A DNA stretch of 64,000 nucleotides from Oceanicola sp. (lineage in GTDB: Bacteria > Pseudomonadota > Alphaproteobacteria > Rhodobacterales > Rhodobacteraceae), in assembly GCA_022447275.1 (NCBI GenBank), contig JAKVBK010000011.1, positions 1-64,000 on the forward strand, in the 5' to 3' direction. Below are positions 1-64,000 of this stretch, one piece after another. A program made the position numbers and the translations under genes. Below the pieces are notes generated by a model, which was not told where the DNA came from, made no database searches, and worked only from the letters and a program-made list of their open reading frames with translations. Positions within the stretch are counted from its first letter, which is position 1. Each line of letters opens with the position of its first letter.

Positions 1-465
1 TTGATCAGCACGGGCGCGCGCGCAGGCGAGGGATGGGCGATTGCGGATGCCGACAAAGCACGGGCATTTACAGACGCGCTTTTTGGCACGAACCCCTGTA
101 GCAATGCGACGGGCTTCGCTAATTGTGGGTCAGGTTTAGCGACAGATTTTGCTGGCAAGCTACTTGGCGAAAACTACACAACAACCTCAAACCTTGCTTG
201 GTTCCTAAATGGGCCCGCAGAAGCAAGCGGAAATAGTGTTGGATACATATACACTTACCTTGGGGATTTTACTTTTTTCGAAACTGTATCCGTGTCAACC
301 AGCGACTTGTTCTCAGCCAGCGGTACTTATAGCACCACTCCTGTTTCTTGGCTTCTGTACCGCGACGCCCCCGCGCCCGTGCCAGTTCCCGCCTCCCTGC
401 CGCTTTTGGCAGTGGGCCTTGGTGGACTGGGCTACCTGGCGCGGCGCAGGCGTAAACTGCGCTAA
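1..465 (+). CDS. VPLPA-CTERM sorting domain protein (5' end cut by window)
   Basis: C-terminal part of a secreted protein. The last ~28 residues form a typical sorting tail: a VPVPASLPLLAVGLGGLGYL motif plus hydrophobic stretch, then an RRRRK basic cluster at the very end. This is the VPLPA variant of PEP-CTERM signals, which an exosortase-type system recognises for cleavage and surface attachment. The rest (G/S/T/N-rich, a CSNATGFANCG segment with two cysteines) looks like an extracellular beta-rich domain of unknown function. The frame is open to base 1, and the TTG there is probably not the true start because no signal peptide is visible. The gene is followed directly by a good terminator. 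Confidence 0.75.
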   Translation: MISTGARAGEGWAIADADKARAFTDALFGTNPCSNATGFANCGSGLATDFAGKLLGENYTTTSNLAWFLNGPAEASGNSVGYIYTYLGDFTFFETVSVSTSDLFSASGTYSTTPVSWLLYRDAPAPVPVPASLPLLAVGLGGLGYLARRRRKLR

Positions 466-483
466 GCAAATACAGGCTGCCAC

Positions 484-511
484 AGGGGCGCTGCGGCGTC
501 CCTTTCCTTTT
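484..511 (+). terminator. Rho-independent terminator after the VPLPA-CTERM gene
   Basis: Inverted repeat AGGGGCGC / GCGTCCCT (484-491 and 496-503, one G-U pair) with loop TGCG, followed by TTCCTTTT. It lies 18 bases after the stop codon. Confidence 0.7.
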
Positions 512-633
512 GGCAGTTTGGCACTTCGGGCACAGCCAATGTGCAACCTCGGGGCACGACCAACACGCCCCCTCGGGGCGCTGCGATGGCCAAACCTGCG
601 ACCGCGCGCGCCGCTGCCCCGTGGGGGCCTTGC

Positions 634-1308
634 CTAGTGCCGCGAGATTTCTTCCCACGCCTTGTTGATCGCCACCATGCGCTTTTCCGCCATCTTGATG
701 GCTTCTTCAGGCACGCCGCGCGCGATCATGACATCGGGGTGGGTTTCGCGGACCTGTTTGCGCCACGCAGCGCGGATTTCGGACATGTCCATGTCCCGGC
801 TCACGCCGAGGATGTCATAGGGATCCTGTTCGGCGTCGGGCACGAAGCGGGCCCTCAAAGCGCGGAAGGTGGCATCGGGCAGTTCGAAAATCCGCGAAAC
901 CCGGCACAGGAAATCATCCTCCTTGGGATGATACTGCCCGTCGGCCACCGCGATGTGAAACAGCCCTTCCATCAGGTCAGTCAGCGCGGGATCGGCCCCG
1001 GAGAACATCTTGCGGATGCGCGTTGCATATTCCTCGAAGCCCGCCACATCCTGCCGCGCAAGGTTAAAGACGCGCGCGGCGCTCTTTTCCTCGCTGGTTG
1101 GGATTGTGAACACCTCGCGGAAGGCGGCGACCTCGTCACGGGTGACAAGGCCATCTGCCTTGGCCATTTTCGCACCCAGTGCGATCACGGCAATTGCAAA
1201 GGCAACGGAACGTTGCGGGGGCGTTCGCAACCGCTCGAACACGGTTGAGAGACTTTCGCCCTGTCTTAACGCAGAGAGGGCATCGGCGATACGGGACCAA
1301 ATTGACAT
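634..1308 (-). CDS. TerB / J-domain co-chaperone (DjlA-like)
   Basis: 224 residues in two modules. Residues ~25-150 are an alpha-helical TerB-like domain (acidic, with the DGxxxxxE type pattern in AVADGQYHPKEDD). The C-terminus from about 160 is a J domain (DPYDILGVSRDMDMSEIRAA) with the HPD motif in ETHPDVM, which stimulates DnaK ATPase. This layout matches DjlA/DjiA, but the N-terminal membrane helix of E. coli DjlA is absent, so the protein is probably cytoplasmic. It reads as a single gene between the sorting-tail protein and the acetyltransferase. The family assignment is firm; the client is unknown. Confidence 0.85.
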   Translation of the reverse strand: MSIWSRIADALSALRQGESLSTVFERLRTPPQRSVAFAIAVIALGAKMAKADGLVTRDEVAAFREVFTIPTSEEKSAARVFNLARQDVAGFEEYATRIRKMFSGADPALTDLMEGLFHIAVADGQYHPKEDDFLCRVSRIFELPDATFRALRARFVPDAEQDPYDILGVSRDMDMSEIRAAWRKQVRETHPDVMIARGVPEEAIKMAEKRMVAINKAWEEISRH

Positions 1309-1317
1309 GCGGCCAGA

Positions 1318-1821
1318 CTAGCCACCCCTTTCGGCGGGCGACAGGTCTTTCTGCATCAAAACAAGATCTAACCTGCGGCCGAATTTGTATCCGACACCCG
1401 GCAACAGGCCCACAGGATCAAAGCCGCAGGCGGCGTGAAACGCCTGAGCGCCCGGATTTTCGCCGCTGATTGCCGCCAGCAGCGCCGTGATGCCCTGGCG
1501 GCGTGCCGCCGCTTCGAGGGCGGCCATCAAGGCACGCCCCTGCCCCTTGCCGCGCGCAGACGGGGACAGGCCGATCGACACTTCACGCACGCGCGCATAG
1601 CCCGGGCCCGTGCGAAACAAGCTTAGCGCGGCATAGCCCGTCACGGTGCCGCCCAGTGCCTCCCAGACCAGCCAGGGATGCTGGCCCAGCGCTGCGCTGA
1701 TTTCTGCGGGGCTGCGTTCATGGGACGTGAAGGTGATCGTTGTTTCGCGCGCGAAAGGGGCCATGATCGCAGCGATGGCGGCGGCGTCACGCCCCTGTGC
1801 CGGTCTGACCCGTCCTGTCAA
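1318..1821 (-). CDS. GNAT N-acetyltransferase, phosphinothricin acetyltransferase-like
   Basis: 167 residues, single GNAT fold. The acetyl-CoA binding loop is visible as RGKGQGRALM, and the segment ISGENPGAQAFHAACGF is typical of the Bar/Pat/YncA (L-amino acid N-acyltransferase) subgroup. Such enzymes acetylate amino acids such as methionine sulfoximine or phosphinothricin; the native substrate cannot be read from sequence. The start is TTG: the last base of the TGA stop of the upstream VOC gene falls within a TTGA overlap, so the two are probably translationally coupled. Confidence 0.85.
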   Translation of the reverse strand: MTGRVRPAQGRDAAAIAAIMAPFARETTITFTSHERSPAEISAALGQHPWLVWEALGGTVTGYAALSLFRTGPGYARVREVSIGLSPSARGKGQGRALMAALEAAARRQGITALLAAISGENPGAQAFHAACGFDPVGLLPGVGYKFGRRLDLVLMQKDLSPAERGG

Positions 1822-2423
1822 AGCGTCACCACCCCGTGCGGCGTCTGCAATTGTGCCGTCAGAGAGATCGGGCCCGCTTCAATCACGAGACGCGGATCAT
1901 CCAGCGACGGCAGGCATCCGGCCAGCATGTCTGCATGGGGGTGCGTGATCCGGACATGCTTGAGACGCACGCCTTGATCGGGAAGCCGCGGCGCCGGGTG
2001 CGGCCCATCCCAGCCAATCAAGGCGGGGTGCATCTGGTCAAAGGGCAGCGCCCCCTGCGCGGGCACAGCCATGCGCCAGCGCAGATCACCGCGGGACAGC
2101 GGGATCGGGGTGCCCGCGTCCGCATGGGCGTCTGCCAGATCCCTGTCCAAATCAGAGCTGCGCAGGATCCAGTTGGTCAAACGGGGCGGGCCGCTGAAAT
2201 CATCGAGCCCAAACCAGCGAGGGCGGGCCGGAGCGGGGGCTGCCGGATTGATCGCAATCACTTCCAGATATTCCTCAGGGCCCAGGGACAACAGCTTGTT
2301 ATATGTGCCGAAATCGGGATGTTCGCCGCCGTTTGACAGGCTGAGGCCCAACCTGTCTTCGAGCCAGCTTGTGCCATCGCTGAGCACGGTGCAGGACACG
2401 GCGAGGTGATCGAAACTAAGCAT
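1818..2423 (-). CDS. VOC-superfamily (glyoxalase-like) protein
   Basis: 201 residues starting MLSFDHLAVSC. The N-terminal FDHLAV strand with His and the later EYLEVIAINP strand match glyoxalase/bleomycin-resistance/dioxygenase (VOC) folds, specifically the Glyoxalase_3 type, which usually binds a metal and has no known reaction. I start at the ATG at 2423, since the longer reading frame upstream has no family character. It is followed by the acetyltransferase with a 4-base overlap. The 237 bases separating it from the methylmalonyl-CoA mutase gene show nothing I can name. Confidence 0.75.
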   Translation of the reverse strand: MLSFDHLAVSCTVLSDGTSWLEDRLGLSLSNGGEHPDFGTYNKLLSLGPEEYLEVIAINPAAPAPARPRWFGLDDFSGPPRLTNWILRSSDLDRDLADAHADAGTPIPLSRGDLRWRMAVPAQGALPFDQMHPALIGWDGPHPAPRLPDQGVRLKHVRITHPHADMLAGCLPSLDDPRLVIEAGPISLTAQLQTPHGVVTL

Positions 2424-2660
2424 GCGGGCGGCCTCCGATATTTCTGGTCCCTGACGCAGCGTGGGCTGATTTACAGGCACGGTATCAAAGCGAGATGCGA
2501 ACGCCCATATCCGAATAACGGCTACGCTTGCCGCAACTGCGGCACATTCCAAGACGCTGAAAGCGCGCGACGCTTTGGGCCACGCGAGGCGCAATCCGCT
2601 CTGCGGGCCTGTGCGGATTGTGGATGGCGGCGCGGCATCGACATACCGCGCCGCCCGCGC

Positions 2661-4799
2661 TCACCCTTGGCGGGCTTCGCGGATCAGCTTCAGGATGTCC
2701 TGCGCTGCGGAGGGGATGTTTGTCCCCGGGCCAAAGATCGCCTTGACGCCGGCATCATAGAGGAACTGGTAATCCTGCTGCGGGATGACGCCGCCGCAAA
2801 TCACGAGGATATCGCCCGCGCCACGGGCCTTCAGAGCCTCCACGAGCTTTGGCGCCAGTGTCTTGTGCCCAGCCGCTTGGGAAGAGACGCCGATCACGTG
2901 CACATCATTGTCGATCGCATCCTGCGCCGCTTCCTCCGGCGTTTGGAAGAGCGGGCCAACATCCACGTCAAAGCCGATATCTGCAAACGCGGTGGCAATC
3001 ACCTTTGCGCCCCGGTCATGCCCATCCTGCCCCATTTTCACGACAAGCATCCGCGGCCGGCGCCCTTCGGCCTCAGCGAATGCATCCACGGATTTCTGGA
3101 TCGCCGCGAAATCATCATCGCCCTCATAGGCCGCGCCGTAGACGCCCGCGAGCGTTTTCACTTCGGCGCGGTGACGGCCGAACGCTTTTTCCATGGCCAT
3201 GCTGATCTCTCCCACGCTGGCACGGGCCCGGGCCGCTTCTACAGCGAGGGCCAAAAGATTTCCTTTGCCGGAGGAGGCGGCCTCCTCGAGCGCCGCAAGC
3301 GCGCCCTCGCAGGCCGCCGCATCCCGCGTTGCGCGGATGCGCTCGAGACGCGCCACCTGCGCCTCCCGGACAGCCGCGTTGTCAATGTCGAGAATGTCGA
3401 TCTCGTCTTCCTGCGCGAGCCGGTATTTGTTCACGCCCACCACAACCTCTTCGCCCCGGTCGATCATGGCCTGACGCCGGGCGGCAGATTCCTCGATCCG
3501 CAGCTTCGGCATGCCGGAGCCCACGGCCTTTGTCATGCCACCCATCTCTTCGATCTCTTCCATCAGAGCCCAGGCCTTTTCGGCCAGTTCAGATGTCAGG
3601 CTTTCCACGTAGTAGGAGCCCGCGAGAGGATCGACCACATTGGTCACACCGGTTTCTTCCTGCAAGATCAGCTGAGTATTGCGGGCAATACGGGCCGAGA
3701 ACTCCGTGGGCAGCGCGATGGCCTCATCCAGCGCATTGGTGTGCAGCGACTGTGTGCCGCCCAGCGCCGCCGACATCGCCTCGTAAGCCGTGCGGATCAC
3801 GTTGTTATAGGGATCTTGCTCCTGAAGGCTGACGCCCGAGGTTTGGCAATGGGTGCGCAGCATCATGGAGCGCGGGTTCTTGGGTGCAAACTCGCTCATG
3901 ACCCGGTGCCACAACTGGCGTGCAGCCCGCAACTTGGCCGCTTCCATGAAGAAATTCATGCCAATGGCAAAGAAGAACGAGAGACGGCCTGCGAATTTGT
4001 CCACATCCATGCCCGTGGACAGGGCTGCGCGTACATATTCGCGCCCATCGGCCAAGGTGAAGGCAAGCTCCTGCACAAGGTTCGCGCCCGCCTCCTGCAT
4101 ATGGTAGCCCGAGATCGAGATCGAGTTGAACTTTGGCATCTCGTTCGAGGTGTATTCGATGATATCCGCAATGATCCGCATCGAAGGTTCGGGCGGATAA
4201 ATATACGTGTTGCGGACCATGAATTCCTTGAGGATGTCGTTCTGGATCGTGCCCGACAGGACAGACTTGTCATGGCCCTGTTCTTCGCCCGTTACGATGA
4301 AGCTGGCGAGGATCGGGATCACTGCGCCATTCATCGTCATGGAGACAGAAATCTTGTCGAGCGGGATCCCGTCGAACAGGATTTTCATGTCTTCCACACT
4401 GTCGATCGCCACACCGGCTTTGCCCACATCACCGACGACGCGCTCGTGATCGCTGTCATAGCCGCGGTGGGTGGCCAGATCGAACGCAACCGACACGCCC
4501 TGCTGACCAGCGGCCAGCGCCTTCCGGTAGAACGCATTGGAGGCCTCTGCCGTGGAAAATCCGGCATATTGCCGGATCGTCCAAGGCCGCCCCGCATACA
4601 TCGTGGCCTTCACACCGCGCGTGAAGGGGCCGACACCGGGCAATTCGTCCATCTGGGGCAGATTCTGCGTGTCTGCCGCGGTGTAGAGCGGCTTTACGTT
4701 GATCCCTTCCAGTGTCTCCCAGGTCAGATCCTCAAGGGGACGGCCGCGCAGTTCCTTTTCGGCGAGCGCGCGCCATGTCTCTAGCTTGTCATCACCCAT
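2661..4799 (-). CDS. scpA: Methylmalonyl-CoA mutase, single-chain
   Basis: 712 residues, the usual length for the one-subunit/homodimeric form. It converts (R)-methylmalonyl-CoA to succinyl-CoA with adenosylcobalamin, the last step in propionyl-CoA assimilation. The catalytic barrel fills residues ~1-560. The C-terminal B12 domain carries DGHDRG at 592-597, with H594 the lower cobalt ligand, plus the later GG of [10 protein letters not shown]. The start ATG follows AAAGGATCCG. It lies near pccA and pccB, the two previous enzymes of the same route, on the same strand but separated from pccA by a convergent DUF4174 gene, so it probably has its own promoter. One TTTGCAT half-site lies ~40 bases upstream. 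Confidence 0.97.
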
Positions 4800-4936
4800 C
4801 GGATGGATCCTTTCGCTAAAACGTCACGCGGGGGGAGGATGCAAATATCCCGCTTCCCCGCCGGAAACAAAAAAAGAGCGTGAATTCCTGCATCATAGCC
4901 TTCGCCTTGGGCGATTGGATGCCTATGTTCGAGGGA

Positions 4937-5395
4937 ATGAAACGCTCGATGATCATGATTGCGGCCACAGCCGCCCTTACCGCCACGGCCAGCCCGCTCG
5001 TCGCACAAAGCGATACAGGTGCGCAGGCCGATCCCCTGCCACTGTCCGCCGCTGAGGTAGATATCGCGGATTTCAAATGGGAGAAGCGGCCCGTTGTGGT
5101 GTTCGCTGACACGCCCGCCGATCCCCGCTTCGTCGAACAGATGCGGTTACTGGCAGATCGCCCCAAGGCGCTGGTCGACCGGGATGTCGTCGTCATCACG
5201 GACACCGACCCGGACGCGCAGTCCGCGCTGCGTACAAAGCTGCGCCCCCGCGGGTTCATGATGGTGCTGATCGGCAAGGATGGGGGCGTGAAACTCCGCA
5301 AGCCCAGCCCCTGGGCTGTGCGCGAACTCTCTCGCGTGATCGACAAGATGCCCATGCGACAGCAAGAGATAAACGACGCACGCGGCGGAAGCTGA
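4937..5395 (+). CDS. DUF4174 domain protein, exported
   Basis: Reading from ATG 4937, residues 1-23 make a signal peptide (MKRSMIMIAATAALTATA, cleavage near PLVAQ). The mature part contains a thioredoxin-like pattern, with RPVVVFAD, then VVVITDTDPDAQSALR and GFMMVLIGKDGGVKLRKP, as in the DUF4174 family. The function of that family is unknown. Other in-frame starts exist at 4880, 4919 and 4925; GAGGGA lies only just ahead of 4937, so the start is not certain. It is transcribed against both its neighbours (mutase and pccA). Confidence 0.75.
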   Translation: MKRSMIMIAATAALTATASPLVAQSDTGAQADPLPLSAAEVDIADFKWEKRPVVVFADTPADPRFVEQMRLLADRPKALVDRDVVVITDTDPDAQSALRTKLRPRGFMMVLIGKDGGVKLRKPSPWAVRELSRVIDKMPMRQQEINDARGGS

Positions 5396-5555
5396 GCTTT
5401 GTGCATCATGGCGCTGGTGCCTGTCTGACGGCGGGCAACAGCAACTTCGGCTCTGCCTGCACCCGCGCGCCCAGCGCCCAGACAGGCGCGCAGGCGCCAA
5501 GCCCGGACATGCCGCCCGGCCCAGCCCCCACCCATATGCGCCCGCCTGCGATCAA

Positions 5556-7601
5556 TCACTCGAACTCCATGATGACTTCGTCAACGGCGAGGCTGTCGCC
5601 TGCCCCTGCATTGATCTTGGAGACGATCGCCTTCTTCTCAGCGCGCAGGATGTTTTCCATTTTCATGGCTTCCACCGTGCAGAGCGCCTGGCCTTCCTGC
5701 ACCTCATCGCCAACTTCCACATCCACCTTCACGATGAGGCCCGGCATGGGGCAGAGCAGCATCTTGGAGGTGTCCGGCGGCAGCTTCTCGGGCATCAGCG
5801 CAGCAAGCTCTGCCTGACGCGGGCTGCGCACATGCACCTTCATGTCCGCTCCCCGGAACCGGATGCGATAGCCATGGGTGATCTTGTCCACCTTTAGCGC
5901 CATGGGATTGCCACCCACATTGAGCCGCGCCAGAGACTGGCCGGGCAGCCAATCACTTTCCACCCGCAGCACGGTGCCATCCTCGAAACTCACGTCAGAG
6001 CCCTCGGGATCCGCTGCGATGCTGACGGGGAAAGTCGCCCCCTGCAGCGTGACAACGCTCTGGCCTCCGACGACGCGCGTATGGTTGTCCATACGGCCTG
6101 AAATGCGGGTGCGGCGTATCTCGGCCACCCGTGTCATGGCAGCGGCAGCCGCGGCCACGCGCTGGAGCGTTTCTGCGGGCAGTTCCACACCTTCGAAACC
6201 GTCGGGATATTCCTCGGCGATAAAGGCCGTGGTCATGTCGCCAGAGATAAACTTTGGATGATCCATCACGGCGGCCACAAAGGGCAGATTGTGACCAATC
6301 CCCTCGACCTCGAAGCCGTCCAGCGCATTGCGCATGGCCTCGATGGCAGAGGCGCGGTCTGGGCCCCATGTGCACAGCTTGGCGATCATCGGGTCATAGA
6401 ACATCGAGATCTCGCCACCTTCATAAACGCCCGTGTCATTGCGCACGGCCGTATCTCCGGTTGGTGCTTCGCCCTGCCAGGTGCCTTCCGAGAGCATCGG
6501 CCCGGCAGCCACTTCCGAGGGCGGGCGATACCGGGTCAACCGGCCGATCGAGGGCAGGAAGTTGCGGTAGGGATCCTCAGCATAGAGGCGGTTTTCAATG
6601 GCCCATCCATGGATCCCCACATCATCCTGCGAGATGGAGAGCGGCTCGCCCGCGGCAACCCGGATCATCTGCTCGACAAGGTCGACGCCGGTGATCAGTT
6701 CAGTCACCGGGTGTTCCACCTGCAGGCGGGTGTTCATCTCAAGGAAATAGAAATTGCGATCCCCATCCACGATGAATTCCACCGTGCCGGCGGACGTGTA
6801 GCCAACTGCCTTGGCCAGCGCTGTAGACTGATCGCCCATGGCCTTGCGGGTGGCCTCATCGAGGAACGGGCTGGGCGCTTCTTCGACTACCTTCTGGTTG
6901 CGGCGCTGGATCGAGCATTCCCGCTCGTTGAGGTAGATGGCATTGCCGTGACCATCACAGAGCACCTGAATTTCGATGTGACGGGGCTGCGTCACGAACT
7001 TCTCAATGAAAATGCGATCGTCGCCGAAGGAGTTTGCCGCCTCATTCTTGGACGATTGAAAGCCCTCGCGCGCTTCCTGATCATCCCACGCGATCCGCAT
7101 CCCCTTGCCGCCGCCACCGGCAGAGGCCTTGATCATCACCGGATAGCCGATCTGGTTAGAGATCTTGACCGCCTCATCGGCGTCCTCGATCAGGCCCATG
7201 TAGCCGGGCACGGTCGACACATCCGCCTCCTGGGCAATCTTCTTGGAGGTGATCTTGTCGCCCATGGCCTCAATCGCCCCCTTGGGCGGGCCGATAAAGG
7301 CCACGCCGGCGGCTTCCAGAGCCTCGGCGAATTTCGGGTTCTCCGACAGGAAGCCATAGCCCGGATGCACGGCCTCGGCGCCAGTGTCCTTGATCGCCTG
7401 CAGGATCTTGTCGATCACGATGTAAGACTGATTGGCCGGGGGCGGGCCGATATGCACCGCCTCATCTGCCATTTTGACATGCAGCGCATTGCGGTCGGCA
7501 TCCGAATAGACCGCGACCGTCTTGATACCCATTTTGCGGGCGGTTTTGATGACCCGGCAGGCAATCTCGCCCCGGTTGGCGATCAGGATCTTCTTGAACA
7601 T
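5556..7601 (-). CDS. pccA: Propionyl-CoA carboxylase alpha (biotin carboxylase/BCCP) subunit
   Basis: 681 residues. The biotin carboxylase part (MFKKILIANRGEIACRV, then ATP-grasp GGGGKGM and an EMNTRLQVEHPVTE segment) fills ~1-450. A BT linker domain follows, and the biotinyl domain is last, with EAMKMEN placing the biotinylated Lys at 647, 35 residues from the end as is usual. It carboxylates biotin with ATP and bicarbonate; PccB passes the carboxyl to propionyl-CoA to give methylmalonyl-CoA. The ATG at 7601 follows AAAGGA. A 7-bp inverted repeat lies just upstream. Size and BT domain favour propionyl- over acetyl-CoA carboxylase. Confidence 0.95.
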   Translation of the reverse strand: MFKKILIANRGEIACRVIKTARKMGIKTVAVYSDADRNALHVKMADEAVHIGPPPANQSYIVIDKILQAIKDTGAEAVHPGYGFLSENPKFAEALEAAGVAFIGPPKGAIEAMGDKITSKKIAQEADVSTVPGYMGLIEDADEAVKISNQIGYPVMIKASAGGGGKGMRIAWDDQEAREGFQSSKNEAANSFGDDRIFIEKFVTQPRHIEIQVLCDGHGNAIYLNERECSIQRRNQKVVEEAPSPFLDEATRKAMGDQSTALAKAVGYTSAGTVEFIVDGDRNFYFLEMNTRLQVEHPVTELITGVDLVEQMIRVAAGEPLSISQDDVGIHGWAIENRLYAEDPYRNFLPSIGRLTRYRPPSEVAAGPMLSEGTWQGEAPTGDTAVRNDTGVYEGGEISMFYDPMIAKLCTWGPDRASAIEAMRNALDGFEVEGIGHNLPFVAAVMDHPKFISGDMTTAFIAEEYPDGFEGVELPAETLQRVAAAAAAMTRVAEIRRTRISGRMDNHTRVVGGQSVVTLQGATFPVSIAADPEGSDVSFEDGTVLRVESDWLPGQSLARLNVGGNPMALKVDKITHGYRIRFRGADMKVHVRSPRQAELAALMPEKLPPDTSKMLLCPMPGLIVKVDVEVGDEVQEGQALCTVEAMKMENILRAEKKAIVSKINAGAGDSLAVDEVIMEFE

Positions 7602-7929
7602 GGCGGTCGTCCTTTGTCTTGGTTCGCAGCAGGTGCGAACGGATCGTGGCGTGCAAACTGTGAAAACGGGGACAGGGGCTGGCGGCACGTGGCCGGGCCA
7701 GGGTCTGTCAGCATGGATTTGATCTGAGCAACCAGCAGGCCCGGCGCAAATGCGACCGGGCCCAGCCGTTTGGGACGGAAAACGGCAGCGACGAGGCTAT
7801 CGATATTGCTGGAGGGACTGCGCTTCGTCACCGGCAATCTGCCAAGAGTCGCGCGCAAAGAATACCCGCCAATTCTGGGGAGGTTTGCGGACGCGGCGCT
7901 TCGCCCAAAATCGGAGTCGATGCGCAAGA
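7602..7929. other. Leader / intergenic region upstream of pccA
   Basis: 328 bases without a convincing gene. Next to pccA is a perfect inverted repeat GTTCGCA-N5-TGCGAAC (7622-7640). Half-site-like GTGCAAAC sits at 7651-7658. A strong hairpin GGCCCGG / CCGGGCC (7738-7744 and 7756-7762, with inner CGC/GCG pairing) lies further up. The hairpin could end the transcript of the upstream gene but has no U-run. An antisense-looking frame across the region has no family features. Confidence 0.5.
7622..7640. promoter_or_regulatory. Inverted repeat in the pccA leader
   Basis: GTTCGCA, spacer GCAGG, TGCGAAC. It ends 21 bases before the pccA start codon, so it could be an operator or an RNA hairpin in the 5' leader. 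It differs from the TTTGCAAA motif in front of pccB. Confidence 0.45.
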
Positions 7930-8340
7930 TCATGCCCAATCCCACGCATCATCTTCGTCCCCGTCCACGTCATCTGCATCCTCTTCAGGCTGCTCGTCGA
8001 CAAAGACATTGGGAAACGCGGCGCGTGCTTTGCGCAGATCGATCTGCAGCAACGCCTCGTAGCTTTCGGGATCAAACGGGTCTTCTGCCGCCACCACTTC
8101 GCGGCCAAACAGCCAGCACAGACGGCCGGCATCCAGATTGCCGCGCTCGAAAGGGTCTTCCCCGAACTGCGCCCAAAGCGCCGCCATGAAGCCTTCATCG
8201 GCGCGGCGATCGGCCGGGCGGCGGTCGCGGTAGCGTTCGCGCGCCTTGAGGGCGGGCGGGGTGCCCTTGGCAGGGCGGCGAATGGTGAACTGGAAATCTG
8301 TCCCGGTCAGACGAGACGGAAAGCCGCGATGCTTCATCAT
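7930..8340 (-). CDS. Conserved-looking hypothetical protein in the pcc cluster
   Basis: 136 residues from the ATG at 8340 (GGGAG ~9 bases ahead). Basic N-terminus (MMKHRGFPSRLTG), then KARERYRDRRPADRRADEGFM, then a stretch rich in aromatic and acidic residues (LWAQFGEDPFERGNLDAG), ending with a very acidic tail (EEDADDVDGDEDD). No transmembrane segment or signal peptide is seen. Charge polarity suggests a small soluble protein, perhaps with a binding partner. It lies between pccA and the small lipoprotein gene on the same strand. I do not recognise a named family. Confidence 0.65.
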   Translation of the reverse strand: MMKHRGFPSRLTGTDFQFTIRRPAKGTPPALKARERYRDRRPADRRADEGFMAALWAQFGEDPFERGNLDAGRLCWLFGREVVAAEDPFDPESYEALLQIDLRKARAAFPNVFVDEQPEEDADDVDGDEDDAWDWA

Positions 8341-8430
8341 GGTGCGACACTCCCTTTCAGGCAGCGCCAACCAGAGGCTGCGGTGAATGCAGAATGAGGG
8401 GCCGGCGGAACCGCCCGCCCCCCGATGCGA

Positions 8431-8559
8431 TCAGTACTTGTTAGAGACCGGCTCTGAAACCACGGGCTCTTCGACGTAGATAACTTCCTCCTGCTCAGCA
8501 CAGGCAGCCACGACAGTGGCGAAACCAAGTGCGACGAGGATGCGCAATGTGTTGGACAT
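8431..8559 (-). CDS. 42-residue lipoprotein in the pcc cluster
   Basis: A very short gene, but well supported: AGGAG sits 7 bases before the ATG at 8559, and the peptide is a neat lipoprotein precursor. Residues 1-19 are a signal sequence (MSNTLRILVALGFATVVAA) with Cys20 as the lipid-modified residue (VAAC), then only ~22 mature residues, acidic and valine-rich (AEQEEVIYVEEPVVSEP). Comparable tiny lipoproteins occur in Rhodobacteraceae next to pcc genes as I recall, but the role is unknown. Automatic gene callers could easily miss it. Confidence 0.7.
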   Translation of the reverse strand: MSNTLRILVALGFATVVAACAEQEEVIYVEEPVVSEPVSNKY

Positions 8560-8749
8560 AATAAGCTCCTGCTCTCGGGGCGGCGGGCTTTGCGGCCCGC
8601 TCCATTTCTCGATATGCGCGCGGCATGGACCGGCACGCGCGAAAGGGTAGCGGAGAACCCCTTTTGAGAATAGAGGGCTTGTCCATTGGCTGGCAAACTG
8701 TCGCCGCACGGACTCACACTGGCAGCCTTTGGCCCACACAATTCAGGAT

Positions 8750-9106
8750 TTACTGCCATATGCAGCCCTCCTGCGCATCGATCCGGTAGGCAGAGATATA
8801 TTGCGTCGCCTCCGGATCTGCCGTGCCGCGTGGAATGGGACGGTCCATGACGACCAGCACCAGCTCGTCCGGTGTTGGCTGCAACGCCGCCCACTGCACC
8901 CTGCCTTCTGTTTCACACAACTGATCCAGACCGGGCGCCACATCGGCATAGCTCAGCGCGCTGAGATCGGGGTTCAGAAAGCGCAGCACAAGCGCGGTGT
9001 CTCCGCTGGGCAATTGCTCAAGATGGCGGTCGTGAAAGGCAAATGACGGTTGGGCCTGCGCAGGCAGGGCAGCAAGGATCGCAAAAGACACACCCAGCCG
9101 GATCAT
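8750..9106 (-). CDS. Small exported hypothetical protein
   Basis: 118 residues with a signal peptide (MIRLGVSFAILAALPAQAQP, cleavage near AQA). The mature part has two cysteines (QLCETEG and EGCIWQ at the C-terminus), which may form a disulfide in the periplasm. The central VLRFLNPDLS and LVLVVMDRPIPRG segments look like beta strands. The start overlaps the stop of the preceding gene by ATGA at 9103-9106, so they are coupled. I recognise no function; it may belong to a DUF family confined to Rhodobacteraceae. Confidence 0.7.
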   Translation of the reverse strand: MIRLGVSFAILAALPAQAQPSFAFHDRHLEQLPSGDTALVLRFLNPDLSALSYADVAPGLDQLCETEGRVQWAALQPTPDELVLVVMDRPIPRGTADPEATQYISAYRIDAQEGCIWQ

Positions 9107-9447
9107 GCCCCTGCCCTCGCGTAGTTGATCCAGCGCGCACGGGCTTCCGGCTTGTTCAAAACGTCTGCGATGCGGTGCTCAAGCACCGCTTTGTTGAAGG
9201 GCGCAGCAACCCGCCCACCCGCACAGACCATAAGCCGGCCCTGTTCGCGGCGCACGCGCACAACCGGCGAAAAGCCACGCACGGTTTGCAGGGCGCGCCA
9301 CATGTCCTGCCGGACCTGTCGTGCCACCCGGTGGCGGCTGCCATCCGCCAGCACCACCGAGGCCGCCACATCCATGCGCACAGGCAGATGCCGCGCCAAA
9401 ACCAGTTCAGCGCCGTCGTCGAGGATATGCCAGCGGGGCCTGCTCAT
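9103..9447 (-). CDS. Hypothetical protein upstream-coupled to exported protein
   Basis: 114 residues from the ATG at 9447 (MSRPRWHILDDGAEL); the frame continues further upstream without conserved character, so this start is preferred, although no strong ribosome site is visible. Basic protein (many Arg), predicted beta-rich in the N-terminal half (LVLARHLPVRMDVAASVVL) and helical in the rest. No signal peptide or membrane helix. It overlaps the next gene by 4 bases and lies directly downstream of pccB. No family recognised. Confidence 0.6.
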   Translation of the reverse strand: MSRPRWHILDDGAELVLARHLPVRMDVAASVVLADGSRHRVARQVRQDMWRALQTVRGFSPVVRVRREQGRLMVCAGGRVAAPFNKAVLEHRIADVLNKPEARARWINYARAGA

Positions 9448-9615
9448 GCGATCGCGCCCACGCGCCCACGCGCCCACCGCGCCACCATGATTGCGGGCGC
9501 GCGGTCGACTGAAGGAAGAGGCTGCATTGAACGGATGATCATGTGGCTTTGCCTTGCTACGCGGGCGGAATGGCACGCGCGGTTTCCCTTGCGTGCCCCT
9601 TGTGTTTGCGCCTGC

Positions 9616-11148
9616 TCAGAGCGGGATGTTGTCGTGCTTTTTCCAAGGCATCTGCGCACGCTTGTTGCGCAGCGAGGCAAAAGCCCGCGTCACCCGGCGG
9701 CGGGTCGAACGCGGCTGGATCACCTCGTCGATAAAGCCCCGCTCGGCGGCAACGAAGGGATTGGCGAAGCGGTCTTCGTAGTGCTCTGTGTGCGCGGCCG
9801 TCTTTTCAGCATCGCCCAGATCCGCACGATGGAGGATTTCCACCGCGCCCTTCGCGCCCATCACAGCAATTTCGGACGTGGGCCAGGCATAGTTGAAATC
9901 GCCCCGCAGATGCTTTGAGGACATCACCACATACGCCCCACCATAGGCCTTGCGGGTGATCACTGTCACCTTGGGCACAGTGGCTTCACCATAGGCGAAC
10001 AACAGCTTGGCGCCGTGCTTGATGACCCCGTTATATTCCTGCGTCGTGCCGGGCAGGAAGCCGGGCACATCGACCAGCGACAGGATCGGGATTTCGAAAC
10101 AATCACAGAACCGCACAAAGCGCGCGGCCTTGCGCGCACTGTCGATATCCAGCACGCCCGCCAGCACGAGAGGCTGGTTGGCCACAACGCCGACGGTCTG
10201 CCCTTCGAGGCGGATAAAGCCGGTGATCATGTTGGCCGCGAACTCGGCCTGAATTTCGAAAAAGTCACCTTCATCCGCGATCTTGGTGATCAATTCCTTC
10301 ATGTCATAGGGCATGTTCGGATTGTCGGGGATCAACGTATCGAGGCTGCTCTCAACCCGGTCAGGGGCGTCAAAGAACGGACGAACCGGGGGCTTTTCCT
10401 TGTTGTTGAGCGGCAGGAAATCCACCAGGCGACGCACTTCGGCCAGAGCTTCCACGTCATTCTCGAAGGCGCCATCAGCAACGGAGCTCTTGCGGGTATG
10501 GGTAGAAGCGCCGCCAAGCTCTTCGGCTGTCACCTGTTCGTTGGTCACCGTTTTGACAACGTCCGGGCCGGTGACGAACATGTAGGAACTGTCTTTCACC
10601 ATAAAGATGAAATCCGTCATCGCCGGGGAATAGACCGCGCCACCCGCACAGGGGCCCATGATCACGCTGATCTGCGGCACCACGCCGGAGGCCATAATAT
10701 TGCGCTGGAACACCTCACCGTAGCCGGCAAGGCTGTCGACGCCTTCTTGGATCCGTGCGCCGCCGGAATCATTAATCCCGATGACAGGCGCGCCGTTCTG
10801 CATCGCCATGTCCATGATCTTGCAGATCTTGGCCGCATGGGTTTCAGAGACAGACCCCCCCAGCACCGTGAAATCCTGAGAAAAGACATAGACCTGACGG
10901 CCATTGATCGTGCCCCAACCCGTGACAACCCCATCCCCCGGTGGGCGCTGCTCCTGCATACCGAATTCGGTGCAGCGATGCGCCACGAACATATCGAATT
11001 CCTCGAAGGAGCCGTCATCCAGCAACAATTCGATCCGCTCACGCGCCGTGAGCTTTCCCTTCTTGTGCTGGCTATCGATGCGGCGCTGTCCGCCCCCGAG
11101 CCGCGCATCGGCCCGACGCTGCTCAAGCTGTTCGAGAATATCCTTCAT
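9616..11148 (-). CDS. pccB: Propionyl-CoA carboxylase beta (carboxyltransferase) subunit
   Basis: 510 residues, the family's usual size. Two crotonase-like carboxyltransferase halves are visible: the N-terminal one with [11 protein letters not shown] and [13 protein letters not shown], the C-terminal one with [18 protein letters not shown] and [10 protein letters not shown], where the Gly pairs form oxyanion holes. It transfers the carboxyl group from PccA biotin to propionyl-CoA. The start is preceded by GAAAGG. The upstream region holds two TTTGCAAA palindromes, the kind of site bound by PccR/ScfR regulators, and pccR lies nearby on the opposite strand, so it is probably induced during propionate, or ethylmalonyl-CoA type, growth. 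Confidence 0.96.
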
Positions 11149-11290
11149 GGGTGGATCGTGCCTTTCTTTATTGCAATGTCCGGCGCCCCTCAGCGCAATC
11201 TGGACAAGCGAGCATCAAGGATGCCGCAATGAAGTGTGCTGGCAGGGGCATAGCCGTATTGCTGCGCATGCAAAAGCTTTTTGACGCATA

Positions 11291-11338
11291 TTTGCAAATC
11301 TTCTGCCAAAAATTATCTGCAAATAGCAATTTTGCAAA
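11291..11338. promoter_or_regulatory. Putative PccR/ScfR operator of pccB
   Basis: Two perfect TTTGCAAA palindromes (11291-11298 and 11331-11338) with near copies between them: CTGCCAAA at 11303-11310 and TCTGCAAA at 11316-11323. PccR of Rhodobacter sphaeroides is known to act through paired TTTGCAAA motifs, and a homologous regulator is encoded 2 kb away. The match is to motif and context; binding is inferred. Confidence 0.7.
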
Positions 11339-11371
11339 CTCTCTAAAAGCGATCACCAAGCCGGCTCAAAT

Positions 11372-11388
11372 TTTAAGGGACCCTTAAA
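11372..11388. promoter_or_regulatory. Perfect 17-bp palindrome between pccB and the small ORF
   Basis: TTTAAGGG-A-CCCTTAAA. It is too compact to be a transcription terminator and looks like a protein binding site. The factor is unknown. Confidence 0.4.
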
Positions 11389-11485
11389 CCGGACGTAGAG
11401 GGTTTCGCTGTATCAGCCATACAAACAGGGGGGCTGGAAGGTGGATTTGGAATGCCCTGTGCTTGGTCGAATGCGAGGATAAAAT

Positions 11486-11737
11486 ATGACTATGGCTGCC
11501 GAGGGCAATCGCCCGCTCCTTCCGCCAACTGATGCGGCGCTGGATACGGATGAGGCGGTGCATGCTGCGCTGGAAGGCGTGTGCAGCTGCGGTGCCTGCA
11601 CGGCGTGGAAACTGGGCACCGACCTGCCGCCGCCCGAGATCCAGCAGTCAGTGGCAAGCCAAAACCGCAGCTATGGCAAACAACGGGACAGTGATATTAT
11701 TTTTCATTTGGAGACAATGACTACCTACGCATTATGA
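11486..11737 (+). CDS. Doubtful small ORF (83 residues)
   Basis: Starts at ATG 11486 with GAGGAT 5 bases ahead. The first ~50 residues use codons like the neighbours and contain CSCGAC, a cysteine cluster that could bind metal. The last 30 residues become A+T-rich with unlike composition (SQNRSYGKQRDSDIIFHLE), as if the frame were a truncated or frameshifted relic. No family recognised. It may be a decayed gene left between pccB and the efflux pump rather than a working protein. Confidence 0.35.
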   Translation: MTMAAEGNRPLLPPTDAALDTDEAVHAALEGVCSCGACTAWKLGTDLPPPEIQQSVASQNRSYGKQRDSDIIFHLETMTTYAL

Positions 11738-11869
11738 ATGTGACACTCGAAGAAATCTCTGACGATCTCCATATTGCGTAAGCGCCTGCGCACCTCCGTT
11801 CACAAACGCACAGCCCGCCCGCAGCGCACAGCGATGGACAGAAACGCTGCGCGGGAGTAAACGCCTCCC

Positions 11870-13099
11870 ATGACTGACACCAGCGCTGCGCCCCGGGGCC
11901 GCTTTCTGGAGCGGACCTCACCGCCCCACATCATCACACTCGTTCTTCTTGCCGGCCTGTCGGCCCTGTCGATGAACATCTTCCTGCCGTCCCTGCCCTC
12001 CATGGCCGTATATTTCGAGACGGAGCCGTGGCTGGTGGCGATGGCTGTGCCCGTCTATCTGGCCGTGAATGCAGTTTTGCAGCTGGGGATCGGGCCGATT
12101 TCTGACCGGTATGGCCGTCGGCCCGTTCTGCTGGGCAGCCTCATCATCTTTCTGATCGCCACGCTCGGAACGCTTTGGGCGCCGACGATCGAGTGGTTTC
12201 TGGGCTTCCGCATGGTGCAAGCGGTGATCGTTGCAGGCCTTGTGCTGAGCCGGGCCATCGTCCGAGATATGGTGCCCGCTGAACAGGCCGCCTCCATGAT
12301 CGGCTATGTTACCATGGGGATGGCCTTTGTGCCCATGATTGGCCCGATGATCGGCGGTGCCCTCGACGAAGTGTTCGGCTGGCAGGCAAATTTCTGGCTT
12401 TTGCTGCTGATCGGCCTCGCCGTGCTGTGGCTGGTCTGGCGTGATCTGGGCGAGACAGCTGGCAACCGTTCCGCCAGCTTCCGGGCTCAGTTTGCCGAAT
12501 ACCCCGAATTGCTGGCCTCACCGCGGTTCTGGGGCTACTGCGCCGCAGCCGCCTTCGCCTCGGGTGCGTTTTTCGCCTATCTCGGCGGAGCGCCCTTCGT
12601 TGCAACAGAGTATTTCGACCTGTCCCCTGCGCTCATGGGGGCATATTTCGGCTTTCCAGCCCTTGGCTACGCCGCGGGCAACTACGTGTCGGGGCGGTAT
12701 TCGGTGCGCATGGGCATCAACACGATGATCCTGATCGGCGCTGGCCTCACCTTTGGCGGGCTTGTTCTGCAAACAGGTTTGTTTCTGCTCGGAATTGCCC
12801 ACCCTGCCCTTTTCTTTGGCCTGTTTATCTTCGTTGGCTTGGGCAATGGCATGGTTCTGCCCAATGCAAATGCTGGCATGCTCTCGGTGCGCCCGCATCT
12901 TGCCGGCACGGCCAGTGGGCTGGGCGGCGCCATGATGATCGGCGGCGGTGCTGCCCTGTCGGCGTTGGCAGGCACCATCCTGACCGAAGGCTCTGGCCCG
13001 CTGCCGCTGTTGACGCTGATGCTGATCACCTCGGCCCTGTCGCTGGTGGCCGTTGCGGCTGTCTTGCGGCGCGAACGTTTCCTGCGGATGCAAGGCTAG
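11870..13099 (+). CDS. MFS multidrug efflux transporter, Bcr/CflA family
   Basis: 409 residues with 12 predicted membrane helices. The MFS motif A loop between helices 2 and 3 is clear (GPISDRYGRRPVLLG), and the motif after helix 5 (GMAFVPMIGPMIGG) is the drug/proton antiporter signature (motif C). The closest match in layout is Bcr/CflA, which exports bicyclomycin, chloramphenicol-like drugs or sulfonamides; the substrate here is unknown. It lies between pccB and pccR on the pccR strand, where other Rhodobacteraceae as I recall have the two pcc genes next to each other, so it could be a later insertion. Confidence 0.88.
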   Translation: MTDTSAAPRGRFLERTSPPHIITLVLLAGLSALSMNIFLPSLPSMAVYFETEPWLVAMAVPVYLAVNAVLQLGIGPISDRYGRRPVLLGSLIIFLIATLGTLWAPTIEWFLGFRMVQAVIVAGLVLSRAIVRDMVPAEQAASMIGYVTMGMAFVPMIGPMIGGALDEVFGWQANFWLLLLIGLAVLWLVWRDLGETAGNRSASFRAQFAEYPELLASPRFWGYCAAAAFASGAFFAYLGGAPFVATEYFDLSPALMGAYFGFPALGYAAGNYVSGRYSVRMGINTMILIGAGLTFGGLVLQTGLFLLGIAHPALFFGLFIFVGLGNGMVLPNANAGMLSVRPHLAGTASGLGGAMMIGGGAALSALAGTILTEGSGPLPLLTLMLITSALSLVAVAAVLRRERFLRMQG

Positions 13100-13156
13100 C
13101 ACAGCAGGCCCGGCAAGCGGGTCGCGCCGCCCCAGGCTTGGCCTTGCCTTCCCACC

Positions 13157-13245
13157 TTTGCAAACCCTACAACAGGGTTGCAAAAGCGCAAACTCTGCCC
13201 TGTCCAGCAAACTCTGCCCGGCAAACCCAGCCCGGCAAACGCAGC
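13157..13245. repeat. GCAAA-type operator cluster with 14-bp direct repeats upstream of pccR
   Basis: TTTGCAAA at 13157-13164 and GTTGCAAA at 13177-13184 are followed by four direct copies starting at 13188, 13207, 13221 and 13235: GCAAACTCTGCCC, GCAAACTCTGCCC, GCAAACCCAGCCC, GCAAACGCAGC. The last three repeat every 14 bases. The array ends 11 bases before the pccR start codon. Each unit carries the GCAAA half of the PccR motif, so this is a candidate autoregulatory site that overlaps the ribosome-binding region. Confidence 0.65.
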
Positions 13246-13256
13246 AAGGTATCACG

Positions 13257-14651
13257 ATGGCCGTACAAAAGCTCTATGCCGGTGCAAAACTGCGCGAAGT
13301 GCGCACCCGCCTGTCGCTGACCCAGAAAGCCTTTGCTGCAAAACTTGGGGTTTCGCTGCCCTATCTGAACCAGATGGAAAACAACAACCGCCCGGTGTCC
13401 ACCGGGGTTGTTCTGGCTCTTGCCCAGGAATTCGGCCTCGATGTGACAGAGCTGTCCGCCGGTGAAACAGGGCGAATCGTAAGCGATATGCAGGAGGCTC
13501 TGGCAGACCCGGTCTTCACTGACCCACCCCAATTGGCTGACCTGCGCCTGACCGCCTCGAACGCACCGGGCCTCGCCCGCGCCTTTCTTGAGCTGCACCG
13601 TGCCTATCGTCAAAGCCATGAGCGCCTCGCCTCCCTCGATGAGGCGCTTGGCCAGCAGGGTGGCCCAACTGTTGTCAGCCCCTGGGAGGAGGTGCGCGAC
13701 TTCTTCCACTACTGCGACAACTACATAGATGCGGTCGATCACGCGGCAGAACGCGTTGGCCTCAGCCATCCGGAAGGCGCCGTGGCAGCAGCCACCGCCC
13801 GGCTTGAAAGCCTTGGGATTGTGATTGTGGATGCCCCGAACGGCCCGGTCCGCCAGTTTGACGCGGAAACCCGCACCTTGACGCTCAGCGCCCGTGCAGA
13901 TCGAGAAACCCGGCGGTTCCAGTTGCTGCACCAGTTGGCGCTGCTCACCCAATCGGACTTGCTCAACGCCACGCTGGATCTGGCGCGTTTCCAATCCCCG
14001 GAGGCGCGCGCCATCGCTCAGGTCGGGCTTGCAAACTATTTCGCAGGCGCCGCGCTGATGCCCTATCGCCAATTCCTGCAAGCCGCCGCCGAGCTGCGCC
14101 ATGACCTCGAAGCCTTGGCGCGGCGGTTCGGAGCCTCGATCGAGCAAGTTGCCCACCGTTTGTCGACCCTGCAGCGCCCGGGCGCGAAGGGCGTGCCCTT
14201 TTTCTTTGTCCGGGTGGATCAGGCGGGCACCATTACCAAGCGCCATTCCGCTGCCCGCCTGCAGTTTGCCCGTTTCGGAGGGGCGTGCCCCCTTTGGAAC
14301 GTGCACAGGGCCTTTGAAACACCAGCCGAGTTCCTGCGCCAACTGGCAGAGACGCCAGACGGGGTCCGCTATATCAGCCTGGCCCGGGATGTCTCGAAAA
14401 CCGCCGGGGCCTGGGGGGCACCCGTCCGACGCTATGCGATCGCTTTGGGATGCGAAATTGCCCATGCTGGCGCGCTTGTCTATGCGGATGGCCTCGACCT
14501 GTCGCGCGCAACCGCGTTTGAACCGATTGGCATTTCCTGCCGGATCTGTGACAGGCCCAATTGCCATCAGCGCTCGGTTCCACCGCTCGAACGCCGTCTT
14601 GAGGTGACACCCGACACCCGCGATATCCTGCCCTACCGTGTGGCCCGTTAA
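13257..14651 (+). CDS. pccR: Short-chain fatty acyl-CoA regulator PccR (ScfR family)
   Basis: 464 residues from ATG 13257 (AAGG ahead). Residues ~5-62 are an XRE helix-turn-helix (TQKAFAAKLGVSLPYLNQME). Residues ~160-250 resemble the ImmA/IrrE M78 domain, but the metal motif HExxH reads HQLAL, so no peptidase activity is expected. The C-terminal DUF2083 region ends in a cysteine group C-x2-C-x4-C (SCRICDRPNCHQRS). Proteins of this layout sense acyl-CoA; PccR of Rhodobacter sphaeroides activates propionyl-CoA carboxylase genes. The matching TTTGCAAA sites near pccB and in front of this gene support that role and autoregulation. Confidence 0.88.
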   Translation: MAVQKLYAGAKLREVRTRLSLTQKAFAAKLGVSLPYLNQMENNNRPVSTGVVLALAQEFGLDVTELSAGETGRIVSDMQEALADPVFTDPPQLADLRLTASNAPGLARAFLELHRAYRQSHERLASLDEALGQQGGPTVVSPWEEVRDFFHYCDNYIDAVDHAAERVGLSHPEGAVAAATARLESLGIVIVDAPNGPVRQFDAETRTLTLSARADRETRRFQLLHQLALLTQSDLLNATLDLARFQSPEARAIAQVGLANYFAGAALMPYRQFLQAAAELRHDLEALARRFGASIEQVAHRLSTLQRPGAKGVPFFFVRVDQAGTITKRHSAARLQFARFGGACPLWNVHRAFETPAEFLRQLAETPDGVRYISLARDVSKTAGAWGAPVRRYAIALGCEIAHAGALVYADGLDLSRATAFEPIGISCRICDRPNCHQRSVPPLERRLEVTPDTRDILPYRVAR

Positions 14652-14807
14652 GGCCGGACAGATAGAAAACCCGCCCAGCAGCGCTTCAAACGCTTCTCAA
14701 ACGCCACAGTTTGCGCCTGCAGGCCCCAGTTCCCCCACCTCCCCCTTGCGTCCGCGCGCCACCCGTCTTAACGACGCGCTCGATTATAGGTTCAGGGAAA
14801 GAAGCCG

Positions 14808-16058
14808 ATGTCGCTTCTGGTGATGAAATTCGGAGGCACCTCGGTAGCCACGCTGGACAGGATCCGGCGGGCGGCCAAGCGTGTGGGACGCGAAGTTGCC
14901 AATGGTCACGATGTGATCGTGATCGTGTCGGCAATGTCTGGCAAGACCAATGAACTGGTCGGCTGGGTTGAGGAAACCTCGCCCCTTTTTGATGCGCGCG
15001 AGTATGACGCTGTCGTGTCGTCTGGTGAGCAGGTGACGGCGGGCCTGATGGCCCTGACCCTGCAGGAAATGGACATTCCCGCCCGCAGCTGGGCCGGCTG
15101 GCAAGTGCCTGTGAAAACAAGCTCGGCCCATGCCTCGGCCCGCATTGAAGAAATCCCCACGGACAACCTGAACGCCAAGTTCGACGAAGGCATGAAGGTG
15201 GCGGTAGTGGCCGGTTTTCAGGGCATCAGCCCCGAGGGCCGGATCACCACGTTGGGCCGCGGCGGCTCTGACACAACGGCGGTGGCCTTTGCCGCAGCCT
15301 TTGACGCAATCCGCTGTGACATCTACACCGATGTGGACGGTGTCTACACGACGGATCCGCGGATCTCGAGCAAAGCCCGCAAGCTGGACAGGATCGCCTT
15401 TGAGGAGATGCTGGAACTGGCTTCGCTCGGCGCCAAGGTTCTGCAAACCCGCTCCGTGGAACTGGCCATGCGTTACAAGGTCCGCCTGCGCGTGCTCTCA
15501 AGTTTCGAGGAATATGACGAGACCGCCGGAACGCTGGTCTGCGATGAGGATGATATCATGGAAAGCAATGTGGTGTCGGGCGTGGCCTTCAGCCGCGATG
15601 AAGCCAAGATGACCCTTCTGTCGGTGGCTGACCGCCCCGGGATCGCGGCCGCCATTTTCGGCCCGCTGGCCAATGCGGGTGTGAACGTCGACATGATCGT
15701 CCAGAACATCAGCGAAGATGGTCGGACGGATATGACATTCTCCTGCCCCACCAATCAGGTGGCGCGCGCCGAACAGGCCATGCTGGATGCCAAGACCGCG
15801 GGCGACATCAACTATGTCGAACTGGTTGCGGATACGGAGGTCTGCAAAGTATCGGTTGTGGGCATCGGCATGCGCAGCCATGCAGGCGTTGCGGCACAGA
15901 TGTTCGATGCGCTCAAGGCCGAGAACATCAATATCAAGGTGATCACCACCTCCGAGATCAAAATCTCGGTTCTGATCGACCGCAAGTATCTTGAACTGGC
16001 GGTTCAGGCGCTGCACGACTCCTTTGACCTTGATAAGACGACGCTGAACGAAGGCTGA
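14808..16058 (+). CDS. lysC: Aspartate kinase
   Basis: 416 residues. N-terminal kinase domain with the KFGGTSV motif at 7-13, GRGGSDTTA and the substrate region TDVDGVYTTDPRI; two C-terminal ACT modules (ADRPGIAAAIFGPLANAGVN and VVGIGMRSHAGVAAQMFDAL) that usually bind lysine and/or threonine for feedback inhibition. It phosphorylates aspartate, the first step to lysine, threonine, methionine and diaminopimelate. The ATG is preceded by AAAGAAG. It is followed by ptsP, a neighbour pair common in Alphaproteobacteria. Confidence 0.96.
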   Translation: MSLLVMKFGGTSVATLDRIRRAAKRVGREVANGHDVIVIVSAMSGKTNELVGWVEETSPLFDAREYDAVVSSGEQVTAGLMALTLQEMDIPARSWAGWQVPVKTSSAHASARIEEIPTDNLNAKFDEGMKVAVVAGFQGISPEGRITTLGRGGSDTTAVAFAAAFDAIRCDIYTDVDGVYTTDPRISSKARKLDRIAFEEMLELASLGAKVLQTRSVELAMRYKVRLRVLSSFEEYDETAGTLVCDEDDIMESNVVSGVAFSRDEAKMTLLSVADRPGIAAAIFGPLANAGVNVDMIVQNISEDGRTDMTFSCPTNQVARAEQAMLDAKTAGDINYVELVADTEVCKVSVVGIGMRSHAGVAAQMFDALKAENINIKVITTSEIKISVLIDRKYLELAVQALHDSFDLDKTTLNEG

Positions 16059-16238
16059 TCCGCCAAGGCACGCCAGACACTCGTTTTTTTGCCCAAGGAC
16101 TGCGCAGGAACGCCGCATGCGTGCTGCGCACAGCAGCATTGTGCCGCTGCGGCAACGGCAGGTTGAAATGCATTTCGCTTTTGCGCTCCGTGTGATCTAA
16201 CTGAATGGCAGAATGACATGCGGGCGGGACGGGGCATC

Positions 16239-18491
16239 ATGCCAAGCATCAGCGAAAGCGGCAGCCGGCGAATACTGGGCCGGCTGAAGGAAACAATGGC
16301 CGAGCCGGCCGAAGGGCAGGTTCGACTGAACAACGTGGTTCGGCTGATCGCTGCCGAAATGGGCACCGATGTGTGCTCTGTCTACCTGTTCCGCGATGAA
16401 GAAACACTTGAGCTTTGCGCGACCGAGGGCCTCAATCAGGAAGCCGTTCACCAGACACGCATGCGCCTTGGGGAGGGCCTCGTGGGCCGGGTGGCAAAGC
16501 ACACCAAGCCCGTCAACACGGCCAATGCCCCAGCCGAGCGCGGCTTTCGCTACATGCCGGAAACCGGCGAAGAGATTTTTTCTGCATTCCTCGGCGTGCC
16601 GATCCAGCGCCTTGGCGAGCGCATGGGCGTGCTGGTCGTCCAGTCCAAGGAAGCCCGCGCCTATTCCGAAGATGATATCTACGCACTCGAAGTGGTTGCG
16701 ATGGTGCTGGCAGAAATGGCCGAGCTTGGCGCCTTCGTCGGTGAAGGCGCGGCCCTTGCGGCCCCCCACCAGGCGCCAAACATGCTGCGCGGCGGCGTTG
16801 CACAGGAGGGCACTGCGCTCGGGCATGTGTTCCTGCATGAACCACGCGTGGTTGTCACCAACCCGTTCGCCGATGATGCCGATGCCGAAAGCGCCCGCCT
16901 GCGTGCCGCCATTGATGCCCTGCGGATCTCCGTGGACGAAATGCTGAGCGACGCCTCCGGCGGAGATGGTGATCACATGCAAGTGCTCGAAGCCTATCGC
17001 ATGTTTGCCAACTCAAAGGGCTGGCTGCGCCGCATGGAACAAGACATCGCCCGGGGTCTTTCGGCGGAAGCCGCCGTTGAGAAGGAGCAATCAGCCGCGC
17101 GGGCCCGAATGCAGCAGGTCACGGATGCCTATCTGCGCGAGCGACTGTCCGATCTCGACGACCTGTCAAACCGCCTGCTGCGCCTGTTGACTGGCCAAGG
17201 GGCCGATACAGGCGTCGAAATGCCCGATGATCCCATCCTCATCGCCCGCAATATCGGGCCGGGGGAATTGCTGTCCTATGGCCGCGTATTGCGGGGCATT
17301 ATCCTTGAGGAAGGTTCGGTGGGCAGTCATGCAACGATTGTGGCCCGGGCTCTGGCAATCCCGCTTGTAATCCATGCACAGGGTATCACCGCGAATGCTT
17401 TAAGCGGGGATGAGGTGATCGTGGACGGCGAGCAGGGCATTGTGCATCTGCGCCCCGAAGACAGTGTGCGCAAGGCCTTTCAAGACAAGGTGGCGATGGC
17501 CGCCAAGGCGCAGGAGCGCTACGCCTCCATCCGGCGCGTGCCCGCATCCACCGTCGAAGGGCCGACCATCGGCTTGCACATGAATGCGGGCCTCATGGCG
17601 GACTTGCCGTCGCTGCCCTCCTCGGGTGCAGAAGGCGTGGGCCTGTTCAGAACCGAGCTGCAATTCCTGATCCGCAATCAGATGCCCCGCCGCAGGGAAT
17701 TGGCAGATATCTACAAGCGTGTGATGGATGCTGCAGCCGGCCGACCTGTCGTCTTCAGAACCCTCGATATCGGCTCAGACAAGGTGCTGCCCTTCATGAA
17801 GCCGACCGAGGAGCCGAATCCCGCCCTTGGATGGCGGGCCATTCGCGTCGGGCTGGATCGCAAGGGCGTGCTGCGCATGCAACTCCAGGCCCTTCTACGC
17901 GCCGCCGAAGGCCGGCCCCTAAGCGTGATGTTCCCCTTCATTGCTCAGTTTGACGAGTTCAAAGAAGCCCGCCAACACCTGCTGGACATGGTGGCGCGGC
18001 AAGAGCAGCAGGGCGAAGTTCTGCCCAGCGAGCTTCGGATTGGCGCAATGCTGGAAACCCCGAGCCTCGCCTATGCACCGCGCCAATTCTACGAAATGGC
18101 CGATTTCATCTCGATCGGGGGCAATGATCTCAAACAGTTCTTTTTTGCAGCAGACCGCGAGAACGAACGGGTGCGTCGGCGCTACGACACGCTCAATGTC
18201 AGCTTCCTGACCTTTCTGGAACAGATCGTGGCGCGATGCGCAGAGACGGACACCCCGCTGAGCTTTTGTGGCGAAGACGCCGGGCGCCCCTTGGAAGCGG
18301 CCTGCTTTGCCGCGATCGGGCTGCGCAGCCTGTCCATGCGCCCTGCGTCCATCGGGCCGGTCAAACACCTGCTGCGGAAAACAAATCTGAAAGAGTTGGC
18401 AGCCACGATCGACGCGGCCCGCGAATCGGGCGCCCAATCCGTGCGCCCCGCCGTCAAAGCCTGGTTTGCCGCGCAAGGGCTGACGGTCTGA
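16239..18491 (+). CDS. ptsP: PEP-protein phosphotransferase of the nitrogen PTS (EI-Ntr)
   Basis: About 750 residues. An N-terminal GAF domain (from RLNNVVRLIAAEMG to VVAMVLAEMAELG) precedes an enzyme I module: helical HPr-like binding region, phosphohistidine segment GSVGSHATIVARAL, and a PEP-binding barrel (LFRTELQFL, GGNDLKQFFFAADREN, FCGEDAG). It passes phosphate from PEP to NPr and on to EIIA-Ntr, linking carbon, nitrogen and potassium control; the GAF domain is thought to sense glutamine. The start at 16239 has GGGACGGGG ahead; 16218 is a possible longer start. No EIIC is involved. Confidence 0.95.
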   Translation: MPSISESGSRRILGRLKETMAEPAEGQVRLNNVVRLIAAEMGTDVCSVYLFRDEETLELCATEGLNQEAVHQTRMRLGEGLVGRVAKHTKPVNTANAPAERGFRYMPETGEEIFSAFLGVPIQRLGERMGVLVVQSKEARAYSEDDIYALEVVAMVLAEMAELGAFVGEGAALAAPHQAPNMLRGGVAQEGTALGHVFLHEPRVVVTNPFADDADAESARLRAAIDALRISVDEMLSDASGGDGDHMQVLEAYRMFANSKGWLRRMEQDIARGLSAEAAVEKEQSAARARMQQVTDAYLRERLSDLDDLSNRLLRLLTGQGADTGVEMPDDPILIARNIGPGELLSYGRVLRGIILEEGSVGSHATIVARALAIPLVIHAQGITANALSGDEVIVDGEQGIVHLRPEDSVRKAFQDKVAMAAKAQERYASIRRVPASTVEGPTIGLHMNAGLMADLPSLPSSGAEGVGLFRTELQFLIRNQMPRRRELADIYKRVMDAAAGRPVVFRTLDIGSDKVLPFMKPTEEPNPALGWRAIRVGLDRKGVLRMQLQALLRAAEGRPLSVMFPFIAQFDEFKEARQHLLDMVARQEQQGEVLPSELRIGAMLETPSLAYAPRQFYEMADFISIGGNDLKQFFFAADRENERVRRRYDTLNVSFLTFLEQIVARCAETDTPLSFCGEDAGRPLEAACFAAIGLRSLSMRPASIGPVKHLLRKTNLKELAATIDAARESGAQSVRPAVKAWFAAQGLTV

Positions 18492-18512
18492 TAGCGCGCG
18501 CCGGGGCTGGGG

Positions 18513-18977
18513 TCAGTTCATCCGTGTGCGCCCCATGGGCATGTACCCGCCCGCATAAGCAGCCACGCCACGGCCCGCGTTTTCCTTGAGGGAGACATCT
18601 TCCATCAGGTGATCAATCACCTGGGTAAGCTCCAAAGGCGACATGGGCGTGCGCAAAATCCAATCAACGGACTTTGGCGAATGAAGGGTGTGCCCGTCGC
18701 CCTCAGAGACAGCCTCGCGCTCCCCCAGACCATCGTGATGGCTGTAAAGTATCACACGCACGTTGGGTTCGGAGGCGCGGATATGGTCTGTCAGAGAGAG
18801 ATCAGCATCCAAGAGCAAACGCTCCGACAAAACAGCAACGTCAAATGTCTCCGCCCGCAGGGCCACCTGTGCCGCCTGCACGCTTGGCGCCGATGACAAC
18901 ACATAGCCCAAAGCGCTCAGGTCTCTGCGCAACACCTCCAAAACCGTGGTGTCATCCTCCAACACAAGCAGCCGCAT
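18513..18977 (-). CDS. Degenerate response-regulator receiver protein
   Basis: 154 residues starting MRLLVLEDDTTVLEVLRRDL. The fold is that of a stand-alone receiver domain and the acidic pair D8/D9 is kept, but the phosphoacceptor Asp position at the end of strand 3 is Ser51 (DVAVLSERLLL) and the usual Lys of strand 5 appears as Thr110 (ILRTPMSP). Both are needed for normal phosphorylation, so this is probably a phosphorylation-independent pseudo-receiver. There is no output domain; the C-terminal 30 residues are Gly-rich. It converges on ptsP with a 21-base gap. Confidence 0.8.
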   Translation of the reverse strand: MRLLVLEDDTTVLEVLRRDLSALGYVLSSAPSVQAAQVALRAETFDVAVLSERLLLDADLSLTDHIRASEPNVRVILYSHHDGLGEREAVSEGDGHTLHSPKSVDWILRTPMSPLELTQVIDHLMEDVSLKENAGRGVAAYAGGYMPMGRTRMN

Positions 18978-19091
18978 AAACACATCCTTTCCCAGTCCCA
19001 TCCCACAGAGCACACCGTAATGGTTAACGAAACACTAATGCCGCCGCCCCCTCAGCCCCCTTGAGCAGGCCTGGCGCCGATCACAATCCTA

Positions 19092-19586
19092 TCACAGATC
19101 GGACGCTGGGCACACCTGTCCCGTGATCGCCTGCCAATCCCCACGTCCCAGAACCCGGTCCGGGTTGGTGGGCGGCGGCATCTCAACCCCGTTGATGCGC
19201 CCATAGCCAAAGCGCCCGTAATAGGGCACGTCGCCAACCAGAAGGATGCGCGTCGGCCCGGCCTTGTCGATGCGGGCATGGGCGGCATGGATCAATCCGC
19301 CGCCCAAGCCTTCGCCCTGATGGGTGGGATGCACGGCAATGGGGCCCAACAGCAGGGCCGGGCATGTGCCGCCCTCTGGGTTTCGGATGCGGATGGGCCA
19401 GAAACGGATTGCACCAGCCAGAATGCCATCGGCATCGCGCGCGGTGAGGCACAATTCGGCGACGGGCGCCACGCCCGCTCGCAAACGGTATGAGGACAGC
19501 GCCTCGCGGCCCGGCGCAAAGCACAGATCGTAGAGGTTCTCGACCTCCCAGTGATCATCCGGTTGCTCCTGCGCAATCGTGATCAT
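19092..19586 (-). CDS. GNAT N-acetyltransferase (YhbS-like)
   Basis: 164 residues with a single GNAT domain. The acetyl-CoA pyrophosphate loop is present as HQGEGLGGGLI, preceded by the strand LLLGPIAVHPT and followed by ILLVGDVPYYGRFGYGR, a pattern seen in YhbS-type acetyltransferases. The target is unknown. Its C-terminus is near the Ala/Ser-rich CPASDL end. It stands alone between the degenerate receiver gene and the divergent flavin reductase gene. Confidence 0.85.
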   Translation of the reverse strand: MITIAQEQPDDHWEVENLYDLCFAPGREALSSYRLRAGVAPVAELCLTARDADGILAGAIRFWPIRIRNPEGGTCPALLLGPIAVHPTHQGEGLGGGLIHAAHARIDKAGPTRILLVGDVPYYGRFGYGRINGVEMPPPTNPDRVLGRGDWQAITGQVCPASDL

Positions 19587-19709
19587 GCCCGTGTTTCGCC
19601 CCCATTGGCCCTGGCGCAGCCCAACTGCACCGCTTTTTGACTGGCATCCCGCCTAGCATGGGCCTAGGTCCGACATGAAGTCAGAAAAAGCAGCGTTGGG
19701 GAGACGTCC

Positions 19710-20315
19710 TTGTTTTATGAACCTAAGAATGGCCACGGCCTGCCACACAATCCGTTCAATGCCATTGTCACGCCACGCCCCATCGGCTGGATTTCAACCC
19801 GTGGCGCAGATGGGCGCGATAACCTGGCGCCTTATTCGTTTTTCAACGCGGTCGCCTATGTGCCGCCCCAGGTGATGTTTGCCTCTACCTCGGCCAAGGC
19901 TGACCGGGACAACACCAAAGACAGTGTCGGCAATATCCGCGAGACAGGCCGGTTTTGCGTGAACATCGTGGAATATGCGTCCCGGGATGTGATGAACATC
20001 ACCTCCGAGGGGTTTGGCCGCGAGATTGACGAATTTGAACGGGCCGGGCTGACAAAGGAAGCCTGCCAGATGATCGACTGCGCCCGGGTGGCGGGCGCCC
20101 CGGCCGCACTTGAATGCGAGGCGCGCCAGATCATCCAGTTGGAAGGCGAAGCGAATGTGCTGGTCACGGGCGAAGTGGTGGGCATTCACATGCGCGATGA
20201 CTGCCTTGTGGACGGCATGTTCGATGTTACAAAATTCCAACCGCTGACCCGCATGGGCTATCGCGACTACAGCGTGATCCGCGAAGTCTTCTCGCTGGCA
20301 CGCCCGGACGACTGA
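19710..20315 (+). CDS. Flavin reductase-like FMN-binding protein
   Basis: 201 residues, split-barrel flavin reductase fold. NAIVTPRPIGWISTRG and NLAPYSFFNAVAYVPPQVMF are the typical FMN-contact segments of the flavoredoxin/DIM6-NTAB group, which reduces FMN or acts as a small flavoprotein oxidoreductase. The start is TTG at 19710, with GGGGAGA 8 bases ahead; no ATG fits near the conserved N-terminus. The gene ends 24 bases before a strong terminator. Physiological partner unknown. Confidence 0.85.
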   Translation: MFYEPKNGHGLPHNPFNAIVTPRPIGWISTRGADGRDNLAPYSFFNAVAYVPPQVMFASTSAKADRDNTKDSVGNIRETGRFCVNIVEYASRDVMNITSEGFGREIDEFERAGLTKEACQMIDCARVAGAPAALECEARQIIQLEGEANVLVTGEVVGIHMRDDCLVDGMFDVTKFQPLTRMGYRDYSVIREVFSLARPDD

Positions 20316-20338
20316 TCGCCAAAGCGAAACCAACCATC

Positions 20339-20379
20339 AAAAAGGGGCCGTGCAGAAGTTATCCGCACGGCCCCTTTTT
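20339..20379. terminator. Perfect bidirectional terminator
   Basis: 15-bp perfect stem AAAAAGGGGCCGTGC / GCACGGCCCCTTTTT (20339-20353 and 20365-20379), 11-base loop. A-run on one side and T-run on the other serve both the flavin reductase gene and the convergent SulP gene. Confidence 0.95.
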
Positions 20380-20454
20380 GCAGTCATGAGTGCGCAGCAG
20401 GGCAAAAGGACGCCTCAGCTCGTTTGCGCCGTTCCGTTGGCAAGGCGCTTGCCG

Positions 20455-22077
20455 TCAGTGGCCAGCGCTCAACACGCCAACCCGCACACCGTAATCGGCA
20501 GCAATCTGGTAATCGGGATCGTCTTCACTATCGACAATCAACTGTCCCGCCTTGGTCAGCAATTTGTGGCAATCGCGGCTGAGGTGGCGCAACTGCACCT
20601 GCTTGCCCAGCGCCTGATACCGGGCCGCCACGGACTCGATCGCGGTGAGCGCAGACTGGTCAGCAACCCGGCTGTCCGCGAAATCAATCACCACCATGGA
20701 CGGATCGTCAGCCGGGGCAAACAGCTCTGAGAACGCCTCGGTCGAGCCGAAAAACAGAGGGCCGTGCACCTGGTAGACGCGCGCGCCCTCAGGCGTTTCA
20801 TAGCGCTTCGCCCGGATCCGCGTGGCGTTCTGCCAAGCATAGGCCAAGGCCGATACGATCACGCCCACAACAACCGCCGTGGCCAGATCCGTCAGAACCG
20901 TAACAACCGTCACAAGCACGATGACAACCGCATCCGTGGTGGGCACCTTGGTCAAGATGGTCAGGGATTTCCATGCGAAGGTGCCGATCACCACCATGAA
21001 CATCACACCCACCAGGGCGGCCAGCGGGATCTGTTCGATCAGCGGAGAGGCCACAACGATGAACAACAACAAAAACAACGCCGCAGACAGGCCTGAAAGC
21101 CGTGTGCGCCCACCCGATTTCACATTGATCATGGACTGACCGATCATCGCGCAACCGCCCATGCCGCCGAAGAAACCGGTCACCGTGTTGGCCACGCCCT
21201 GGGCAACACATTCCTGGCTGGAGCCGCCACGCTTGCCGGTGATGTCGCCCACAAGGTTGAGGGTCAGCAAGCTTTCAATCAACCCGATGGCGGACAGGAT
21301 CAGCGCGTAGGGCAGGATGATTTCAAAGGTTTCCCACGTGAGCGGAACAACCGGAATATGGAATTGCGGCAGTCCCCCCTCGATTGAGGCCATATCGCCC
21401 ACCCGGGGCACATCGAGGCCAAACCCAATTACCACAGCCGCCGTCACCAGAATTCCGGCCAATGGGGCCGGGATGGCCGTGGTCACCATGGGCAAGAAAT
21501 GAATGACGGCCATGGTCAGCGCGACCAGCGCCAGCATCACCGCAAGGGGCATCCCGGTCAGCCATTCGCCATTTGCCATGCCGTGGCCTGCATGATCCGC
21601 ACTGCCCGGCACCTGAAACTGGCTCAACTGAGCCAGGAAAATGACGATTGCCAAGCCGTTCACAAAGCCCAGCATCACAGGGGTCGGAACCAGTCGGATA
21701 AACTTGCCCAGTTTGAAGATGCCCGCCGTGATCTGGATCAGCCCCATCAGAACGACAGTGGCAAAGAGGTATTCGACACCGTGTTCAGCGACCAGCGCCA
21801 CCATGACAACCGCCAAAGCCCCCGTGGCCCCGGAAATCATGCCCGGGCGCCCTCCGATGGCCGCCGTGATCAAGCCGACGATGAAGGCCGCATACAGGCC
21901 AACGAGCGGGTGCACCCCTGCCACAAAGGCAAAAGCCACGGCCTCTGGCACGAGCGCCAAGGCGACCGTAAGGCCAGCCAGAATTTCTATCCGCAGCGAG
22001 CCGGTGTTCAAGCCACCCGGCATTCGGAACATTGCAAAGGGCGATTGGCTGGCAAGGGCCGACAATACTCGGGACAT
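20455..22077 (-). CDS. SulP family anion transporter with STAS domain
   Basis: 540 residues. The N-terminal ~390 residues have 10-12 hydrophobic helices with the SulP features GLTVALALVPEAVAFAFVAG and GGMGGCAMIGQSMINVKSGG; the C-terminal part (from about 420) is a STAS domain (VYQVHGPLFFGSTEAF, VVIDFADSRVADQSALTAIE). The family moves sulfate, bicarbonate or other anions, often with sodium; a bicarbonate or sulfate substrate cannot be separated by eye. Start ATG 22077 is chosen for AGGAG 6 bases ahead, rather than a TTG 15 bases upstream. Confidence 0.92.
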   Translation of the reverse strand: MSRVLSALASQSPFAMFRMPGGLNTGSLRIEILAGLTVALALVPEAVAFAFVAGVHPLVGLYAAFIVGLITAAIGGRPGMISGATGALAVVMVALVAEHGVEYLFATVVLMGLIQITAGIFKLGKFIRLVPTPVMLGFVNGLAIVIFLAQLSQFQVPGSADHAGHGMANGEWLTGMPLAVMLALVALTMAVIHFLPMVTTAIPAPLAGILVTAAVVIGFGLDVPRVGDMASIEGGLPQFHIPVVPLTWETFEIILPYALILSAIGLIESLLTLNLVGDITGKRGGSSQECVAQGVANTVTGFFGGMGGCAMIGQSMINVKSGGRTRLSGLSAALFLLLFIVVASPLIEQIPLAALVGVMFMVVIGTFAWKSLTILTKVPTTDAVVIVLVTVVTVLTDLATAVVVGVIVSALAYAWQNATRIRAKRYETPEGARVYQVHGPLFFGSTEAFSELFAPADDPSMVVIDFADSRVADQSALTAIESVAARYQALGKQVQLRHLSRDCHKLLTKAGQLIVDSEDDPDYQIAADYGVRVGVLSAGH

Positions 22078-22340
22078 CCGATACTCCTGCAAAAGCGCTC
22101 TATGCCGCAGGCAGCTAGCCCCAGATCATAAGAAGGCACGGTATTCTTGGGTATGCCCAGCGACCTCTTTCGATCAAAACCGGGCGTTTGCATGCGCGGC
22201 GTACCCGATCCGCTGCCCATGAGCAACATCTGATCTTTCCGGCATATATGCAGGCTGTTCGCCGCCCTATCTGTGCAGGTAGAGTAATCGCCGATACGGC
22301 GCGCAAGAATTGGGCGTCAGCGCAAACCGATCGAGGCATC

Positions 22341-23216
22341 ATGACAAAAGTTGGGATCATAGGGGGCAGCGGCGTCTACGAGGTGGACGGCCTCACCGAT
22401 GCGCGTTGGATCACAGTCGACACGCCTTGGGGTGCCCCCTCCGATCAGCTTTTGACCGGGCGCCTGCAAGGCCTTGAGATGGTGTTTCTGCCCCGCCACG
22501 GTCGGGGCCACGTCCACAGCCCCACATCCGTGCCCTATCGCGCCAATATCGATGCGCTCAAGCGGCTTGGCGTCACGGATGTGATCGCATTCTCGGCCTG
22601 CGGCTCTTTCCGGCAGGAAATGGCGCCGGGGGATTTCGTGATGGTAGACCAGTTCATCGATCGCACGCGCCACCGCGAAAGCAGTTTCTTCGGAACGGGC
22701 TGCGTGGCGCATGTGTCTCTGGCCGATCCCACCTGCCCCCGTCTTTCGGCTCAGGTGGGCGATGCCATAGAGGCGGCCGGTGTCCGTGTGCATCGCGGCG
22801 GCACCTATCTGGCCATGGAGGGCCCGCAGTTTTCCACCAAAGCCGAAAGCACGCTTTATCGCGGGGCTTTCGACTGTGATGTCATCGGCATGACAAATAT
22901 GCCCGAAGCCAAGCTCGCACGCGAAGCAGAGCTGTGTTACTGCCCGGTCGCGATGGTCACGGATTACGACTGCTGGCACCCAGAGCACGCCTCCGTAGAC
23001 GTGGCGCAGGTGGTCGAAGTGATGCAGCACAATGCAAAGGCGGCAAAGGAAACGGTGAAAGCCCTGCCTTCACTGCCGCTTGCGCAACCGCGCGGCCCCT
23101 GCCCGCATGGCTGTGACAGGGCTTTGGACACCGCCCTGATCACCGCGCCAGCGGCCCGGGATCCTGCATTGCTTGCCCGTCTTGACGCCATCGCCGGCCG
23201 GGTTTTGAACAGCTGA
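22341..23216 (+). CDS. mtnP: S-methyl-5'-thioadenosine phosphorylase
   Basis: 291 residues. IGGSGVYEVDG at the N-terminus binds phosphate; FLPRHGRGH, FSACGSFRQEM and the TYLAMEGPQFSTKAES and NMPEAKLAREAELCY segments are the purine phosphorylase family 2 signatures. It splits methylthioadenosine, a by-product of polyamine and other SAM-dependent reactions, to adenine and methylthioribose 1-phosphate. The ATG at 22341 follows GAGG. The adenine phosphoribosyltransferase gene two genes downstream recycles the adenine made here. Confidence 0.95.
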   Translation: MTKVGIIGGSGVYEVDGLTDARWITVDTPWGAPSDQLLTGRLQGLEMVFLPRHGRGHVHSPTSVPYRANIDALKRLGVTDVIAFSACGSFRQEMAPGDFVMVDQFIDRTRHRESSFFGTGCVAHVSLADPTCPRLSAQVGDAIEAAGVRVHRGGTYLAMEGPQFSTKAESTLYRGAFDCDVIGMTNMPEAKLAREAELCYCPVAMVTDYDCWHPEHASVDVAQVVEVMQHNAKAAKETVKALPSLPLAQPRGPCPHGCDRALDTALITAPAARDPALLARLDAIAGRVLNS

Positions 23217-23239
23217 AGAATTTGAGGGGAATACCAGAT

Positions 23240-23620
23240 ATGACTTTTATGCGTCGCGGCGCGGCCGCCTTCGTTTTGTCACTTGGCGTGTCGACATCGG
23301 CACAGGCAGACGGCTTCATCCTGGGATCCGGCAGCTGGACCTGCGGACAAGCGCTGGCAACCGTGCAGAACGGCACACCACTGGACCGGGGCCAGTTGAT
23401 CGGGTGGATCATGGGTTTTTGGACGGCTGCCTCGTTTGAACAGGAGGATGGCCTCGCACAGGTGCTCGCCCAATCAGGCGGACAGACCGTGGCAAACCTG
23501 ACGATCAATGAGTGTCGGCAACAGCCCGCGAACGCGCCGATCTATCTGGTCACCCAAGGGCTGATCGAGAACACACGCGCCAGCATTGCGGCCGCCGCTG
23601 AGACGTCCGAGGGCGAATGA
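23240..23620 (+). CDS. Exported hypothetical protein in the adenine salvage operon
   Basis: 126 residues starting [20 protein letters not shown], a signal peptide with cleavage near AQA. The mature domain has two cysteines ([10 protein letters not shown] and NECRQQ) about 50 residues apart and a hydrophobic segment [14 protein letters not shown], reminiscent of small HdeA- or Rap1a-like periplasmic helical folds with one disulfide. GAGGGGA lies ahead of the ATG. Its stop overlaps the apt start by ATGA. Why an exported protein sits between two cytosolic salvage enzymes is not evident. Confidence 0.75.
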
Positions 23621-24153
23621 TGGGCGCTTCGGTTCAGGATTACATCCGCACGATTGCCGACTTTCCCCATGAGGGGATCATGTTCCGCGATGTTACCACC
23701 CTGTTCGCAGATCCACGCGGGCTGCGCATGGCCGTTGACCAACTGCTGACCCCCTATGCAGGCCTTGCCATCGACAAGGTGGTCGGGCTGGAGGCGCGCG
23801 GCTTTATCCTTGGCGGTGCAGTGGCGCACCAGCTGTCCGTTGGGTTCGTTCCCGTCCGCAAGAAGGGCAAACTGCCCGGAACGGTCATCTCCGAGGCCTA
23901 CACGCTGGAATATGGGGAGGCGGTGGTCGAGTTGCACGATGACGCCATATCCGCTGGCGAGCGCGTGCTCATCGTCGATGATCTGCTGGCCACAGGCGGC
24001 ACAGCAGAGGCCGGGATCAAGCTCGTGGAACGTTTGGGCGGCGTGGTGGTTGGCTGTGCCTTCGTGATCGATCTGCCCGATCTGGGCGGCCGACAAAAGC
24101 TGGAGGCCCTTGGCCAACAGGTCCATGCGCTGTGCGCCTATGAGGGCCACTAG
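23617..24153 (+). CDS. apt: Adenine phosphoribosyltransferase
   Basis: 178 residues (or 177 from the second of two adjacent ATGs). The PRPP loop is at ~117-130 ([14 protein letters not shown]), preceded by the LEARGFILG adenine-site segment and the RKKGKLPG loop. It makes AMP from adenine and PRPP. It overlaps the previous gene by 4 bases and completes an operon with mtnP that returns methylthioadenosine-derived adenine to the nucleotide pool. Length is normal. Confidence 0.96.
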
Positions 24154-24210
24154 GCCTGCCGCCAAACCGGGCGCGTTGTCAGACACAGCGCGCGCAACAG
24201 CCCGAAGGGG

Positions 24211-25644
24211 CTACTGCGCGGCAACCGCAGTTGCGGGCGGCACGACGGCCCCGGGGTTCATGATGCCACGGGGATCAAGCGCCTGTTTGATCGCCCGCAT
24301 CGCCGCCAGCTTGGCCGGATCGCCATAGCGGGCAAGATCCTCCACCTTGAGCCGCCCAATGCCGTGCTCGGCGCTGACCGAGCCCCCCAATTCATGCACA
24401 AGATCATGGATGGTCCGCTTGACCGCCCCCCGCTCGTTGACATGGTCTTCCTTGCGGCGGCCGGGCTGCGGAAAGACGTTATAGTGCAGATTGCCATCGC
24501 CCAAATGCCCAAAACAATTGATCCGGTAGGCATTGATCCGGGCCAGCGCATCCGGAGCCCGGCGTATGAAATCCGGGATGGCACCCGCCGGCATCGAGAT
24601 ATCATGCGAAGATACCGCCCCTATGCGCCGGTTGGCCTCGGGGATGGTTTCGCGCACGGCCCAGAACTCAGCCCGTTGCGCCTCTGACTGGGCAATCAGG
24701 CCATCGCTGGCCAGCCCTTGCTCAAACGCATCGGCAAACAGCCCTTCGAGCAAGGCCTGAGGGTCCGCTCCCTTGCCCACCCCAAGATCAATCAAAACCA
24801 TCCATTCCGGTTTCTCGGCAAATGGCTGGCGAACATCCGGCAAGGTTTCCGAGAGGAAATCGAGCCCCATCCTGTGAATCAGCTCAAAGGCACTGAGCCC
24901 CTCGCCCAGATGGGTTTGGGCCAGCGCCAGCAAATCCAGAGCAGCCTCTGGCCCCGGCACCACCATGAACGCAGCCGACTGACGGGCCGGTTTGGGATAC
25001 AGCCGCAGCGCGGCCGCCGTAATGACGCCCAGCGTGCCTTCGGAGCCGATCAGCAAATGCCGCAGATCATAGCCCATATTGTCTTTGCGCATGCGGCGCA
25101 GACCATGGTGGATTGACCCGTCAGGCAGCACCGCTTCCACACCGAGGCAGAGATCTCTGGCCGAGCCATAGCGCAGCACACCAATGCCACCGGCATTGGT
25201 TGCCAAAAGCCCCCCAATGCGCGCAGACCCCTGAGAGGCCAATGTCAGCGGAAAGATACGGCCTGCATCCTCGGCGGCGTCATGCACATTGGACAGGATC
25301 GCACCTGCCTCTGCCACCATCACGCCCTCTGAGGCGTAGGTGGCTCGAATGGCCGACATCCGCTCCATGCTGAGCAGCACGGGCTTGGGTCCGTGCTCCA
25401 TTGTTTGTCCGCCCACAAGGCCCGTGCCGCCGCCATAGGGGATCACGCCCACACCCATTTCATTTGCCAGACCGATCAGGCGTGCAACTTCATCGACAGT
25501 GCCCGGTGCCACCAGCAAGGCATCTTCGGCCTTGTAGCGGCCTCGGGGCTCTTCGAGGTAGCGCGGCTCAAGCGGACGAAAGGCTGCCGCAGGCAAAGCC
25601 GCGCGCAGGGCTGTCTCAAATGCCTCTGAGGCTGGATTGAGCAT
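24211..25644 (-). CDS. FAD-linked D-2-hydroxyacid dehydrogenase (GlcD/D2HGDH-like)
   Basis: 477 residues. FAD_binding_4 domain with the PP-loop-type VIPYGGGTGLVGG and the LATNAGGIGVLRYG segment; FAD-oxidase C-terminal domain with HLGDGNLHYNVFP and SAEHGIGRLK. The His residues of HLGDGN and EHGIG belong to the metal/substrate site of D-2-hydroxyglutarate and D-lactate dehydrogenases. It oxidises a D-2-hydroxyacid and passes electrons to a carrier such as ETF or a cytochrome. Substrate not determined; GlcD of glycolate oxidase would need glcE and glcF, which are absent here. Confidence 0.9.
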   Translation of the reverse strand: MLNPASEAFETALRAALPAAAFRPLEPRYLEEPRGRYKAEDALLVAPGTVDEVARLIGLANEMGVGVIPYGGGTGLVGGQTMEHGPKPVLLSMERMSAIRATYASEGVMVAEAGAILSNVHDAAEDAGRIFPLTLASQGSARIGGLLATNAGGIGVLRYGSARDLCLGVEAVLPDGSIHHGLRRMRKDNMGYDLRHLLIGSEGTLGVITAAALRLYPKPARQSAAFMVVPGPEAALDLLALAQTHLGEGLSAFELIHRMGLDFLSETLPDVRQPFAEKPEWMVLIDLGVGKGADPQALLEGLFADAFEQGLASDGLIAQSEAQRAEFWAVRETIPEANRRIGAVSSHDISMPAGAIPDFIRRAPDALARINAYRINCFGHLGDGNLHYNVFPQPGRRKEDHVNERGAVKRTIHDLVHELGGSVSAEHGIGRLKVEDLARYGDPAKLAAMRAIKQALDPRGIMNPGAVVPPATAVAAQ

Positions 25645-25668
25645 GTCCTAAATCCCTTTTGTGCAGTG

Positions 25669-26559
25669 TCAGGTGTCGTCGGGATCGCGCAGCCAGCGCG
25701 GCTCGAGAACAACGACCGTAGGCCGGGCCGGCAGATCCCGCAAGCTCAGCTCGATATGGCTTGTGCCCGGCCGCGAGATATCGAAGCCATCCGACATCCC
25801 ATCGAGGAATTCCTGAAGGGTCAGCCCACCAAACCAATGCATCGGGATCACGACCGACGCCTTCATCCGCGCCATCATCCGCAGCAGGGTGGCTGTATCC
25901 AATGTCATGCCGCCATCCACCGGCGCCATCACAACGTCGAGCCGTCCGATGGCCGCATACTGGGCCTCGCTCGGCTCGTGGTGCAAATGTCCCAGATGGC
26001 CGATGCACAGCCCGCCAACCTCGAAGATGAAAATGGAATTGCCGTCTTTCTCAACTGAATCCGCCTCCCAGCGAGAGCGGATATCGGTGGTCACATTGCG
26101 GATGATCATGTGCTCAAGATCGAGCCAGTGCTCGGCCGGCGGGCCGGCCGCATCGCCCCACCCCCGCAGCACATGGGGGATCGCCGGATCGGGGTGGGCA
26201 GTCCAGTGCGTTTCATGGGCATGGTTCATGGTGACCACATCCGGCACAAGCGCGGTGGTGCCCAGAAATCCGGTGTAATCTGTGGCGGCCGTCAGGCCCT
26301 GAGCAGTTTCCAGCAGAAAGGTTGCATGGGCCACATAGTTCAGCCGCACGCTCCACGCATCCGCAAGCGGTGACCCGAATGCAGCCGGTTGCGCCTCCTG
26401 CGGGTCAGCCACGGCGGCGTGGTCAAACCAGTTCACGCCCGGTGCGGCATCGGCAATGGCGATGCAATGGGAGGGTCTGCGTTCCTGCGCGGTGGCGGGC
26501 AAGGCTAAGCCGCAAGCGAAGGCGAGGGCAAGCGCCCGAATGAGATGCGATCTGAACAT
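25669..26559 (-). CDS. Exported metallo-beta-lactamase-fold hydrolase (UlaG-like)
   Basis: 296 residues with a signal peptide (MFRSHLIRALALAFACGLA, cleavage after ATAQ). The mature protein shows the MBL beta-lactamase strand pattern: YVAHATFLLETAQG, then VTMNHAHETH in place of the usual HxHxDH, GHLGHLHHE, and VVIPMHWFGG. This is the UlaG/L-ascorbate lactonase-like subgroup. The start has a full AGGAGG 9 bases ahead. It lies 24 bases from the start of the dehydrogenase gene, so the two are probably co-transcribed. Confidence 0.85.
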   Translation of the reverse strand: MFRSHLIRALALAFACGLALPATAQERRPSHCIAIADAAPGVNWFDHAAVADPQEAQPAAFGSPLADAWSVRLNYVAHATFLLETAQGLTAATDYTGFLGTTALVPDVVTMNHAHETHWTAHPDPAIPHVLRGWGDAAGPPAEHWLDLEHMIIRNVTTDIRSRWEADSVEKDGNSIFIFEVGGLCIGHLGHLHHEPSEAQYAAIGRLDVVMAPVDGGMTLDTATLLRMMARMKASVVIPMHWFGGLTLQEFLDGMSDGFDISRPGTSHIELSLRDLPARPTVVVLEPRWLRDPDDT

Positions 26560-26722
26560 GGGCGCAGCCTCCTGTGGTTGGCCAAAGGATAGGATGCGCC
26601 GCAGCCTTGTCACCCTGTGGATTGCAGCAATCCTGACCGAAGCCCCGAGAAAGCGCCGCGGGCGGCCTGCAGGCGCCGCCGCCAATGGCAGGCGGTGCCA
26701 AATAGACCAGCCATTGGGGCGC

Positions 26723-27316
26723 TCAGTTTGGCGTGATATCCTGCACCTTGCCGCGCCGATCGTGGCGCAGGTTGGCATAGAGCACGTGGTTCGACCACCT
26801 TCCGTTGATCTGCAGGTAGCTCTGCGCCACGCCCTCATATTTGAAGCCACAGCTTTCCAGCACCCCGCGCGACGCCCGGTTTTCCGGCAGGCAGGCCGCC
26901 TCGACCCGGCTGAGGCCTAATTCGGTGAAGGCATGGTGGGTCAGCGTGCTGATTGCTTCGCGCATGTAGCCCTGCCGCGCAAACGGTTGGCCAATCCAAT
27001 AGCCCAGCGTCCCGACCTGCGCGGGCCCGCGCCGAATATTGTCCAGCGTTATGGCCCCCAAGAGGCTGTTGTCGGATTGTCGGATCAGGAAAAGGGGCAG
27101 CGCCGTGCCGCCAGAATGCGCCCTCTGGGCCCAGTGCACGCGGTTGGTGAAGGCCCTGCGTGACAGGTGATCATTTGACCATTGCGGCTCCCATGGTTGC
27201 AGGAAGACCGCGCTTTCACGGCGCAGGCTGGTCCAGGCGCGAAAATCCGAATGCGCAGGCAGGCGGAGGATCATCCGCTCGGTCACGATCCGGATTCCAC
27301 GCCGCCGTAACAACAT
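26723..27316 (-). CDS. RimJ-type N-acetyltransferase
   Basis: 197 residues. ERMILRLPAHSDF at the N-terminus and the acetyl-CoA loop region FARQGYMREA, followed by NRASRGVLESCGFKYEGV, match ribosomal-protein-Ala acetyltransferases of the RimJ/RimL group. It starts at the ATG at 27316, sharing one base with the TGA of the M16 peptidase gene (TGATG), so it is the last gene of the threonine synthase run. The acceptor protein is an inference from the family. Confidence 0.85.
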   Translation of the reverse strand: MLLRRRGIRIVTERMILRLPAHSDFRAWTSLRRESAVFLQPWEPQWSNDHLSRRAFTNRVHWAQRAHSGGTALPLFLIRQSDNSLLGAITLDNIRRGPAQVGTLGYWIGQPFARQGYMREAISTLTHHAFTELGLSRVEAACLPENRASRGVLESCGFKYEGVAQSYLQINGRWSNHVLYANLRHDRRGKVQDITPN

Positions 27317-28575
27317 CAGGCGACCAGCCTCTCCTGCAGGTCCGCACGGCTTGGGGCGTCCGCCGCCTGACCGTAGAACGCCACAGCCAACTCTCCGCCC
27401 GCAAGATTGCGCGCAAACGCAGCCACTGCATCGCGGCTGACCGCATCCACGCGCGCCACGGTTTCCTCGAGCGCGGGCACCCGGTTCCAGATCGATACCA
27501 GCCGCGCAAGACGCTCGGCCCGGCTTGACGGGCTTTCCAGCCCCATCAACAGCCCCGCCTTCATCTGGGCGCGGGCACGAGCGACCTCTTGCTCCGAGAT
27601 ATCGCGGCCCGCACGCGCCAATTCAGAGGCTGTCACCTCTGCCAACGAACGGATATCGGCCTCTGACGTACCTGCATAGATCGTGGTCATGCCGGTATCG
27701 GCATAGGCGCCTGCCTGCGCGAACACCGTGTAACACAGGCCACGCTTTTCGCGCAGTTCCTGAAACAGGCGCGAGGACATGCCACCGCCCATGGCCGAAG
27801 CAAAGATCTGGGCCGTGTAGATATCCTCATCCCGGTAACCGGGGCTCTCGAAGGCCAGCGCCATATGCACCTGCTCGAGCGATTTGATCTCGCGGCGCTC
27901 GCCGCCGGCGAAGCGCGCCGGCTCGATCGCAATCTGGGACACGGGCTGCAAATGCCCGAAAAGCGCCTCGGCCTGGCGCATGATCTCATCATGATCGACC
28001 GCACCAGCCGCCGAGAGGATCATCTGGCCCGGTCCGTAATTCTCAGCCACAAAGCGCGACAGGTCATCGCGTTGGAAGCTAGAGACCCGCTCCGCCGGGC
28101 CGAGGATCGTGCGCCCCATAGCCTGGCTGGGATAGGCTGCTTCCTGAAGCCAATCAAAAATAATGTCATCGGGCGTATCAAGGGATTGCCCGATCTCCTG
28201 GAGGATCACGCCCCGCTCCACCTCGATTTCATCGGAGGCAAAGGCCGGGTTCAGTACAATGTCGCCGAGGATGTCGAGGGCCAGCGCTACGTCCTGCTGC
28301 AGGACGCGGGCATAGTAGGCCGTCATTTCACGCGAGGTGTAGGCGTTGATATAACCGCCGACATCCTCGATCTCTTCCGCAATCTGAAGGGCTGAACGGC
28401 GCGCTGTGCCCTTGAACGCCATATGTTCAAGGAAATGGGCAATGCCGTTCTGCTCGAGGCGCTCATGGCGTCCACCGGCATCAATCCAAAGGCCGATCGC
28501 CGCCGATTGCAGCGCGGGCATGTCTTCGGTGACGACACGCAGGCCGTTGGGGAGGGTATCGAGACGTACTGTCAA
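27316..28575 (-). CDS. M16 zinc peptidase, mitochondrial processing peptidase-like
   Basis: 419 residues. The inverted zinc motif HFLEH (HxxEH) is near residue 48, with the second glutamate about 77 residues on in the ASTREM region type segment; the C-terminal half carries the R/Y substrate-binding segment ESPGYRDEDIYTAQI-GGGMSSRLFQELRE. Bacterial single-chain relatives cut peptides in the cytoplasm and resemble the beta subunit of mitochondrial MPP. It overlaps thrC by ATGA and the acetyltransferase by one base. Neighbours follow the usual alphaproteobacterial order. Confidence 0.93.
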   Translation of the reverse strand: MTVRLDTLPNGLRVVTEDMPALQSAAIGLWIDAGGRHERLEQNGIAHFLEHMAFKGTARRSALQIAEEIEDVGGYINAYTSREMTAYYARVLQQDVALALDILGDIVLNPAFASDEIEVERGVILQEIGQSLDTPDDIIFDWLQEAAYPSQAMGRTILGPAERVSSFQRDDLSRFVAENYGPGQMILSAAGAVDHDEIMRQAEALFGHLQPVSQIAIEPARFAGGERREIKSLEQVHMALAFESPGYRDEDIYTAQIFASAMGGGMSSRLFQELREKRGLCYTVFAQAGAYADTGMTTIYAGTSEADIRSLAEVTASELARAGRDISEQEVARARAQMKAGLLMGLESPSSRAERLARLVSIWNRVPALEETVARVDAVSRDAVAAFARNLAGGELAVAFYGQAADAPSRADLQERLVA

Positions 28576-29960
28576 ACGCTGCGCCTTTCCTCGATCAGGG
28601 TTTCCAGGGCGGTGAGGTCATTGGCCACCTGCGTCAGCCGCTCAGGCCGCTCAAACAGATCGGCCATCCGGTCTGGCAGCGGTGGATGGATGCCGGTGGC
28701 AGCCTCCACCGCGGCAGGGAACTTGGCGGGGTGGGCGGTGGCCAATGTCACCATTGGGTTGGCCCCGATATGGGGCTCGGCCACATGCACGCCAACGGCG
28801 GAATGGGGGCACAGCAATTCATGGGTGCTGTGATAGGCGCGGGCGATGGTGGCGCTGGTGGCCGCCTCGTCCGCCATGCCGGAGCCATAGGCCTCCTGCA
28901 GCTTGCCCAGCACCCCTTGCGAAACCGTGAAGCCGCCCTTGTGCTTGAGTTCGTCCATCAGCTGAGCGATGGCCGCGCCGTCGCGATCATAGAGATCAAA
29001 GAGGGCGCGTTCAAAATTGGAAGACACCTCGATGTCCATGGACGGGCTGATCGTCGGCTCGACGCCCTGCTTTTCATAGGCCCCGGTGCGGATGCAGCGG
29101 TGCAGGATATCATTGCGGTTGGTGGCCACCACAAGCCGCCCGATCGGCAAGCCCATAGCCCGCGCCACATGGCCCGCAAAGATATCGCCGAAATTGCCCG
29201 TCGGGACGGTGAAATCCACTGCACGGCCCGGTGCCCCGAGGCTCGTTGCGGCCGAAAAATAGTACACCACCTGCGCCAGAACGCGCGCCCAATTGATCGA
29301 GTTGACCCCGGCGAGGCCAACCCTGTCCCGGAAATCGAAATCGTTGAACATGTCTTTCAGGCGGGCCTGACAATCGTCAAAATCCCCTTCAAGAGCCAAC
29401 GCATGAACGTTGCTTTCAACCGGGGTTGTCATCTGGCGACGCTGCACATCGGACACCCGGCCATGGGGGTACAGGATAAACACATCCACATTGGACAGGC
29501 CGCGGAACGCCTCGATGGCGGCCGATCCGGTGTCACCGGAGGTTGCCCCCACGATCGTGACCCGTCGGCCCGAGCGGCCCAACGCCACTTGGAACATCTG
29601 TCCGATCAACTGCATGGCGAAATCCTTGAACGCCAGCGTCGGCCCGTGAAATAGCTCCAGCAAGTGATGGTTGGGGCCGAGTTGCACAAGGGGCGCGCGC
29701 GCGTCATGCCCAAAGCCTGCATAAGCTTTGGCAATGATCTCGCGGAACGTGTCATCGTCAAACGCATCGCCCACGAAGGGGCGCATCACGCGAAAGGCAA
29801 TTTCCTCGTAGGGCTGGCCCGCGAGCGCCGCGATCTCTGCGTCCGACATCTGCGGGACCTGGGCCGGCACATAGAGGCCACCATCCCGGGCAAGGCCCGT
29901 CAGCATAGCCTCTTCGAAGCTGAGCTCGGGGGCTTGGCCCCGGGTCGAGATATAGCGCAT
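28572..29960 (-). CDS. thrC: Threonine synthase
   Basis: 462 residues, type with the long N-terminal domain starting MRYISTRGQAPELSFEEAMLTGLARDGGLYVP pattern (shortened here to the first and last parts). The PLP lysine is in FHGPTLAFKDFA, and GATSGDTGSAAIEA is the phosphate-binding loop. It converts O-phosphohomoserine to threonine. It lies 11 bases after the surf1 gene and overlaps the M16 peptidase gene. Threonine demand therefore shares a transcript with cytochrome oxidase maturation, a gene order often seen in Rhodobacterales. Confidence 0.95.
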   Translation of the reverse strand: MRYISTRGQAPELSFEEAMLTGLARDGGLYVPAQVPQMSDAEIAALAGQPYEEIAFRVMRPFVGDAFDDDTFREIIAKAYAGFGHDARAPLVQLGPNHHLLELFHGPTLAFKDFAMQLIGQMFQVALGRSGRRVTIVGATSGDTGSAAIEAFRGLSNVDVFILYPHGRVSDVQRRQMTTPVESNVHALALEGDFDDCQARLKDMFNDFDFRDRVGLAGVNSINWARVLAQVVYYFSAATSLGAPGRAVDFTVPTGNFGDIFAGHVARAMGLPIGRLVVATNRNDILHRCIRTGAYEKQGVEPTISPSMDIEVSSNFERALFDLYDRDGAAIAQLMDELKHKGGFTVSQGVLGKLQEAYGSGMADEAATSATIARAYHSTHELLCPHSAVGVHVAEPHIGANPMVTLATAHPAKFPAAVEAATGIHPPLPDRMADLFERPERLTQVANDLTALETLIEERRSV

Positions 29961-29971
29961 GTCCTACCGTC

Positions 29972-30643
29972 CTAGCTGGTCTTGCGGCTCGCCATACGCC
30001 AGATCCAGAACAGTGTCATCCCCGCCCAGACAAGGGCGAGGCCATACCACGTCATGGCGTAGCCGAGGTGATCGTTGGGAATGCCCGCGCTGCCGGTCGG
30101 CAGGGGCTGGGTTTGCTTGTCGGGACGCACCGTGCGCGCCACGACCAAAGTGGCCTCGGTCTCCAACTCATCAGCCATCTGATCGAGGTCCCGGGCGAAC
30201 CAGTCATTGCGCGCAACGTCATTTTCAGGCGTTGAGCCGTTCCTGTCGTCGGGCCAGCGCAGATTGCCGACAATCGCAGCCTCACCTGCCGGACGCTCCT
30301 GCCGCCTTTGCGCGGCCCGCACATAGCCGAGATCCACCAGCACCCGACGGCCATCAGCCATTTCAAGGGCGCGGATCAGGCGATAGCCGGCGCCCTGCCC
30401 CTTCGTGGACACAAGCACCTGCAATTCGCGCGGACCCAGCTGGCCTTCAACGGTGACGGCAAGGAAGTTATCTTTGTCCGGATCCGGCACAGCGGGCAAG
30501 GGTACGGGATCGGCCAAAAGCCGCGCCTCGATATCTGCCAACAAGGCTTCCTTCCAGGCCAAACGCTCGATTTGCCAATTGCCCAGCAGAACGAGCACGA
30601 CAGTGCCGAGCAGTCCGATCGCGATGGGGGCAATGAAGCGCAT
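29972..30643 (-). CDS. SURF1 family cytochrome oxidase assembly protein
   Basis: 223 residues with one membrane helix at each end (IAPIAIGLLGTVVLVLLGNW and WYGLALVWAGMTLFWIW) and a soluble domain between them facing the periplasm, the layout of SURF1/Shy1. Conserved features are GNWQIERLAWKEALL and the C-terminal NDHLGYAMTWYGLA. It helps insert haem a into subunit I of aa3-type oxidase. Start at ATG 30643 (AGGGAT ahead). Together with ctaB, ctaG, ctaC and ctaE it forms one maturation cluster. Confidence 0.93.
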   Translation of the reverse strand: MRFIAPIAIGLLGTVVLVLLGNWQIERLAWKEALLADIEARLLADPVPLPAVPDPDKDNFLAVTVEGQLGPRELQVLVSTKGQGAGYRLIRALEMADGRRVLVDLGYVRAAQRRQERPAGEAAIVGNLRWPDDRNGSTPENDVARNDWFARDLDQMADELETEATLVVARTVRPDKQTQPLPTGSAGIPNDHLGYAMTWYGLALVWAGMTLFWIWRMASRKTS

Positions 30644-30860
30644 GGCATATCCCTGTTGGCCGCAACCCATGTTGCGAGCGGGCTTTGCCTATCCTGTTTC
30701 TGTCCGGGATTAAAGCACCCTGCGCGCGCCCGTCTCCCGCAGATAGGACGGGCAACACGCCATACGGCACACGCCGTCTTGGCAACGGCACTCTGGCAGT
30801 GTCCATGCTCCGGCGCGCGGGTGCCTTTAGCTCGAGGGGATACGCAGAATTGCCCCAAAC

Positions 30861-30890
30861 AAAAGGGGCGCAGCCGATGCCGCGCCCCTT
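30861..30890 (-). terminator. Terminator downstream of ctaE
   Basis: Stem AAGGGGCGC / GCGCCCCTT (30863-30871 and 30882-30890) with a 10-base loop, read on the minus strand and followed by TTGTTTGG. It separates ctaE from surf1, so surf1-thrC may need readthrough or a promoter in the 220 bases that follow. Confidence 0.8.
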
Positions 30891-30938
30891 CAAAATTTCT
30901 GCCGATCCTTGTTGAATCTGCGCTGAGATCAGCCCCAG

Positions 30939-31745
30939 TTAGCCGCCCCAGACATAGACAGCTGCAAACAGGAACAGCCAGACCACGTCCACGAAGTGCC
31001 AGTACCAAGCAGCAGCCTCAAAGCCGATGTGGCTGTCGGCTGTGAAGTGGCCAGCCCGCACACGCAGGTAGCAGATGAACAGGAAGATCGTGCCCACGAT
31101 CACGTGGAAGCCATGGAAGCCCGTGGCCATGTAGAAGTTGGCACCATAGATGTTGCCCGAGAAGCCAAAGGCAGCGTGGCTGTATTCGTAGGCCTGGAAC
31201 ACGGTGAACACCATGCCCAGCAGGACAGCGATGATCAGACCGTTGGCCACATCCTTGCGGTTGTCCTCATGCACCAGCGCGTGGTGCGCCCACGTGGCGG
31301 CACAGCCAGAGCACAGCAGGATCAGCGTGTTGATCAGCGGCAGGTGCCAAGGATCAAACGTCTCGATGCCAGCGGGGGGCCAAACACCATCGACAGCGGG
31401 CGACATGCCGCCGGGATCCATCGGATAGAGCGCATGCTTGAAGAACGACCAGAACCACGCCGAGAAGAACATCACCTCGGACATGATGAACAGGATGAAG
31501 CCGTAGCGCAGACCGATCAGAACAACCGGCGTGTGATCGCCCGCCTGGTTTTCGGCAATTGTCTCAGACCACCAGCCGAACATGGTGTAGAGGACGCCAG
31601 CCAAGCCCGCAAAGAAGACAAACGGTGTCACCGCATGCATCCACATGACGGCGCCAAACAGCATGACAAACCCGCTTGCTGCGCCGATGAGCGGCCACAA
31701 AGAGGGGTTCAGGATGTGGTAGTCGTGGTTTTTTTCATGTGCCAT
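30939..31745 (-). CDS. ctaE: Cytochrome c oxidase subunit III
   Basis: 268 residues with 7 hydrophobic helices. Typical stretches are [16 protein letters not shown] at the N-terminus, [18 protein letters not shown] (with the conserved Glu), [11 protein letters not shown] and [14 protein letters not shown] near the end. It is the third core subunit of the aa3 oxidase in the inner membrane and keeps the proton uptake path active. Subunit I (ctaD) is not in the window, as is common because it is coded elsewhere. Confidence 0.97.
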
Positions 31746-31839
31746 CGGGTGTCCCTTTCCGGCGTGGGTCTTGTTGCGTGGCGGAGTTTGGCACCCGCCT
31801 TATTCGTGGATGGCGCCGGGAAAGCCCCGGCCCCGGTGT

Positions 31840-32436
31840 TCAGTTCAGATCGTCCCCAGATGCCGAAGGCAGGTCCAAGGCGGCCTGCTGCTCCTCGGGC
31901 AGATCAATCTCATAAAACGTGTACGACAGCGTGATCGAGTGGACGTATTTCGCGTCGCGGTCCGTGACGATTTCGGGGTCAACGAAGAAGGTTACGGGCA
32001 TCATCACCCGCTCTCCGGGCTGCAACACCTGCTCCTCAAAGCAGAAGCAGGCGATTTTGACGAAGAACCCGCCGGCCTCATAGGGGGCCACGTTGTAGCT
32101 GGCAGAGCCGGCCACCGGACGGTCGGTCGGGTTGTAGGCTTCATAGAAAGCCAGCCCGGTTTCCCCAATGCGCAGTTCCATCTCATGCTCGACGGCTTTG
32201 AACTCCCACGGGAAGCCCCGTGCCTTGGAGGCATCAAACCGCACGGTGACGGTCTGATCGAGAATGTCCTCGGGTGCTGTTTCTGCCACGAGCGTTGTGC
32301 CCCCGAATCCGGTGACACGGCAGAACCAGTCGTAAAACGGCACCGAAGCCCAAGCCAGCGCGCCCATGACCACCACAACGGTCGCCGCCTGTGCGGCGGT
32401 CCGTGTCTTTGGGTCAAGTCCACTGAAAAGCTTCAT
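31840..32436 (-). CDS. ctaG: CtaG/Cox11 copper insertion protein
   Basis: 198 residues: an N-terminal membrane helix (TAAQAATVVVVMGALAWAS) followed by a periplasmic immunoglobulin-like domain with the copper motif CFCF (IACFCFEEQ) and the conserved VPFYDWFCRVTGFGG. It delivers copper to the CuB site of subunit I. It starts 2 bases after the stop of the small CoxF-like gene and precedes ctaE by ~95 bases. Confidence 0.96.
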   Translation of the reverse strand: MKLFSGLDPKTRTAAQAATVVVVMGALAWASVPFYDWFCRVTGFGGTTLVAETAPEDILDQTVTVRFDASKARGFPWEFKAVEHEMELRIGETGLAFYEAYNPTDRPVAGSASYNVAPYEAGGFFVKIACFCFEEQVLQPGERVMMPVTFFVDPEIVTDRDAKYVHSITLSYTFYEIDLPEEQQAALDLPSASGDDLN

Positions 32437-32438
32437 GC

Positions 32439-32621
32439 TCAGCTATCCTCCACGGCCAGAGCAGGACGCACGACGTGATCAAAGCTCTCCTGCGGGCCCA
32501 CATTGGTGATCTTGACTGCAGAGAGGCCGAACACAATCAGCGCGAAGGTGGCCAGAATCAGGCCGACGCCCACGTTGCGGCTTTTCCGGCGGGTGTGGAT
32601 TTCATGCTCGGCACGGATCAT
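32439..32621 (-). CDS. Small CoxF-like membrane protein
   Basis: 60 residues: basic N-terminus (MIRAEHEIHTRRKSRN), one membrane helix (VGVGLILATFALIVFGLSAV), short tail. GGAGGG lies ahead of the ATG. It lies between ctaB and ctaG with 1- and 2-base gaps, where other alphaproteobacteria have a similar small membrane protein called CoxF, probably an assembly or stabilising factor of cytochrome c oxidase. The position is the main evidence for the name. Confidence 0.8.
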   Translation of the reverse strand: MIRAEHEIHTRRKSRNVGVGLILATFALIVFGLSAVKITNVGPQESFDHVVRPALAVEDS

Positions 32622-32622
32622 C

Positions 32623-33564
32623 TCAGAACCCTCCCCAAAGGCCAGCGCTGCGCAGGGCCGCGTCGCCCAGCAGGGCACCGAAATGCAGGAAGAGATACAG
32701 CAGCGAGAACTTGAAGAAGGATTTCTCAACCGCAAAGCCATCGGCGTCGGCTGCCGCACGGTCCCGGCGCAGAATATCGAATGCCCCTTTGCAGAAGATC
32801 GCATTCATGACGACGGCAACGCTCAAGTAGATTGGACCGCCGATGGAGGTGAAGCCCATGCCAATGGCAAAGGCGGCCAGAACCAGCGTGTAAACAAAGA
32901 TGTGACGGCGGGTGGATCTGTGCCCGTGCGTTACGGTCAGCATTGGCACACCGGCGTTCGAATAGTCATCTTTCATGAACAGAGCGAGCGCCCAGAAATG
33001 CGGCGGCGTCCACAGGAAGATCAGCATGAACATGCAGATCGATTCGATCGACACGCCCCCGGTGGCGATCGCCCAGCCAATCATCGGAGGGAAAGCCCCG
33101 GCTGCGCCCCCAATGACAATGTTCTGAGGCGTCCAGCGCTTGAGCCACATAGAGTAGACAACAGCGTAGAAGAAGATCGTGAAGGCCAGCAGCGCGGCGG
33201 CCAGCAGATTAGCCGCCAAGCCCACCATGATCACCGACAGACCGGACAGGCCAAGGCCCAGCGCAAGCGCATCAGAGGCAGGCACACGGCCATCAGGGAT
33301 GGGGCGGCGTGCGGTCCGACGCATCACCTCATCAATGTCGGCATCCCACCACATATTCAAAGCACCAGATGCCCCTGCTCCGATGGCGACAAACAGGATC
33401 GCCGTAAAGCCAACCATGGGGTGCACGCTTTGCGGAGCCACCAAAAGCCCGGCAAGCGCGGTAAACACCACAAGCGACATGACGCGCGGCTTCAGGAGGT
33501 CGAAGTAATCCTTCAGGCCGGGCTCCCGTGCGACGCCGGGAGCGTAAAGATCTGTGTCCGCCAT
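32623..33564 (-). CDS. ctaB: Protohaem IX farnesyltransferase (haem O synthase)
   Basis: 313 residues, about 9 membrane helices of the UbiA prenyltransferase superfamily. The first Asp-rich motif is NMWWDADIDEVMRRT; the second is the KDDYSNAGVPML segment. It attaches a farnesyl group to protohaem, giving haem O for the aa3 oxidase. A terminator-like hairpin lies between it and ctaC, so it may be made at a lower level than subunit II. Start ATG at 33564. Confidence 0.96.
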   Translation of the reverse strand: MADTDLYAPGVAREPGLKDYFDLLKPRVMSLVVFTALAGLLVAPQSVHPMVGFTAILFVAIGAGASGALNMWWDADIDEVMRRTARRPIPDGRVPASDALALGLGLSGLSVIMVGLAANLLAAALLAFTIFFYAVVYSMWLKRWTPQNIVIGGAAGAFPPMIGWAIATGGVSIESICMFMLIFLWTPPHFWALALFMKDDYSNAGVPMLTVTHGHRSTRRHIFVYTLVLAAFAIGMGFTSIGGPIYLSVAVVMNAIFCKGAFDILRRDRAAADADGFAVEKSFFKFSLLYLFLHFGALLGDAALRSAGLWGGF

Positions 33565-33644
33565 TCTACCAATCCCCTCCAGTCGGGATCCATTCGTAGT
33601 GATGAGCTGCCTACAAGGGCCGTCAGGTTGCTACGCGGTTCAAA

Positions 33645-33666
33645 AGCGCGCCGTGCTTGGCGCGCT
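33645..33666 (-). terminator. Terminator/attenuator between ctaC and ctaB
   Basis: Minus-strand stem AGCGCGCC / GGCGCGCT with a 6-base loop followed by TTTTGAA. It lies in the 185-base gap after the ctaC stop. It probably lets part of the transcription through to ctaB, because ctaB and its partners have no other obvious promoter in the remaining 80 bases. Confidence 0.7.
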
Positions 33667-33749
33667 CCAATCTTTTGGCCCTTCAGGCACGCGGCCTGCG
33701 TTGGGCATTGTGCCGGCCCCGCTCACATGGGAGGAGCCGGCCTTATTCC

Positions 33750-34613
33750 TCAGTCCGCCGAAGCGACATCCAACGTGCGCGGCGTGCCGGCATATTCCTC
33801 GATCGCGCCATCCAGCCATGCTTCATACACGTCTTGGCTCACGGCCTTGACGGTGATCGGCATGTAGGCGTGGTTGATGCCACAAAGCTCGGAGCACTGG
33901 CCGAAGTAGACGCCTTCCTGCTCGACGTTGAACCACAGTTCAGCAACGCGGCCGGGCACGCCATCCTGCTTCACGCCGAAGGCAGGGATCGTCCAGGAAT
34001 GGATCACGTCAGCAGCCGTCACCTGCACAACCACCGTCTTGTTGACGGGCACCACGATCGCAGTGTCGGTTGCCAGCAGGTAATGCTCGTCGGCATAGCC
34101 ATATTCCGGCAGTTCTTCGCGCGCCAACATCAGGCTGTCGAAGCCAAAGTCGTGCTCGGGATACTCATAGCCCCAGTACCACTGATATCCGGTGGCCTTC
34201 ACGACGATGTCGGCCTCTGGGATTTCCTGCTGCTTGAAGAGCACGGGCAGCGAGAAGGCACCGATGAACACGAGGATACCGATAGGCACCAGGGTCCACG
34301 TGATTTCCAGCGGCGAGTTGTGCGTGAAGGTGGCAGGCGTCTTGTTGCGCTTTTCGTAGAAGGCGAAGCAGGCATAGGCCAGCAGAGCCGTCACAAAGAG
34401 GCTGATGATCGTGATGATGACCAGCAGCAGACCATCGAGCCACTGCAGATCACGGGCCAGTTCCGTCACGGCGGGCTGGAAGCCCATCGCACCATCAACT
34501 GGAACACCAATAACGGGCAGGTCGCTTGGCACGGCCTGGGCCAGCGCCATGGGTGCTGTGAGCGTGGCGGCGAGAGCAGCGGCTGCTCCGCGGAAGCGTC
34601 GGTTCAGTTGCAT
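33750..34613 (-). CDS. ctaC: Cytochrome c oxidase subunit II
   Basis: 287 residues from ATG 34613 (AGGACGG ahead). A signal peptide (to about residue 25, ALAQA), two membrane helices, and a periplasmic cupredoxin domain with the CuA site DVIHSW ... [12 protein letters not shown]. It accepts electrons from cytochrome c. It is the promoter-proximal gene of the oxidase maturation cluster and is transcribed away from tldD, with 235 bases between them. Confidence 0.97.
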
Positions 34614-34848
34614 GTGTCCGTCCTGTAGCGAGGGCGTTTCGTCGCCCCGTTCCCAATTCGGCCGCCCCGGCGATATCACATCGCAGCGCGCGGCATTGTT
34701 CCCTGGGCGCTAAACATCATATTGCACTATGGAGGATCAAGCTGTTCACGCGCGGCAATGCGCCGCTGAGCGGTAAAAAATCCAGTGAAATCGCAACGCA
34801 ACGGGCGTTGCCGGGCGCAATCCGCCCCGCAGGTATGCAGGAGTACAC

Positions 34849-36273
34849 ATGGCCGAGGACAGATTTGACCCTTTTGCGACTCAGGTGGATGAGGCCGCAG
34901 CCCTGTCAATCTTGCAAGCCGCGACGCTGGGCGCTGATGATGGCGAGCTTTTTCTGGAGCGGCGGCGCTCTGAAACCGTGGTGTTTGATGATGGGCGGCT
35001 CAAGAATGCCTCTTATGATGCCGCTGAGGGATTCGGGCTGCGGGCCGTGCGCGGCGAAACCAGCGGCTATGCCCATTCCACGGAAATCTCCGAAGCCGCG
35101 ATGATGCGCGCCGCTGACACCGCACGGCGGGCGGTGGGCGCAGGCGGCGGCACGCTCGCAGGCCCGCCCCCTGCCACAAATCGCAAGCTCTATGGCGATT
35201 TTGATCCGATCGTCGGCGCGCCGTTTCCGGTAAAGATCGACACTTTGCGCGAAATCGATGCCTTTGCCCGGGATCTGGACAGCAGGGTCGTTCAAGTGTC
35301 GGCCACCTTGGCGGCGGGCTGCCAAGAAGTTGAAATTCTGCGCCCCGATGGACGGCGCGTGGCCGATACCCGACCGATTGCGCGGCTCAACGTCTCTGTG
35401 ATTGTCGAAGAGAACGGGCGGCGCGAATCCGGTGGCACCGGGGGCGGCGGCCGAATCGAATTGCACGGCCTGATCGCGCGCACCACGTGGGAGCCCATGA
35501 TCCGCGAAGCGCTGCGCATTGCCTTGGTGAACCTCGAAGCAGAGGCCGCGCCTGCCGGCGTGATGGATGTCGTGCTGGGCCCGGGCTGGCCGGGCATCCT
35601 GCTGCACGAAGCCATCGGTCACGGGCTCGAAGGCGATTTTAACCGCAAGAAATCCTCGGCATTTGCAGGGTTGGTAGGCCAACGGATCGCCGCGCCCGGC
35701 GTCACGGTTGTCGATGACGGCACCCTGCCCGATCGCCGCGGCTCGATCTCGGTCGATGATGAAGGCACGCCCTCGAACTGCACCACTCTGATCGAGGACG
35801 GGATCCTCGTGGGGTACATGCAGGACAGGCAAAACGCGCGGCTAATGGATGTGGCGCCCACCGGCAATGGGCGGCGACAGAGCTATGCCCATCCCCCGAT
35901 GCCGCGCATGACGAATACCTATATGCTCAGCGGTGATGCAGAACCCGAAGCGATCTTGGCCGACCTGAAAGACGGTATCTATGCGGTTGGCTTTGGCGGC
36001 GGGCAGGTCGACATTACCAACGGCAAGTTTGTGTTTTCCTGCACTGAGGCCTACCGGGTGAAGGATGGCAAAGTGGGGGCGCCCGTGAAAGGCGCCACCC
36101 TTATCGGCGATGGCGCGACCGCCTTGCGCCACATTCGCGCCATAGGCAACGACATGGCGCTGGATCCGGGAATCGGCACCTGCGGAAAGGCCGGGCAATG
36201 GGTTCCGGTCGGCGTGGGCCAGCCAACCCTGATGATTGGCGGTTTGACAATTGGCGGCGCAAAAACTGACTAA
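34849..36273 (+). CDS. tldD: Metalloprotease TldD
   Basis: 474 residues. The TldD zinc motif HEAIGH has H253, E254 and H258, the catalytic glutamate and metal ligands of the TldD/TldE (PmbA) protease. The partner TldE (PmbA) is not in the window. It processes small peptides such as modified bacteriocin or CcdA-like substrates and is widespread in bacteria. ATG 34849 is preceded by AGGAG. It is followed by a hairpin terminator and dprA. Confidence 0.95.
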   Translation: MAEDRFDPFATQVDEAAALSILQAATLGADDGELFLERRRSETVVFDDGRLKNASYDAAEGFGLRAVRGETSGYAHSTEISEAAMMRAADTARRAVGAGGGTLAGPPPATNRKLYGDFDPIVGAPFPVKIDTLREIDAFARDLDSRVVQVSATLAAGCQEVEILRPDGRRVADTRPIARLNVSVIVEENGRRESGGTGGGGRIELHGLIARTTWEPMIREALRIALVNLEAEAAPAGVMDVVLGPGWPGILLHEAIGHGLEGDFNRKKSSAFAGLVGQRIAAPGVTVVDDGTLPDRRGSISVDDEGTPSNCTTLIEDGILVGYMQDRQNARLMDVAPTGNGRRQSYAHPPMPRMTNTYMLSGDAEPEAILADLKDGIYAVGFGGGQVDITNGKFVFSCTEAYRVKDGKVGAPVKGATLIGDGATALRHIRAIGNDMALDPGIGTCGKAGQWVPVGVGQPTLMIGGLTIGGAKTD

Positions 36274-36323
36274 GCGCGCCCCAATAATATCTAAATCATT
36301 GAAATTTAAAACTAAAATTCATT

Positions 36324-36352
36324 AGCCTCATGCGCCAGCAGCGCATGAGGCT
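36324..36352 (+). terminator. Hairpin terminator after tldD
   Basis: Perfect 12-bp stem AGCCTCATGCGC / GCGCATGAGGCT with loop CAGCA, then GCTTGTTA. The T-run is weak but the stem is strong. The 150 bases downstream, up to dprA, are unusually A+T-rich for the window. Confidence 0.75.
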
Positions 36353-36500
36353 GCTTGTTAGACTGTTTTGAGGCGCACGTTCTGAAGGTCGCTAAAAAGA
36401 AAAATTAATTCGCCTCTTGGTTGATTATCAAAATATGTTTACCCGCTATTAACCAATTGAGGGCTAAACCTTGTCTGCAAGATGACGGAGCGGCGGTGAC

Positions 36501-37709
36501 ATGGAATTGTCCTCTTCCCCACCCCCCCTCGCACCACCCACCACGGAAGAAGATAAGTTATCGTGGCTCCGTCTCTTGCGCTCAAGGCGTGTGGGGCCTG
36601 CCACCTTCCTGAGATTGATGCGCCAACATGGGGCTGCCACCGCGGCACTGGAAGCATTGCCGGGCGTTGCGGCCAAGGCGGGCGACACCAGCTACAAGCC
36701 CTGCCCAGAAGGCGTGGTGCATGCCGAATTGCGCGCTGCAAGGCGGGCTGGGGCCCGGGCGCTTTATCTTGGGGCGGCCAACTATCCCACGGCTCTCGCC
36801 CAGATCCATGATCCACCTCCTCTGCTTTGGGCGATTGGCACCCCAGACTTGGCGCAGAGCCGCTGCGTGGCCCTGATCGGGGCCCGCAATGCGTCCTCCA
36901 TGGGGCTGCGCATGGCCCGCGCCATGGCCCAAGACCTTGGTGCCGAAAGCTGCGCGATTGTTTCAGGCCTTGCGCGCGGGATTGATGGGGCCGCACACAG
37001 CGCCGCCCTGCAGACAGGTACTGTGGCGGTCTTGGCCGGCGGCGTGGACATGGCCTACCCATCTGAACACAGCCGCCTGCATCAAGACATCGCGAAAGCC
37101 GGCCTTCTGGTTTCGGAGCGTCCCCCGGGATACCGGGCACAGGCCCGTGATTTTCCCCGCCGCAATCGCATCATCACCGGAATCTGCGCTGCCACCGTGG
37201 TGGTTGAGGCGGCCCTGCGTTCGGGAAGCCTGGGCACCGCGCGCCTAGCCTTGGACCAGGGCCGCGATGTCATGGCTGTTCCGGGCCACCCGATGGACCC
37301 GCGCGCTGCCGGATGTAACATGCTGATCCGGGACGGCGCTCAACTGGTGCGCGGGGCGGCTGACATCCTCGAGGCCCTTCCCAGCCTTGAAATGCGTGCC
37401 CCCATCTCAAACGGCCCAGCCCACCCCGCCCAAATCGATGCGGCTATGGCAAATGACCCGCCGGAGATCCCCGATCATCTCGGTTTGCGCGCTTTGGAAG
37501 CGCCAACGCCCCCGCAAAAGCCCAAATCGCACGATGCCCCTTTGACGGACACAATCATGAATCGCCTCGGCATGTCGCCCGTGGCACGCGATCAATTGGT
37601 GCGCGATCTGGGCCAGCCCCCTGCCGCCATTGAGTCGGCGCTGACCTTGCTCGAACTTGAAGGCCGCATTGAGCGCGGGCCCGGCGGACTGGTGATGCGC
37701 CAGCAATGA
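36501..37709 (+). CDS. dprA: DNA-processing protein A (DprA/Smf)
   Basis: 402 residues. Central Rossmann-like domain with the DprA signatures CVALIGARNASSMGLRMA and SGLARGIDGAAHSAAL, then GGVDMAYPSEH and FPRRNRIITGI; C-terminal winged-helix (DTIMNRLGMSPVARDQLVRD). DprA loads RecA on incoming single strands during natural transformation. It is kept in many bacteria that are not known to be competent. The preceding 5' region to tldD is A+T-rich. Start ATG 36501. Confidence 0.95.
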   Translation: MELSSSPPPLAPPTTEEDKLSWLRLLRSRRVGPATFLRLMRQHGAATAALEALPGVAAKAGDTSYKPCPEGVVHAELRAARRAGARALYLGAANYPTALAQIHDPPPLLWAIGTPDLAQSRCVALIGARNASSMGLRMARAMAQDLGAESCAIVSGLARGIDGAAHSAALQTGTVAVLAGGVDMAYPSEHSRLHQDIAKAGLLVSERPPGYRAQARDFPRRNRIITGICAATVVVEAALRSGSLGTARLALDQGRDVMAVPGHPMDPRAAGCNMLIRDGAQLVRGAADILEALPSLEMRAPISNGPAHPAQIDAAMANDPPEIPDHLGLRALEAPTPPQKPKSHDAPLTDTIMNRLGMSPVARDQLVRDLGQPPAAIESALTLLELEGRIERGPGGLVMRQQ

Positions 37710-37912
37710 ATAATTTTCCAGCCAAGCACAGGGAGCACAGGCTCATCCAAACAGAAATCCGCTTATTTTCATATATTTATAGATGTAGTTGGCCCCACCA
37801 CAGTCTTTGGCGCGTGTGGCGGCCAAGCGCAAATCAAAATCTATATTGCATTGACAAAGGCCCTACCGGGGCCACATGAACCCGGCTCAGGTGTCGCGGT
37901 GAAAGGAAACAC

Positions 37913-40528
37913 ATGCCCGTCGTCGTCGTCGAATCCCCGGCAAAAGCCAAGACGATCAACAAGTATCTCGGCTCCGATTATACGGTTCTGGCTTCCTACG
38001 GACATGTCCGTGATCTGCCGCCCAAAGACGGATCCGTGAAGCCCGATGACGGGTTCGAGATGCTGTGGGAAATCGGTGCAGACAGCAAAAAGCATGTGAA
38101 GGCCATCGCGGATGCCCTTGCCGACGACAACAACCTGATCCTCGCAACTGACCCGGATCGCGAAGGGGAGGCGATCAGCTGGCATCTTGAAGAAGCGCTG
38201 CGCAAGCGGCGGGCCATCAAGAAGGACACGCCGGTCAGCCGCGTTGTATTCAACGCCATAACCAAGGCCGCCGTAACGGAGGCGATGGAAAATCCCCGAC
38301 AAGTCGATCAACCGCTCGTCGAGGCATATCTCGCCCGCCGTGCGCTCGACTACCTTGTCGGCTTCAACCTGTCGCCTGTTCTGTGGCGCAAGTTGCCCGG
38401 CGCCAGATCCGCTGGTCGTGTGCAGTCTGTTTGCCTGCGCCTGATTGTCGAGCGTGAGATGGAAATCGAGGCCTTCCGCCCGAAGGAATACTGGCAGGTG
38501 AAGGCACAGCTGGAAACGCCGCGTGGCCAGGCCTTTGAGGCCCGGCTTGTCACGCTCGCGGGCGCCAAGCTGGAACGCTACGACATTCCCACGGCCGAGG
38601 CCGCCGAGATCGCCGTTCAGGCCGTGGCTTCGCGCCCGCTGACAGTCACGGCTGTCGAAGCCAAGCCCAGCAGCCGCAACCCGGCCCCGCCCTTCATGAC
38701 GTCCACCCTGCAGCAGGAAGCATCGCGCAAGTTCGGCATGGGCGCCCGGCAGACAATGAGTGCCGCACAACGCCTCTACGAAGCAGGCCACATTACTTAC
38801 ATGCGAACCGACGGGATCGACATGGCACCGGAAGCTGTGGCCGCAGCCCGTGAGGCAATCACCGAATATTACGGCGCATCCTTCACGCCCAAAGAGGCAC
38901 GGGTCTATAAGAATAAGGCCAAGAACGCGCAGGAAGCGCACGAATGCATCCGGCCCACGGACATGTTCGCCAAGCCTGAGCAACTCAAAATTGCCGATCC
39001 TGATCAGCGCAAACTCTATGATTTGATCTGGAAGCGTACGATTGCGTGTCAGATGGCGGCTGCACGCCTTGAACGCACAAGCGTCGATATCGGATCGGCG
39101 GATGGCCAGATCGGTCTGCGCGCCACCGGCCAGGTGATCACCTTCGAGGGCTTCCTCAAAGTGTATGAGGAAGGCCGCGACGATCAAAGCGGCGATGACG
39201 AAGGCGGGCGCCTGCCCCAGATCATGCAGGGCGAAGCTGCCAAGCTCGGCGCCGCTTTGCCCGCAGCCGCCGATGGCCGTAAATCGGTGGCGGCTGGCGA
39301 CGGTGCGGTGCAAGGCCTGCAGAGCTTTACCCAGCCGCCCCCGCGCTACACGGAGGCGACCTTGGTCAAACGCATGGAAGAGCTGGGCATCGGACGCCCC
39401 TCTACCTACGCCTCGATCGTCACCACGATCCAAGACCGTGACTATGTGCGCAAAGAAAAGAACCGCCTGATACCAGAGGACAAAGGCCGCCTGGTGACGG
39501 CTTTTCTGTTCAACTATTTCCGGCGCTATGTGGGCTACGAGTTCACCGCTAATCTTGAGCAGGATCTCGACAATGTCTCAGCCGGTGATGCCGTCTGGAC
39601 AGACGTGCTGAGCCGGTTCTGGCGCGATTTCAAAGCCGCTGTCGATGAGACGGCGGAACTGCGGATCACCGAGGTGCTGGAAAAGCTCAACGAGGTGCTC
39701 GAGCCCCATCTCTTCCCGCCCACCGAAGACGGGAGCGACCCCCGCACCTGCCCCAATTGCGGTGCAGGGCGGCTGTCTTTCCGGACCGCCCGGTCCGGCG
39801 GGGCCTTCATCGGCTGCTCGAATTACCCCGAATGTCGCTACACGCGCCCGTTCGGCCCACCGTCTGCGGAAGGCGAAGGGGCGGGCATCCCGCCGGATGG
39901 CAAACTGCTGGGCACGGACGAGGGCGACGAAATTCGCGTCTTCAAGGGCCGCTTTGGCCCCTATGTGCAGCGGGGCCCTGTCACCGAAGATATCCCCAAA
40001 CCCCCGCGCCAATCCGTGCCGAAAGGCTGGGTGCCAGAAGAAATCTCGCTGGCACAGGGTGTGGCGTTGCTGGCGCTGCCCCGCCAGATTGGCCCGCATC
40101 CCGATGATGGTGTGATGATCTGGTCAAACATCGGACGCTACGGGCCTTACCTCAAACATGCGGAAACGATCAGCTTCAAGGGCGGCACCAATGCCAACCT
40201 CGACAGCATCGAAGAGGTGTGGGAGATCGGAATGAACCGGGCGGTTGAGGTCCTGGCCTCCAAACCCAAACGCGGCAAGCCCGCGCCGGCAACCCCACTC
40301 GCGAGCTTGGGCGAACATCCCGAGGCAGGCGGCGAAGTGAACGTGATGAAAGGGCGCTACGGCCCCTATGTCAAATGGGGCAAGGTCAACGCAACGTTGC
40401 CCGAAGGCGTAGAGCCTGATCAGATCACCATGGCGCAAGCGATCGAGTTGCTGGATGCGAAGGCCGCTAAGAGCGGAAAAAAGCGGCCCGCAGCCAAGAA
40501 AAAGACAGCCGCGAAAAAGAAAAAGTAG
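37913..40528 (+). CDS. topA: DNA topoisomerase I
   Basis: 871 residues. TOPRIM domain at the start (VVVVESPAKAKTINKYLG, ILATDPDREGEAISWHL), catalytic tyrosine in GHITYMRTDGID, one C4 zinc ribbon (CPNCG ... CSNYPEC) and two or more topoisomerase C-terminal repeats with the FKGRFGPYVQRG type segment, then a lysine/alanine-rich tail (KKRPAAKKKTAAKKKK). It relaxes negative supercoils. AAAGGAA lies ahead of ATG 37913. dprA upstream and topA is a frequent pair. Confidence 0.97.
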   Translation: MPVVVVESPAKAKTINKYLGSDYTVLASYGHVRDLPPKDGSVKPDDGFEMLWEIGADSKKHVKAIADALADDNNLILATDPDREGEAISWHLEEALRKRRAIKKDTPVSRVVFNAITKAAVTEAMENPRQVDQPLVEAYLARRALDYLVGFNLSPVLWRKLPGARSAGRVQSVCLRLIVEREMEIEAFRPKEYWQVKAQLETPRGQAFEARLVTLAGAKLERYDIPTAEAAEIAVQAVASRPLTVTAVEAKPSSRNPAPPFMTSTLQQEASRKFGMGARQTMSAAQRLYEAGHITYMRTDGIDMAPEAVAAAREAITEYYGASFTPKEARVYKNKAKNAQEAHECIRPTDMFAKPEQLKIADPDQRKLYDLIWKRTIACQMAAARLERTSVDIGSADGQIGLRATGQVITFEGFLKVYEEGRDDQSGDDEGGRLPQIMQGEAAKLGAALPAAADGRKSVAAGDGAVQGLQSFTQPPPRYTEATLVKRMEELGIGRPSTYASIVTTIQDRDYVRKEKNRLIPEDKGRLVTAFLFNYFRRYVGYEFTANLEQDLDNVSAGDAVWTDVLSRFWRDFKAAVDETAELRITEVLEKLNEVLEPHLFPPTEDGSDPRTCPNCGAGRLSFRTARSGGAFIGCSNYPECRYTRPFGPPSAEGEGAGIPPDGKLLGTDEGDEIRVFKGRFGPYVQRGPVTEDIPKPPRQSVPKGWVPEEISLAQGVALLALPRQIGPHPDDGVMIWSNIGRYGPYLKHAETISFKGGTNANLDSIEEVWEIGMNRAVEVLASKPKRGKPAPATPLASLGEHPEAGGEVNVMKGRYGPYVKWGKVNATLPEGVEPDQITMAQAIELLDAKAAKSGKKRPAAKKKTAAKKKK

Positions 40529-40812
40529 CGTTTGAGCCAATTCCACGCCGGCCGTAGCTGGCGTGGCCTCTTTCCTGTGCACAGCAACAACACTTTGCCA
40601 CGGAGCCCCCGCGCCCTGATAGAAGGTCGCGGTCAATAACGGGCGTATCTCCCTCAAATCGCATTTTGGCCGTCATCTTTGTCGGACAAACTGCAAAATT
40701 TCCTGATTGTAGCCTCTCTAAAGGCGTGCCGCCTGTCCAATTCACTCAGCCGCATTGACAGCTTGGCGAAAATAGTCGCACTACCGTATTTGACGAAAGC
40801 CCTGAGGAATCC

Positions 40813-41517
40813 ATGAGAAAAGTATACGGTAGCGCATCCGAAGCACTCGACGGTCTTCTGAGCGATGACATGTTGATTGCTGCCGGCGGCTTTGGCCTGT
40901 GCGGCATCCCCGAACTGTTGATCGCTGCAATCCGTGACAGCGGCGTGCAGAACCTAACGGTGGCGTCCAACAATGCAGGCGTTGATGACTTCGGGTTGGG
41001 CGTGCTTCTGCAATCGCGCCAAGTGAAGAAAATGCTGTCCTCCTATGTGGGCGAGAACGCGGAATTCATGCGCCAGTACCTCTCCGGGGAATTGGAGCTG
41101 GAGTTTAACCCGCAAGGCACATTGGCCGAACGGATGCGCGCAGGCGGCGCTGGCATTCCCGGCTTCTACACCCAGACAGGCGTCGGCACGCAGATCGCCG
41201 AGGGCAAGGAGCACAAGGAGTTCGACGGCAAGACCTATATCCTTGAGCGCGGCATCTTTGCGGACCTCGCGATCGTGAAGGCCTGGAAGGCAGATGAGAC
41301 GGGAAATGCGATTTTCCGCAAATCAGCACGGAACTTTAACCCACCAGCCGCGATGTGTGGTAAGGTTTGTGTTATGGAGGTTGAGGAAATCGTTCCAGCG
41401 GGCAGTCTGGACCCTGATTTGATCCATCTTCCGGGCATTTATGTGCATCGCCTGATCCAGGGCGAACACGAAAAACGGATCGAGCAAAGAACCGTGCGTC
41501 AGAGAGAGAGCGCGTAG
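40813..41517 (+). CDS. scoA: 3-oxoacid CoA-transferase subunit A
   Basis: 234 residues, the usual length. [13 protein letters not shown] and [14 protein letters not shown] match the A subunit of succinyl-CoA:3-ketoacid CoA-transferase, which activates acetoacetate to acetoacetyl-CoA with succinyl-CoA. The B subunit gene lies downstream, past an interposed sensor-kinase gene. A plausible -35 box, TTGACA, is at 40755-40760, but no good -10 was found. The stop is 3 bases before the GTG of the kinase gene. Confidence 0.94.
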
Positions 41518-41520
41518 AAC

Positions 41521-42561
41521 GTGGACGAAACCAAGGGCAAACACCGGCCGGTCATCGGCTCTGTCCTTACCGATGCTGAAGCAGCCATCGGGTTTGCTGG
41601 TGCTGCCGTCTCCATGGTGGTGACAAACCCCCATATCGACGACAACCCGATCGTCTATGTAAATGACGCCTTCGAACGCATGACCGGCTACTCGCGTTCG
41701 GCCATCATTGGCCGCAATTGCCGTTTTTTGCAGGGCCCTGACACCAATCCAGAGGATGTCACACGGCTGCGCCATGCGATTGCCGAAGAGCAGGAAATCT
41801 CGATCGATCTGCTCAATTATCGCGCCAATGGAGAGCCCTTTGTGAACCGTCTGATCATCGCGCCCGTGCGCGGTGATGACGGCAATCCCAGCTATTTCAT
41901 CGGCATCCAGAAAGAGATGCGCGAGGGCGACAAATCCGAGACAGATGATCTGGACATGCGCCTGCGCGCCGTCCAGAGGCAGGTCAAAGATCACCTCTCG
42001 ATGGTCATCGGAATGATCCGGGCGCAAACCCGCCGGACCTCCGCGCCCGCTGAATTCGCCGCCCTGTCCAGGCGAATCGAATCTCTGCAGTTGCTCTATG
42101 AAGAAATCACCTTTGCAGGCGACAACGCCGCAAAGAACAAGGTCGAACTGGGCACATACCTGGCCCGCGTTGCCAATGGCATCTCCTACCACGAGGGCCG
42201 CGCCGGCGTCCGCGTGGTGATCGATATCGACACTCTGGAGACAGGCGTTGACGCGGCCGCGCGGCTCGGCCTGATCATGACAGAGGTGCTCACGAACTCG
42301 TTCCGGCATGCCTTTGTCGGGCTTGAGCGCGGCCTTGTCGAGGTGCGGATGTCGCGCTTGGCCGAGGGCGGTTTGCGCCTGACCGTTGGAGATGACGGCG
42401 TGGGCATCCCAGAGGGCGAGGTGTGGCCCTCCACCCAGTCGATGGGTGGCAGAATTCTCAATGGTCTCATCGAGGTGCTGGACGGCACGTTGATGATTGG
42501 CCGCGGCGCCGCCGGAACGGTGGTCACGATCGAAGTCCCCGTTGGCGGGGAAGACGACTAA
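41521..42561 (+). CDS. LOV-domain sensor (pseudo?) histidine kinase inside the sco operon
   Basis: 346 residues from GTG 41521, 3 bases after scoA. Residues ~20-130 are a LOV photoreceptor domain with the photoactive cysteine C67 in GRNCRFLQGPDTN, the paired Asn of LNYRANGEPFVNRL and the later FIGIQ glutamine, all expected for FMN binding and blue-light sensing. The HisKA_2-type region follows, but where EVHHRVKNNL is expected, the sequence is AVQRQVKDHL (151-159), so the phosphoacceptor His is missing; H158 is the only nearby His. The HATPase part (TEVLTNSFRHAF, GDDGVGIPEG) looks intact. No response regulator is adjacent. Confidence 0.9.
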   Translation: MDETKGKHRPVIGSVLTDAEAAIGFAGAAVSMVVTNPHIDDNPIVYVNDAFERMTGYSRSAIIGRNCRFLQGPDTNPEDVTRLRHAIAEEQEISIDLLNYRANGEPFVNRLIIAPVRGDDGNPSYFIGIQKEMREGDKSETDDLDMRLRAVQRQVKDHLSMVIGMIRAQTRRTSAPAEFAALSRRIESLQLLYEEITFAGDNAAKNKVELGTYLARVANGISYHEGRAGVRVVIDIDTLETGVDAAARLGLIMTEVLTNSFRHAFVGLERGLVEVRMSRLAEGGLRLTVGDDGVGIPEGEVWPSTQSMGGRILNGLIEVLDGTLMIGRGAAGTVVTIEVPVGGEDD

Positions 42562-42581
42562 TCACGAAGGAAGAGTGACGA

Positions 42582-43208
42582 ATGCCCTGGGATCGCAACC
42601 AGATGGCGGCGCGTGCCGCACAGGAACTTGAAGACGGCATGTATGTAAACCTCGGCATCGGCATTCCGACGCTGGTGTCCAACTACATTCCAGAAGGCAT
42701 CACGGTGACCCTCCAGTCGGAAAACGGCATGCTGGGCATGGGCCCCTTCCCCTATGAGGGTGAAGAAGATCCCGACCTGATCAATGCGGGCAAGCAGACG
42801 ATCACCGAACTGCCTCACACCGCCTATTTCGACAGCGCGACATCCTTCGGCATGATCCGGGGTGGCAAGATTGCCATGGCGATCCTTGGCGCGATGGAAG
42901 TCGCGGAAAACGGGGATCTGGCCAACTGGATGATCCCCGGAAAGCTCGTCAAAGGCATGGGCGGCGCAATGGATCTTGTGGCCGGCGTTGGCCGCGTGAT
43001 CGTCGTGATGGATCACACCAACAAGCATGGTGACAGCAAAGTGTTGAAGGCGTGCACCTTGCCGCTGACAGGCACTGGGGTGGTCAACCAGATCATCACC
43101 AATCTCGGCGTGCTTGATGTGGTTGAAGGTGGTCTCAAGATCGTCGAACTGGCCGATGGCGTCACCGAAGACGACATGCGCGCAGCCACCGAGGCCACAA
43201 TCCTGTAG
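42582..43208 (+). CDS. scoB: 3-oxoacid CoA-transferase subunit B
   Basis: 208 residues. The catalytic glutamate of family I CoA-transferases is E47 in LQSENGMLGMGP, and the GIGIPTLVSNY and AMDLVAGVGRVIVVMDH segments complete the match. It forms the enzyme with ScoA. AAGGAAGAG lies ahead of ATG 42582, with a 20-base gap after the LOV kinase, so all three genes are one operon. A weak hairpin and T-run follow. Confidence 0.95.
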   Translation: MPWDRNQMAARAAQELEDGMYVNLGIGIPTLVSNYIPEGITVTLQSENGMLGMGPFPYEGEEDPDLINAGKQTITELPHTAYFDSATSFGMIRGGKIAMAILGAMEVAENGDLANWMIPGKLVKGMGGAMDLVAGVGRVIVVMDHTNKHGDSKVLKACTLPLTGTGVVNQIITNLGVLDVVEGGLKIVELADGVTEDDMRAATEATIL

Positions 43209-43214
43209 CGCTCA

Positions 43215-43236
43215 CGGCCAGCACGGCCTCTTTTTC
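43215..43236 (+). terminator. Probable terminator after scoB
   Basis: GGCC-AGCAC-GGCC hairpin with flanking bases, then TCTTTTTCT. The stem is short, but the T-run and position fit. Confidence 0.5.
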
Positions 43237-43298
43237 TAGGCTCGGCTGGCCGTCGAACGGCATCGGGCGGGGCCACCCGTCAGCCGCGCGGGCGGCTC

Positions 43299-44447
43299 TC
43301 ACGTGGCCCGCCCCTCCGCCTGTAGTCCGGTAATCTGTCTCAAATGGGCCACGTCTGCGCGGACGCGTTCGCGGATGGGGCCCTCGCGCGGGGCATCTTG
43401 CAGGGTATCAATCAGCTCCGGCGCCGGAGTACGCCGCGCCCGTGGCACCCCATGCCACTCCAGCGCGGCCAGGACCTCACGCGCCTGCACGGGCAACCGA
43501 TCTGGCATGTCATGGTTGTTGAGCACGCCCCAAACCCCGGTCCAAAGCCTGCCCACCGTCCAGGGATTGTAGCCCCCTCCGCCCAGAACGAGATAGCGCG
43601 GGCTGAGCGGGCGCAGAGCCGCGACGGCAGAGAAATGAGCCCGGTTCGAAAGGGCCAACCGCGACAGGGGATCCTCGAGCACCGCATCGGCTCCGCATTG
43701 CAGCACCACCGCATCCGGTTGGAACTGCGTCACGAGCGGCACGATCAGTTCCTCGAGGATCATTGCAAACTCAGTGTCGTTGAGCCCACGTGGCACCGGC
43801 AGGTTCACGGCAGAGCCCACCTTGCCCAGAGGCCCCGTCCGCGGCCACCGGTTTTCCTCATGGACAGAGACAAGCAAACACTCGCGATCTTGCGCCAATC
43901 CGGCCTCGACACCGTCACAGTGATGGGCATCGATATCCACATAGGCGATGCGCTGTGCCCCATGTGCCCGCAGCGACAGGATCGAAAGCACCGGGTCATT
44001 GAGATAGCAAAAACCGCCAGCGGCATCGGGCATGGCATGGTGGGTTCCGCCCGCCGGGTGATGCACGATCCCCCCCTCTTCGAGCAGCATGCCCGCCAGC
44101 ATGGAGCCCCCTGCAGAGGTGGCGGGCCGGCGCCACATTTCGGGGAATACCGGGTTCGCATGGGTGCCAATATTGTGCCGGGCCCGCACGGCATCGCTCA
44201 CCGCGCCCTCCTGCTCGGCGCGGTAGAGGGCAGCCACATATTCCGGCGTGTGCCACACATGGAGCGCCTCAGGCTTTATCCGAGGCGCGCGCAGAAATTG
44301 GCCCGGCGCCACCCAACCCAAGGCGTGCGTCAAATCCAGGACGGTAGACACCCGCGGCACGCGCAAAGGGTGGTATGGCCCGTAGGAGGAAGCCCGGTAG
44401 ATCTCGTGCCCGATGAGGATTGGCCGCTCCGAGGCAGGCCTTCGCAA
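43299..44447 (-). CDS. AcuC-type histone deacetylase family protein
   Basis: About 382 residues. HDAC fold with the catalytic dyad HHPAGGTHHAMP, metal ligands in VDIDAHHCDG and the GADAVLEDPL and GGGGYNPWTVGR segments. Bacterial AcuC-like enzymes remove acetyl groups from lysine, e.g. of acetyl-CoA synthetase, or act on acetylpolyamines. The start is not clear: no ATG precedes the conserved ILIGHEIYR closely, so I use TTG 44447, which has no good ribosome site. An ATG at 44528 would overlap the upstream glutathione peroxidase gene by about 50 bases. Confidence 0.85.
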   Translation of the reverse strand: MRRPASERPILIGHEIYRASSYGPYHPLRVPRVSTVLDLTHALGWVAPGQFLRAPRIKPEALHVWHTPEYVAALYRAEQEGAVSDAVRARHNIGTHANPVFPEMWRRPATSAGGSMLAGMLLEEGGIVHHPAGGTHHAMPDAAGGFCYLNDPVLSILSLRAHGAQRIAYVDIDAHHCDGVEAGLAQDRECLLVSVHEENRWPRTGPLGKVGSAVNLPVPRGLNDTEFAMILEELIVPLVTQFQPDAVVLQCGADAVLEDPLSRLALSNRAHFSAVAALRPLSPRYLVLGGGGYNPWTVGRLWTGVWGVLNNHDMPDRLPVQAREVLAALEWHGVPRARRTPAPELIDTLQDAPREGPIRERVRADVAHLRQITGLQAEGRAT

Positions 44448-44475
44448 TCGGGTTGGCGGGTCCAGTGCCTGTGTC

Positions 44476-45060
44476 TTAGACAGGGGCGGCAAGGCTTTGC
44501 TCAATCGCCTGCAGCAGCCTGGGCGCATCGGGACGCACCGCTGCGGGCCAGTCTTTGACCGCGCTGCGGTCTGCACCGATGAGCACCTTGTGGAAATTCC
44601 AGCGCGGGCGCACCCCATGCGCCTGCGCGAGCCATTTGTACAGCGGATGCGCCTTGCGCCCACGCACAGGGGTGATGTCCGTCATTGGCAGGGTCAGCCC
44701 ATAGTTGATGTCACAGAATTCCTTCACGCTTTCAGCATCTTTCAATTCCTGCCGAAAGTCATTGCTGGGAACGGCCAATACGAAAAGCCCGGCCTCACCA
44801 TAGGTTTCGTGCAACATCTGCAGTCCCGCCAACTGGTTCGTGAAGCCGCATCTGGAGGCCGTATTCACCACAAGGATCGGACGCCCCTTCAGCGCATCGA
44901 GGGCGATCATACCCCCATCGATCGAGGGGAATTGCAGCCCGTCCGGCAGCCCCGCAGGCCGCATGTTTTGGCTGCCAGCAGCCAGCGCAATAAACGTTCC
45001 AGCGGCCACGCCAAGGCGCAAAGCCAGTCTCCGTGAAAGCCCCGTTGCATGTTTTGTCAT
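44476..45060 (-). CDS. Exported glutathione peroxidase (Cys type)
   Basis: 194 residues. ILVVNTASRCGFTNQ with C71 at the peroxidatic site (Cys in place of Sec), PSNDFRQE and the WNFHK segment, as in the GPx/BtuE family. The N-terminus MTKHATGLSRRLALRLG followed by VAAGTFIALAAG looks like a Tat signal with the twin Arg at 10-11, so it is probably exported, unlike most bacterial GPx proteins. GGGGGAGGAC lies ahead of ATG 45060. It probably reduces peroxides with thioredoxin or a periplasmic thiol. Confidence 0.9.
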   Translation of the reverse strand: MTKHATGLSRRLALRLGVAAGTFIALAAGSQNMRPAGLPDGLQFPSIDGGMIALDALKGRPILVVNTASRCGFTNQLAGLQMLHETYGEAGLFVLAVPSNDFRQELKDAESVKEFCDINYGLTLPMTDITPVRGRKAHPLYKWLAQAHGVRPRWNFHKVLIGADRSAVKDWPAAVRPDAPRLLQAIEQSLAAPV

Positions 45061-45389
45061 GACAGTCCTCCCCCGGATAAACTTGGCCGCGCCCGGCGGA
45101 AAGCAAGCCGGCAGATCAGGGATTTTCAGCACGAAACGGGCCAAAAGCGGGCCAAAGCGCCACAATAACGGGCATTTGAGGGAGTTTTCCACAGGCCGTG
45201 GATAAGTCGGCTTGCATCTGGCGTCCGGTAACCTCATGTTAAGGTCACAATGTGTAACGAAAACAAAGCGATCGGATCGCAGCGCCTTCACAGGCGCTGG
45301 ATACCGGCATTTGAGGCCTTCTTGACCACAGCTATCTCAAGGGCTGTAGACGCGTGAAGAAGCGAGACAGAGAAAGAAAAACGGCAGCC

Positions 45390-45869
45390 ATGCGCGCGTT
45401 TGAAACAGCACAGATCCCGGTCAGCTTCGGCGATTTCGGCAAGAAAAGGGTGCGTACGCAATTTGCGGCCCTTCCCTATCGCGTGCGCCGTGGCAAACCC
45501 GAGGTTTTGCTTGTCACATCCCGCCAGCGCAAGCGCTGGATCATACCCAAGGGCTGGCCCACCGAGGGCCTGACCCCGGCTGAAAGCGCCGAGCAGGAAG
45601 CCTGGGAAGAAGGCGGTGTGCGCGGCAAGGTGTTTGACGTGTGTGTTGGCATCTACGGCTACACCAAGGTCCTCAACGGGAAGCGCGATCTGCCATGCAT
45701 GGTGGCGGTTTTTCCCCTGCGTGTGGATCACGTGGACAATGACTTTCCCGAACGCAAGGAACGCAAGCGCGATTGGGTAAGCCTGAAAAAGGCTGTCAAA
45801 AAGCTCGATGAGCCAGAACTCAAGCAAATCCTGTCGCGCTTCGATCCCGCGTGGCTGCTGCGCGCCTGA
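45390..45869 (+). CDS. Nudix hydrolase (diphosphoinositol-type)
   Basis: 159 residues from ATG 45390, or 171 from GTG 45354; neither has a good ribosome site. RWIIPKGWPTEGLTPAESAE then EAWEEGGVRG is the Nudix box. Relative to the strict GX5EX7REUXEEXGU pattern, the first Glu and the Arg are not conserved, as in many alphaproteobacterial DIPP-like relatives with the PKGWP start. Substrates are nucleoside diphosphate derivatives such as Ap4A or inositol pyrophosphates. Confidence 0.82.
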   Translation: MRAFETAQIPVSFGDFGKKRVRTQFAALPYRVRRGKPEVLLVTSRQRKRWIIPKGWPTEGLTPAESAEQEAWEEGGVRGKVFDVCVGIYGYTKVLNGKRDLPCMVAVFPLRVDHVDNDFPERKERKRDWVSLKKAVKKLDEPELKQILSRFDPAWLLRA

Positions 45870-45941
45870 CGGGCGATCAAAAACGCGCGGCAAAAGCCCT
45901 CTGCCCATTGAAACCTGCCGCGCGACGCGTACATTCCCGCC

Positions 45942-46439
45942 ATGATCAAATACCGTCTCAAATGCGACGCGGGTCACCGCTTTGACAGCTGGTTTGCCAG
46001 TGCGGATGCGTTTGACACATTGGTGAAGGCCGGGCACGTGGCCTGCGTCGAATGCGGCTCGACGCAGGTGCAGAAAGAATTGATGGCGCCGCGCATCGCA
46101 CCGACCAAGCAGGTCGAGGCACCAGAGCCGCAACCTGCACCCGCCGCCACCCCGGCCCCGCAGACACCGCCCGCGCAGCCCGCAGCCCCAGCGCAGCCGC
46201 ACAGCGCAGATGCCGAGCAGAAGATGCATGAGGCTCTGCAAGCCTTCAAAACCGCCGTCGAGCGGGACAGCGAATATGTCGGTACAAAGTTCGCAGAGGA
46301 GGCGCGTTCGATCCATGACGGCACATCGCAGGCCCGTGCGATCTACGGTGAAGCAAAGCCTGAAGAGGCGAAAAAACTGATCGAAGACGGGGTGCCCGTG
46401 GCACCGCTGCCTTTCATACCCACCAAAAAGGCCCACTGA
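45942..46439 (+). CDS. DUF1178 protein
   Basis: 165 residues. N-terminal zinc-ribbon-like region MIKYRLKCDAGHRFDSWF with C9 and the later VACVECGS give three Cys and one or two His that could bind a metal. The middle, rich in Pro/Ala/Gln (QPAPAATPAPQTPPAQPAAP), is a disordered linker; the C-terminal half is charged (KFAEEARSIHDGTSQARAIYGEA), the most conserved part of DUF1178. Function unknown. It precedes the SDR gene by 2 bases. Confidence 0.85.
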   Translation: MIKYRLKCDAGHRFDSWFASADAFDTLVKAGHVACVECGSTQVQKELMAPRIAPTKQVEAPEPQPAPAATPAPQTPPAQPAAPAQPHSADAEQKMHEALQAFKTAVERDSEYVGTKFAEEARSIHDGTSQARAIYGEAKPEEAKKLIEDGVPVAPLPFIPTKKAH

Positions 46440-46441
46440 GC

Positions 46442-47116
46442 ATGACGCATCAAAGCCTCGCCCTTGTCACAGGGGCCAACCGGGGCATTGGCGCTGCCCT
46501 GCTGCACCTTTTGTCTGAACGCGGACCCGCACTTGGCACCTCCCGACAGGGCACCGCCTCGGGGCCGGATGATGCGGGCCTGCTGCCTCTGGATGTGACA
46601 TCCGTTGCCAGCCTGAAGGCGCTGGCCGAACAAATGCAGGGCCGCGCGATTGATCTTTTGGTCTGCAATGCAGGGGTTTACCTCGACAAGGGGCAATCCT
46701 TATCCGAGGGCTATGATGCGCAGCTCTGGGCGGACACTTTCGCCACCAATGTGACAGGGGTGTTCCAGACCGTTCAGACCTTCTTGCCCAATTTGCATCT
46801 CGCAGAACGCCCCCGCATTGCCCTGATCGGATCCCAGATGGGCTCTGCCACACGGGCGCCGGGCGGCTCCTATATCTATCGCGCCTCCAAGGCGGCCGTT
46901 CTGAATATGGGGCGAAACCTCGCCACGGACTTGCGGCCCTCAGGCATCGCGGTGGGGATATATCACCCGGGCTGGGTGCGCACCGACATGGGCGGTGCTG
47001 CGGCCGATATCGATGTGCAGGAAGCAGCCGAAGGGCTGATCGCCCGGTTCGATGCGCTCGGCCCAGACCACACGGGCGTCTTTGAGACATGGGACGGGCG
47101 CGACCATCCGTTCTGA
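46442..47116 (+). CDS. Short-chain dehydrogenase/reductase
   Basis: 224 residues. Rossmann motif TGANRGIG (TGxxxGIG), NAG at CNAGVYLDKG, catalytic Ser and Tyr/Lys (SQMGSATRAPGGSYIYRASK). The proline-glycine turn HPGWVRTDMGG is the C-terminal active-site loop of classical SDRs. NAD(P)-linked oxidoreductase for an unknown alcohol or ketone; the length is a little short. It is transcribed with the DUF1178 gene. Confidence 0.9.
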   Translation: MTHQSLALVTGANRGIGAALLHLLSERGPALGTSRQGTASGPDDAGLLPLDVTSVASLKALAEQMQGRAIDLLVCNAGVYLDKGQSLSEGYDAQLWADTFATNVTGVFQTVQTFLPNLHLAERPRIALIGSQMGSATRAPGGSYIYRASKAAVLNMGRNLATDLRPSGIAVGIYHPGWVRTDMGGAAADIDVQEAAEGLIARFDALGPDHTGVFETWDGRDHPF

Positions 47117-47162
47117 TGCGAAATTGCGCCGCGCCGCCGGCAACGATGGCTGAGGCTGGTCG

Positions 47163-48098
47163 TTAGATCTTGCCCGGCACCGCAGAAGGCGGCGGCGGCT
47201 TCTTTTTCAGGCGGGCTTCCCTCCAGGCGATAAAGCTGATGGCGCACACGATGATCGTGCCGCCAAGCACCACGTAGGGGTCGATCGGCTCGGCGAAAAA
47301 TACCACCCCCAGCAGCACGGCCCACACCAGCTGCAAGAAGATCACCGGTTGCGTAACGGCCACGGGCGCTGCACGGAGGGCAAGCGTCATGGTGTAATGG
47401 CCTGCGGTGGCAAACACCGCGACCAGAGCAAGCCAGCCCAGATCCACCATGCTGGGCGTGACCCAGACAGGAATGGCCAGAGGCGCGAGGCCAATCGTCA
47501 CCGTGATCGACAGCCACGCGACCACCACAGAGGGCGGCACCATCCCCGAGAGCCGCTTGGCCAGCAGGTAGGACGCCCCCAGAAACAGGGCGCCACACAG
47601 CATCGCCAGGTGGCCCAGCTCGATCTCACGAAATCCCGGACGCAGGATGATCAGCGCGCCCAGTACCGCAACGCCAATTGCCGCGATCCGGCGTGCGGCC
47701 AGACGCTCCCCCAAGAACAGAGCCGCGCCAAGGGTGACGAAAACGGGCGTCATGTAGTTCAGGGCGGTCAACTCAGCGATGGTGATCCGGCTCATGGCAA
47801 AAAACCAAAGCGTCACCCCCAGTGTGTGGACCACCCCGCGCATCACAAAAAGGCGCCAGCCTGCCCCCGAGATCGGCGTCGAAATCAACGTGCCAATCAT
47901 CGGCAACAGCAAGACCAGCCCGAACAGGTAGCGCACAAAGGCCGCCTGAGCGGCTGGAACGCGCCCGTCGATCATCTTCACCGTGGCAGTGACGGCCACG
48001 AAGAACAGGCCCGTTACAAGCATCCACAGGATGCCCACCATCGGACGTGAGGCCGGAGGCGAAGCGGGGCTGTTGTCTGGGGAGGTCTGCGCTGACAT
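47163..48098 (-). CDS. EamA (DMT superfamily) transporter
   Basis: 311 residues from ATG 48098. Ten hydrophobic helices in two EamA repeats (ILWMLVTGLFFVAVTATVKM, then LGASYLLAKRLSG, later HYTMTLALRAAPVAVTQPVI). Such proteins export amino acids, nucleosides or other metabolites; the substrate is unknown. The N-terminal SPASPPASRP linker is disordered, and the C-terminus is basic (ARLKKKPPPPSAVPGKI). Convergent with the SDR gene. Confidence 0.9.
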   Translation of the reverse strand: MSAQTSPDNSPASPPASRPMVGILWMLVTGLFFVAVTATVKMIDGRVPAAQAAFVRYLFGLVLLLPMIGTLISTPISGAGWRLFVMRGVVHTLGVTLWFFAMSRITIAELTALNYMTPVFVTLGAALFLGERLAARRIAAIGVAVLGALIILRPGFREIELGHLAMLCGALFLGASYLLAKRLSGMVPPSVVVAWLSITVTIGLAPLAIPVWVTPSMVDLGWLALVAVFATAGHYTMTLALRAAPVAVTQPVIFLQLVWAVLLGVVFFAEPIDPYVVLGGTIIVCAISFIAWREARLKKKPPPPSAVPGKI

Positions 48099-48256
48099 GG
48101 CTGCACCTGACCTGATCGCGCCGCCAGTTGCAACCCGGCGCGCCTTTGCAGGCCCCACCGTTTCAGCACCAGCAAAGGGGTGCTCCGATCCCTGCAGGCT
48201 GACAGTCCCCCGCACGCTCTGGGTGCGCGAGAGTACAGATGGCAGGGCCGATCCGA

Positions 48257-49003
48257 TCAGGCGGTCAACTGCGCCATGACCTCGTCAGAAACCTCGAAAT
48301 TGGCGGTCACGCGCTGGATGTCATCGTCATCTTCGAGCACGTCAATCAATCGCATCAGCTTTTGAACGCCCTCAAGATCCAGCTCTGTGGTGGTTGTGGG
48401 TTTCCAGATCAGCTTTGCTGTTTCCGACTCGCCCAGATCTGCCTCAAGCGCGTTCGACACATCGTTGAGATCCGTATCCGCACAGTAGATGACGTGGTTT
48501 TCCTCGGAATGCTCGACGTCTTCCGCGCCGGCTTCCAGCGCCGCCATCATGATGGTGTCCTCATCCCCGGCTGCCAGCGCGTAGACAATCTCGCCCTTGC
48601 GCTCGAACATGAAGGAGACCGAGCCGGTTTCGCCCAGATTGCCGCCATGTTTGCCAAAGGTGGACCGCACGGTGGAGGCGGTGCGGTTGCGATTGTCCGT
48701 CATCGCCTCAACAATGACAGCCACGCCGCCCGGGCCATAGCCTTCGTAGCGAATTTCTTCGTAATCATCGCCCTCTCCGCCCATGGATTTCTTGATCGCA
48801 CGCTCGATCACATCCTTGGGCACCGATTGGGACTTGGCTTCTTTTACGGCCAGCCGCAGGCGGGGATTTTTGTCAGGGTCCGGGTCGCCCATCTTGGCGG
48901 CCACAGTGATTTCCTTGGCGAGCTTGGAAAACAATTTCGACCGCGCCGCGTCCTGACGGCCCTTGCGGTGCTGGATGTTTGCCCATTTTGAATGGCCGGC
49001 CAT
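48257..49003 (-). CDS. YebC/PmpR family protein
   Basis: 248 residues. The N-terminal segment [19 protein letters not shown] is the family hallmark; [20 protein letters not shown] and the acidic C-terminal part follow. Members either regulate transcription or help ribosomes through proline stretches. Stands alone, between EamA and SLC13 genes. Full length. Confidence 0.96.
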
Positions 49004-49159
49004 GTGGTTCTCCCTGGTGAAGTCTCAGCGGTGCCGCGCGGTTATACGAAGGCGGCTCAGGCTTCTCAAGCCCCATGCGGACGCCTGCGGCCCTGCTTTG
49101 ACTGCCGATACAGCCGCTCTTGGGGGCGTTCAGTTGCCTGACCCGCAGACACGGGCAGA

Positions 49160-50938
49160 TCAAAGCGGCCAAATCATCGGGATGACCAGCGCTGCCAGCA
49201 CGCCAATGCTCAGGTTCAGCGGCACACCCACCCTTAGGTAATCAGAGAACTGATAGCCGCCCGGGCCATAGACAAGCATGTTGGTTTGATACCCGATCGG
49301 GGTGGCAAAACTGGCCGATGCCGCCACCATGACGGCCACGACGAACGGACGCGGATCTAATCCCAGCGCCGCAGCCAACCCGATGGCAATCGGCGTCACG
49401 ACGACAGCAACCGCGTTGTTCGACACCATCTCTGTCAGCACGGAGGTCAATAGGTAGACCGCCCAGATCATCAGGAAGGGCGGCAATCCCCCAAGATAGG
49501 GCGCTGCGGCCTCGACGATCAGGGCAACCGCGCCAGACGCTTCGAGCCCTGCGCCAACGGCCAGCATGGCAAAGATCAGTGCCAACAAGCGCCCTTCGAC
49601 AAAGCCAAACGCCTCTTCGGCATCGATGCATCGGGTCAGCAGCACGATCGCGACAGCCAGCACAGACAGGGCAAGGATCGGGGCCACGCCAAAGGCTGCC
49701 AACACGACGATCCCCAACAGCGCCAGCAGCGCGACCCAGGCGCGTTCGCGCCGATAGGGGCGTGCACTGGGCTGCGTGATATCGACCAGCCCCATATCCT
49801 GGGCCAGGCGCTGGATATCCTGCGGGGCCCCTTCCAGGAGCAGCGTGTCGCCCACCCGCACCACCAGATCATCCAGTTGGCGGCCGATATTCTGACTGCG
49901 GCGATGCACAGCCAGCGGGTACACACCATAGCGACGGCGCAAGCGCAGATCGCCCAGCGAGCGGCCCACCATGCGGGCGCCGGGGGAAATCAGCACTTCA
50001 ACGGTCGCTGTTTCCACAGAACTGAGCTTGTCCACCATCCGCACCGAGGGGTTTTCCTGCAGGCCGAGCAATTCGCTCATCTCCGTGCGCAGCACCACCC
50101 GATCCCCCGATTGCAGCTCCACCGCGCGCAAATCGCGGCGCAGGGAGGCATCGCCGCGCAACACATCGATCACGCGCATGCCTTCACGGCGAAACAACTC
50201 CACCTCCAGCACGGAACGCCCAATCAGAGCGCTGTCTTCGGGCAGGGCCACCTCCGTGAAAAATTTCATCTTGGCCCGGTTCGAGACCAGACTGGAGAGG
50301 CTTTCCCGGTCTGGCAGCAAGCGCGGCGCGATAAAGCGCAGGTAGATCATGCCCCAGATCACCAGGATCACGGCCAGCGGCGTCACCTCGAAAATCCCGA
50401 AAGGTGCGAGCCCCTGCGCACGGGCCACCCCGTCAACCAGCAAGTTTGTTGACGTCCCAATGAGCGTGAGCGTGCCCCCAAGGATTGCCGCGTAGCTGAG
50501 GGGGATCAACAACTTGGACGGCGAAAAGCCCATGGTTTTCGCCAATTGCACAAAGACCGGGATCATCACCACCACGACCGGCGTGTTTGAGACAATGGCG
50601 GAGGAAAAGACGACAAACCCCACCAAGCCCCCGACCGCAAGCTTGGGCCGGGTTTCCGCCTGTTTCGTGGCATGCTGGGTAAAGCTCTCTAACGCGCCCG
50701 TACGCACCAATGCCCCCATCACGATGAACATGGCCGCGATCGTCCAAGGGGCCGGGTTTGCCAGAACTGCGCGAGCTGTCTCATAGGGCAACACCCCGCT
50801 CAGCAGCAGGGCAGCGGCCCCGCCAATCGCGATGACTTCGGGCGGGAATGTCTCGCGCAGGAACATGTAAAACATCACGACGACAACCGTCAGGGCGAGG
50901 ATTGCATCGCCGGGTGGGGTCACCTCGAAGGGGAGCAT
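49160..50938 (-). CDS. SLC13-family permease with two RCK_C domains
   Basis: 592 residues. About 11 membrane helices split by a soluble insertion (~210-400) of two TrkA-C (RCK_C) domains: FFTEVALPEDSALIGRSVLE and VEVLISPGARMVGRSLGD. The two DASS-type motifs are visible, SNTPVVVVMIPVF and TLIGTSTNLLVDG; the final helices carry GYQTNMLVYGPGGY. Relatives move divalent anions, sulfate or other ions; the substrate is unknown. No partner is adjacent. Confidence 0.92.
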   Translation of the reverse strand: MLPFEVTPPGDAILALTVVVVMFYMFLRETFPPEVIAIGGAAALLLSGVLPYETARAVLANPAPWTIAAMFIVMGALVRTGALESFTQHATKQAETRPKLAVGGLVGFVVFSSAIVSNTPVVVVMIPVFVQLAKTMGFSPSKLLIPLSYAAILGGTLTLIGTSTNLLVDGVARAQGLAPFGIFEVTPLAVILVIWGMIYLRFIAPRLLPDRESLSSLVSNRAKMKFFTEVALPEDSALIGRSVLEVELFRREGMRVIDVLRGDASLRRDLRAVELQSGDRVVLRTEMSELLGLQENPSVRMVDKLSSVETATVEVLISPGARMVGRSLGDLRLRRRYGVYPLAVHRRSQNIGRQLDDLVVRVGDTLLLEGAPQDIQRLAQDMGLVDITQPSARPYRRERAWVALLALLGIVVLAAFGVAPILALSVLAVAIVLLTRCIDAEEAFGFVEGRLLALIFAMLAVGAGLEASGAVALIVEAAAPYLGGLPPFLMIWAVYLLTSVLTEMVSNNAVAVVVTPIAIGLAAALGLDPRPFVVAVMVAASASFATPIGYQTNMLVYGPGGYQFSDYLRVGVPLNLSIGVLAALVIPMIWPL

Positions 50939-51043
50939 GGGCCGTTCCTATTTGCGTTCAGAGGCCAGTTTAGGGGGAGGCCAATACGCGCCACAAGAGA
51001 CGGAATGCAGCGTCTTTTATAACGCTGCGCACGCTGTGCTGTT

Positions 51044-51877
51044 TTAGCCGGCCAATGGGGCCGGGCCGCTGGGTGCAAGACGCCCGCCCTGTCGCACCAT
51101 CTCAACCCGCACAGCAGCCCCGGTGCTTGGATCGATCTCGGCATAGATCCCGCTCACAGTTGCAGGCCCCTTGGCGGGTTGCATGCGGCCCTTGACCATT
51201 CCGGTCGTGAAGCGGCGCAAGGGCTCGGCTGCCTCCATCCCGATGATCGAGTTGTAATCCCCGCACATGCCGGCATCTGTCAAAAACGCCGTGCCATTGG
51301 GAAGGATCTGGGCATCGCCCGTGGGCACATGGGTATGTGTGCCCACCACGATCGAGGCCCGTCCATCGCAGAAATGGCCCATGCCCATCTTTTCGGAGGT
51401 GGCTTCACAATGCATGTCGAGAAGCACGGCCTGCACCTGCCCCCCTCTTGGGTGGCTGTCCAGAAGTTTTCCGACAGCTGCAAAGGGATCATCGAAGTCC
51501 CGCTTCATGAAGACCTGGCCCAGCGCCTGGGCCACCAAAATACGCGCGCCTGACTGGGTTTGGAACACCCGCGCGCCCCGCCCTGGCGCGGCGGGCCCCT
51601 TCGCAAAATTCAGGGGCCGGATGATGCGCTGCTCGGTTTCAATGAACTGGAGCATGTCCCGCTGGTCAAAGGCATGATCGCCCAGAGTGATGCAGTCGGC
51701 GCCAGCCTCCAGCAACTCTTTGGCATGGGCCGCAGACAAGCCCGCGCCATTCGTGGCGTTCTCGCCATTGACGCAGACGAAATCCAGCGCCCAGTCCCGG
51801 CGCATGCGCGGAAGATATTCAGCAATTGCCGCGCGGCCCGCGCGGCCCATGACATCGCCAAGAAACACAACTTTCAT
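51044..51877 (-). CDS. YmdB-type metallophosphoesterase (TIGR00282 family)
   Basis: 277 residues from ATG 51877. MKVVFLGDVMGRAGRAAI begins the di-metal site (FLGD, DFVCVNGENATNG, LGDHAFDQ), then VVGTHTHVPTGDAQI and MCGDYNSIIGM near the end. Relatives hydrolyse 2',3'-cyclic nucleotides or other phosphodiesters. The typical order, 5-formyl-THF cyclo-ligase then ymdB, is broken here by an unknown membrane protein gene on the opposite strand. Confidence 0.92.
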   Translation of the reverse strand: MKVVFLGDVMGRAGRAAIAEYLPRMRRDWALDFVCVNGENATNGAGLSAAHAKELLEAGADCITLGDHAFDQRDMLQFIETEQRIIRPLNFAKGPAAPGRGARVFQTQSGARILVAQALGQVFMKRDFDDPFAAVGKLLDSHPRGGQVQAVLLDMHCEATSEKMGMGHFCDGRASIVVGTHTHVPTGDAQILPNGTAFLTDAGMCGDYNSIIGMEAAEPLRRFTTGMVKGRMQPAKGPATVSGIYAEIDPSTGAAVRVEMVRQGGRLAPSGPAPLAG

Positions 51878-52015
51878 GCCCTCAGCCCTACCCTTCATAT
51901 CGGGCGCCGTCCAGCCACAGTTGGGCACAGATGAGCGGCGACATCGGTAGCACGCTTGCCTCTGGGCAAAAGCCGCTCTAGGCAAGGGCAGTGCTGTGAG
52001 ACAAACGAGGGGTCT

Positions 52016-52801
52016 ATGTCAAAAAAGAGCATTTGGTTACTGCCCTTTGTGTTGGTGATGCTTCTCGGACTGGCGCCAGAACTCTCGGAATACCGCGCAA
52101 TCAACCCACTCACATCGTTGCGGCGCGGTGGCGTGCTCCGCCTACTGGTTGTCGTCTTGCTTGCGGGAGCGCCTTTGATCGTGCTGGCTTTGGGCTTGCT
52201 TCGGCTCACGCGCTGGCGCATGCGCTCCACGCCTGCCACGCTTTGGATCTTTGCCATCCTATCCTACGGTATCGTGGCATCTGTAGTGCTGGCGTCCGCA
52301 GCAGGATTGGGATCTGCCAACGCCATCGTACATGGTTTTGCGCTCACCTTCGCGGTGACCGGCATGGTGGCGTTTATGGTGCAAGCCCCGATGCATTACT
52401 GGGGGGGCAATCTGTCACTTGTTATGCTCACGCTGGCCACCGGGGTTGCGCTCTATTCGCTCGCCGGGGTCCCGTCGTCCATTTGGCAAACCGTTAAACT
52501 GGCAGAGGGTCAGCCCTATTGTCTAGCCGGCGGGCCGCGCAACAATGATCCGCTTAGAACAGTCCCGTCCCTGCGCAATATTTCGCTGGATTTCAATCTG
52601 CGCAGGATGGTGACCGGAGATGTCGACCTTTATCCGAACCACATTCTGATCGTGCAGTCGCCAGAGGTGCGGGAATACTACTACTGGTCTGCCTCGGCTC
52701 GGGAATTTATCCCAGTCACACCTGACTATCCGGCGAATGGGTTGCTGGTGCGCGCATGCGAGCCTCAGGAAGATTTCTTGAAAACCCTGCGCCTGTATTG
52801 A
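52016..52801 (+). CDS. Unknown membrane protein between ymdB and the cyclo-ligase gene
   Basis: 261 residues from ATG 52016 (ACGAGGGG 4 bases ahead). Four or five membrane helices lie in the first ~160 residues (WLLPFVLVMLLGLAP, LRLLVVVLLAGAPLIVLALG, TPATLWIFAILSYGIVASVV, AIVHGFALTFAVTGMVAFMV, LSLVMLTLATGVALYS). The C-terminal ~95 residues look exported, with two Cys (QPYCLAGG, VRACEPQ) and many aromatic residues (REYYYWSASAREF). I recognise no family. Codon use is less biased than in the neighbours, which fits later arrival. Confidence 0.7.
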   Translation: MSKKSIWLLPFVLVMLLGLAPELSEYRAINPLTSLRRGGVLRLLVVVLLAGAPLIVLALGLLRLTRWRMRSTPATLWIFAILSYGIVASVVLASAAGLGSANAIVHGFALTFAVTGMVAFMVQAPMHYWGGNLSLVMLTLATGVALYSLAGVPSSIWQTVKLAEGQPYCLAGGPRNNDPLRTVPSLRNISLDFNLRRMVTGDVDLYPNHILIVQSPEVREYYYWSASAREFIPVTPDYPANGLLVRACEPQEDFLKTLRLY

Positions 52802-52840
52802 GCCCTGTCCACCGTCTTCGAGCACTCTGAGCAGTAGCAG

Positions 52841-53395
52841 CTACGGACGGTGAATGGCATCCTCGGTCACGATCACATCGAGGGGCTGATCGGTGTCTTC
52901 CAATGGTAAAGACGGGGCAAATTGTGCCTCATAGGCGAACCCCAATGCACGGATTGGCCCGCGCTGGCGTAGCCCGTGCAATGTTCTGTCATAGAAGCCG
53001 CCGCCATAGCCCAATCGAAAGCACCCGTCGGTAAATGCCACCAACGGAACGATCAACGTATCGGGCTGTACCAAACTGCCATCTGTCGGGATCAAAGCGC
53101 CGAACGCGCCTTTCTCCAGCGCACAGCCGGGCGACCAAGTCCTGAATTCGAGCGCTTGGCCTGCCCCGCGCACAATCGGCACACAAAGCGTGCTTTCCTG
53201 TGCCAGCACGGCCATTGTCGGCAAGGGGTCAATCTCTGTGCGGATCGGCATGTAGCCCGCGATAACGCGGCCACGCACCGCACCGATCTCAGCCAGCAGC
53301 TTTTGGCCGTGATCACCGGGGCGATGGGCCGTTTTGCGGCGCCCAAACGCGGCCTTGCGCGCAGTGGCCTTCTGCTCTGCGATGGTTGGGGTCAT
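52841..53395 (-). CDS. 5-formyltetrahydrofolate cyclo-ligase
   Basis: 184 residues. The C-terminal signature FRLGYGGGFYDRTL and the VPLVAFTDGCFRLG strand are diagnostic; the N-terminal R/K residues (KATARKAAFGRR) bind ATP. It returns 5-formyl-THF to 5,10-methenyl-THF. It overlaps the mgtE stop by ATGA at 53392-53395, so the two are translationally coupled. Confidence 0.93.
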   Translation of the reverse strand: MTPTIAEQKATARKAAFGRRKTAHRPGDHGQKLLAEIGAVRGRVIAGYMPIRTEIDPLPTMAVLAQESTLCVPIVRGAGQALEFRTWSPGCALEKGAFGALIPTDGSLVQPDTLIVPLVAFTDGCFRLGYGGGFYDRTLHGLRQRGPIRALGFAYEAQFAPSLPLEDTDQPLDVIVTEDAIHRP

Positions 53396-54780
53396 AAAAG
53401 CACCAGCGCCGCCAAACCAAGAAAGGCCAGAAACCCAACAACATCGGTGACCGTAGTCACAAACGCCCCTGAGGCCAGCGCAGGATCAACGCCGATCCTG
53501 TCCAACACGAAGGGAATTGTGATCCCCGCCAGACCTGCGATGACCATGTTGATGACCATGGCCAAAGCGATCACGGCGCCGATCTGGGCTGATCCGAACC
53601 ACAGCAGCGCAATGCCGCCCATGATCAACGCAAAGACCACCCCGTTGATCAGGCCCACCAACCCTTCGCGCCGCAAAACCCGCCAGATATTTGCCGCCGT
53701 AAGGTCTTTGGTTGCGATGGCGCGCACGGCCACTGTCAGGGATTGGGTGCCCGCATTGCCGCCCATGGAGGCGACGATTGGCATCAGCACGGCCAGCGCC
53801 ACCACTTGAGCGATGACCGCGTCAAATTCCGCTATCACCAGAGAGGCCAGGATCGCGGTGCCCAGATTGACCGCCAGCCAGGGCAGGCGTCGCCGCGTCG
53901 TATCCGCCACGCGGTCCGACAGTGAGCTTTCGTCGGAGACGCCCGCCAGACGCAGGATATCTTCTTCATGTTCATGGTCGAGCACGGCCATTGCATCGTC
54001 GATCGTAATCACGCCCACCAATCGGTCGTCCTCATCGACAACAGGCATGGAGATCAGGTGATACTGGTTGAAGGCATAGGCCACTTCACCTTCATCCTCG
54101 GTCACCCGGACGGTTCTGAAACTGTCCTCGCACAAGCTGCGCAGCGGGTGCGTGCGCGGGCTTGCGAGCACCTTGCCAAGCGTCACATAGCCCGTTGGCC
54201 GCATCCGCGGATCGACCAACACAACGTGGTAGAATTGCTCGGGCATCTCTGCCTGATCAGAGCGCATATAGTCGATGATCCGGCCCACATTCCAATGCTC
54301 AGGCGCATAGACAACCTCGCGCTGCATCAAGCGCCCAGCGGAAAACTCCGGGTAGGACAGAGCCTGCTCCACCGCAGCCCGCTCCGGGGCATCGAGGGCC
54401 GAGAGCAAGACATCGCGTTGCGCCGGTTCAAGGTCTTCGACCAGATCGACAACATCGTCACTGTCCAACTCCCGCACGGCTTCGCCCAGCACTTCGTCCG
54501 GGATTTCCTCGAACACCTCTTCGCGCAGCGAATCATCCAGCTCAGACAGCACCTCGCCATCGATTTCTTCGCCCCAGACCCGCAGCAGAGCGCGTCGCTG
54601 TTTCTCGCCCACCTGCTCCATGAGGTCTGCGATGTCGGCAGGGTGAACAGGTTCGAGAAGCCGCGCCAGCTGCGCATCATCGTCTTGCTCTACCGCCTGT
54701 AGGACGGTGTCGACGAAACTGCGGTCCAGGCTGTAGCCGCCGTCTTCTTCGCTGTCGGGCTTGCGGTCAGGTTCGGACAT
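53392..54780 (-). CDS. mgtE: Magnesium transporter MgtE
   Basis: 462 residues from ATG 54780 (GGAGG ahead). N-terminal superhelical MgtE_N domain (~35-140, very acidic), two CBS domains (APEHWNVGRIIDY, FNQYHLISMPVVDEDD) that sense magnesium, and five membrane helices with VASMGGNAGTQSLTVAVRAI, the selectivity region. It is the magnesium channel that closes when the cell is replete. The N-terminus is acidic as usual. Confidence 0.95.
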   Translation of the reverse strand: MSEPDRKPDSEEDGGYSLDRSFVDTVLQAVEQDDDAQLARLLEPVHPADIADLMEQVGEKQRRALLRVWGEEIDGEVLSELDDSLREEVFEEIPDEVLGEAVRELDSDDVVDLVEDLEPAQRDVLLSALDAPERAAVEQALSYPEFSAGRLMQREVVYAPEHWNVGRIIDYMRSDQAEMPEQFYHVVLVDPRMRPTGYVTLGKVLASPRTHPLRSLCEDSFRTVRVTEDEGEVAYAFNQYHLISMPVVDEDDRLVGVITIDDAMAVLDHEHEEDILRLAGVSDESSLSDRVADTTRRRLPWLAVNLGTAILASLVIAEFDAVIAQVVALAVLMPIVASMGGNAGTQSLTVAVRAIATKDLTAANIWRVLRREGLVGLINGVVFALIMGGIALLWFGSAQIGAVIALAMVINMVIAGLAGITIPFVLDRIGVDPALASGAFVTTVTDVVGFLAFLGLAALVLL

Positions 54781-54940
54781 GACACCTCCGCTAGGGTCGA
54801 TTGCTGCGGCGCACGCATCGGGCCCGATCCGTGCACGAAGGGGATGCGCGGTACCATAGGCCTGCGCCACGGCGGCGCAAGCATCACGCTCGGCGCAAAT
54901 AGCTCTTTCCGATCCGCTGTGCCCGTGGCAGGCAAGGGGC

Positions 54941-56245
54941 ATGACACAAGAGACTCTGCTTCTCGGCCAGGTGCTGACTTTCCAGGCCGATCCTTTTACA
55001 GCCCCAATCGCGGAGGCAGCCCATGTAGAGCGCACGGGCGGCGTTCTGCTGCGCGACGGCCGCATCGTTGCCACAGGCCCCGCAGACAGCCTGCGCGCCA
55101 CGGCCCCCATGGCACCTGTGCATGACTACGGGGACGCGCTGATCCTGCCCGGCTTCGTGGACGCTCATGCCCACTACCCCCAGACCGGCATTATCGCCAG
55201 TTGGGGCAAGCGGCTGATCGACTGGCTCAATGGCTACACCTTTCCCGCCGAGATGGCCTTCGGCGATGCGGCCCATGCCAATGACATCGCAGGCCGGTAT
55301 CTCGATCTGGTGCTGGATCATGGCACCACCAGCATTTGCAGCTATTGTACCATCCACCCCAGTTCGGTTGAGGCGTATTTCACAGCCGCCGCCACCCGCG
55401 GGATGGCCGTCGCCGGTGGGCTTACCGCCATGGACCGGAACGCCCCGGACGGGCTGCGCGATACGGCCCAGACCGCCTATGACAATTCTGCGGCGCTGAT
55501 CGCCGCATGGCATGGCAAGGGCCGCGCCACCTACGCAATCACACCCCGTTTCACGCCCACCTCGACGCCGGAGCAGTTGGAGGCCCTTGGCGCCCTGTGG
55601 CAGGCCAATCCTGAGTGCCTGATGCAAACCCATCTCTCCGAGCAGGAGGATGAGGTCGCCTGGGTGCAAACGCTCGAACCATGGGCGCGCGACTACCTGG
55701 ACACCTATGAACGCTATGGCCTGCTTGGGCCCGGTGCTCTGTTTGGCCATGCGATCTGGCTGACAGCGCGCGAACGGGCCCGTCTGGCGGAAACCGGTTC
55801 GGCGCTTGTCCATTGCCCCACATCGAACACGTTTATCGGCTCTGGCCTGTTCGACATGGCCGCACGGCGCGCCGATGGCATCGCGGTGGGCTTGGCCACG
55901 GATACCGGCGGCGGCTCCAGCTTTTCCATGCTGCGCACCATGGCGGCAGCCTATGAGATCGGGCAGCTGCGGGGCACGGCCCTGCATCCGGGCCAGTTGC
56001 TCTGGCTGGCCACCACCGGCTCGGCCCAAGTGATGCGGATGGCCGATCGGATTGGCACGCTTGCCCCGGGCAGCGACGCCGATTTGACCGTGCTGAACTT
56101 GGCTTCCACACCCGCAATTGCACAGCGCGCAGCCCGCGCTGACGCATTCTGGGAAGCCGTTTTCCCGACCATCATGATGGGCGATGATCGCGCGGTCGAA
56201 GCGGTCTGGGTGGGTGGCAAGCCCCTGCGCGGGGCCGCCGCCTGA
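54941..56245 (+). CDS. guaD: Guanine deaminase
   Basis: 434 residues, amidohydrolase superfamily. PGFVDAHAHYPQTG holds the metal HxH, with MQTHLSEQEDEV, GHAIWLT and LATDTGGGSSFSML the remaining zinc ligands and substrate positions of guanine deaminase, which makes xanthine. AAGGGGC lies ahead of ATG 54941. It is divergent from mgtE. No xanthine dehydrogenase genes are in view, although such clusters often carry them nearby. Confidence 0.92.
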   Translation: MTQETLLLGQVLTFQADPFTAPIAEAAHVERTGGVLLRDGRIVATGPADSLRATAPMAPVHDYGDALILPGFVDAHAHYPQTGIIASWGKRLIDWLNGYTFPAEMAFGDAAHANDIAGRYLDLVLDHGTTSICSYCTIHPSSVEAYFTAAATRGMAVAGGLTAMDRNAPDGLRDTAQTAYDNSAALIAAWHGKGRATYAITPRFTPTSTPEQLEALGALWQANPECLMQTHLSEQEDEVAWVQTLEPWARDYLDTYERYGLLGPGALFGHAIWLTARERARLAETGSALVHCPTSNTFIGSGLFDMAARRADGIAVGLATDTGGGSSFSMLRTMAAAYEIGQLRGTALHPGQLLWLATTGSAQVMRMADRIGTLAPGSDADLTVLNLASTPAIAQRAARADAFWEAVFPTIMMGDDRAVEAVWVGGKPLRGAAA

Positions 56246-56318
56246 GAGGGGAAGGTGGCCCCAACGCGGCGATGTCTTGCCCTTGGGGCCCACCGCAAAG
56301 GTGCCAAACGCCCGGCCG

Positions 56319-56912
56319 CTAGCTGTGCAAATCGGGGATGACATCCAATATGCTCACCCCCTGCATGTCTTCTTTTTTGAAGCGGTTGGCCGTCAGGAGT
56401 TGGGCATAGCCATGCACGAGGCTCCAAACGAACATCTGTTGCTTTGCGTCAACCTTTGCGCCCTCTCCCTCGAAACGACCAAACTCTTTCGAGATATCCG
56501 CGAGAATCACGAAGCAGGCGCCCACGTTGCGCAGCAAGTCAGGATCGCTGGCCGAGACCCTGTCGCGTGAAAACATCAACTCGTAGAGCGCCGGATTGTC
56601 CTGCGCAAAGGCCACATAACCCAAAAGAGCGGCTTGTCTGCGCGCCGCCCGGTCGGCGGCATCGCTGACCCCTCTGCCCATGTAGGCGTGGAGTTCACCA
56701 TAGCCTTGGGTAGCCAAGGCCGTCAGCAGCGCAGCCTTGTTTGCAAAGTGGTTTTGCGGCGCGGTTGCACTGACACCGACAGCCTCTGCGCATTTGCGCA
56801 AGGACAGGTTGCTATGCCCCTCAGTCTCGAGCAGTCGCCGGGCCGCGTCGAGCAAGGCCTGTTTGAGATTGCCATGATGATAGGGCTTCGGGTCTTTGGT
56901 CTCTGACTTCAT
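56319..56912 (-). CDS. TetR family regulator
   Basis: 197 residues from ATG 56912. N-terminal HTH (~15-60): HHGNLKQALLDAARRLLE, LSLRKCAEAVGVSATAPQNHF. The rest is a TetR_C ligand domain (AALLGYVAFAQDNPALYELMF). It lies divergent from the alpha/beta hydrolase gene, and a 28-bp palindrome lies between them, so it probably represses the hydrolase gene and perhaps itself. Ligand unknown. Confidence 0.9.
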   Translation of the reverse strand: MKSETKDPKPYHHGNLKQALLDAARRLLETEGHSNLSLRKCAEAVGVSATAPQNHFANKAALLTALATQGYGELHAYMGRGVSDAADRAARRQAALLGYVAFAQDNPALYELMFSRDRVSASDPDLLRNVGACFVILADISKEFGRFEGEGAKVDAKQQMFVWSLVHGYAQLLTANRFKKEDMQGVSILDVIPDLHS

Positions 56913-56964
56913 GTGTGCAGCGTAAACATTTTCTTGACTCCCCCACAAGCGCGCAATTACAGAT

Positions 56965-56992
56965 ATGTACAATGTAAATATGCACTGCACAT
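56965..56992. promoter_or_regulatory. 28-bp operator-like palindrome between tetR and the hydrolase
   Basis: Half-sites ATGTACAATGTA and TGCACTGCACAT separated by AATA; 20 of 28 positions are symmetrical. It lies 18 bases before the hydrolase ATG, just ahead of its GAGGGG ribosome site, and a TTGACT that could be a -35 box is at 56934-56939. Binding by the adjacent TetR protein is inferred. Confidence 0.65.
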
Positions 56993-57010
56993 TTAGAGGG
57001 GTCACCTACG

Positions 57011-58039
57011 ATGGGAAAGATTTTGATCTATGCATTGATTGCGTGCGTCGGGCTTGTGATCTTGGCGGCAGCGTTCTGGTTCACCAATCCGTTGGGGTTG
57101 CGGGACAAAGCCCTTGCCAACCAGATCGTAAAAATGAGGGTTGCGCCGAAACGCCTTGGCAATCCCAAAAACCCGAGCGACTACGGGATGAGCTATCGCG
57201 ATGTCGATATCGTCACGCAGGACAATGTGCGCCTCAGCGCCTGGGAAATTCCTGCTTCTGCCCCCTCGGACAGAACGGTGATCCTCAACCACCCGCTGAC
57301 CACAACGCGCTATGGCTCGGATGAGGGCCTTGACGGTGTGTCAGCCGAGTTTTTGCCCATGGTCAAACACATCCACGATGCCGGGTACAATGTGGTGATG
57401 TATGACCACCGGGGCCAGGGGGACAGCGACGGCGGATTGGGGCGCACTGCAAAGGGGATTGAGACGCCCGTGGGCGCCGGCGTGACCGAATGGCAGGACG
57501 TTGTCGCATCGCTGGAATACGTGCTCGCGCATCCGCAATGGGGGGATGATGAGATTGTGTTCATGTCCCAATGCATGGGCGCGAACGCCACCTTTCTGGC
57601 ATGGAAGAACGCGCCCGAACTGTTCGCCAACCCGCAGATCAAGGCGCTGGTGGCGAACCAGCCAACCCTTTCCTACAATATGACGGATCGGTTCATCCGG
57701 GCCAAAACAGGGATCGATCTGGTGGATCGCGTCTTGCAGACCCAGCGCGAAAAGTACGGGTTTGGCTTTGCAGATGCGTTGGACACCGTGCCAAGCGTTT
57801 CCGTCCCGATCCTGTTCGCACAGGTTGAAAAAGACCAATACACGTTCAATCCCGAAACCGGGCAGAACGACATTCAGGAGATCATCGACGCCGCGACCAG
57901 CGAAAACGAGATCATCTGGATTGGGCCGGATCACCCAAACGGTTTTGGCACGGCCATGCGCTTTGATGGCTACCAGTATTTCAACCAACATCCCGAACAA
58001 TTGCTGGACTTCATGTCGAGACAGTTCAGCGACGTTTAA
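57011..58039 (+). CDS. Membrane-anchored alpha/beta hydrolase with a Cys nucleophile position
   Basis: 342 residues. One N-terminal membrane helix (ILIYALIACVGLVILAAAF), then an alpha/beta hydrolase core: oxyanion NHPLTTT, YDHRGQGDSDGG, the nucleophile elbow SQCMGA with C188 where serine is usual, D275 in VEKDQY and H308 in GPDHPNG as likely acid and base. Cys nucleophiles are known in dienelactone hydrolases. TetR-regulated; the substrate could be a xenobiotic ester or lactone. GAGGGG lies ahead of ATG 57011. Confidence 0.85.
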   Translation: MGKILIYALIACVGLVILAAAFWFTNPLGLRDKALANQIVKMRVAPKRLGNPKNPSDYGMSYRDVDIVTQDNVRLSAWEIPASAPSDRTVILNHPLTTTRYGSDEGLDGVSAEFLPMVKHIHDAGYNVVMYDHRGQGDSDGGLGRTAKGIETPVGAGVTEWQDVVASLEYVLAHPQWGDDEIVFMSQCMGANATFLAWKNAPELFANPQIKALVANQPTLSYNMTDRFIRAKTGIDLVDRVLQTQREKYGFGFADALDTVPSVSVPILFAQVEKDQYTFNPETGQNDIQEIIDAATSENEIIWIGPDHPNGFGTAMRFDGYQYFNQHPEQLLDFMSRQFSDV

Positions 58040-58067
58040 AGACACAAGCCCAAGTGGCAAAAATACG

Positions 58068-58110
58068 AAGCAGACCTTCAGGCAGCCGTTCTGAGGGTCT
58101 GCTTTCTTTT
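58068..58110 (+). terminator. Terminator after the alpha/beta hydrolase gene
   Basis: 14-bp stem AAGCAGACCTTCAG / CTGAGGGTCTGCTT (58068-58081 and 58091-58104, one G-U pair), 9-base loop, then TCTTTT. Confidence 0.9.
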
Positions 58111-58274
58111 GGCCGCTCGCGGAACAAATCCGCGCCGCTCTGCCATATCAACAGACCGTCTGCCGTCGCAGCCCTAGCGGACTCACAGTGCCGCGGACGG
58201 TTTGCGAATTCCGCCCCAACTGGGGCCGCTTCGTCCTTCTGATCAAAGCGTTCTGTGCAACCCGCCGCCGATCG

Positions 58275-59618
58275 TTAGTCCCCATTGGCAAGTCGCAGGG
58301 CGCAGTCCCGCGCCTTGGCCGCAATTGCCGTGACATCGGCTGTCACCAAATGCCCATCCACGACGATCTTGCGCCCCTCTACAAAGAGGTGCTTCACCCG
58401 CGTCGGCCCCGCCAGCAAAAGCGCACCCGGATCCCAATTTCCGGCCGCTTCGAGCGTATGCATGTCCCAGATGGCCACATCTGCGCGCCGGCCCTGCTCC
58501 AACACCCCGCAATCGTTGCGGCCAAGCACTTCGGCCCCGCCACGGGTGGCAATGCGCAGGGCTTCCCTTGGGCTCATCGTGTCGGCACCGCCACGCACCC
58601 GCGCCATAAGCATCGCTTGGCGCGCCTCGGCGACAAGGCTGCCCGCGTCATTTGAGGCAGATCCATCCACACCCAGCCCCACGGGCACATTCGCATCCCG
58701 CATCTGGCGCAGTGGCGCGATACCGGAACCAAGACGACAGTTCGAACAGGGGCAATGGGCCACCCCGGTTTGTGTGCGCGCGAACAGGGCAATTTCCTCT
58801 GTTTCGAGCTTTACACAATGGGCATGCCAGACGTCGTCGCCCGTCCAACCCAGATCTTCGGCATATTGGCCCGGGCTACAGCCAAACATCTGCTGGGAAT
58901 AGGCCACATCCTCGTCGTTCTCAGCCAGATGGGTGTGCAGCCGCACCCCTTTCTCCCGGGCCAGCACGGCCGTATCCCGCATCAATTCTCGCGAGACGGA
59001 AAAAGGCGAACAAGGCGCCAAGCCAACCCGCACCATCGCGCCGGGCGCAGGATCGTGGAAGGCATCCACCACGCGGATCATGTCTTCCAGAATGTCCGCC
59101 TCTCGCTCAACGAGGCTGTCCGGTGGCAATCCCCCGTCGCTTTCGCCGATCGACATGGCCCCGCGGGTTGGGTGAAACCGCAGACCAATGTCCTGCGCGG
59201 CCGCAATTGTATCGTCAAGCCGGGTGCCATTGGGAAACAGGTACAGGTGATCTGACGACATGGAACAGCCTGACAGCGCCAATTCCGCCAAAGCCAAATG
59301 GGTGGCGACAGCCATATCCTGCGGGCCCATGCGCGCCCAAATCGGGTAAAGCGCCTGCAACCAACCAAAGAGCAAAGCGTCCTGCCCTGCCGGCACCGCA
59401 CGGGTCAGGCTTTGGTACATGTGGTGATGTGTGTTCACGAGCCCGGGCGTGACAAGGCACCCCGTGGCCTCCACAATTTCCGCATCGCCGGGCGGCAGAC
59501 CGTGCCCAAGCTCGACCACCTGCCCATCCCGAAGGCGCAGGTCGGCATTTTGCAGTTCGCGTCCGCCATCATCCATGGTCAGGATAGAAGCGGCGTTGCG
59601 GATCAGGATATGACGCAT
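58275..59618 (-). CDS. 8-oxoguanine deaminase (amidohydrolase)
   Basis: 447 residues from ATG 59618 (GAAAGG ahead). Metal motif PGLVNTHHHMYQSLTRAVPA, then GWLQALYPIWARMGPQDM, THLAENDEDV, HCVKLE and GLGVDGSASND. This pattern is shared by 8-oxoguanine deaminases and hydroxyatrazine ethylaminohydrolases (AtzB relatives); the first is the more usual role in ordinary genomes. It converts 8-oxoguanine to urate, which helps clear oxidised purine. It lies in a pair with hisN (37-base gap). Confidence 0.88.
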   Translation of the reverse strand: MRHILIRNAASILTMDDGGRELQNADLRLRDGQVVELGHGLPPGDAEIVEATGCLVTPGLVNTHHHMYQSLTRAVPAGQDALLFGWLQALYPIWARMGPQDMAVATHLALAELALSGCSMSSDHLYLFPNGTRLDDTIAAAQDIGLRFHPTRGAMSIGESDGGLPPDSLVEREADILEDMIRVVDAFHDPAPGAMVRVGLAPCSPFSVSRELMRDTAVLAREKGVRLHTHLAENDEDVAYSQQMFGCSPGQYAEDLGWTGDDVWHAHCVKLETEEIALFARTQTGVAHCPCSNCRLGSGIAPLRQMRDANVPVGLGVDGSASNDAGSLVAEARQAMLMARVRGGADTMSPREALRIATRGGAEVLGRNDCGVLEQGRRADVAIWDMHTLEAAGNWDPGALLLAGPTRVKHLFVEGRKIVVDGHLVTADVTAIAAKARDCALRLANGD

Positions 59619-59655
59619 CAGAGGGGCCTTTCGTTCAATCGGCGCGGGGCTGCTG

Positions 59656-60450
59656 TCACCCTTGCCCAGCCAGAAGGGCCAGCGCGGCGGCGTGCAAAGC
59701 GGGCGTGGCGGCGGCGATGACTTGTCCGCCCTCATGGGCCGGGCCGCCCTGCCAATCCGTGACGATGCCGCCGGCCCCGGCCACCACAGCTGCCGGTCCG
59801 CAGATATCATAGGCATGCAGCCCCGCCTCGATCACAAGATCGATCTGGCCAAGGGCCAGCAGACCATAGGCATAGCAATCCAGCCCATAGCGCGTCAGGC
59901 GGCAGGCCCCCGCCACACGGTGAAACGCAGCGCCCTCCTCAACGGTGCCAACCTCAGGAAACGTGGTGAAAAGTGTGGCGTCTTGCAGATGCGTTGTGCC
60001 CCTGGTCGCCAGCGGGCGTGTGCCCATTGGGCCGTCAAATCGGGCCAAATCAGGCCCGCAGATCCAGCGTTCGCGCGTGTAGGGCTGGTCAATCACGCCC
60101 AGAATTGGGCCGTTTGCATCCGTCACGCCGATCAATACGCCCCAGCTTGCAGCCCCCGAAATGAAGGCCCGTGTCCCGTCGATTGGATCCAACACCCAGG
60201 TGAGCCCGCTGGTTCCCTCGGTGGCGCCAAACTCTTCGCCCAGGATTGCGTCCTCAGGGCGCTGTTCCTTGAGGACTGCCCGCATGGCCTTCTCTGCCGC
60301 GCGGTCGGCCTCTGTGACGGGATCAAAACCGGTCTGGTCTTTGTTCGTTGCCGCAATGTCCGTGCGAAACCAGGGCAGGATCGCGGCACCGGCGGCATCA
60401 GCCATGTCTTGGGCGGTTTCTACGATCCCGGCACGAGAGTAATCAGGCAT
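59656..60450 (-). CDS. hisN: Inositol monophosphatase-family histidinol-phosphatase
   Basis: 264 residues. Metal-binding motifs of the family: GEEFGA (E-E), LDPIDGTRAF (DPIDGT), and YDICGPAAVVAGAGG near the C-terminus. The HisN subgroup in Alphaproteobacteria dephosphorylates histidinol phosphate; inositol phosphates or PAP cannot be ruled out from sequence alone. Probably co-transcribed with the deaminase downstream. ATG at 60450. Confidence 0.85.
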   Translation of the reverse strand: MPDYSRAGIVETAQDMADAAGAAILPWFRTDIAATNKDQTGFDPVTEADRAAEKAMRAVLKEQRPEDAILGEEFGATEGTSGLTWVLDPIDGTRAFISGAASWGVLIGVTDANGPILGVIDQPYTRERWICGPDLARFDGPMGTRPLATRGTTHLQDATLFTTFPEVGTVEEGAAFHRVAGACRLTRYGLDCYAYGLLALGQIDLVIEAGLHAYDICGPAAVVAGAGGIVTDWQGGPAHEGGQVIAAATPALHAAALALLAGQG

Positions 60451-60625
60451 AGGCGCTCCTTTAGACGGGTACGTGATCCGACCCGGACCGCGTTACGGCA
60501 AGATGCCCCTGTGATAGACCACCCGTGATGGGCACGGAAGGCCCGGGTATCAATGGTCTGCTGCAATCAGCCTGATCGGATGCAATGCCTTGACGCGATC
60601 TGAGCGCGACAGCTGTTCAAAAGGA

Positions 60626-60649
60626 AAAGGGCGCCCGAAAGCGCCCTTT
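60626..60649 (-). terminator. Terminator of the XRE regulator gene
   Basis: 9-bp perfect stem AAAGGGCGC / GCGCCCTTT with a 6-base loop; on the minus strand it runs into TTCCTTTTG. It lies 48 bases after the stop of the regulator gene. Confidence 0.85.
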
Positions 60650-60697
60650 CATAAAATCTAGGCCGTCCTTCCCATCAAGGCACGGCGGCGGCCTTGT

Positions 60698-61069
60698 TCA
60701 GGCCGCGTCGTCGCTCAGCACGCGCGCCAGATCGAACAAGCGCCGACGCTGGTTCTCCGGGATCGCGTAATATGAGCGGACAAGCTCAAGCGCTTCTTTG
60801 TCGGAGAGGATGTCCCCTTGCAGAACACCGTCCTGCAACACCCCCCCGTCCTCATCGAGACCCTCGAAAAAGAAACTTACCGGCACGGTGAGCGCCTCGG
60901 CGATGTCCCACAGGCGCGATGCGCTGACGCGGTTCATACCGGTTTCATATTTCTGGATCTGCTGGAATTTAATCCCCACCCGATCGGCGAGCTGCTGTTG
61001 CGTCATGCCGACCATCCACCGCCGGTGGCGGACCCGTTTGCCCACATGTTCATCAACTGGATGGCTCAT
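60698..61069 (-). CDS. XRE regulator, PraR-like
   Basis: 123 residues. HTH_3 domain at ~10-65 (HVGKRVRHRRWMVGMTQQQL, GIKFQQIQKYETGMNRVSAS) followed by the helical tail with ALTVPVSFFFEGL, then a C-terminal helix (LELVRSYYAIPENQRRRLF). The FFFEGL part is typical of the PraR/SinR-like group in Alphaproteobacteria, which control biofilm, motility or nodulation. GGAGAG lies ahead of ATG 61069. Target genes are not in the window. Confidence 0.9.
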   Translation of the reverse strand: MSHPVDEHVGKRVRHRRWMVGMTQQQLADRVGIKFQQIQKYETGMNRVSASRLWDIAEALTVPVSFFFEGLDEDGGVLQDGVLQGDILSDKEALELVRSYYAIPENQRRRLFDLARVLSDDAA

Positions 61070-61429
61070 TTTTTACTCTCCGAGTTTTTCCCCTGCACGC
61101 TACAAAAATACAGGCCATACACGCTTGAGGCGAGCCAATTCAAAAGGATAGACCCTAACCTATTGAGCCGCATGCTTATTTTTCGCTTGCATGTGATCTC
61201 ATGCTTCGAAAGTCGTGCGAGAATGCTCAAAAAAGGGTTCATTCGCCTGTTAGGATATCCTTAAAATCTTTGCAAAATGCGAATAATCGGTGATTTTTGC
61301 GGCTCCGCCTTCAGGGTTCCGGAGGGGCAGCCTCGCCAAAGAGTTGCAAATCGACTACGGCAGTATGGCAGCAACGCCCCGCGCGCGGGGACGGCTATAC
61401 CGGGACACACAGCAGGAGGAGCCCCGCCC
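61070..61429. other. Intergenic region between the PraR-like and quinone oxidoreductase genes
   Basis: 360 bases, A+T-rich towards the regulator. The divergent promoters of both genes must be here. I see no hairpin of note, no tRNA and no convincing frame; the long in-frame extension of the oxidoreductase gene lacks family features. Confidence 0.5.
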
Positions 61430-62404
61430 ATGAAGGCCTATCAAATGACCCAAGCAGGACAACCGCCGGCTGTATGCGATATCCCGGTGCCAGAGCCTGC
61501 AGCCGGGCAGGTGCAAATCCGGATTGGCGCTTGCGGGTTGAACTTTGCAGACCTTTTGATGGCCAAGGGCACATATCAGGAAACCCCGCCTGTTCCGTTT
61601 ACGCTGGGCTTGGAACTGGCGGGCACCGTCACGGCCTTGGGCGCGGGCGTGTCCGCCCCTGCGGTCGGAACGCGCGTCTCAGTTTTTGCCGGTCAGGGTG
61701 GCTTGGCCGAGTACGGCGTCTTTGATGCCCGGATGTGCACGGTTTTGCCCGATGACATGCCCTTTACAGAAGCTGCCGCCTTCCAAGTGGCCTATGGCAC
61801 ATCCCATCTTGCCCTAGAGCACCGAGCCCATCTTCAGCCCGGGGAAACCCTCGTCGTGACCGGGGCTGCTGGGGGCGTCGGGCTGACGGCTGTGGAAATC
61901 GGCAAACTCATGGGGGCCACTGTCATTGCTATTGCCCGCGGGGCCAGCAAGCTGGAAGTGGCCCGCCAAGCCGGGGCCGACCACCTGATCGATGCGGAAA
62001 GCGATGATATTCTCGGGCAGCTCAAAGCCCTGGGCGGGGTCGATGTGGTGTATGACGCGGTCGGCGGCGATCTGTTCAAAGCCTGTTTCCGCGCCTGCAA
62101 GCCTGAAGCCCGCATGCTTGTCATCGGCTTTGCAGGGGGCGGCGTGCCCGAGATCAAGGCCAACCACTTGCTGGTGAAGAATATCTCGGTCATCGGCCAC
62201 TACTGGGGTGGCTATCTCAAGTTCGCGCCGCAGATTCTGACAGGCTCTCAGGCCACCCTGCTCGATTGGTACCGGGAGGGGAAACTCAAGCCTCATGTCA
62301 GCCACGCTTTGCCACTGGAACAAAGCGGCGATGCGATGGAGCTTATCCGGACGCGGAAATCGACGGGTAAGGTTGTCGTGAAGATGCCTGGCTCGGAAGC
62401 TTGA
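61430..62404 (+). CDS. NADPH:quinone oxidoreductase family (zeta-crystallin-like)
   Basis: 324 residues from ATG 61430, after AGGAGGAG. GroES-like N-terminal domain without catalytic zinc ligands (GLNFADLLMAKGTY, GLELAGTVTALGAGV), NADPH site VVTGAAGGVGLTAVEIGKLMG, then DVVYDAVGGD. It reduces quinones or enones with NADPH. The last 62 bases overlap the end of the convergent LysR gene. Confidence 0.93.
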   Translation: MKAYQMTQAGQPPAVCDIPVPEPAAGQVQIRIGACGLNFADLLMAKGTYQETPPVPFTLGLELAGTVTALGAGVSAPAVGTRVSVFAGQGGLAEYGVFDARMCTVLPDDMPFTEAAAFQVAYGTSHLALEHRAHLQPGETLVVTGAAGGVGLTAVEIGKLMGATVIAIARGASKLEVARQAGADHLIDAESDDILGQLKALGGVDVVYDAVGGDLFKACFRACKPEARMLVIGFAGGGVPEIKANHLLVKNISVIGHYWGGYLKFAPQILTGSQATLLDWYREGKLKPHVSHALPLEQSGDAMELIRTRKSTGKVVVKMPGSEA

Positions 62405-63272
62405 CCAGATTGGGCGGCGTGTCGCGACGATAGACATCGCGCACAAGGTGGGCCAGCGCTGTTTCAGCCGGCCCATTTGCCGCCTCCGAGACATACAGAT
62501 TGATATTGTAGGTCCCAAGCTGCGGCAGTTCGCCGCCATGCAGCACCGGCTCCGTCAACGGGGGCTCAGAGCCTTCGAGAATCGCATGCACGGCCAGATC
62601 GGCGCTGACGGTGGCCTCAATGGTGCGGTCACTGTCGCTCTCAACAGCCATTTCCCAGGGGATGTCCATCTCATCGAGACGGCGGACAATGGCGCTGCGA
62701 AAAATGCACTGACGTCCAAAGGCCAGCCGCAAGGGACGTTGCTTCCATGCTGTTCCGCCGGGGGCCCCGATCCATGTCAGCGGTTTTGAAATCAAGGTTT
62801 CGCCATCAGGATCGACGGAGGGCTCCGTGGTCAGGATAAGATCACAATCCCCGTGATAAAACAGCGCCCGCAGTTTCCGCGTGTAGGAGGACAGTAGGTT
62901 CACCCGCATTCTTGGATAGGCGGCGGCAAACCTCTGCAAAACTTGGGGGATATAGGGATAGACGATGTCATGGGGCACGCCGAGCGTGATCTCGCCCTCA
63001 TATTCATGTGACGTCAGCCGGCTGATGGCTTCATCATTGAGCGCCAGCATCCGCCGCGCGTAGCCCAGCAATTGTTCCCCTTCCGCGGTCAGGGCCGCGC
63101 CTTTGCGCGAGCGATCCAACAATCTGAGATCGAGGGATTCTTCCAGTCTCTTGAGCTGCATCGACACTGCAGACTGCGTGAGGTGCAATGCCCCAGCCGC
63201 CCGGGTGACCCCCCCCGTGTCAGCAACCGTCACGAACGACCGCAAAGCCGTCAGATCCAGATTTCGCGCCAT
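62343..63272 (-). CDS. LysR family transcriptional regulator
   Basis: 309 residues. HTH at ~5-65 (LDLTALRSFVTVADTGGVTR, LHLTQSAVSMQLKRLEESL), then a periplasmic-binding-protein-like ligand domain. Convergent with the oxidoreductase gene by a 62-base overlap and divergent from the small DUF1127 gene. Its target may be either. Start ATG 63272. Confidence 0.93.
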   Translation of the reverse strand: MARNLDLTALRSFVTVADTGGVTRAAGALHLTQSAVSMQLKRLEESLDLRLLDRSRKGAALTAEGEQLLGYARRMLALNDEAISRLTSHEYEGEITLGVPHDIVYPYIPQVLQRFAAAYPRMRVNLLSSYTRKLRALFYHGDCDLILTTEPSVDPDGETLISKPLTWIGAPGGTAWKQRPLRLAFGRQCIFRSAIVRRLDEMDIPWEMAVESDSDRTIEATVSADLAVHAILEGSEPPLTEPVLHGGELPQLGTYNINLYVSEAANGPAETALAHLVRDVYRRDTPPNLVKLPSQASSRQPYPSISASG

Positions 63273-63318
63273 GATCGCCTCCTATGTGCATCGTGCTCAC
63301 GTCATATATCGAATTCTG

Positions 63319-63333
63319 TGATGAATGACATCA
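63319..63333. promoter_or_regulatory. Possible LysR binding site
   Basis: TGATG-AATGA-CATCA, a perfect 5-bp inverted repeat spaced by 5, in the 159-base gap between the divergent LysR and DUF1127 genes. Weakly supported. Confidence 0.3.
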
Positions 63334-63431
63334 AAAACATTCGTTTCACAAATGGATTTATCATCGCCATATACATCAGCAGAAATGATGAACACGCAGA
63401 CCAACGCCACAATTCATGAAGGAACGATACC

Positions 63432-63653
63432 ATGGCTTTGCTCAACACTTTTGATCACACCACGCTGAACACGCCAGCCCTGCCCCGCTTTGGTATCCAA
63501 TCCTTGCTGCGCATGGGCGCCCTTGCCCGCCAGCGCCGCGCCCTTGCGCGCCTTGATGCCGCCACCCTGCGCGATCTGGGCCTGAGCGCCGCCGATGTTG
63601 ACCGTGAAGTGGCCCGCCCGTTCTGGGACATCCCGGCCTACTGGAGAGGCTAA
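63432..63653 (+). CDS. DUF1127 small protein
   Basis: 73 residues. The DUF1127 core, RRALARLDAATLRDLGLSAA, then DVDREVARPFWDIPAYWRG, matches the YjiS-like family found in many Alphaproteobacteria. Such small Arg-rich proteins have been linked to RNA metabolism, phosphate/carbon control and stress, and are often next to LysR genes. GAAGGAACG lies ahead of ATG 63432. Confidence 0.9.
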   Translation: MALLNTFDHTTLNTPALPRFGIQSLLRMGALARQRRALARLDAATLRDLGLSAADVDREVARPFWDIPAYWRG

Positions 63654-63690
63654 CCGGCCCACACTGGCCGCCTCTGCGAAATCCCTCACT

Positions 63691-63719
63691 GCGCGCGTCC
63701 TTGGATGCGCGCTTTTTTA
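63691..63719 (+). terminator. Terminator after DUF1127 gene
   Basis: GCGCGCGTCC / GGATGCGCGC stem (63691-63700 and 63703-63712, one G-U pair; the two central bases cannot close fully) with TTTTTT at 63713-63718. Confidence 0.85.
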
Positions 63720-63909
63720 TTGGGGATAGGTCAATAGGTCAGCCTTGGGTTCACCCGCGCACAAACCCATTGGCACAGAATTGATCAAACCTGTCGCATC
63801 TCGCACTAAACCCTTGAAACACGCACGCTTGCCGCCGATATTGAGGCCAAGCCGGGGGGAATGGCTCCTTCCGGACCATAGTCATTTCGTGAGACCAACG
63901 GAGGCAAAC

Positions 63910-64000
63910 ATGGCAGACTATCAGACGATGCAATCTGGCATCGCCGGCGCCCGCGCTGCTGAGATCGACGCGGGCCTCAAGGCCCACATGTCCAAGGTTT
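63910..64000 (+). CDS. Bax inhibitor-1/YccA family protein (3' end cut by window)
   Basis: Only 30 codons are in the window: MADYQTMQSGIAGARAAEID then AGLKAHMSKV. This is the short cytoplasmic lead-in of Rhodobacteraceae BI-1/YccA-type membrane proteins, which precedes seven helices. GGAGGCAAAC ends at the ATG at 63910. The name rests on the N-terminal pattern only. Confidence 0.6.
   Translation, partial: MADYQTMQSGIAGARAAEIDAGLKAHMSKV

Follow-up and report, generated by a model that had tools for sequence, protein, structure and literature searches.

Organization of the locus

In the window, a 64,000-nt stretch of a contig from Oceanicola sp., a gene for a LOV protein lies between the two subunit genes of a predicted CoA-transferase, and all three genes are on the forward strand (Table 1). 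The LOV gene follows scoA after 3 nt and is followed by scoB after 20 nt; re-reading the window bore out the coordinates, strand, gaps and GTG start given in a preliminary description of the sequence. The scoA product scores 230 bits against TIGR02429 (cut-off 128.5) and the scoB product 329 bits against TIGR02428 (cut-off 243.6), and scoA orthologues in relatives are 80-90% identical. By both subunit models, the two products would form a 3-oxoacid CoA-transferase (ScoAB), the substrate being a prediction. A scan of the region for promoters and terminators returned signals no commoner than chance, except for a GC-rich hairpin 3' of topA. No PpsR-type operator lies near scoA; the whole window holds two matches to TGT-N12-ACA against 7.1 expected, neither of them near position 40500. 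Convergent with scoB is a histone-deacetylase-family gene (43299-44663, reverse strand; Pfam Hist_deacetyl, 213 bits).

Table 1. Features of the topA-sco region, in window coordinates.
Feature	Position	Strand	Basis
topA, conserved anchor upstream of the locus in relatives without sco genes	37913..40528	+	70-75% identity
scoA, 3-oxoacid (succinyl-CoA:3-ketoacid) CoA-transferase subunit A (predicted), 234 aa	40813..41517	+	TIGR02429 and Pfam CoA_trans above cut-off
Putative LdaP orthologue, LOV plus degenerate HWE/HisKA_2 kinase module, 346 aa, GTG start	41521..42561	+	phmmer, Foldseek, clade
LOV domain, residues ~26-135; FMN adduct Cys67, with Asn66, Arg68, Gln71, Asn99, Asn109, Gln130	41596..41925	+	
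Codon 153 (AGG, Arg) at the HWE/HisKA_2 phosphoacceptor His position	41977..41979	+	alignment to EL346
CA (ATP-binding) domain, residues ~205-341; N-box E255, N259, H263; G1 D291, G293, G295; G2 G309, G310	42133..42543	+	
scoB, 3-oxoacid CoA-transferase subunit B (predicted), 208 aa	42582..43208	+	TIGR02428 and Pfam CoA_trans above cut-off

LOV and ATP-binding domains

The best full-length phmmer match of the window protein is EL346 of Erythrobacter litoralis (4r3a, E 1.5e-83), and Foldseek with an AlphaFold2 model (pLDDT 78, built on a 14-row alignment) again places 4r3a at the top (E 6e-32). The two proteins share fold and domain order over their whole length, and their LOV and ATP-site residues are identical. 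The LOV domain had been described as complete, with C67 in GRNCRFLQ, an Asn pair and a Gln, and Cys67, Asn99, Asn109 and Gln130 are indeed all there. In an alignment of 88 orthologues, Cys67, Asn66, Arg68, Gln71 and Asn99 are invariant in all 88, and Asn109 and Gln130 in all 50 members of the clade that contains the window protein. The N, G1 and G2 boxes of the ATP-binding domain are likewise intact, and each of the residues E255, N259, H263, D291, G293, G295, G309 and G310 is retained in 49 or 50 of those 50 members. Of the earlier HisKA_2/HATPase label, the second half holds, with HATPase_c at 33.1 bits (cut-off 26.4), while the HisKA_2 segment is degenerate and falls below its cut-off (17.6 bits against 22.3), compared with 46-47 bits in three orthologues that keep the phosphoacceptor His. 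A second LOV-like gene of the same genome (L002; G000:C21, 2-1045, reverse strand) is cut off; its motif reads GKNCRVLT, the usual Gln being replaced, and the adjoining ORF resembles a FIST sensor protein.

Loss of the phosphoacceptor histidine

EL346 is a working kinase with its phosphoacceptor at His142 (as cited in PMC10890935), whereas the window protein has Arg153 at this position; the acceptor motif is QHRVKNHL in the former and QRQVKDHL in the latter. The acceptor His is kept in 38 of 38 kinase-type relatives, all of which also keep the subsequent Arg, Lys, Asn, His and Leu of the motif, and in none of the 50 clade members, where Asn, Ser, Asp, Gly, Arg, Ala, Glu or Thr stands instead and the Lys and Asn positions of the H-box are freely variable. 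At the position of the second His of the H-box (residue 158), 48 of the 50 carry Asp; the window protein and L017 keep the His. From this pattern, the conserved Asp may be a mark of the PpsR-binding form discussed below. The window protein retains both Lys156 and His158, unlike most of its clade.

Because synonymous sites are near saturation, dN/dS by domain was set aside and relative protein distances were used in its place. At matched divergence, the DHp segment outpaces the remainder of the protein in the His-less group (relative distance about 1.2) and lags behind it in the kinases (0.85-0.89); in the smallest divergence bin, the values are 0.90 and 0.54, the latter from three kinase pairs only. 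On an unrooted tree of the orthologues computed without the H-box columns, one change of state separates the 50 His-less sequences, including the window protein and Dshi_1135 of Dinoroseobacter shibae, from the rest. The window protein and L017 lie at the base of this clade, and the join between them and the other His-less rows has an SH-aLRT of 97 in one tree and support of 89/91 in another, which makes a second, independent loss unlikely. Apparently, then, the acceptor His was lost once in the clade. The His-bearing kinases embedded in scoAB fall outside the clade, so the insertion between scoA and scoB probably predates the loss of the His, on a tree that is unrooted but whose outer kinases, like EL346, keep the residue.

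Relationship to LdaP of Dinoroseobacter shibae

The orthologue at locus L010, whose gene sits between scoA and scoB, is a protein of 338 aa with GRNCRFLQ at residues 58-65 and Arg148. These protein features match the published Dshi_1135/LdaP exactly (PMC10890935), and L010 was therefore taken as LdaP. The window protein is 55-56% identical to it and belongs to the same His-less clade. In addition, the two are alike in length class, LOV motif, replacement of the acceptor His by Arg, a scoA-ldaP-scoB neighbourhood downstream of topA (L010, L166), and a PpsR/PpaA circuit in the genome. They differ in the H-box, which reads VQRQVKDHL, with Lys156 and His158, in the window protein and VQRRVRQDL in LdaP.

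According to the available part of PMC10890935, LdaP binds FMN and has a photocycle that depends on its Cys, does not autophosphorylate in two assays, and contacts PpsR by co-purification and two-hybrid analysis; a colourless transposon mutant of D. shibae is also described. In the published model, dark LdaP binds PpsR, so that PpsR repression is relieved and the photosynthesis gene cluster is transcribed. ScoA and ScoB are not among the enriched partners listed there for LdaP, and in the same part of the paper we found no mention of the sco neighbours of ldaP. The label of sensor kinase in the preliminary description does not hold, since the acceptor His is gone in the whole clade and the D. 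shibae orthologue does not autophosphorylate (PMC10890935).

Two further systems are comparable. AppA of Rhodobacter sphaeroides, as described in PMC10890935, is a BLUF-type blue-light flavin protein and, like LdaP, an antirepressor of PpsR, but its architecture is unrelated to the LOV domain and kinase relic of LdaP. A His-less subgroup of EL346-like LOV-HKs, which shares with the window protein the LOV-HK architecture without a phosphoacceptor His, is noted in the available part of PMC10359499 with no function, genome context or PpsR link given there.

The PpsR circuit in the genome of the window

The genome from which the window derives carries pufL and pufM (C12), together with a PpsR gene (C12:92326-93645) whose product scores 494 bits against a cut-off of 275 and has PAS and Fis-type HTH domains. 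Adjoining it is the gene of a B12-binding PpaA-like protein, divergent from a gene that reads as bchF. The interval from ppaA to bchF contains four TGT-N12-ACA sites (L165, 16576-16821), the same number as reported for D. shibae, and the 19-kb stretch with these sites holds 10 in all against 2.2 expected. The genome context in which LdaP would act, namely PpsR, a photosynthesis gene cluster and predicted PpsR-type sites, is thus present in the genome.

Distribution of the LOV gene and of its His-less form

Among 397 sampled genera, 41 have a LOV orthologue (threshold E 1e-40), and in 27 it lies between scoA and scoB. The search for other genomes with this order, proposed in the preliminary description, was therefore positive. 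Where the LOV gene is absent, scoA and scoB abut or overlap by one base in most of the genomes checked, which, together with the 27 genera, argues that the arrangement is not due to chance.

The His-less form occurs in 19 genera, and all 19 are reaction-centre positive, versus 167 of the 397 overall (hypergeometric 4e-8, a value that ignores kinship). PpsR scores over its cut-off in 18 of the 19; the exception, G267, is a genome that is 77% complete. Those LOV matches of the genus sample that were at first left unclassified (L169-L174) keep the His. When 45 further genomes were added, 49 of 49 classifiable His-less sequences came from reaction-centre-positive genomes and 48 of these 49 from genomes with PpsR over the family cut-off. 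Of the His-bearing kinases embedded in scoAB, 8 of 13 are found in genomes that have no reaction centre.

Within two genera, g314 and g270, the occurrence of ldaP mostly coincides with that of the reaction centre. In g314, LdaP is found in 14 of 15 reaction-centre-positive species and in none of 6 negative ones (Fisher 1e-4); the sole LOV match of G667 retains the His. Another genome of this genus, G493 (L118, L154), has a reaction centre and PpsR but no LdaP, the single LOV protein matched there being of the His-bearing type. In g270, LdaP is present in 17 of 17 positive species and in one of two negative species (G657, but not G654). In G657 alone (L158, G657:C1:1436294-1445292), a full-length LdaP occurs without any match to the reaction centre; the assembly is a single contig, so that a photosynthesis cluster on a plasmid may have been missed. 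In a kinship-aware count of independent pairs on supported branches of a ScoA+ScoB tree, the association is one-directional and not significant, the pairs being few because the tree is poorly resolved.

Separation of the sco genes from ldaP

The topA gene, at 70-75% identity, also lies upstream of the LOV gene in L084, L085, L087, L158-L163, L166 and L168, and it marks the position of the locus where the sco genes have gone. In L084, L085 and L087, the LOV gene follows topA and the sco genes are absent. In g270, the stages of decay beside topA can be followed while ldaP remains full-length: scoA is intact and scoB absent in L158; only residues 113-229, 184-234 and 197-227 of scoA are left in L159, L160 and L162, respectively; and no scoA is left in L161, L163 and L168. 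Six such genomes (G623, G657, G522, G536, G428 and G525) have an intact, contiguous scoAB elsewhere (L136, L140, L143, L145, L146 and L148). This stepwise decay of scoA beside a retained ldaP indicates that selection kept ldaP while letting the flanking sco genes go. The sco neighbours look like old company of LdaP, not its target.

In two genera, the scoA-scoB junction holds other cargo, about 2 kb long: a gene of the GSCFA family with a companion ORF in G188 (L157, L133), and ORFs resembling these in G020 (L164, L128).

Proposed function of the window protein

Based on the results presented above, we consider it likely, with a probability of about 0.84, that the window protein is LdaP, a former kinase without its acceptor His that acts as a phosphorylation-free LOV antirepressor of PpsR, and that the sco genes are passengers. 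Our direct basis here is sequence, clade, distribution, operator-type sites and sco decay; the FMN photocycle, the absence of autophosphorylation, PpsR binding and antirepression are facts of D. shibae (PMC10890935). That the function is the same in the organism of the window is inferred from orthology at 55-56% identity, the shared clade, the shared neighbourhood and the complete PpsR circuit; at this identity and with a basal position in the clade, the protein may have lost the His independently or may have another partner. In the proposed mechanism, the LOV pseudokinase would bind PpsR in the dark and prevent repression of the photosynthesis gene cluster; blue light would produce the Cys67-FMN adduct, PpsR would be released, and the cluster would be shut off. 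As the acceptor His is gone, no phosphate transfer would be involved. The ATP pocket is intact and probably still serves for a nucleotide with a structural or regulatory role, a reasonable guess by analogy with two HWE/HisKA_2 structures in which ATP bridges domains (PMC10359499). A further, tentative suggestion, which we hold to be possible but doubtful, is that the strictly kept pocket provides a second signal: PpsR release would be gated jointly by light and by nucleotide binding or energy charge, in a clade-wide phosphorylation-free switch that arose through one His loss. As to the position of the gene, an ancestral LOV kinase gene would have been inserted between scoA and scoB and the position inherited, ldaP later sometimes outliving the sco genes.

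The sco operon might still matter through expression: LdaP would act on PpsR, and its position would make the LdaP level depend on ketone-body or PHB metabolism, giving derepression during the use of carbon stores. The gene order retained across many genera, with short gaps or overlaps in many of them, would fit co-transcription; however, simple inheritance explains the order, several genomes keep ldaP without sco genes, and the region near scoA has no PpsR-type site, which leaves this reading improbable. It is very improbable that the protein is a still-active kinase with another acceptor residue, e.g., His158 of the old H-box. In favour of this reading, the ATP-binding residues are fully kept and Lys156 and His158 survive here, unlike in most of the clade; against it, 48 of 50 members have Asp in place of His158, and LdaP does not autophosphorylate in two assays (PMC10890935). 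The least probable reading is the link between light and acetoacetate or polyhydroxybutyrate turnover suggested in the preliminary description, in which a light-regulated sensor kinase steers the co-encoded CoA-transferase: the tight scoA-LOV-scoB order, which 27 of the sampled genera show and which extends to His-bearing kinases of non-phototrophs, speaks for it, but the acceptor His is absent, g270 loses the sco genes around a kept ldaP with intact scoAB elsewhere, the occurrence of the gene instead follows that of PpsR and the reaction centre, the D. shibae orthologue binds PpsR with ScoA and ScoB not among the enriched partners listed (PMC10890935), and we found no link between scoAB and LOV proteins in the open-access literature.

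Implications for LOV signalling

The function of LdaP in D. shibae (PMC10890935) and the existence of a His-less EL346-like subgroup (PMC10359499) were already known from these papers. Judged against the open-access literature, three points appear to be new: the conservation of the neighbourhood, the single loss of the His in proteins whose ATP site stayed intact, and the connection of the His-less subgroup with phototrophy. Antirepression of PpsR is a likely role for the EL346-like LOV kinases that lack the acceptor His, and the reading predicts blue-light control of photosynthesis via LdaP in about 20 genera, not in one strain. The orthologues would also form a natural series, from the kinase through a basal His-less form to a derived form with the conserved Asp158, which is useful for studying how a signalling kinase can turn into a protein-binding switch without giving up its ATP site. 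The most decayed kinase module encountered among the orthologues is that of L081 (G231), a His-less and scoAB-embedded protein in which the N-box is also broken (EVVHAKLTT) and the G1 box carries an insertion, with the LOV Cys intact.
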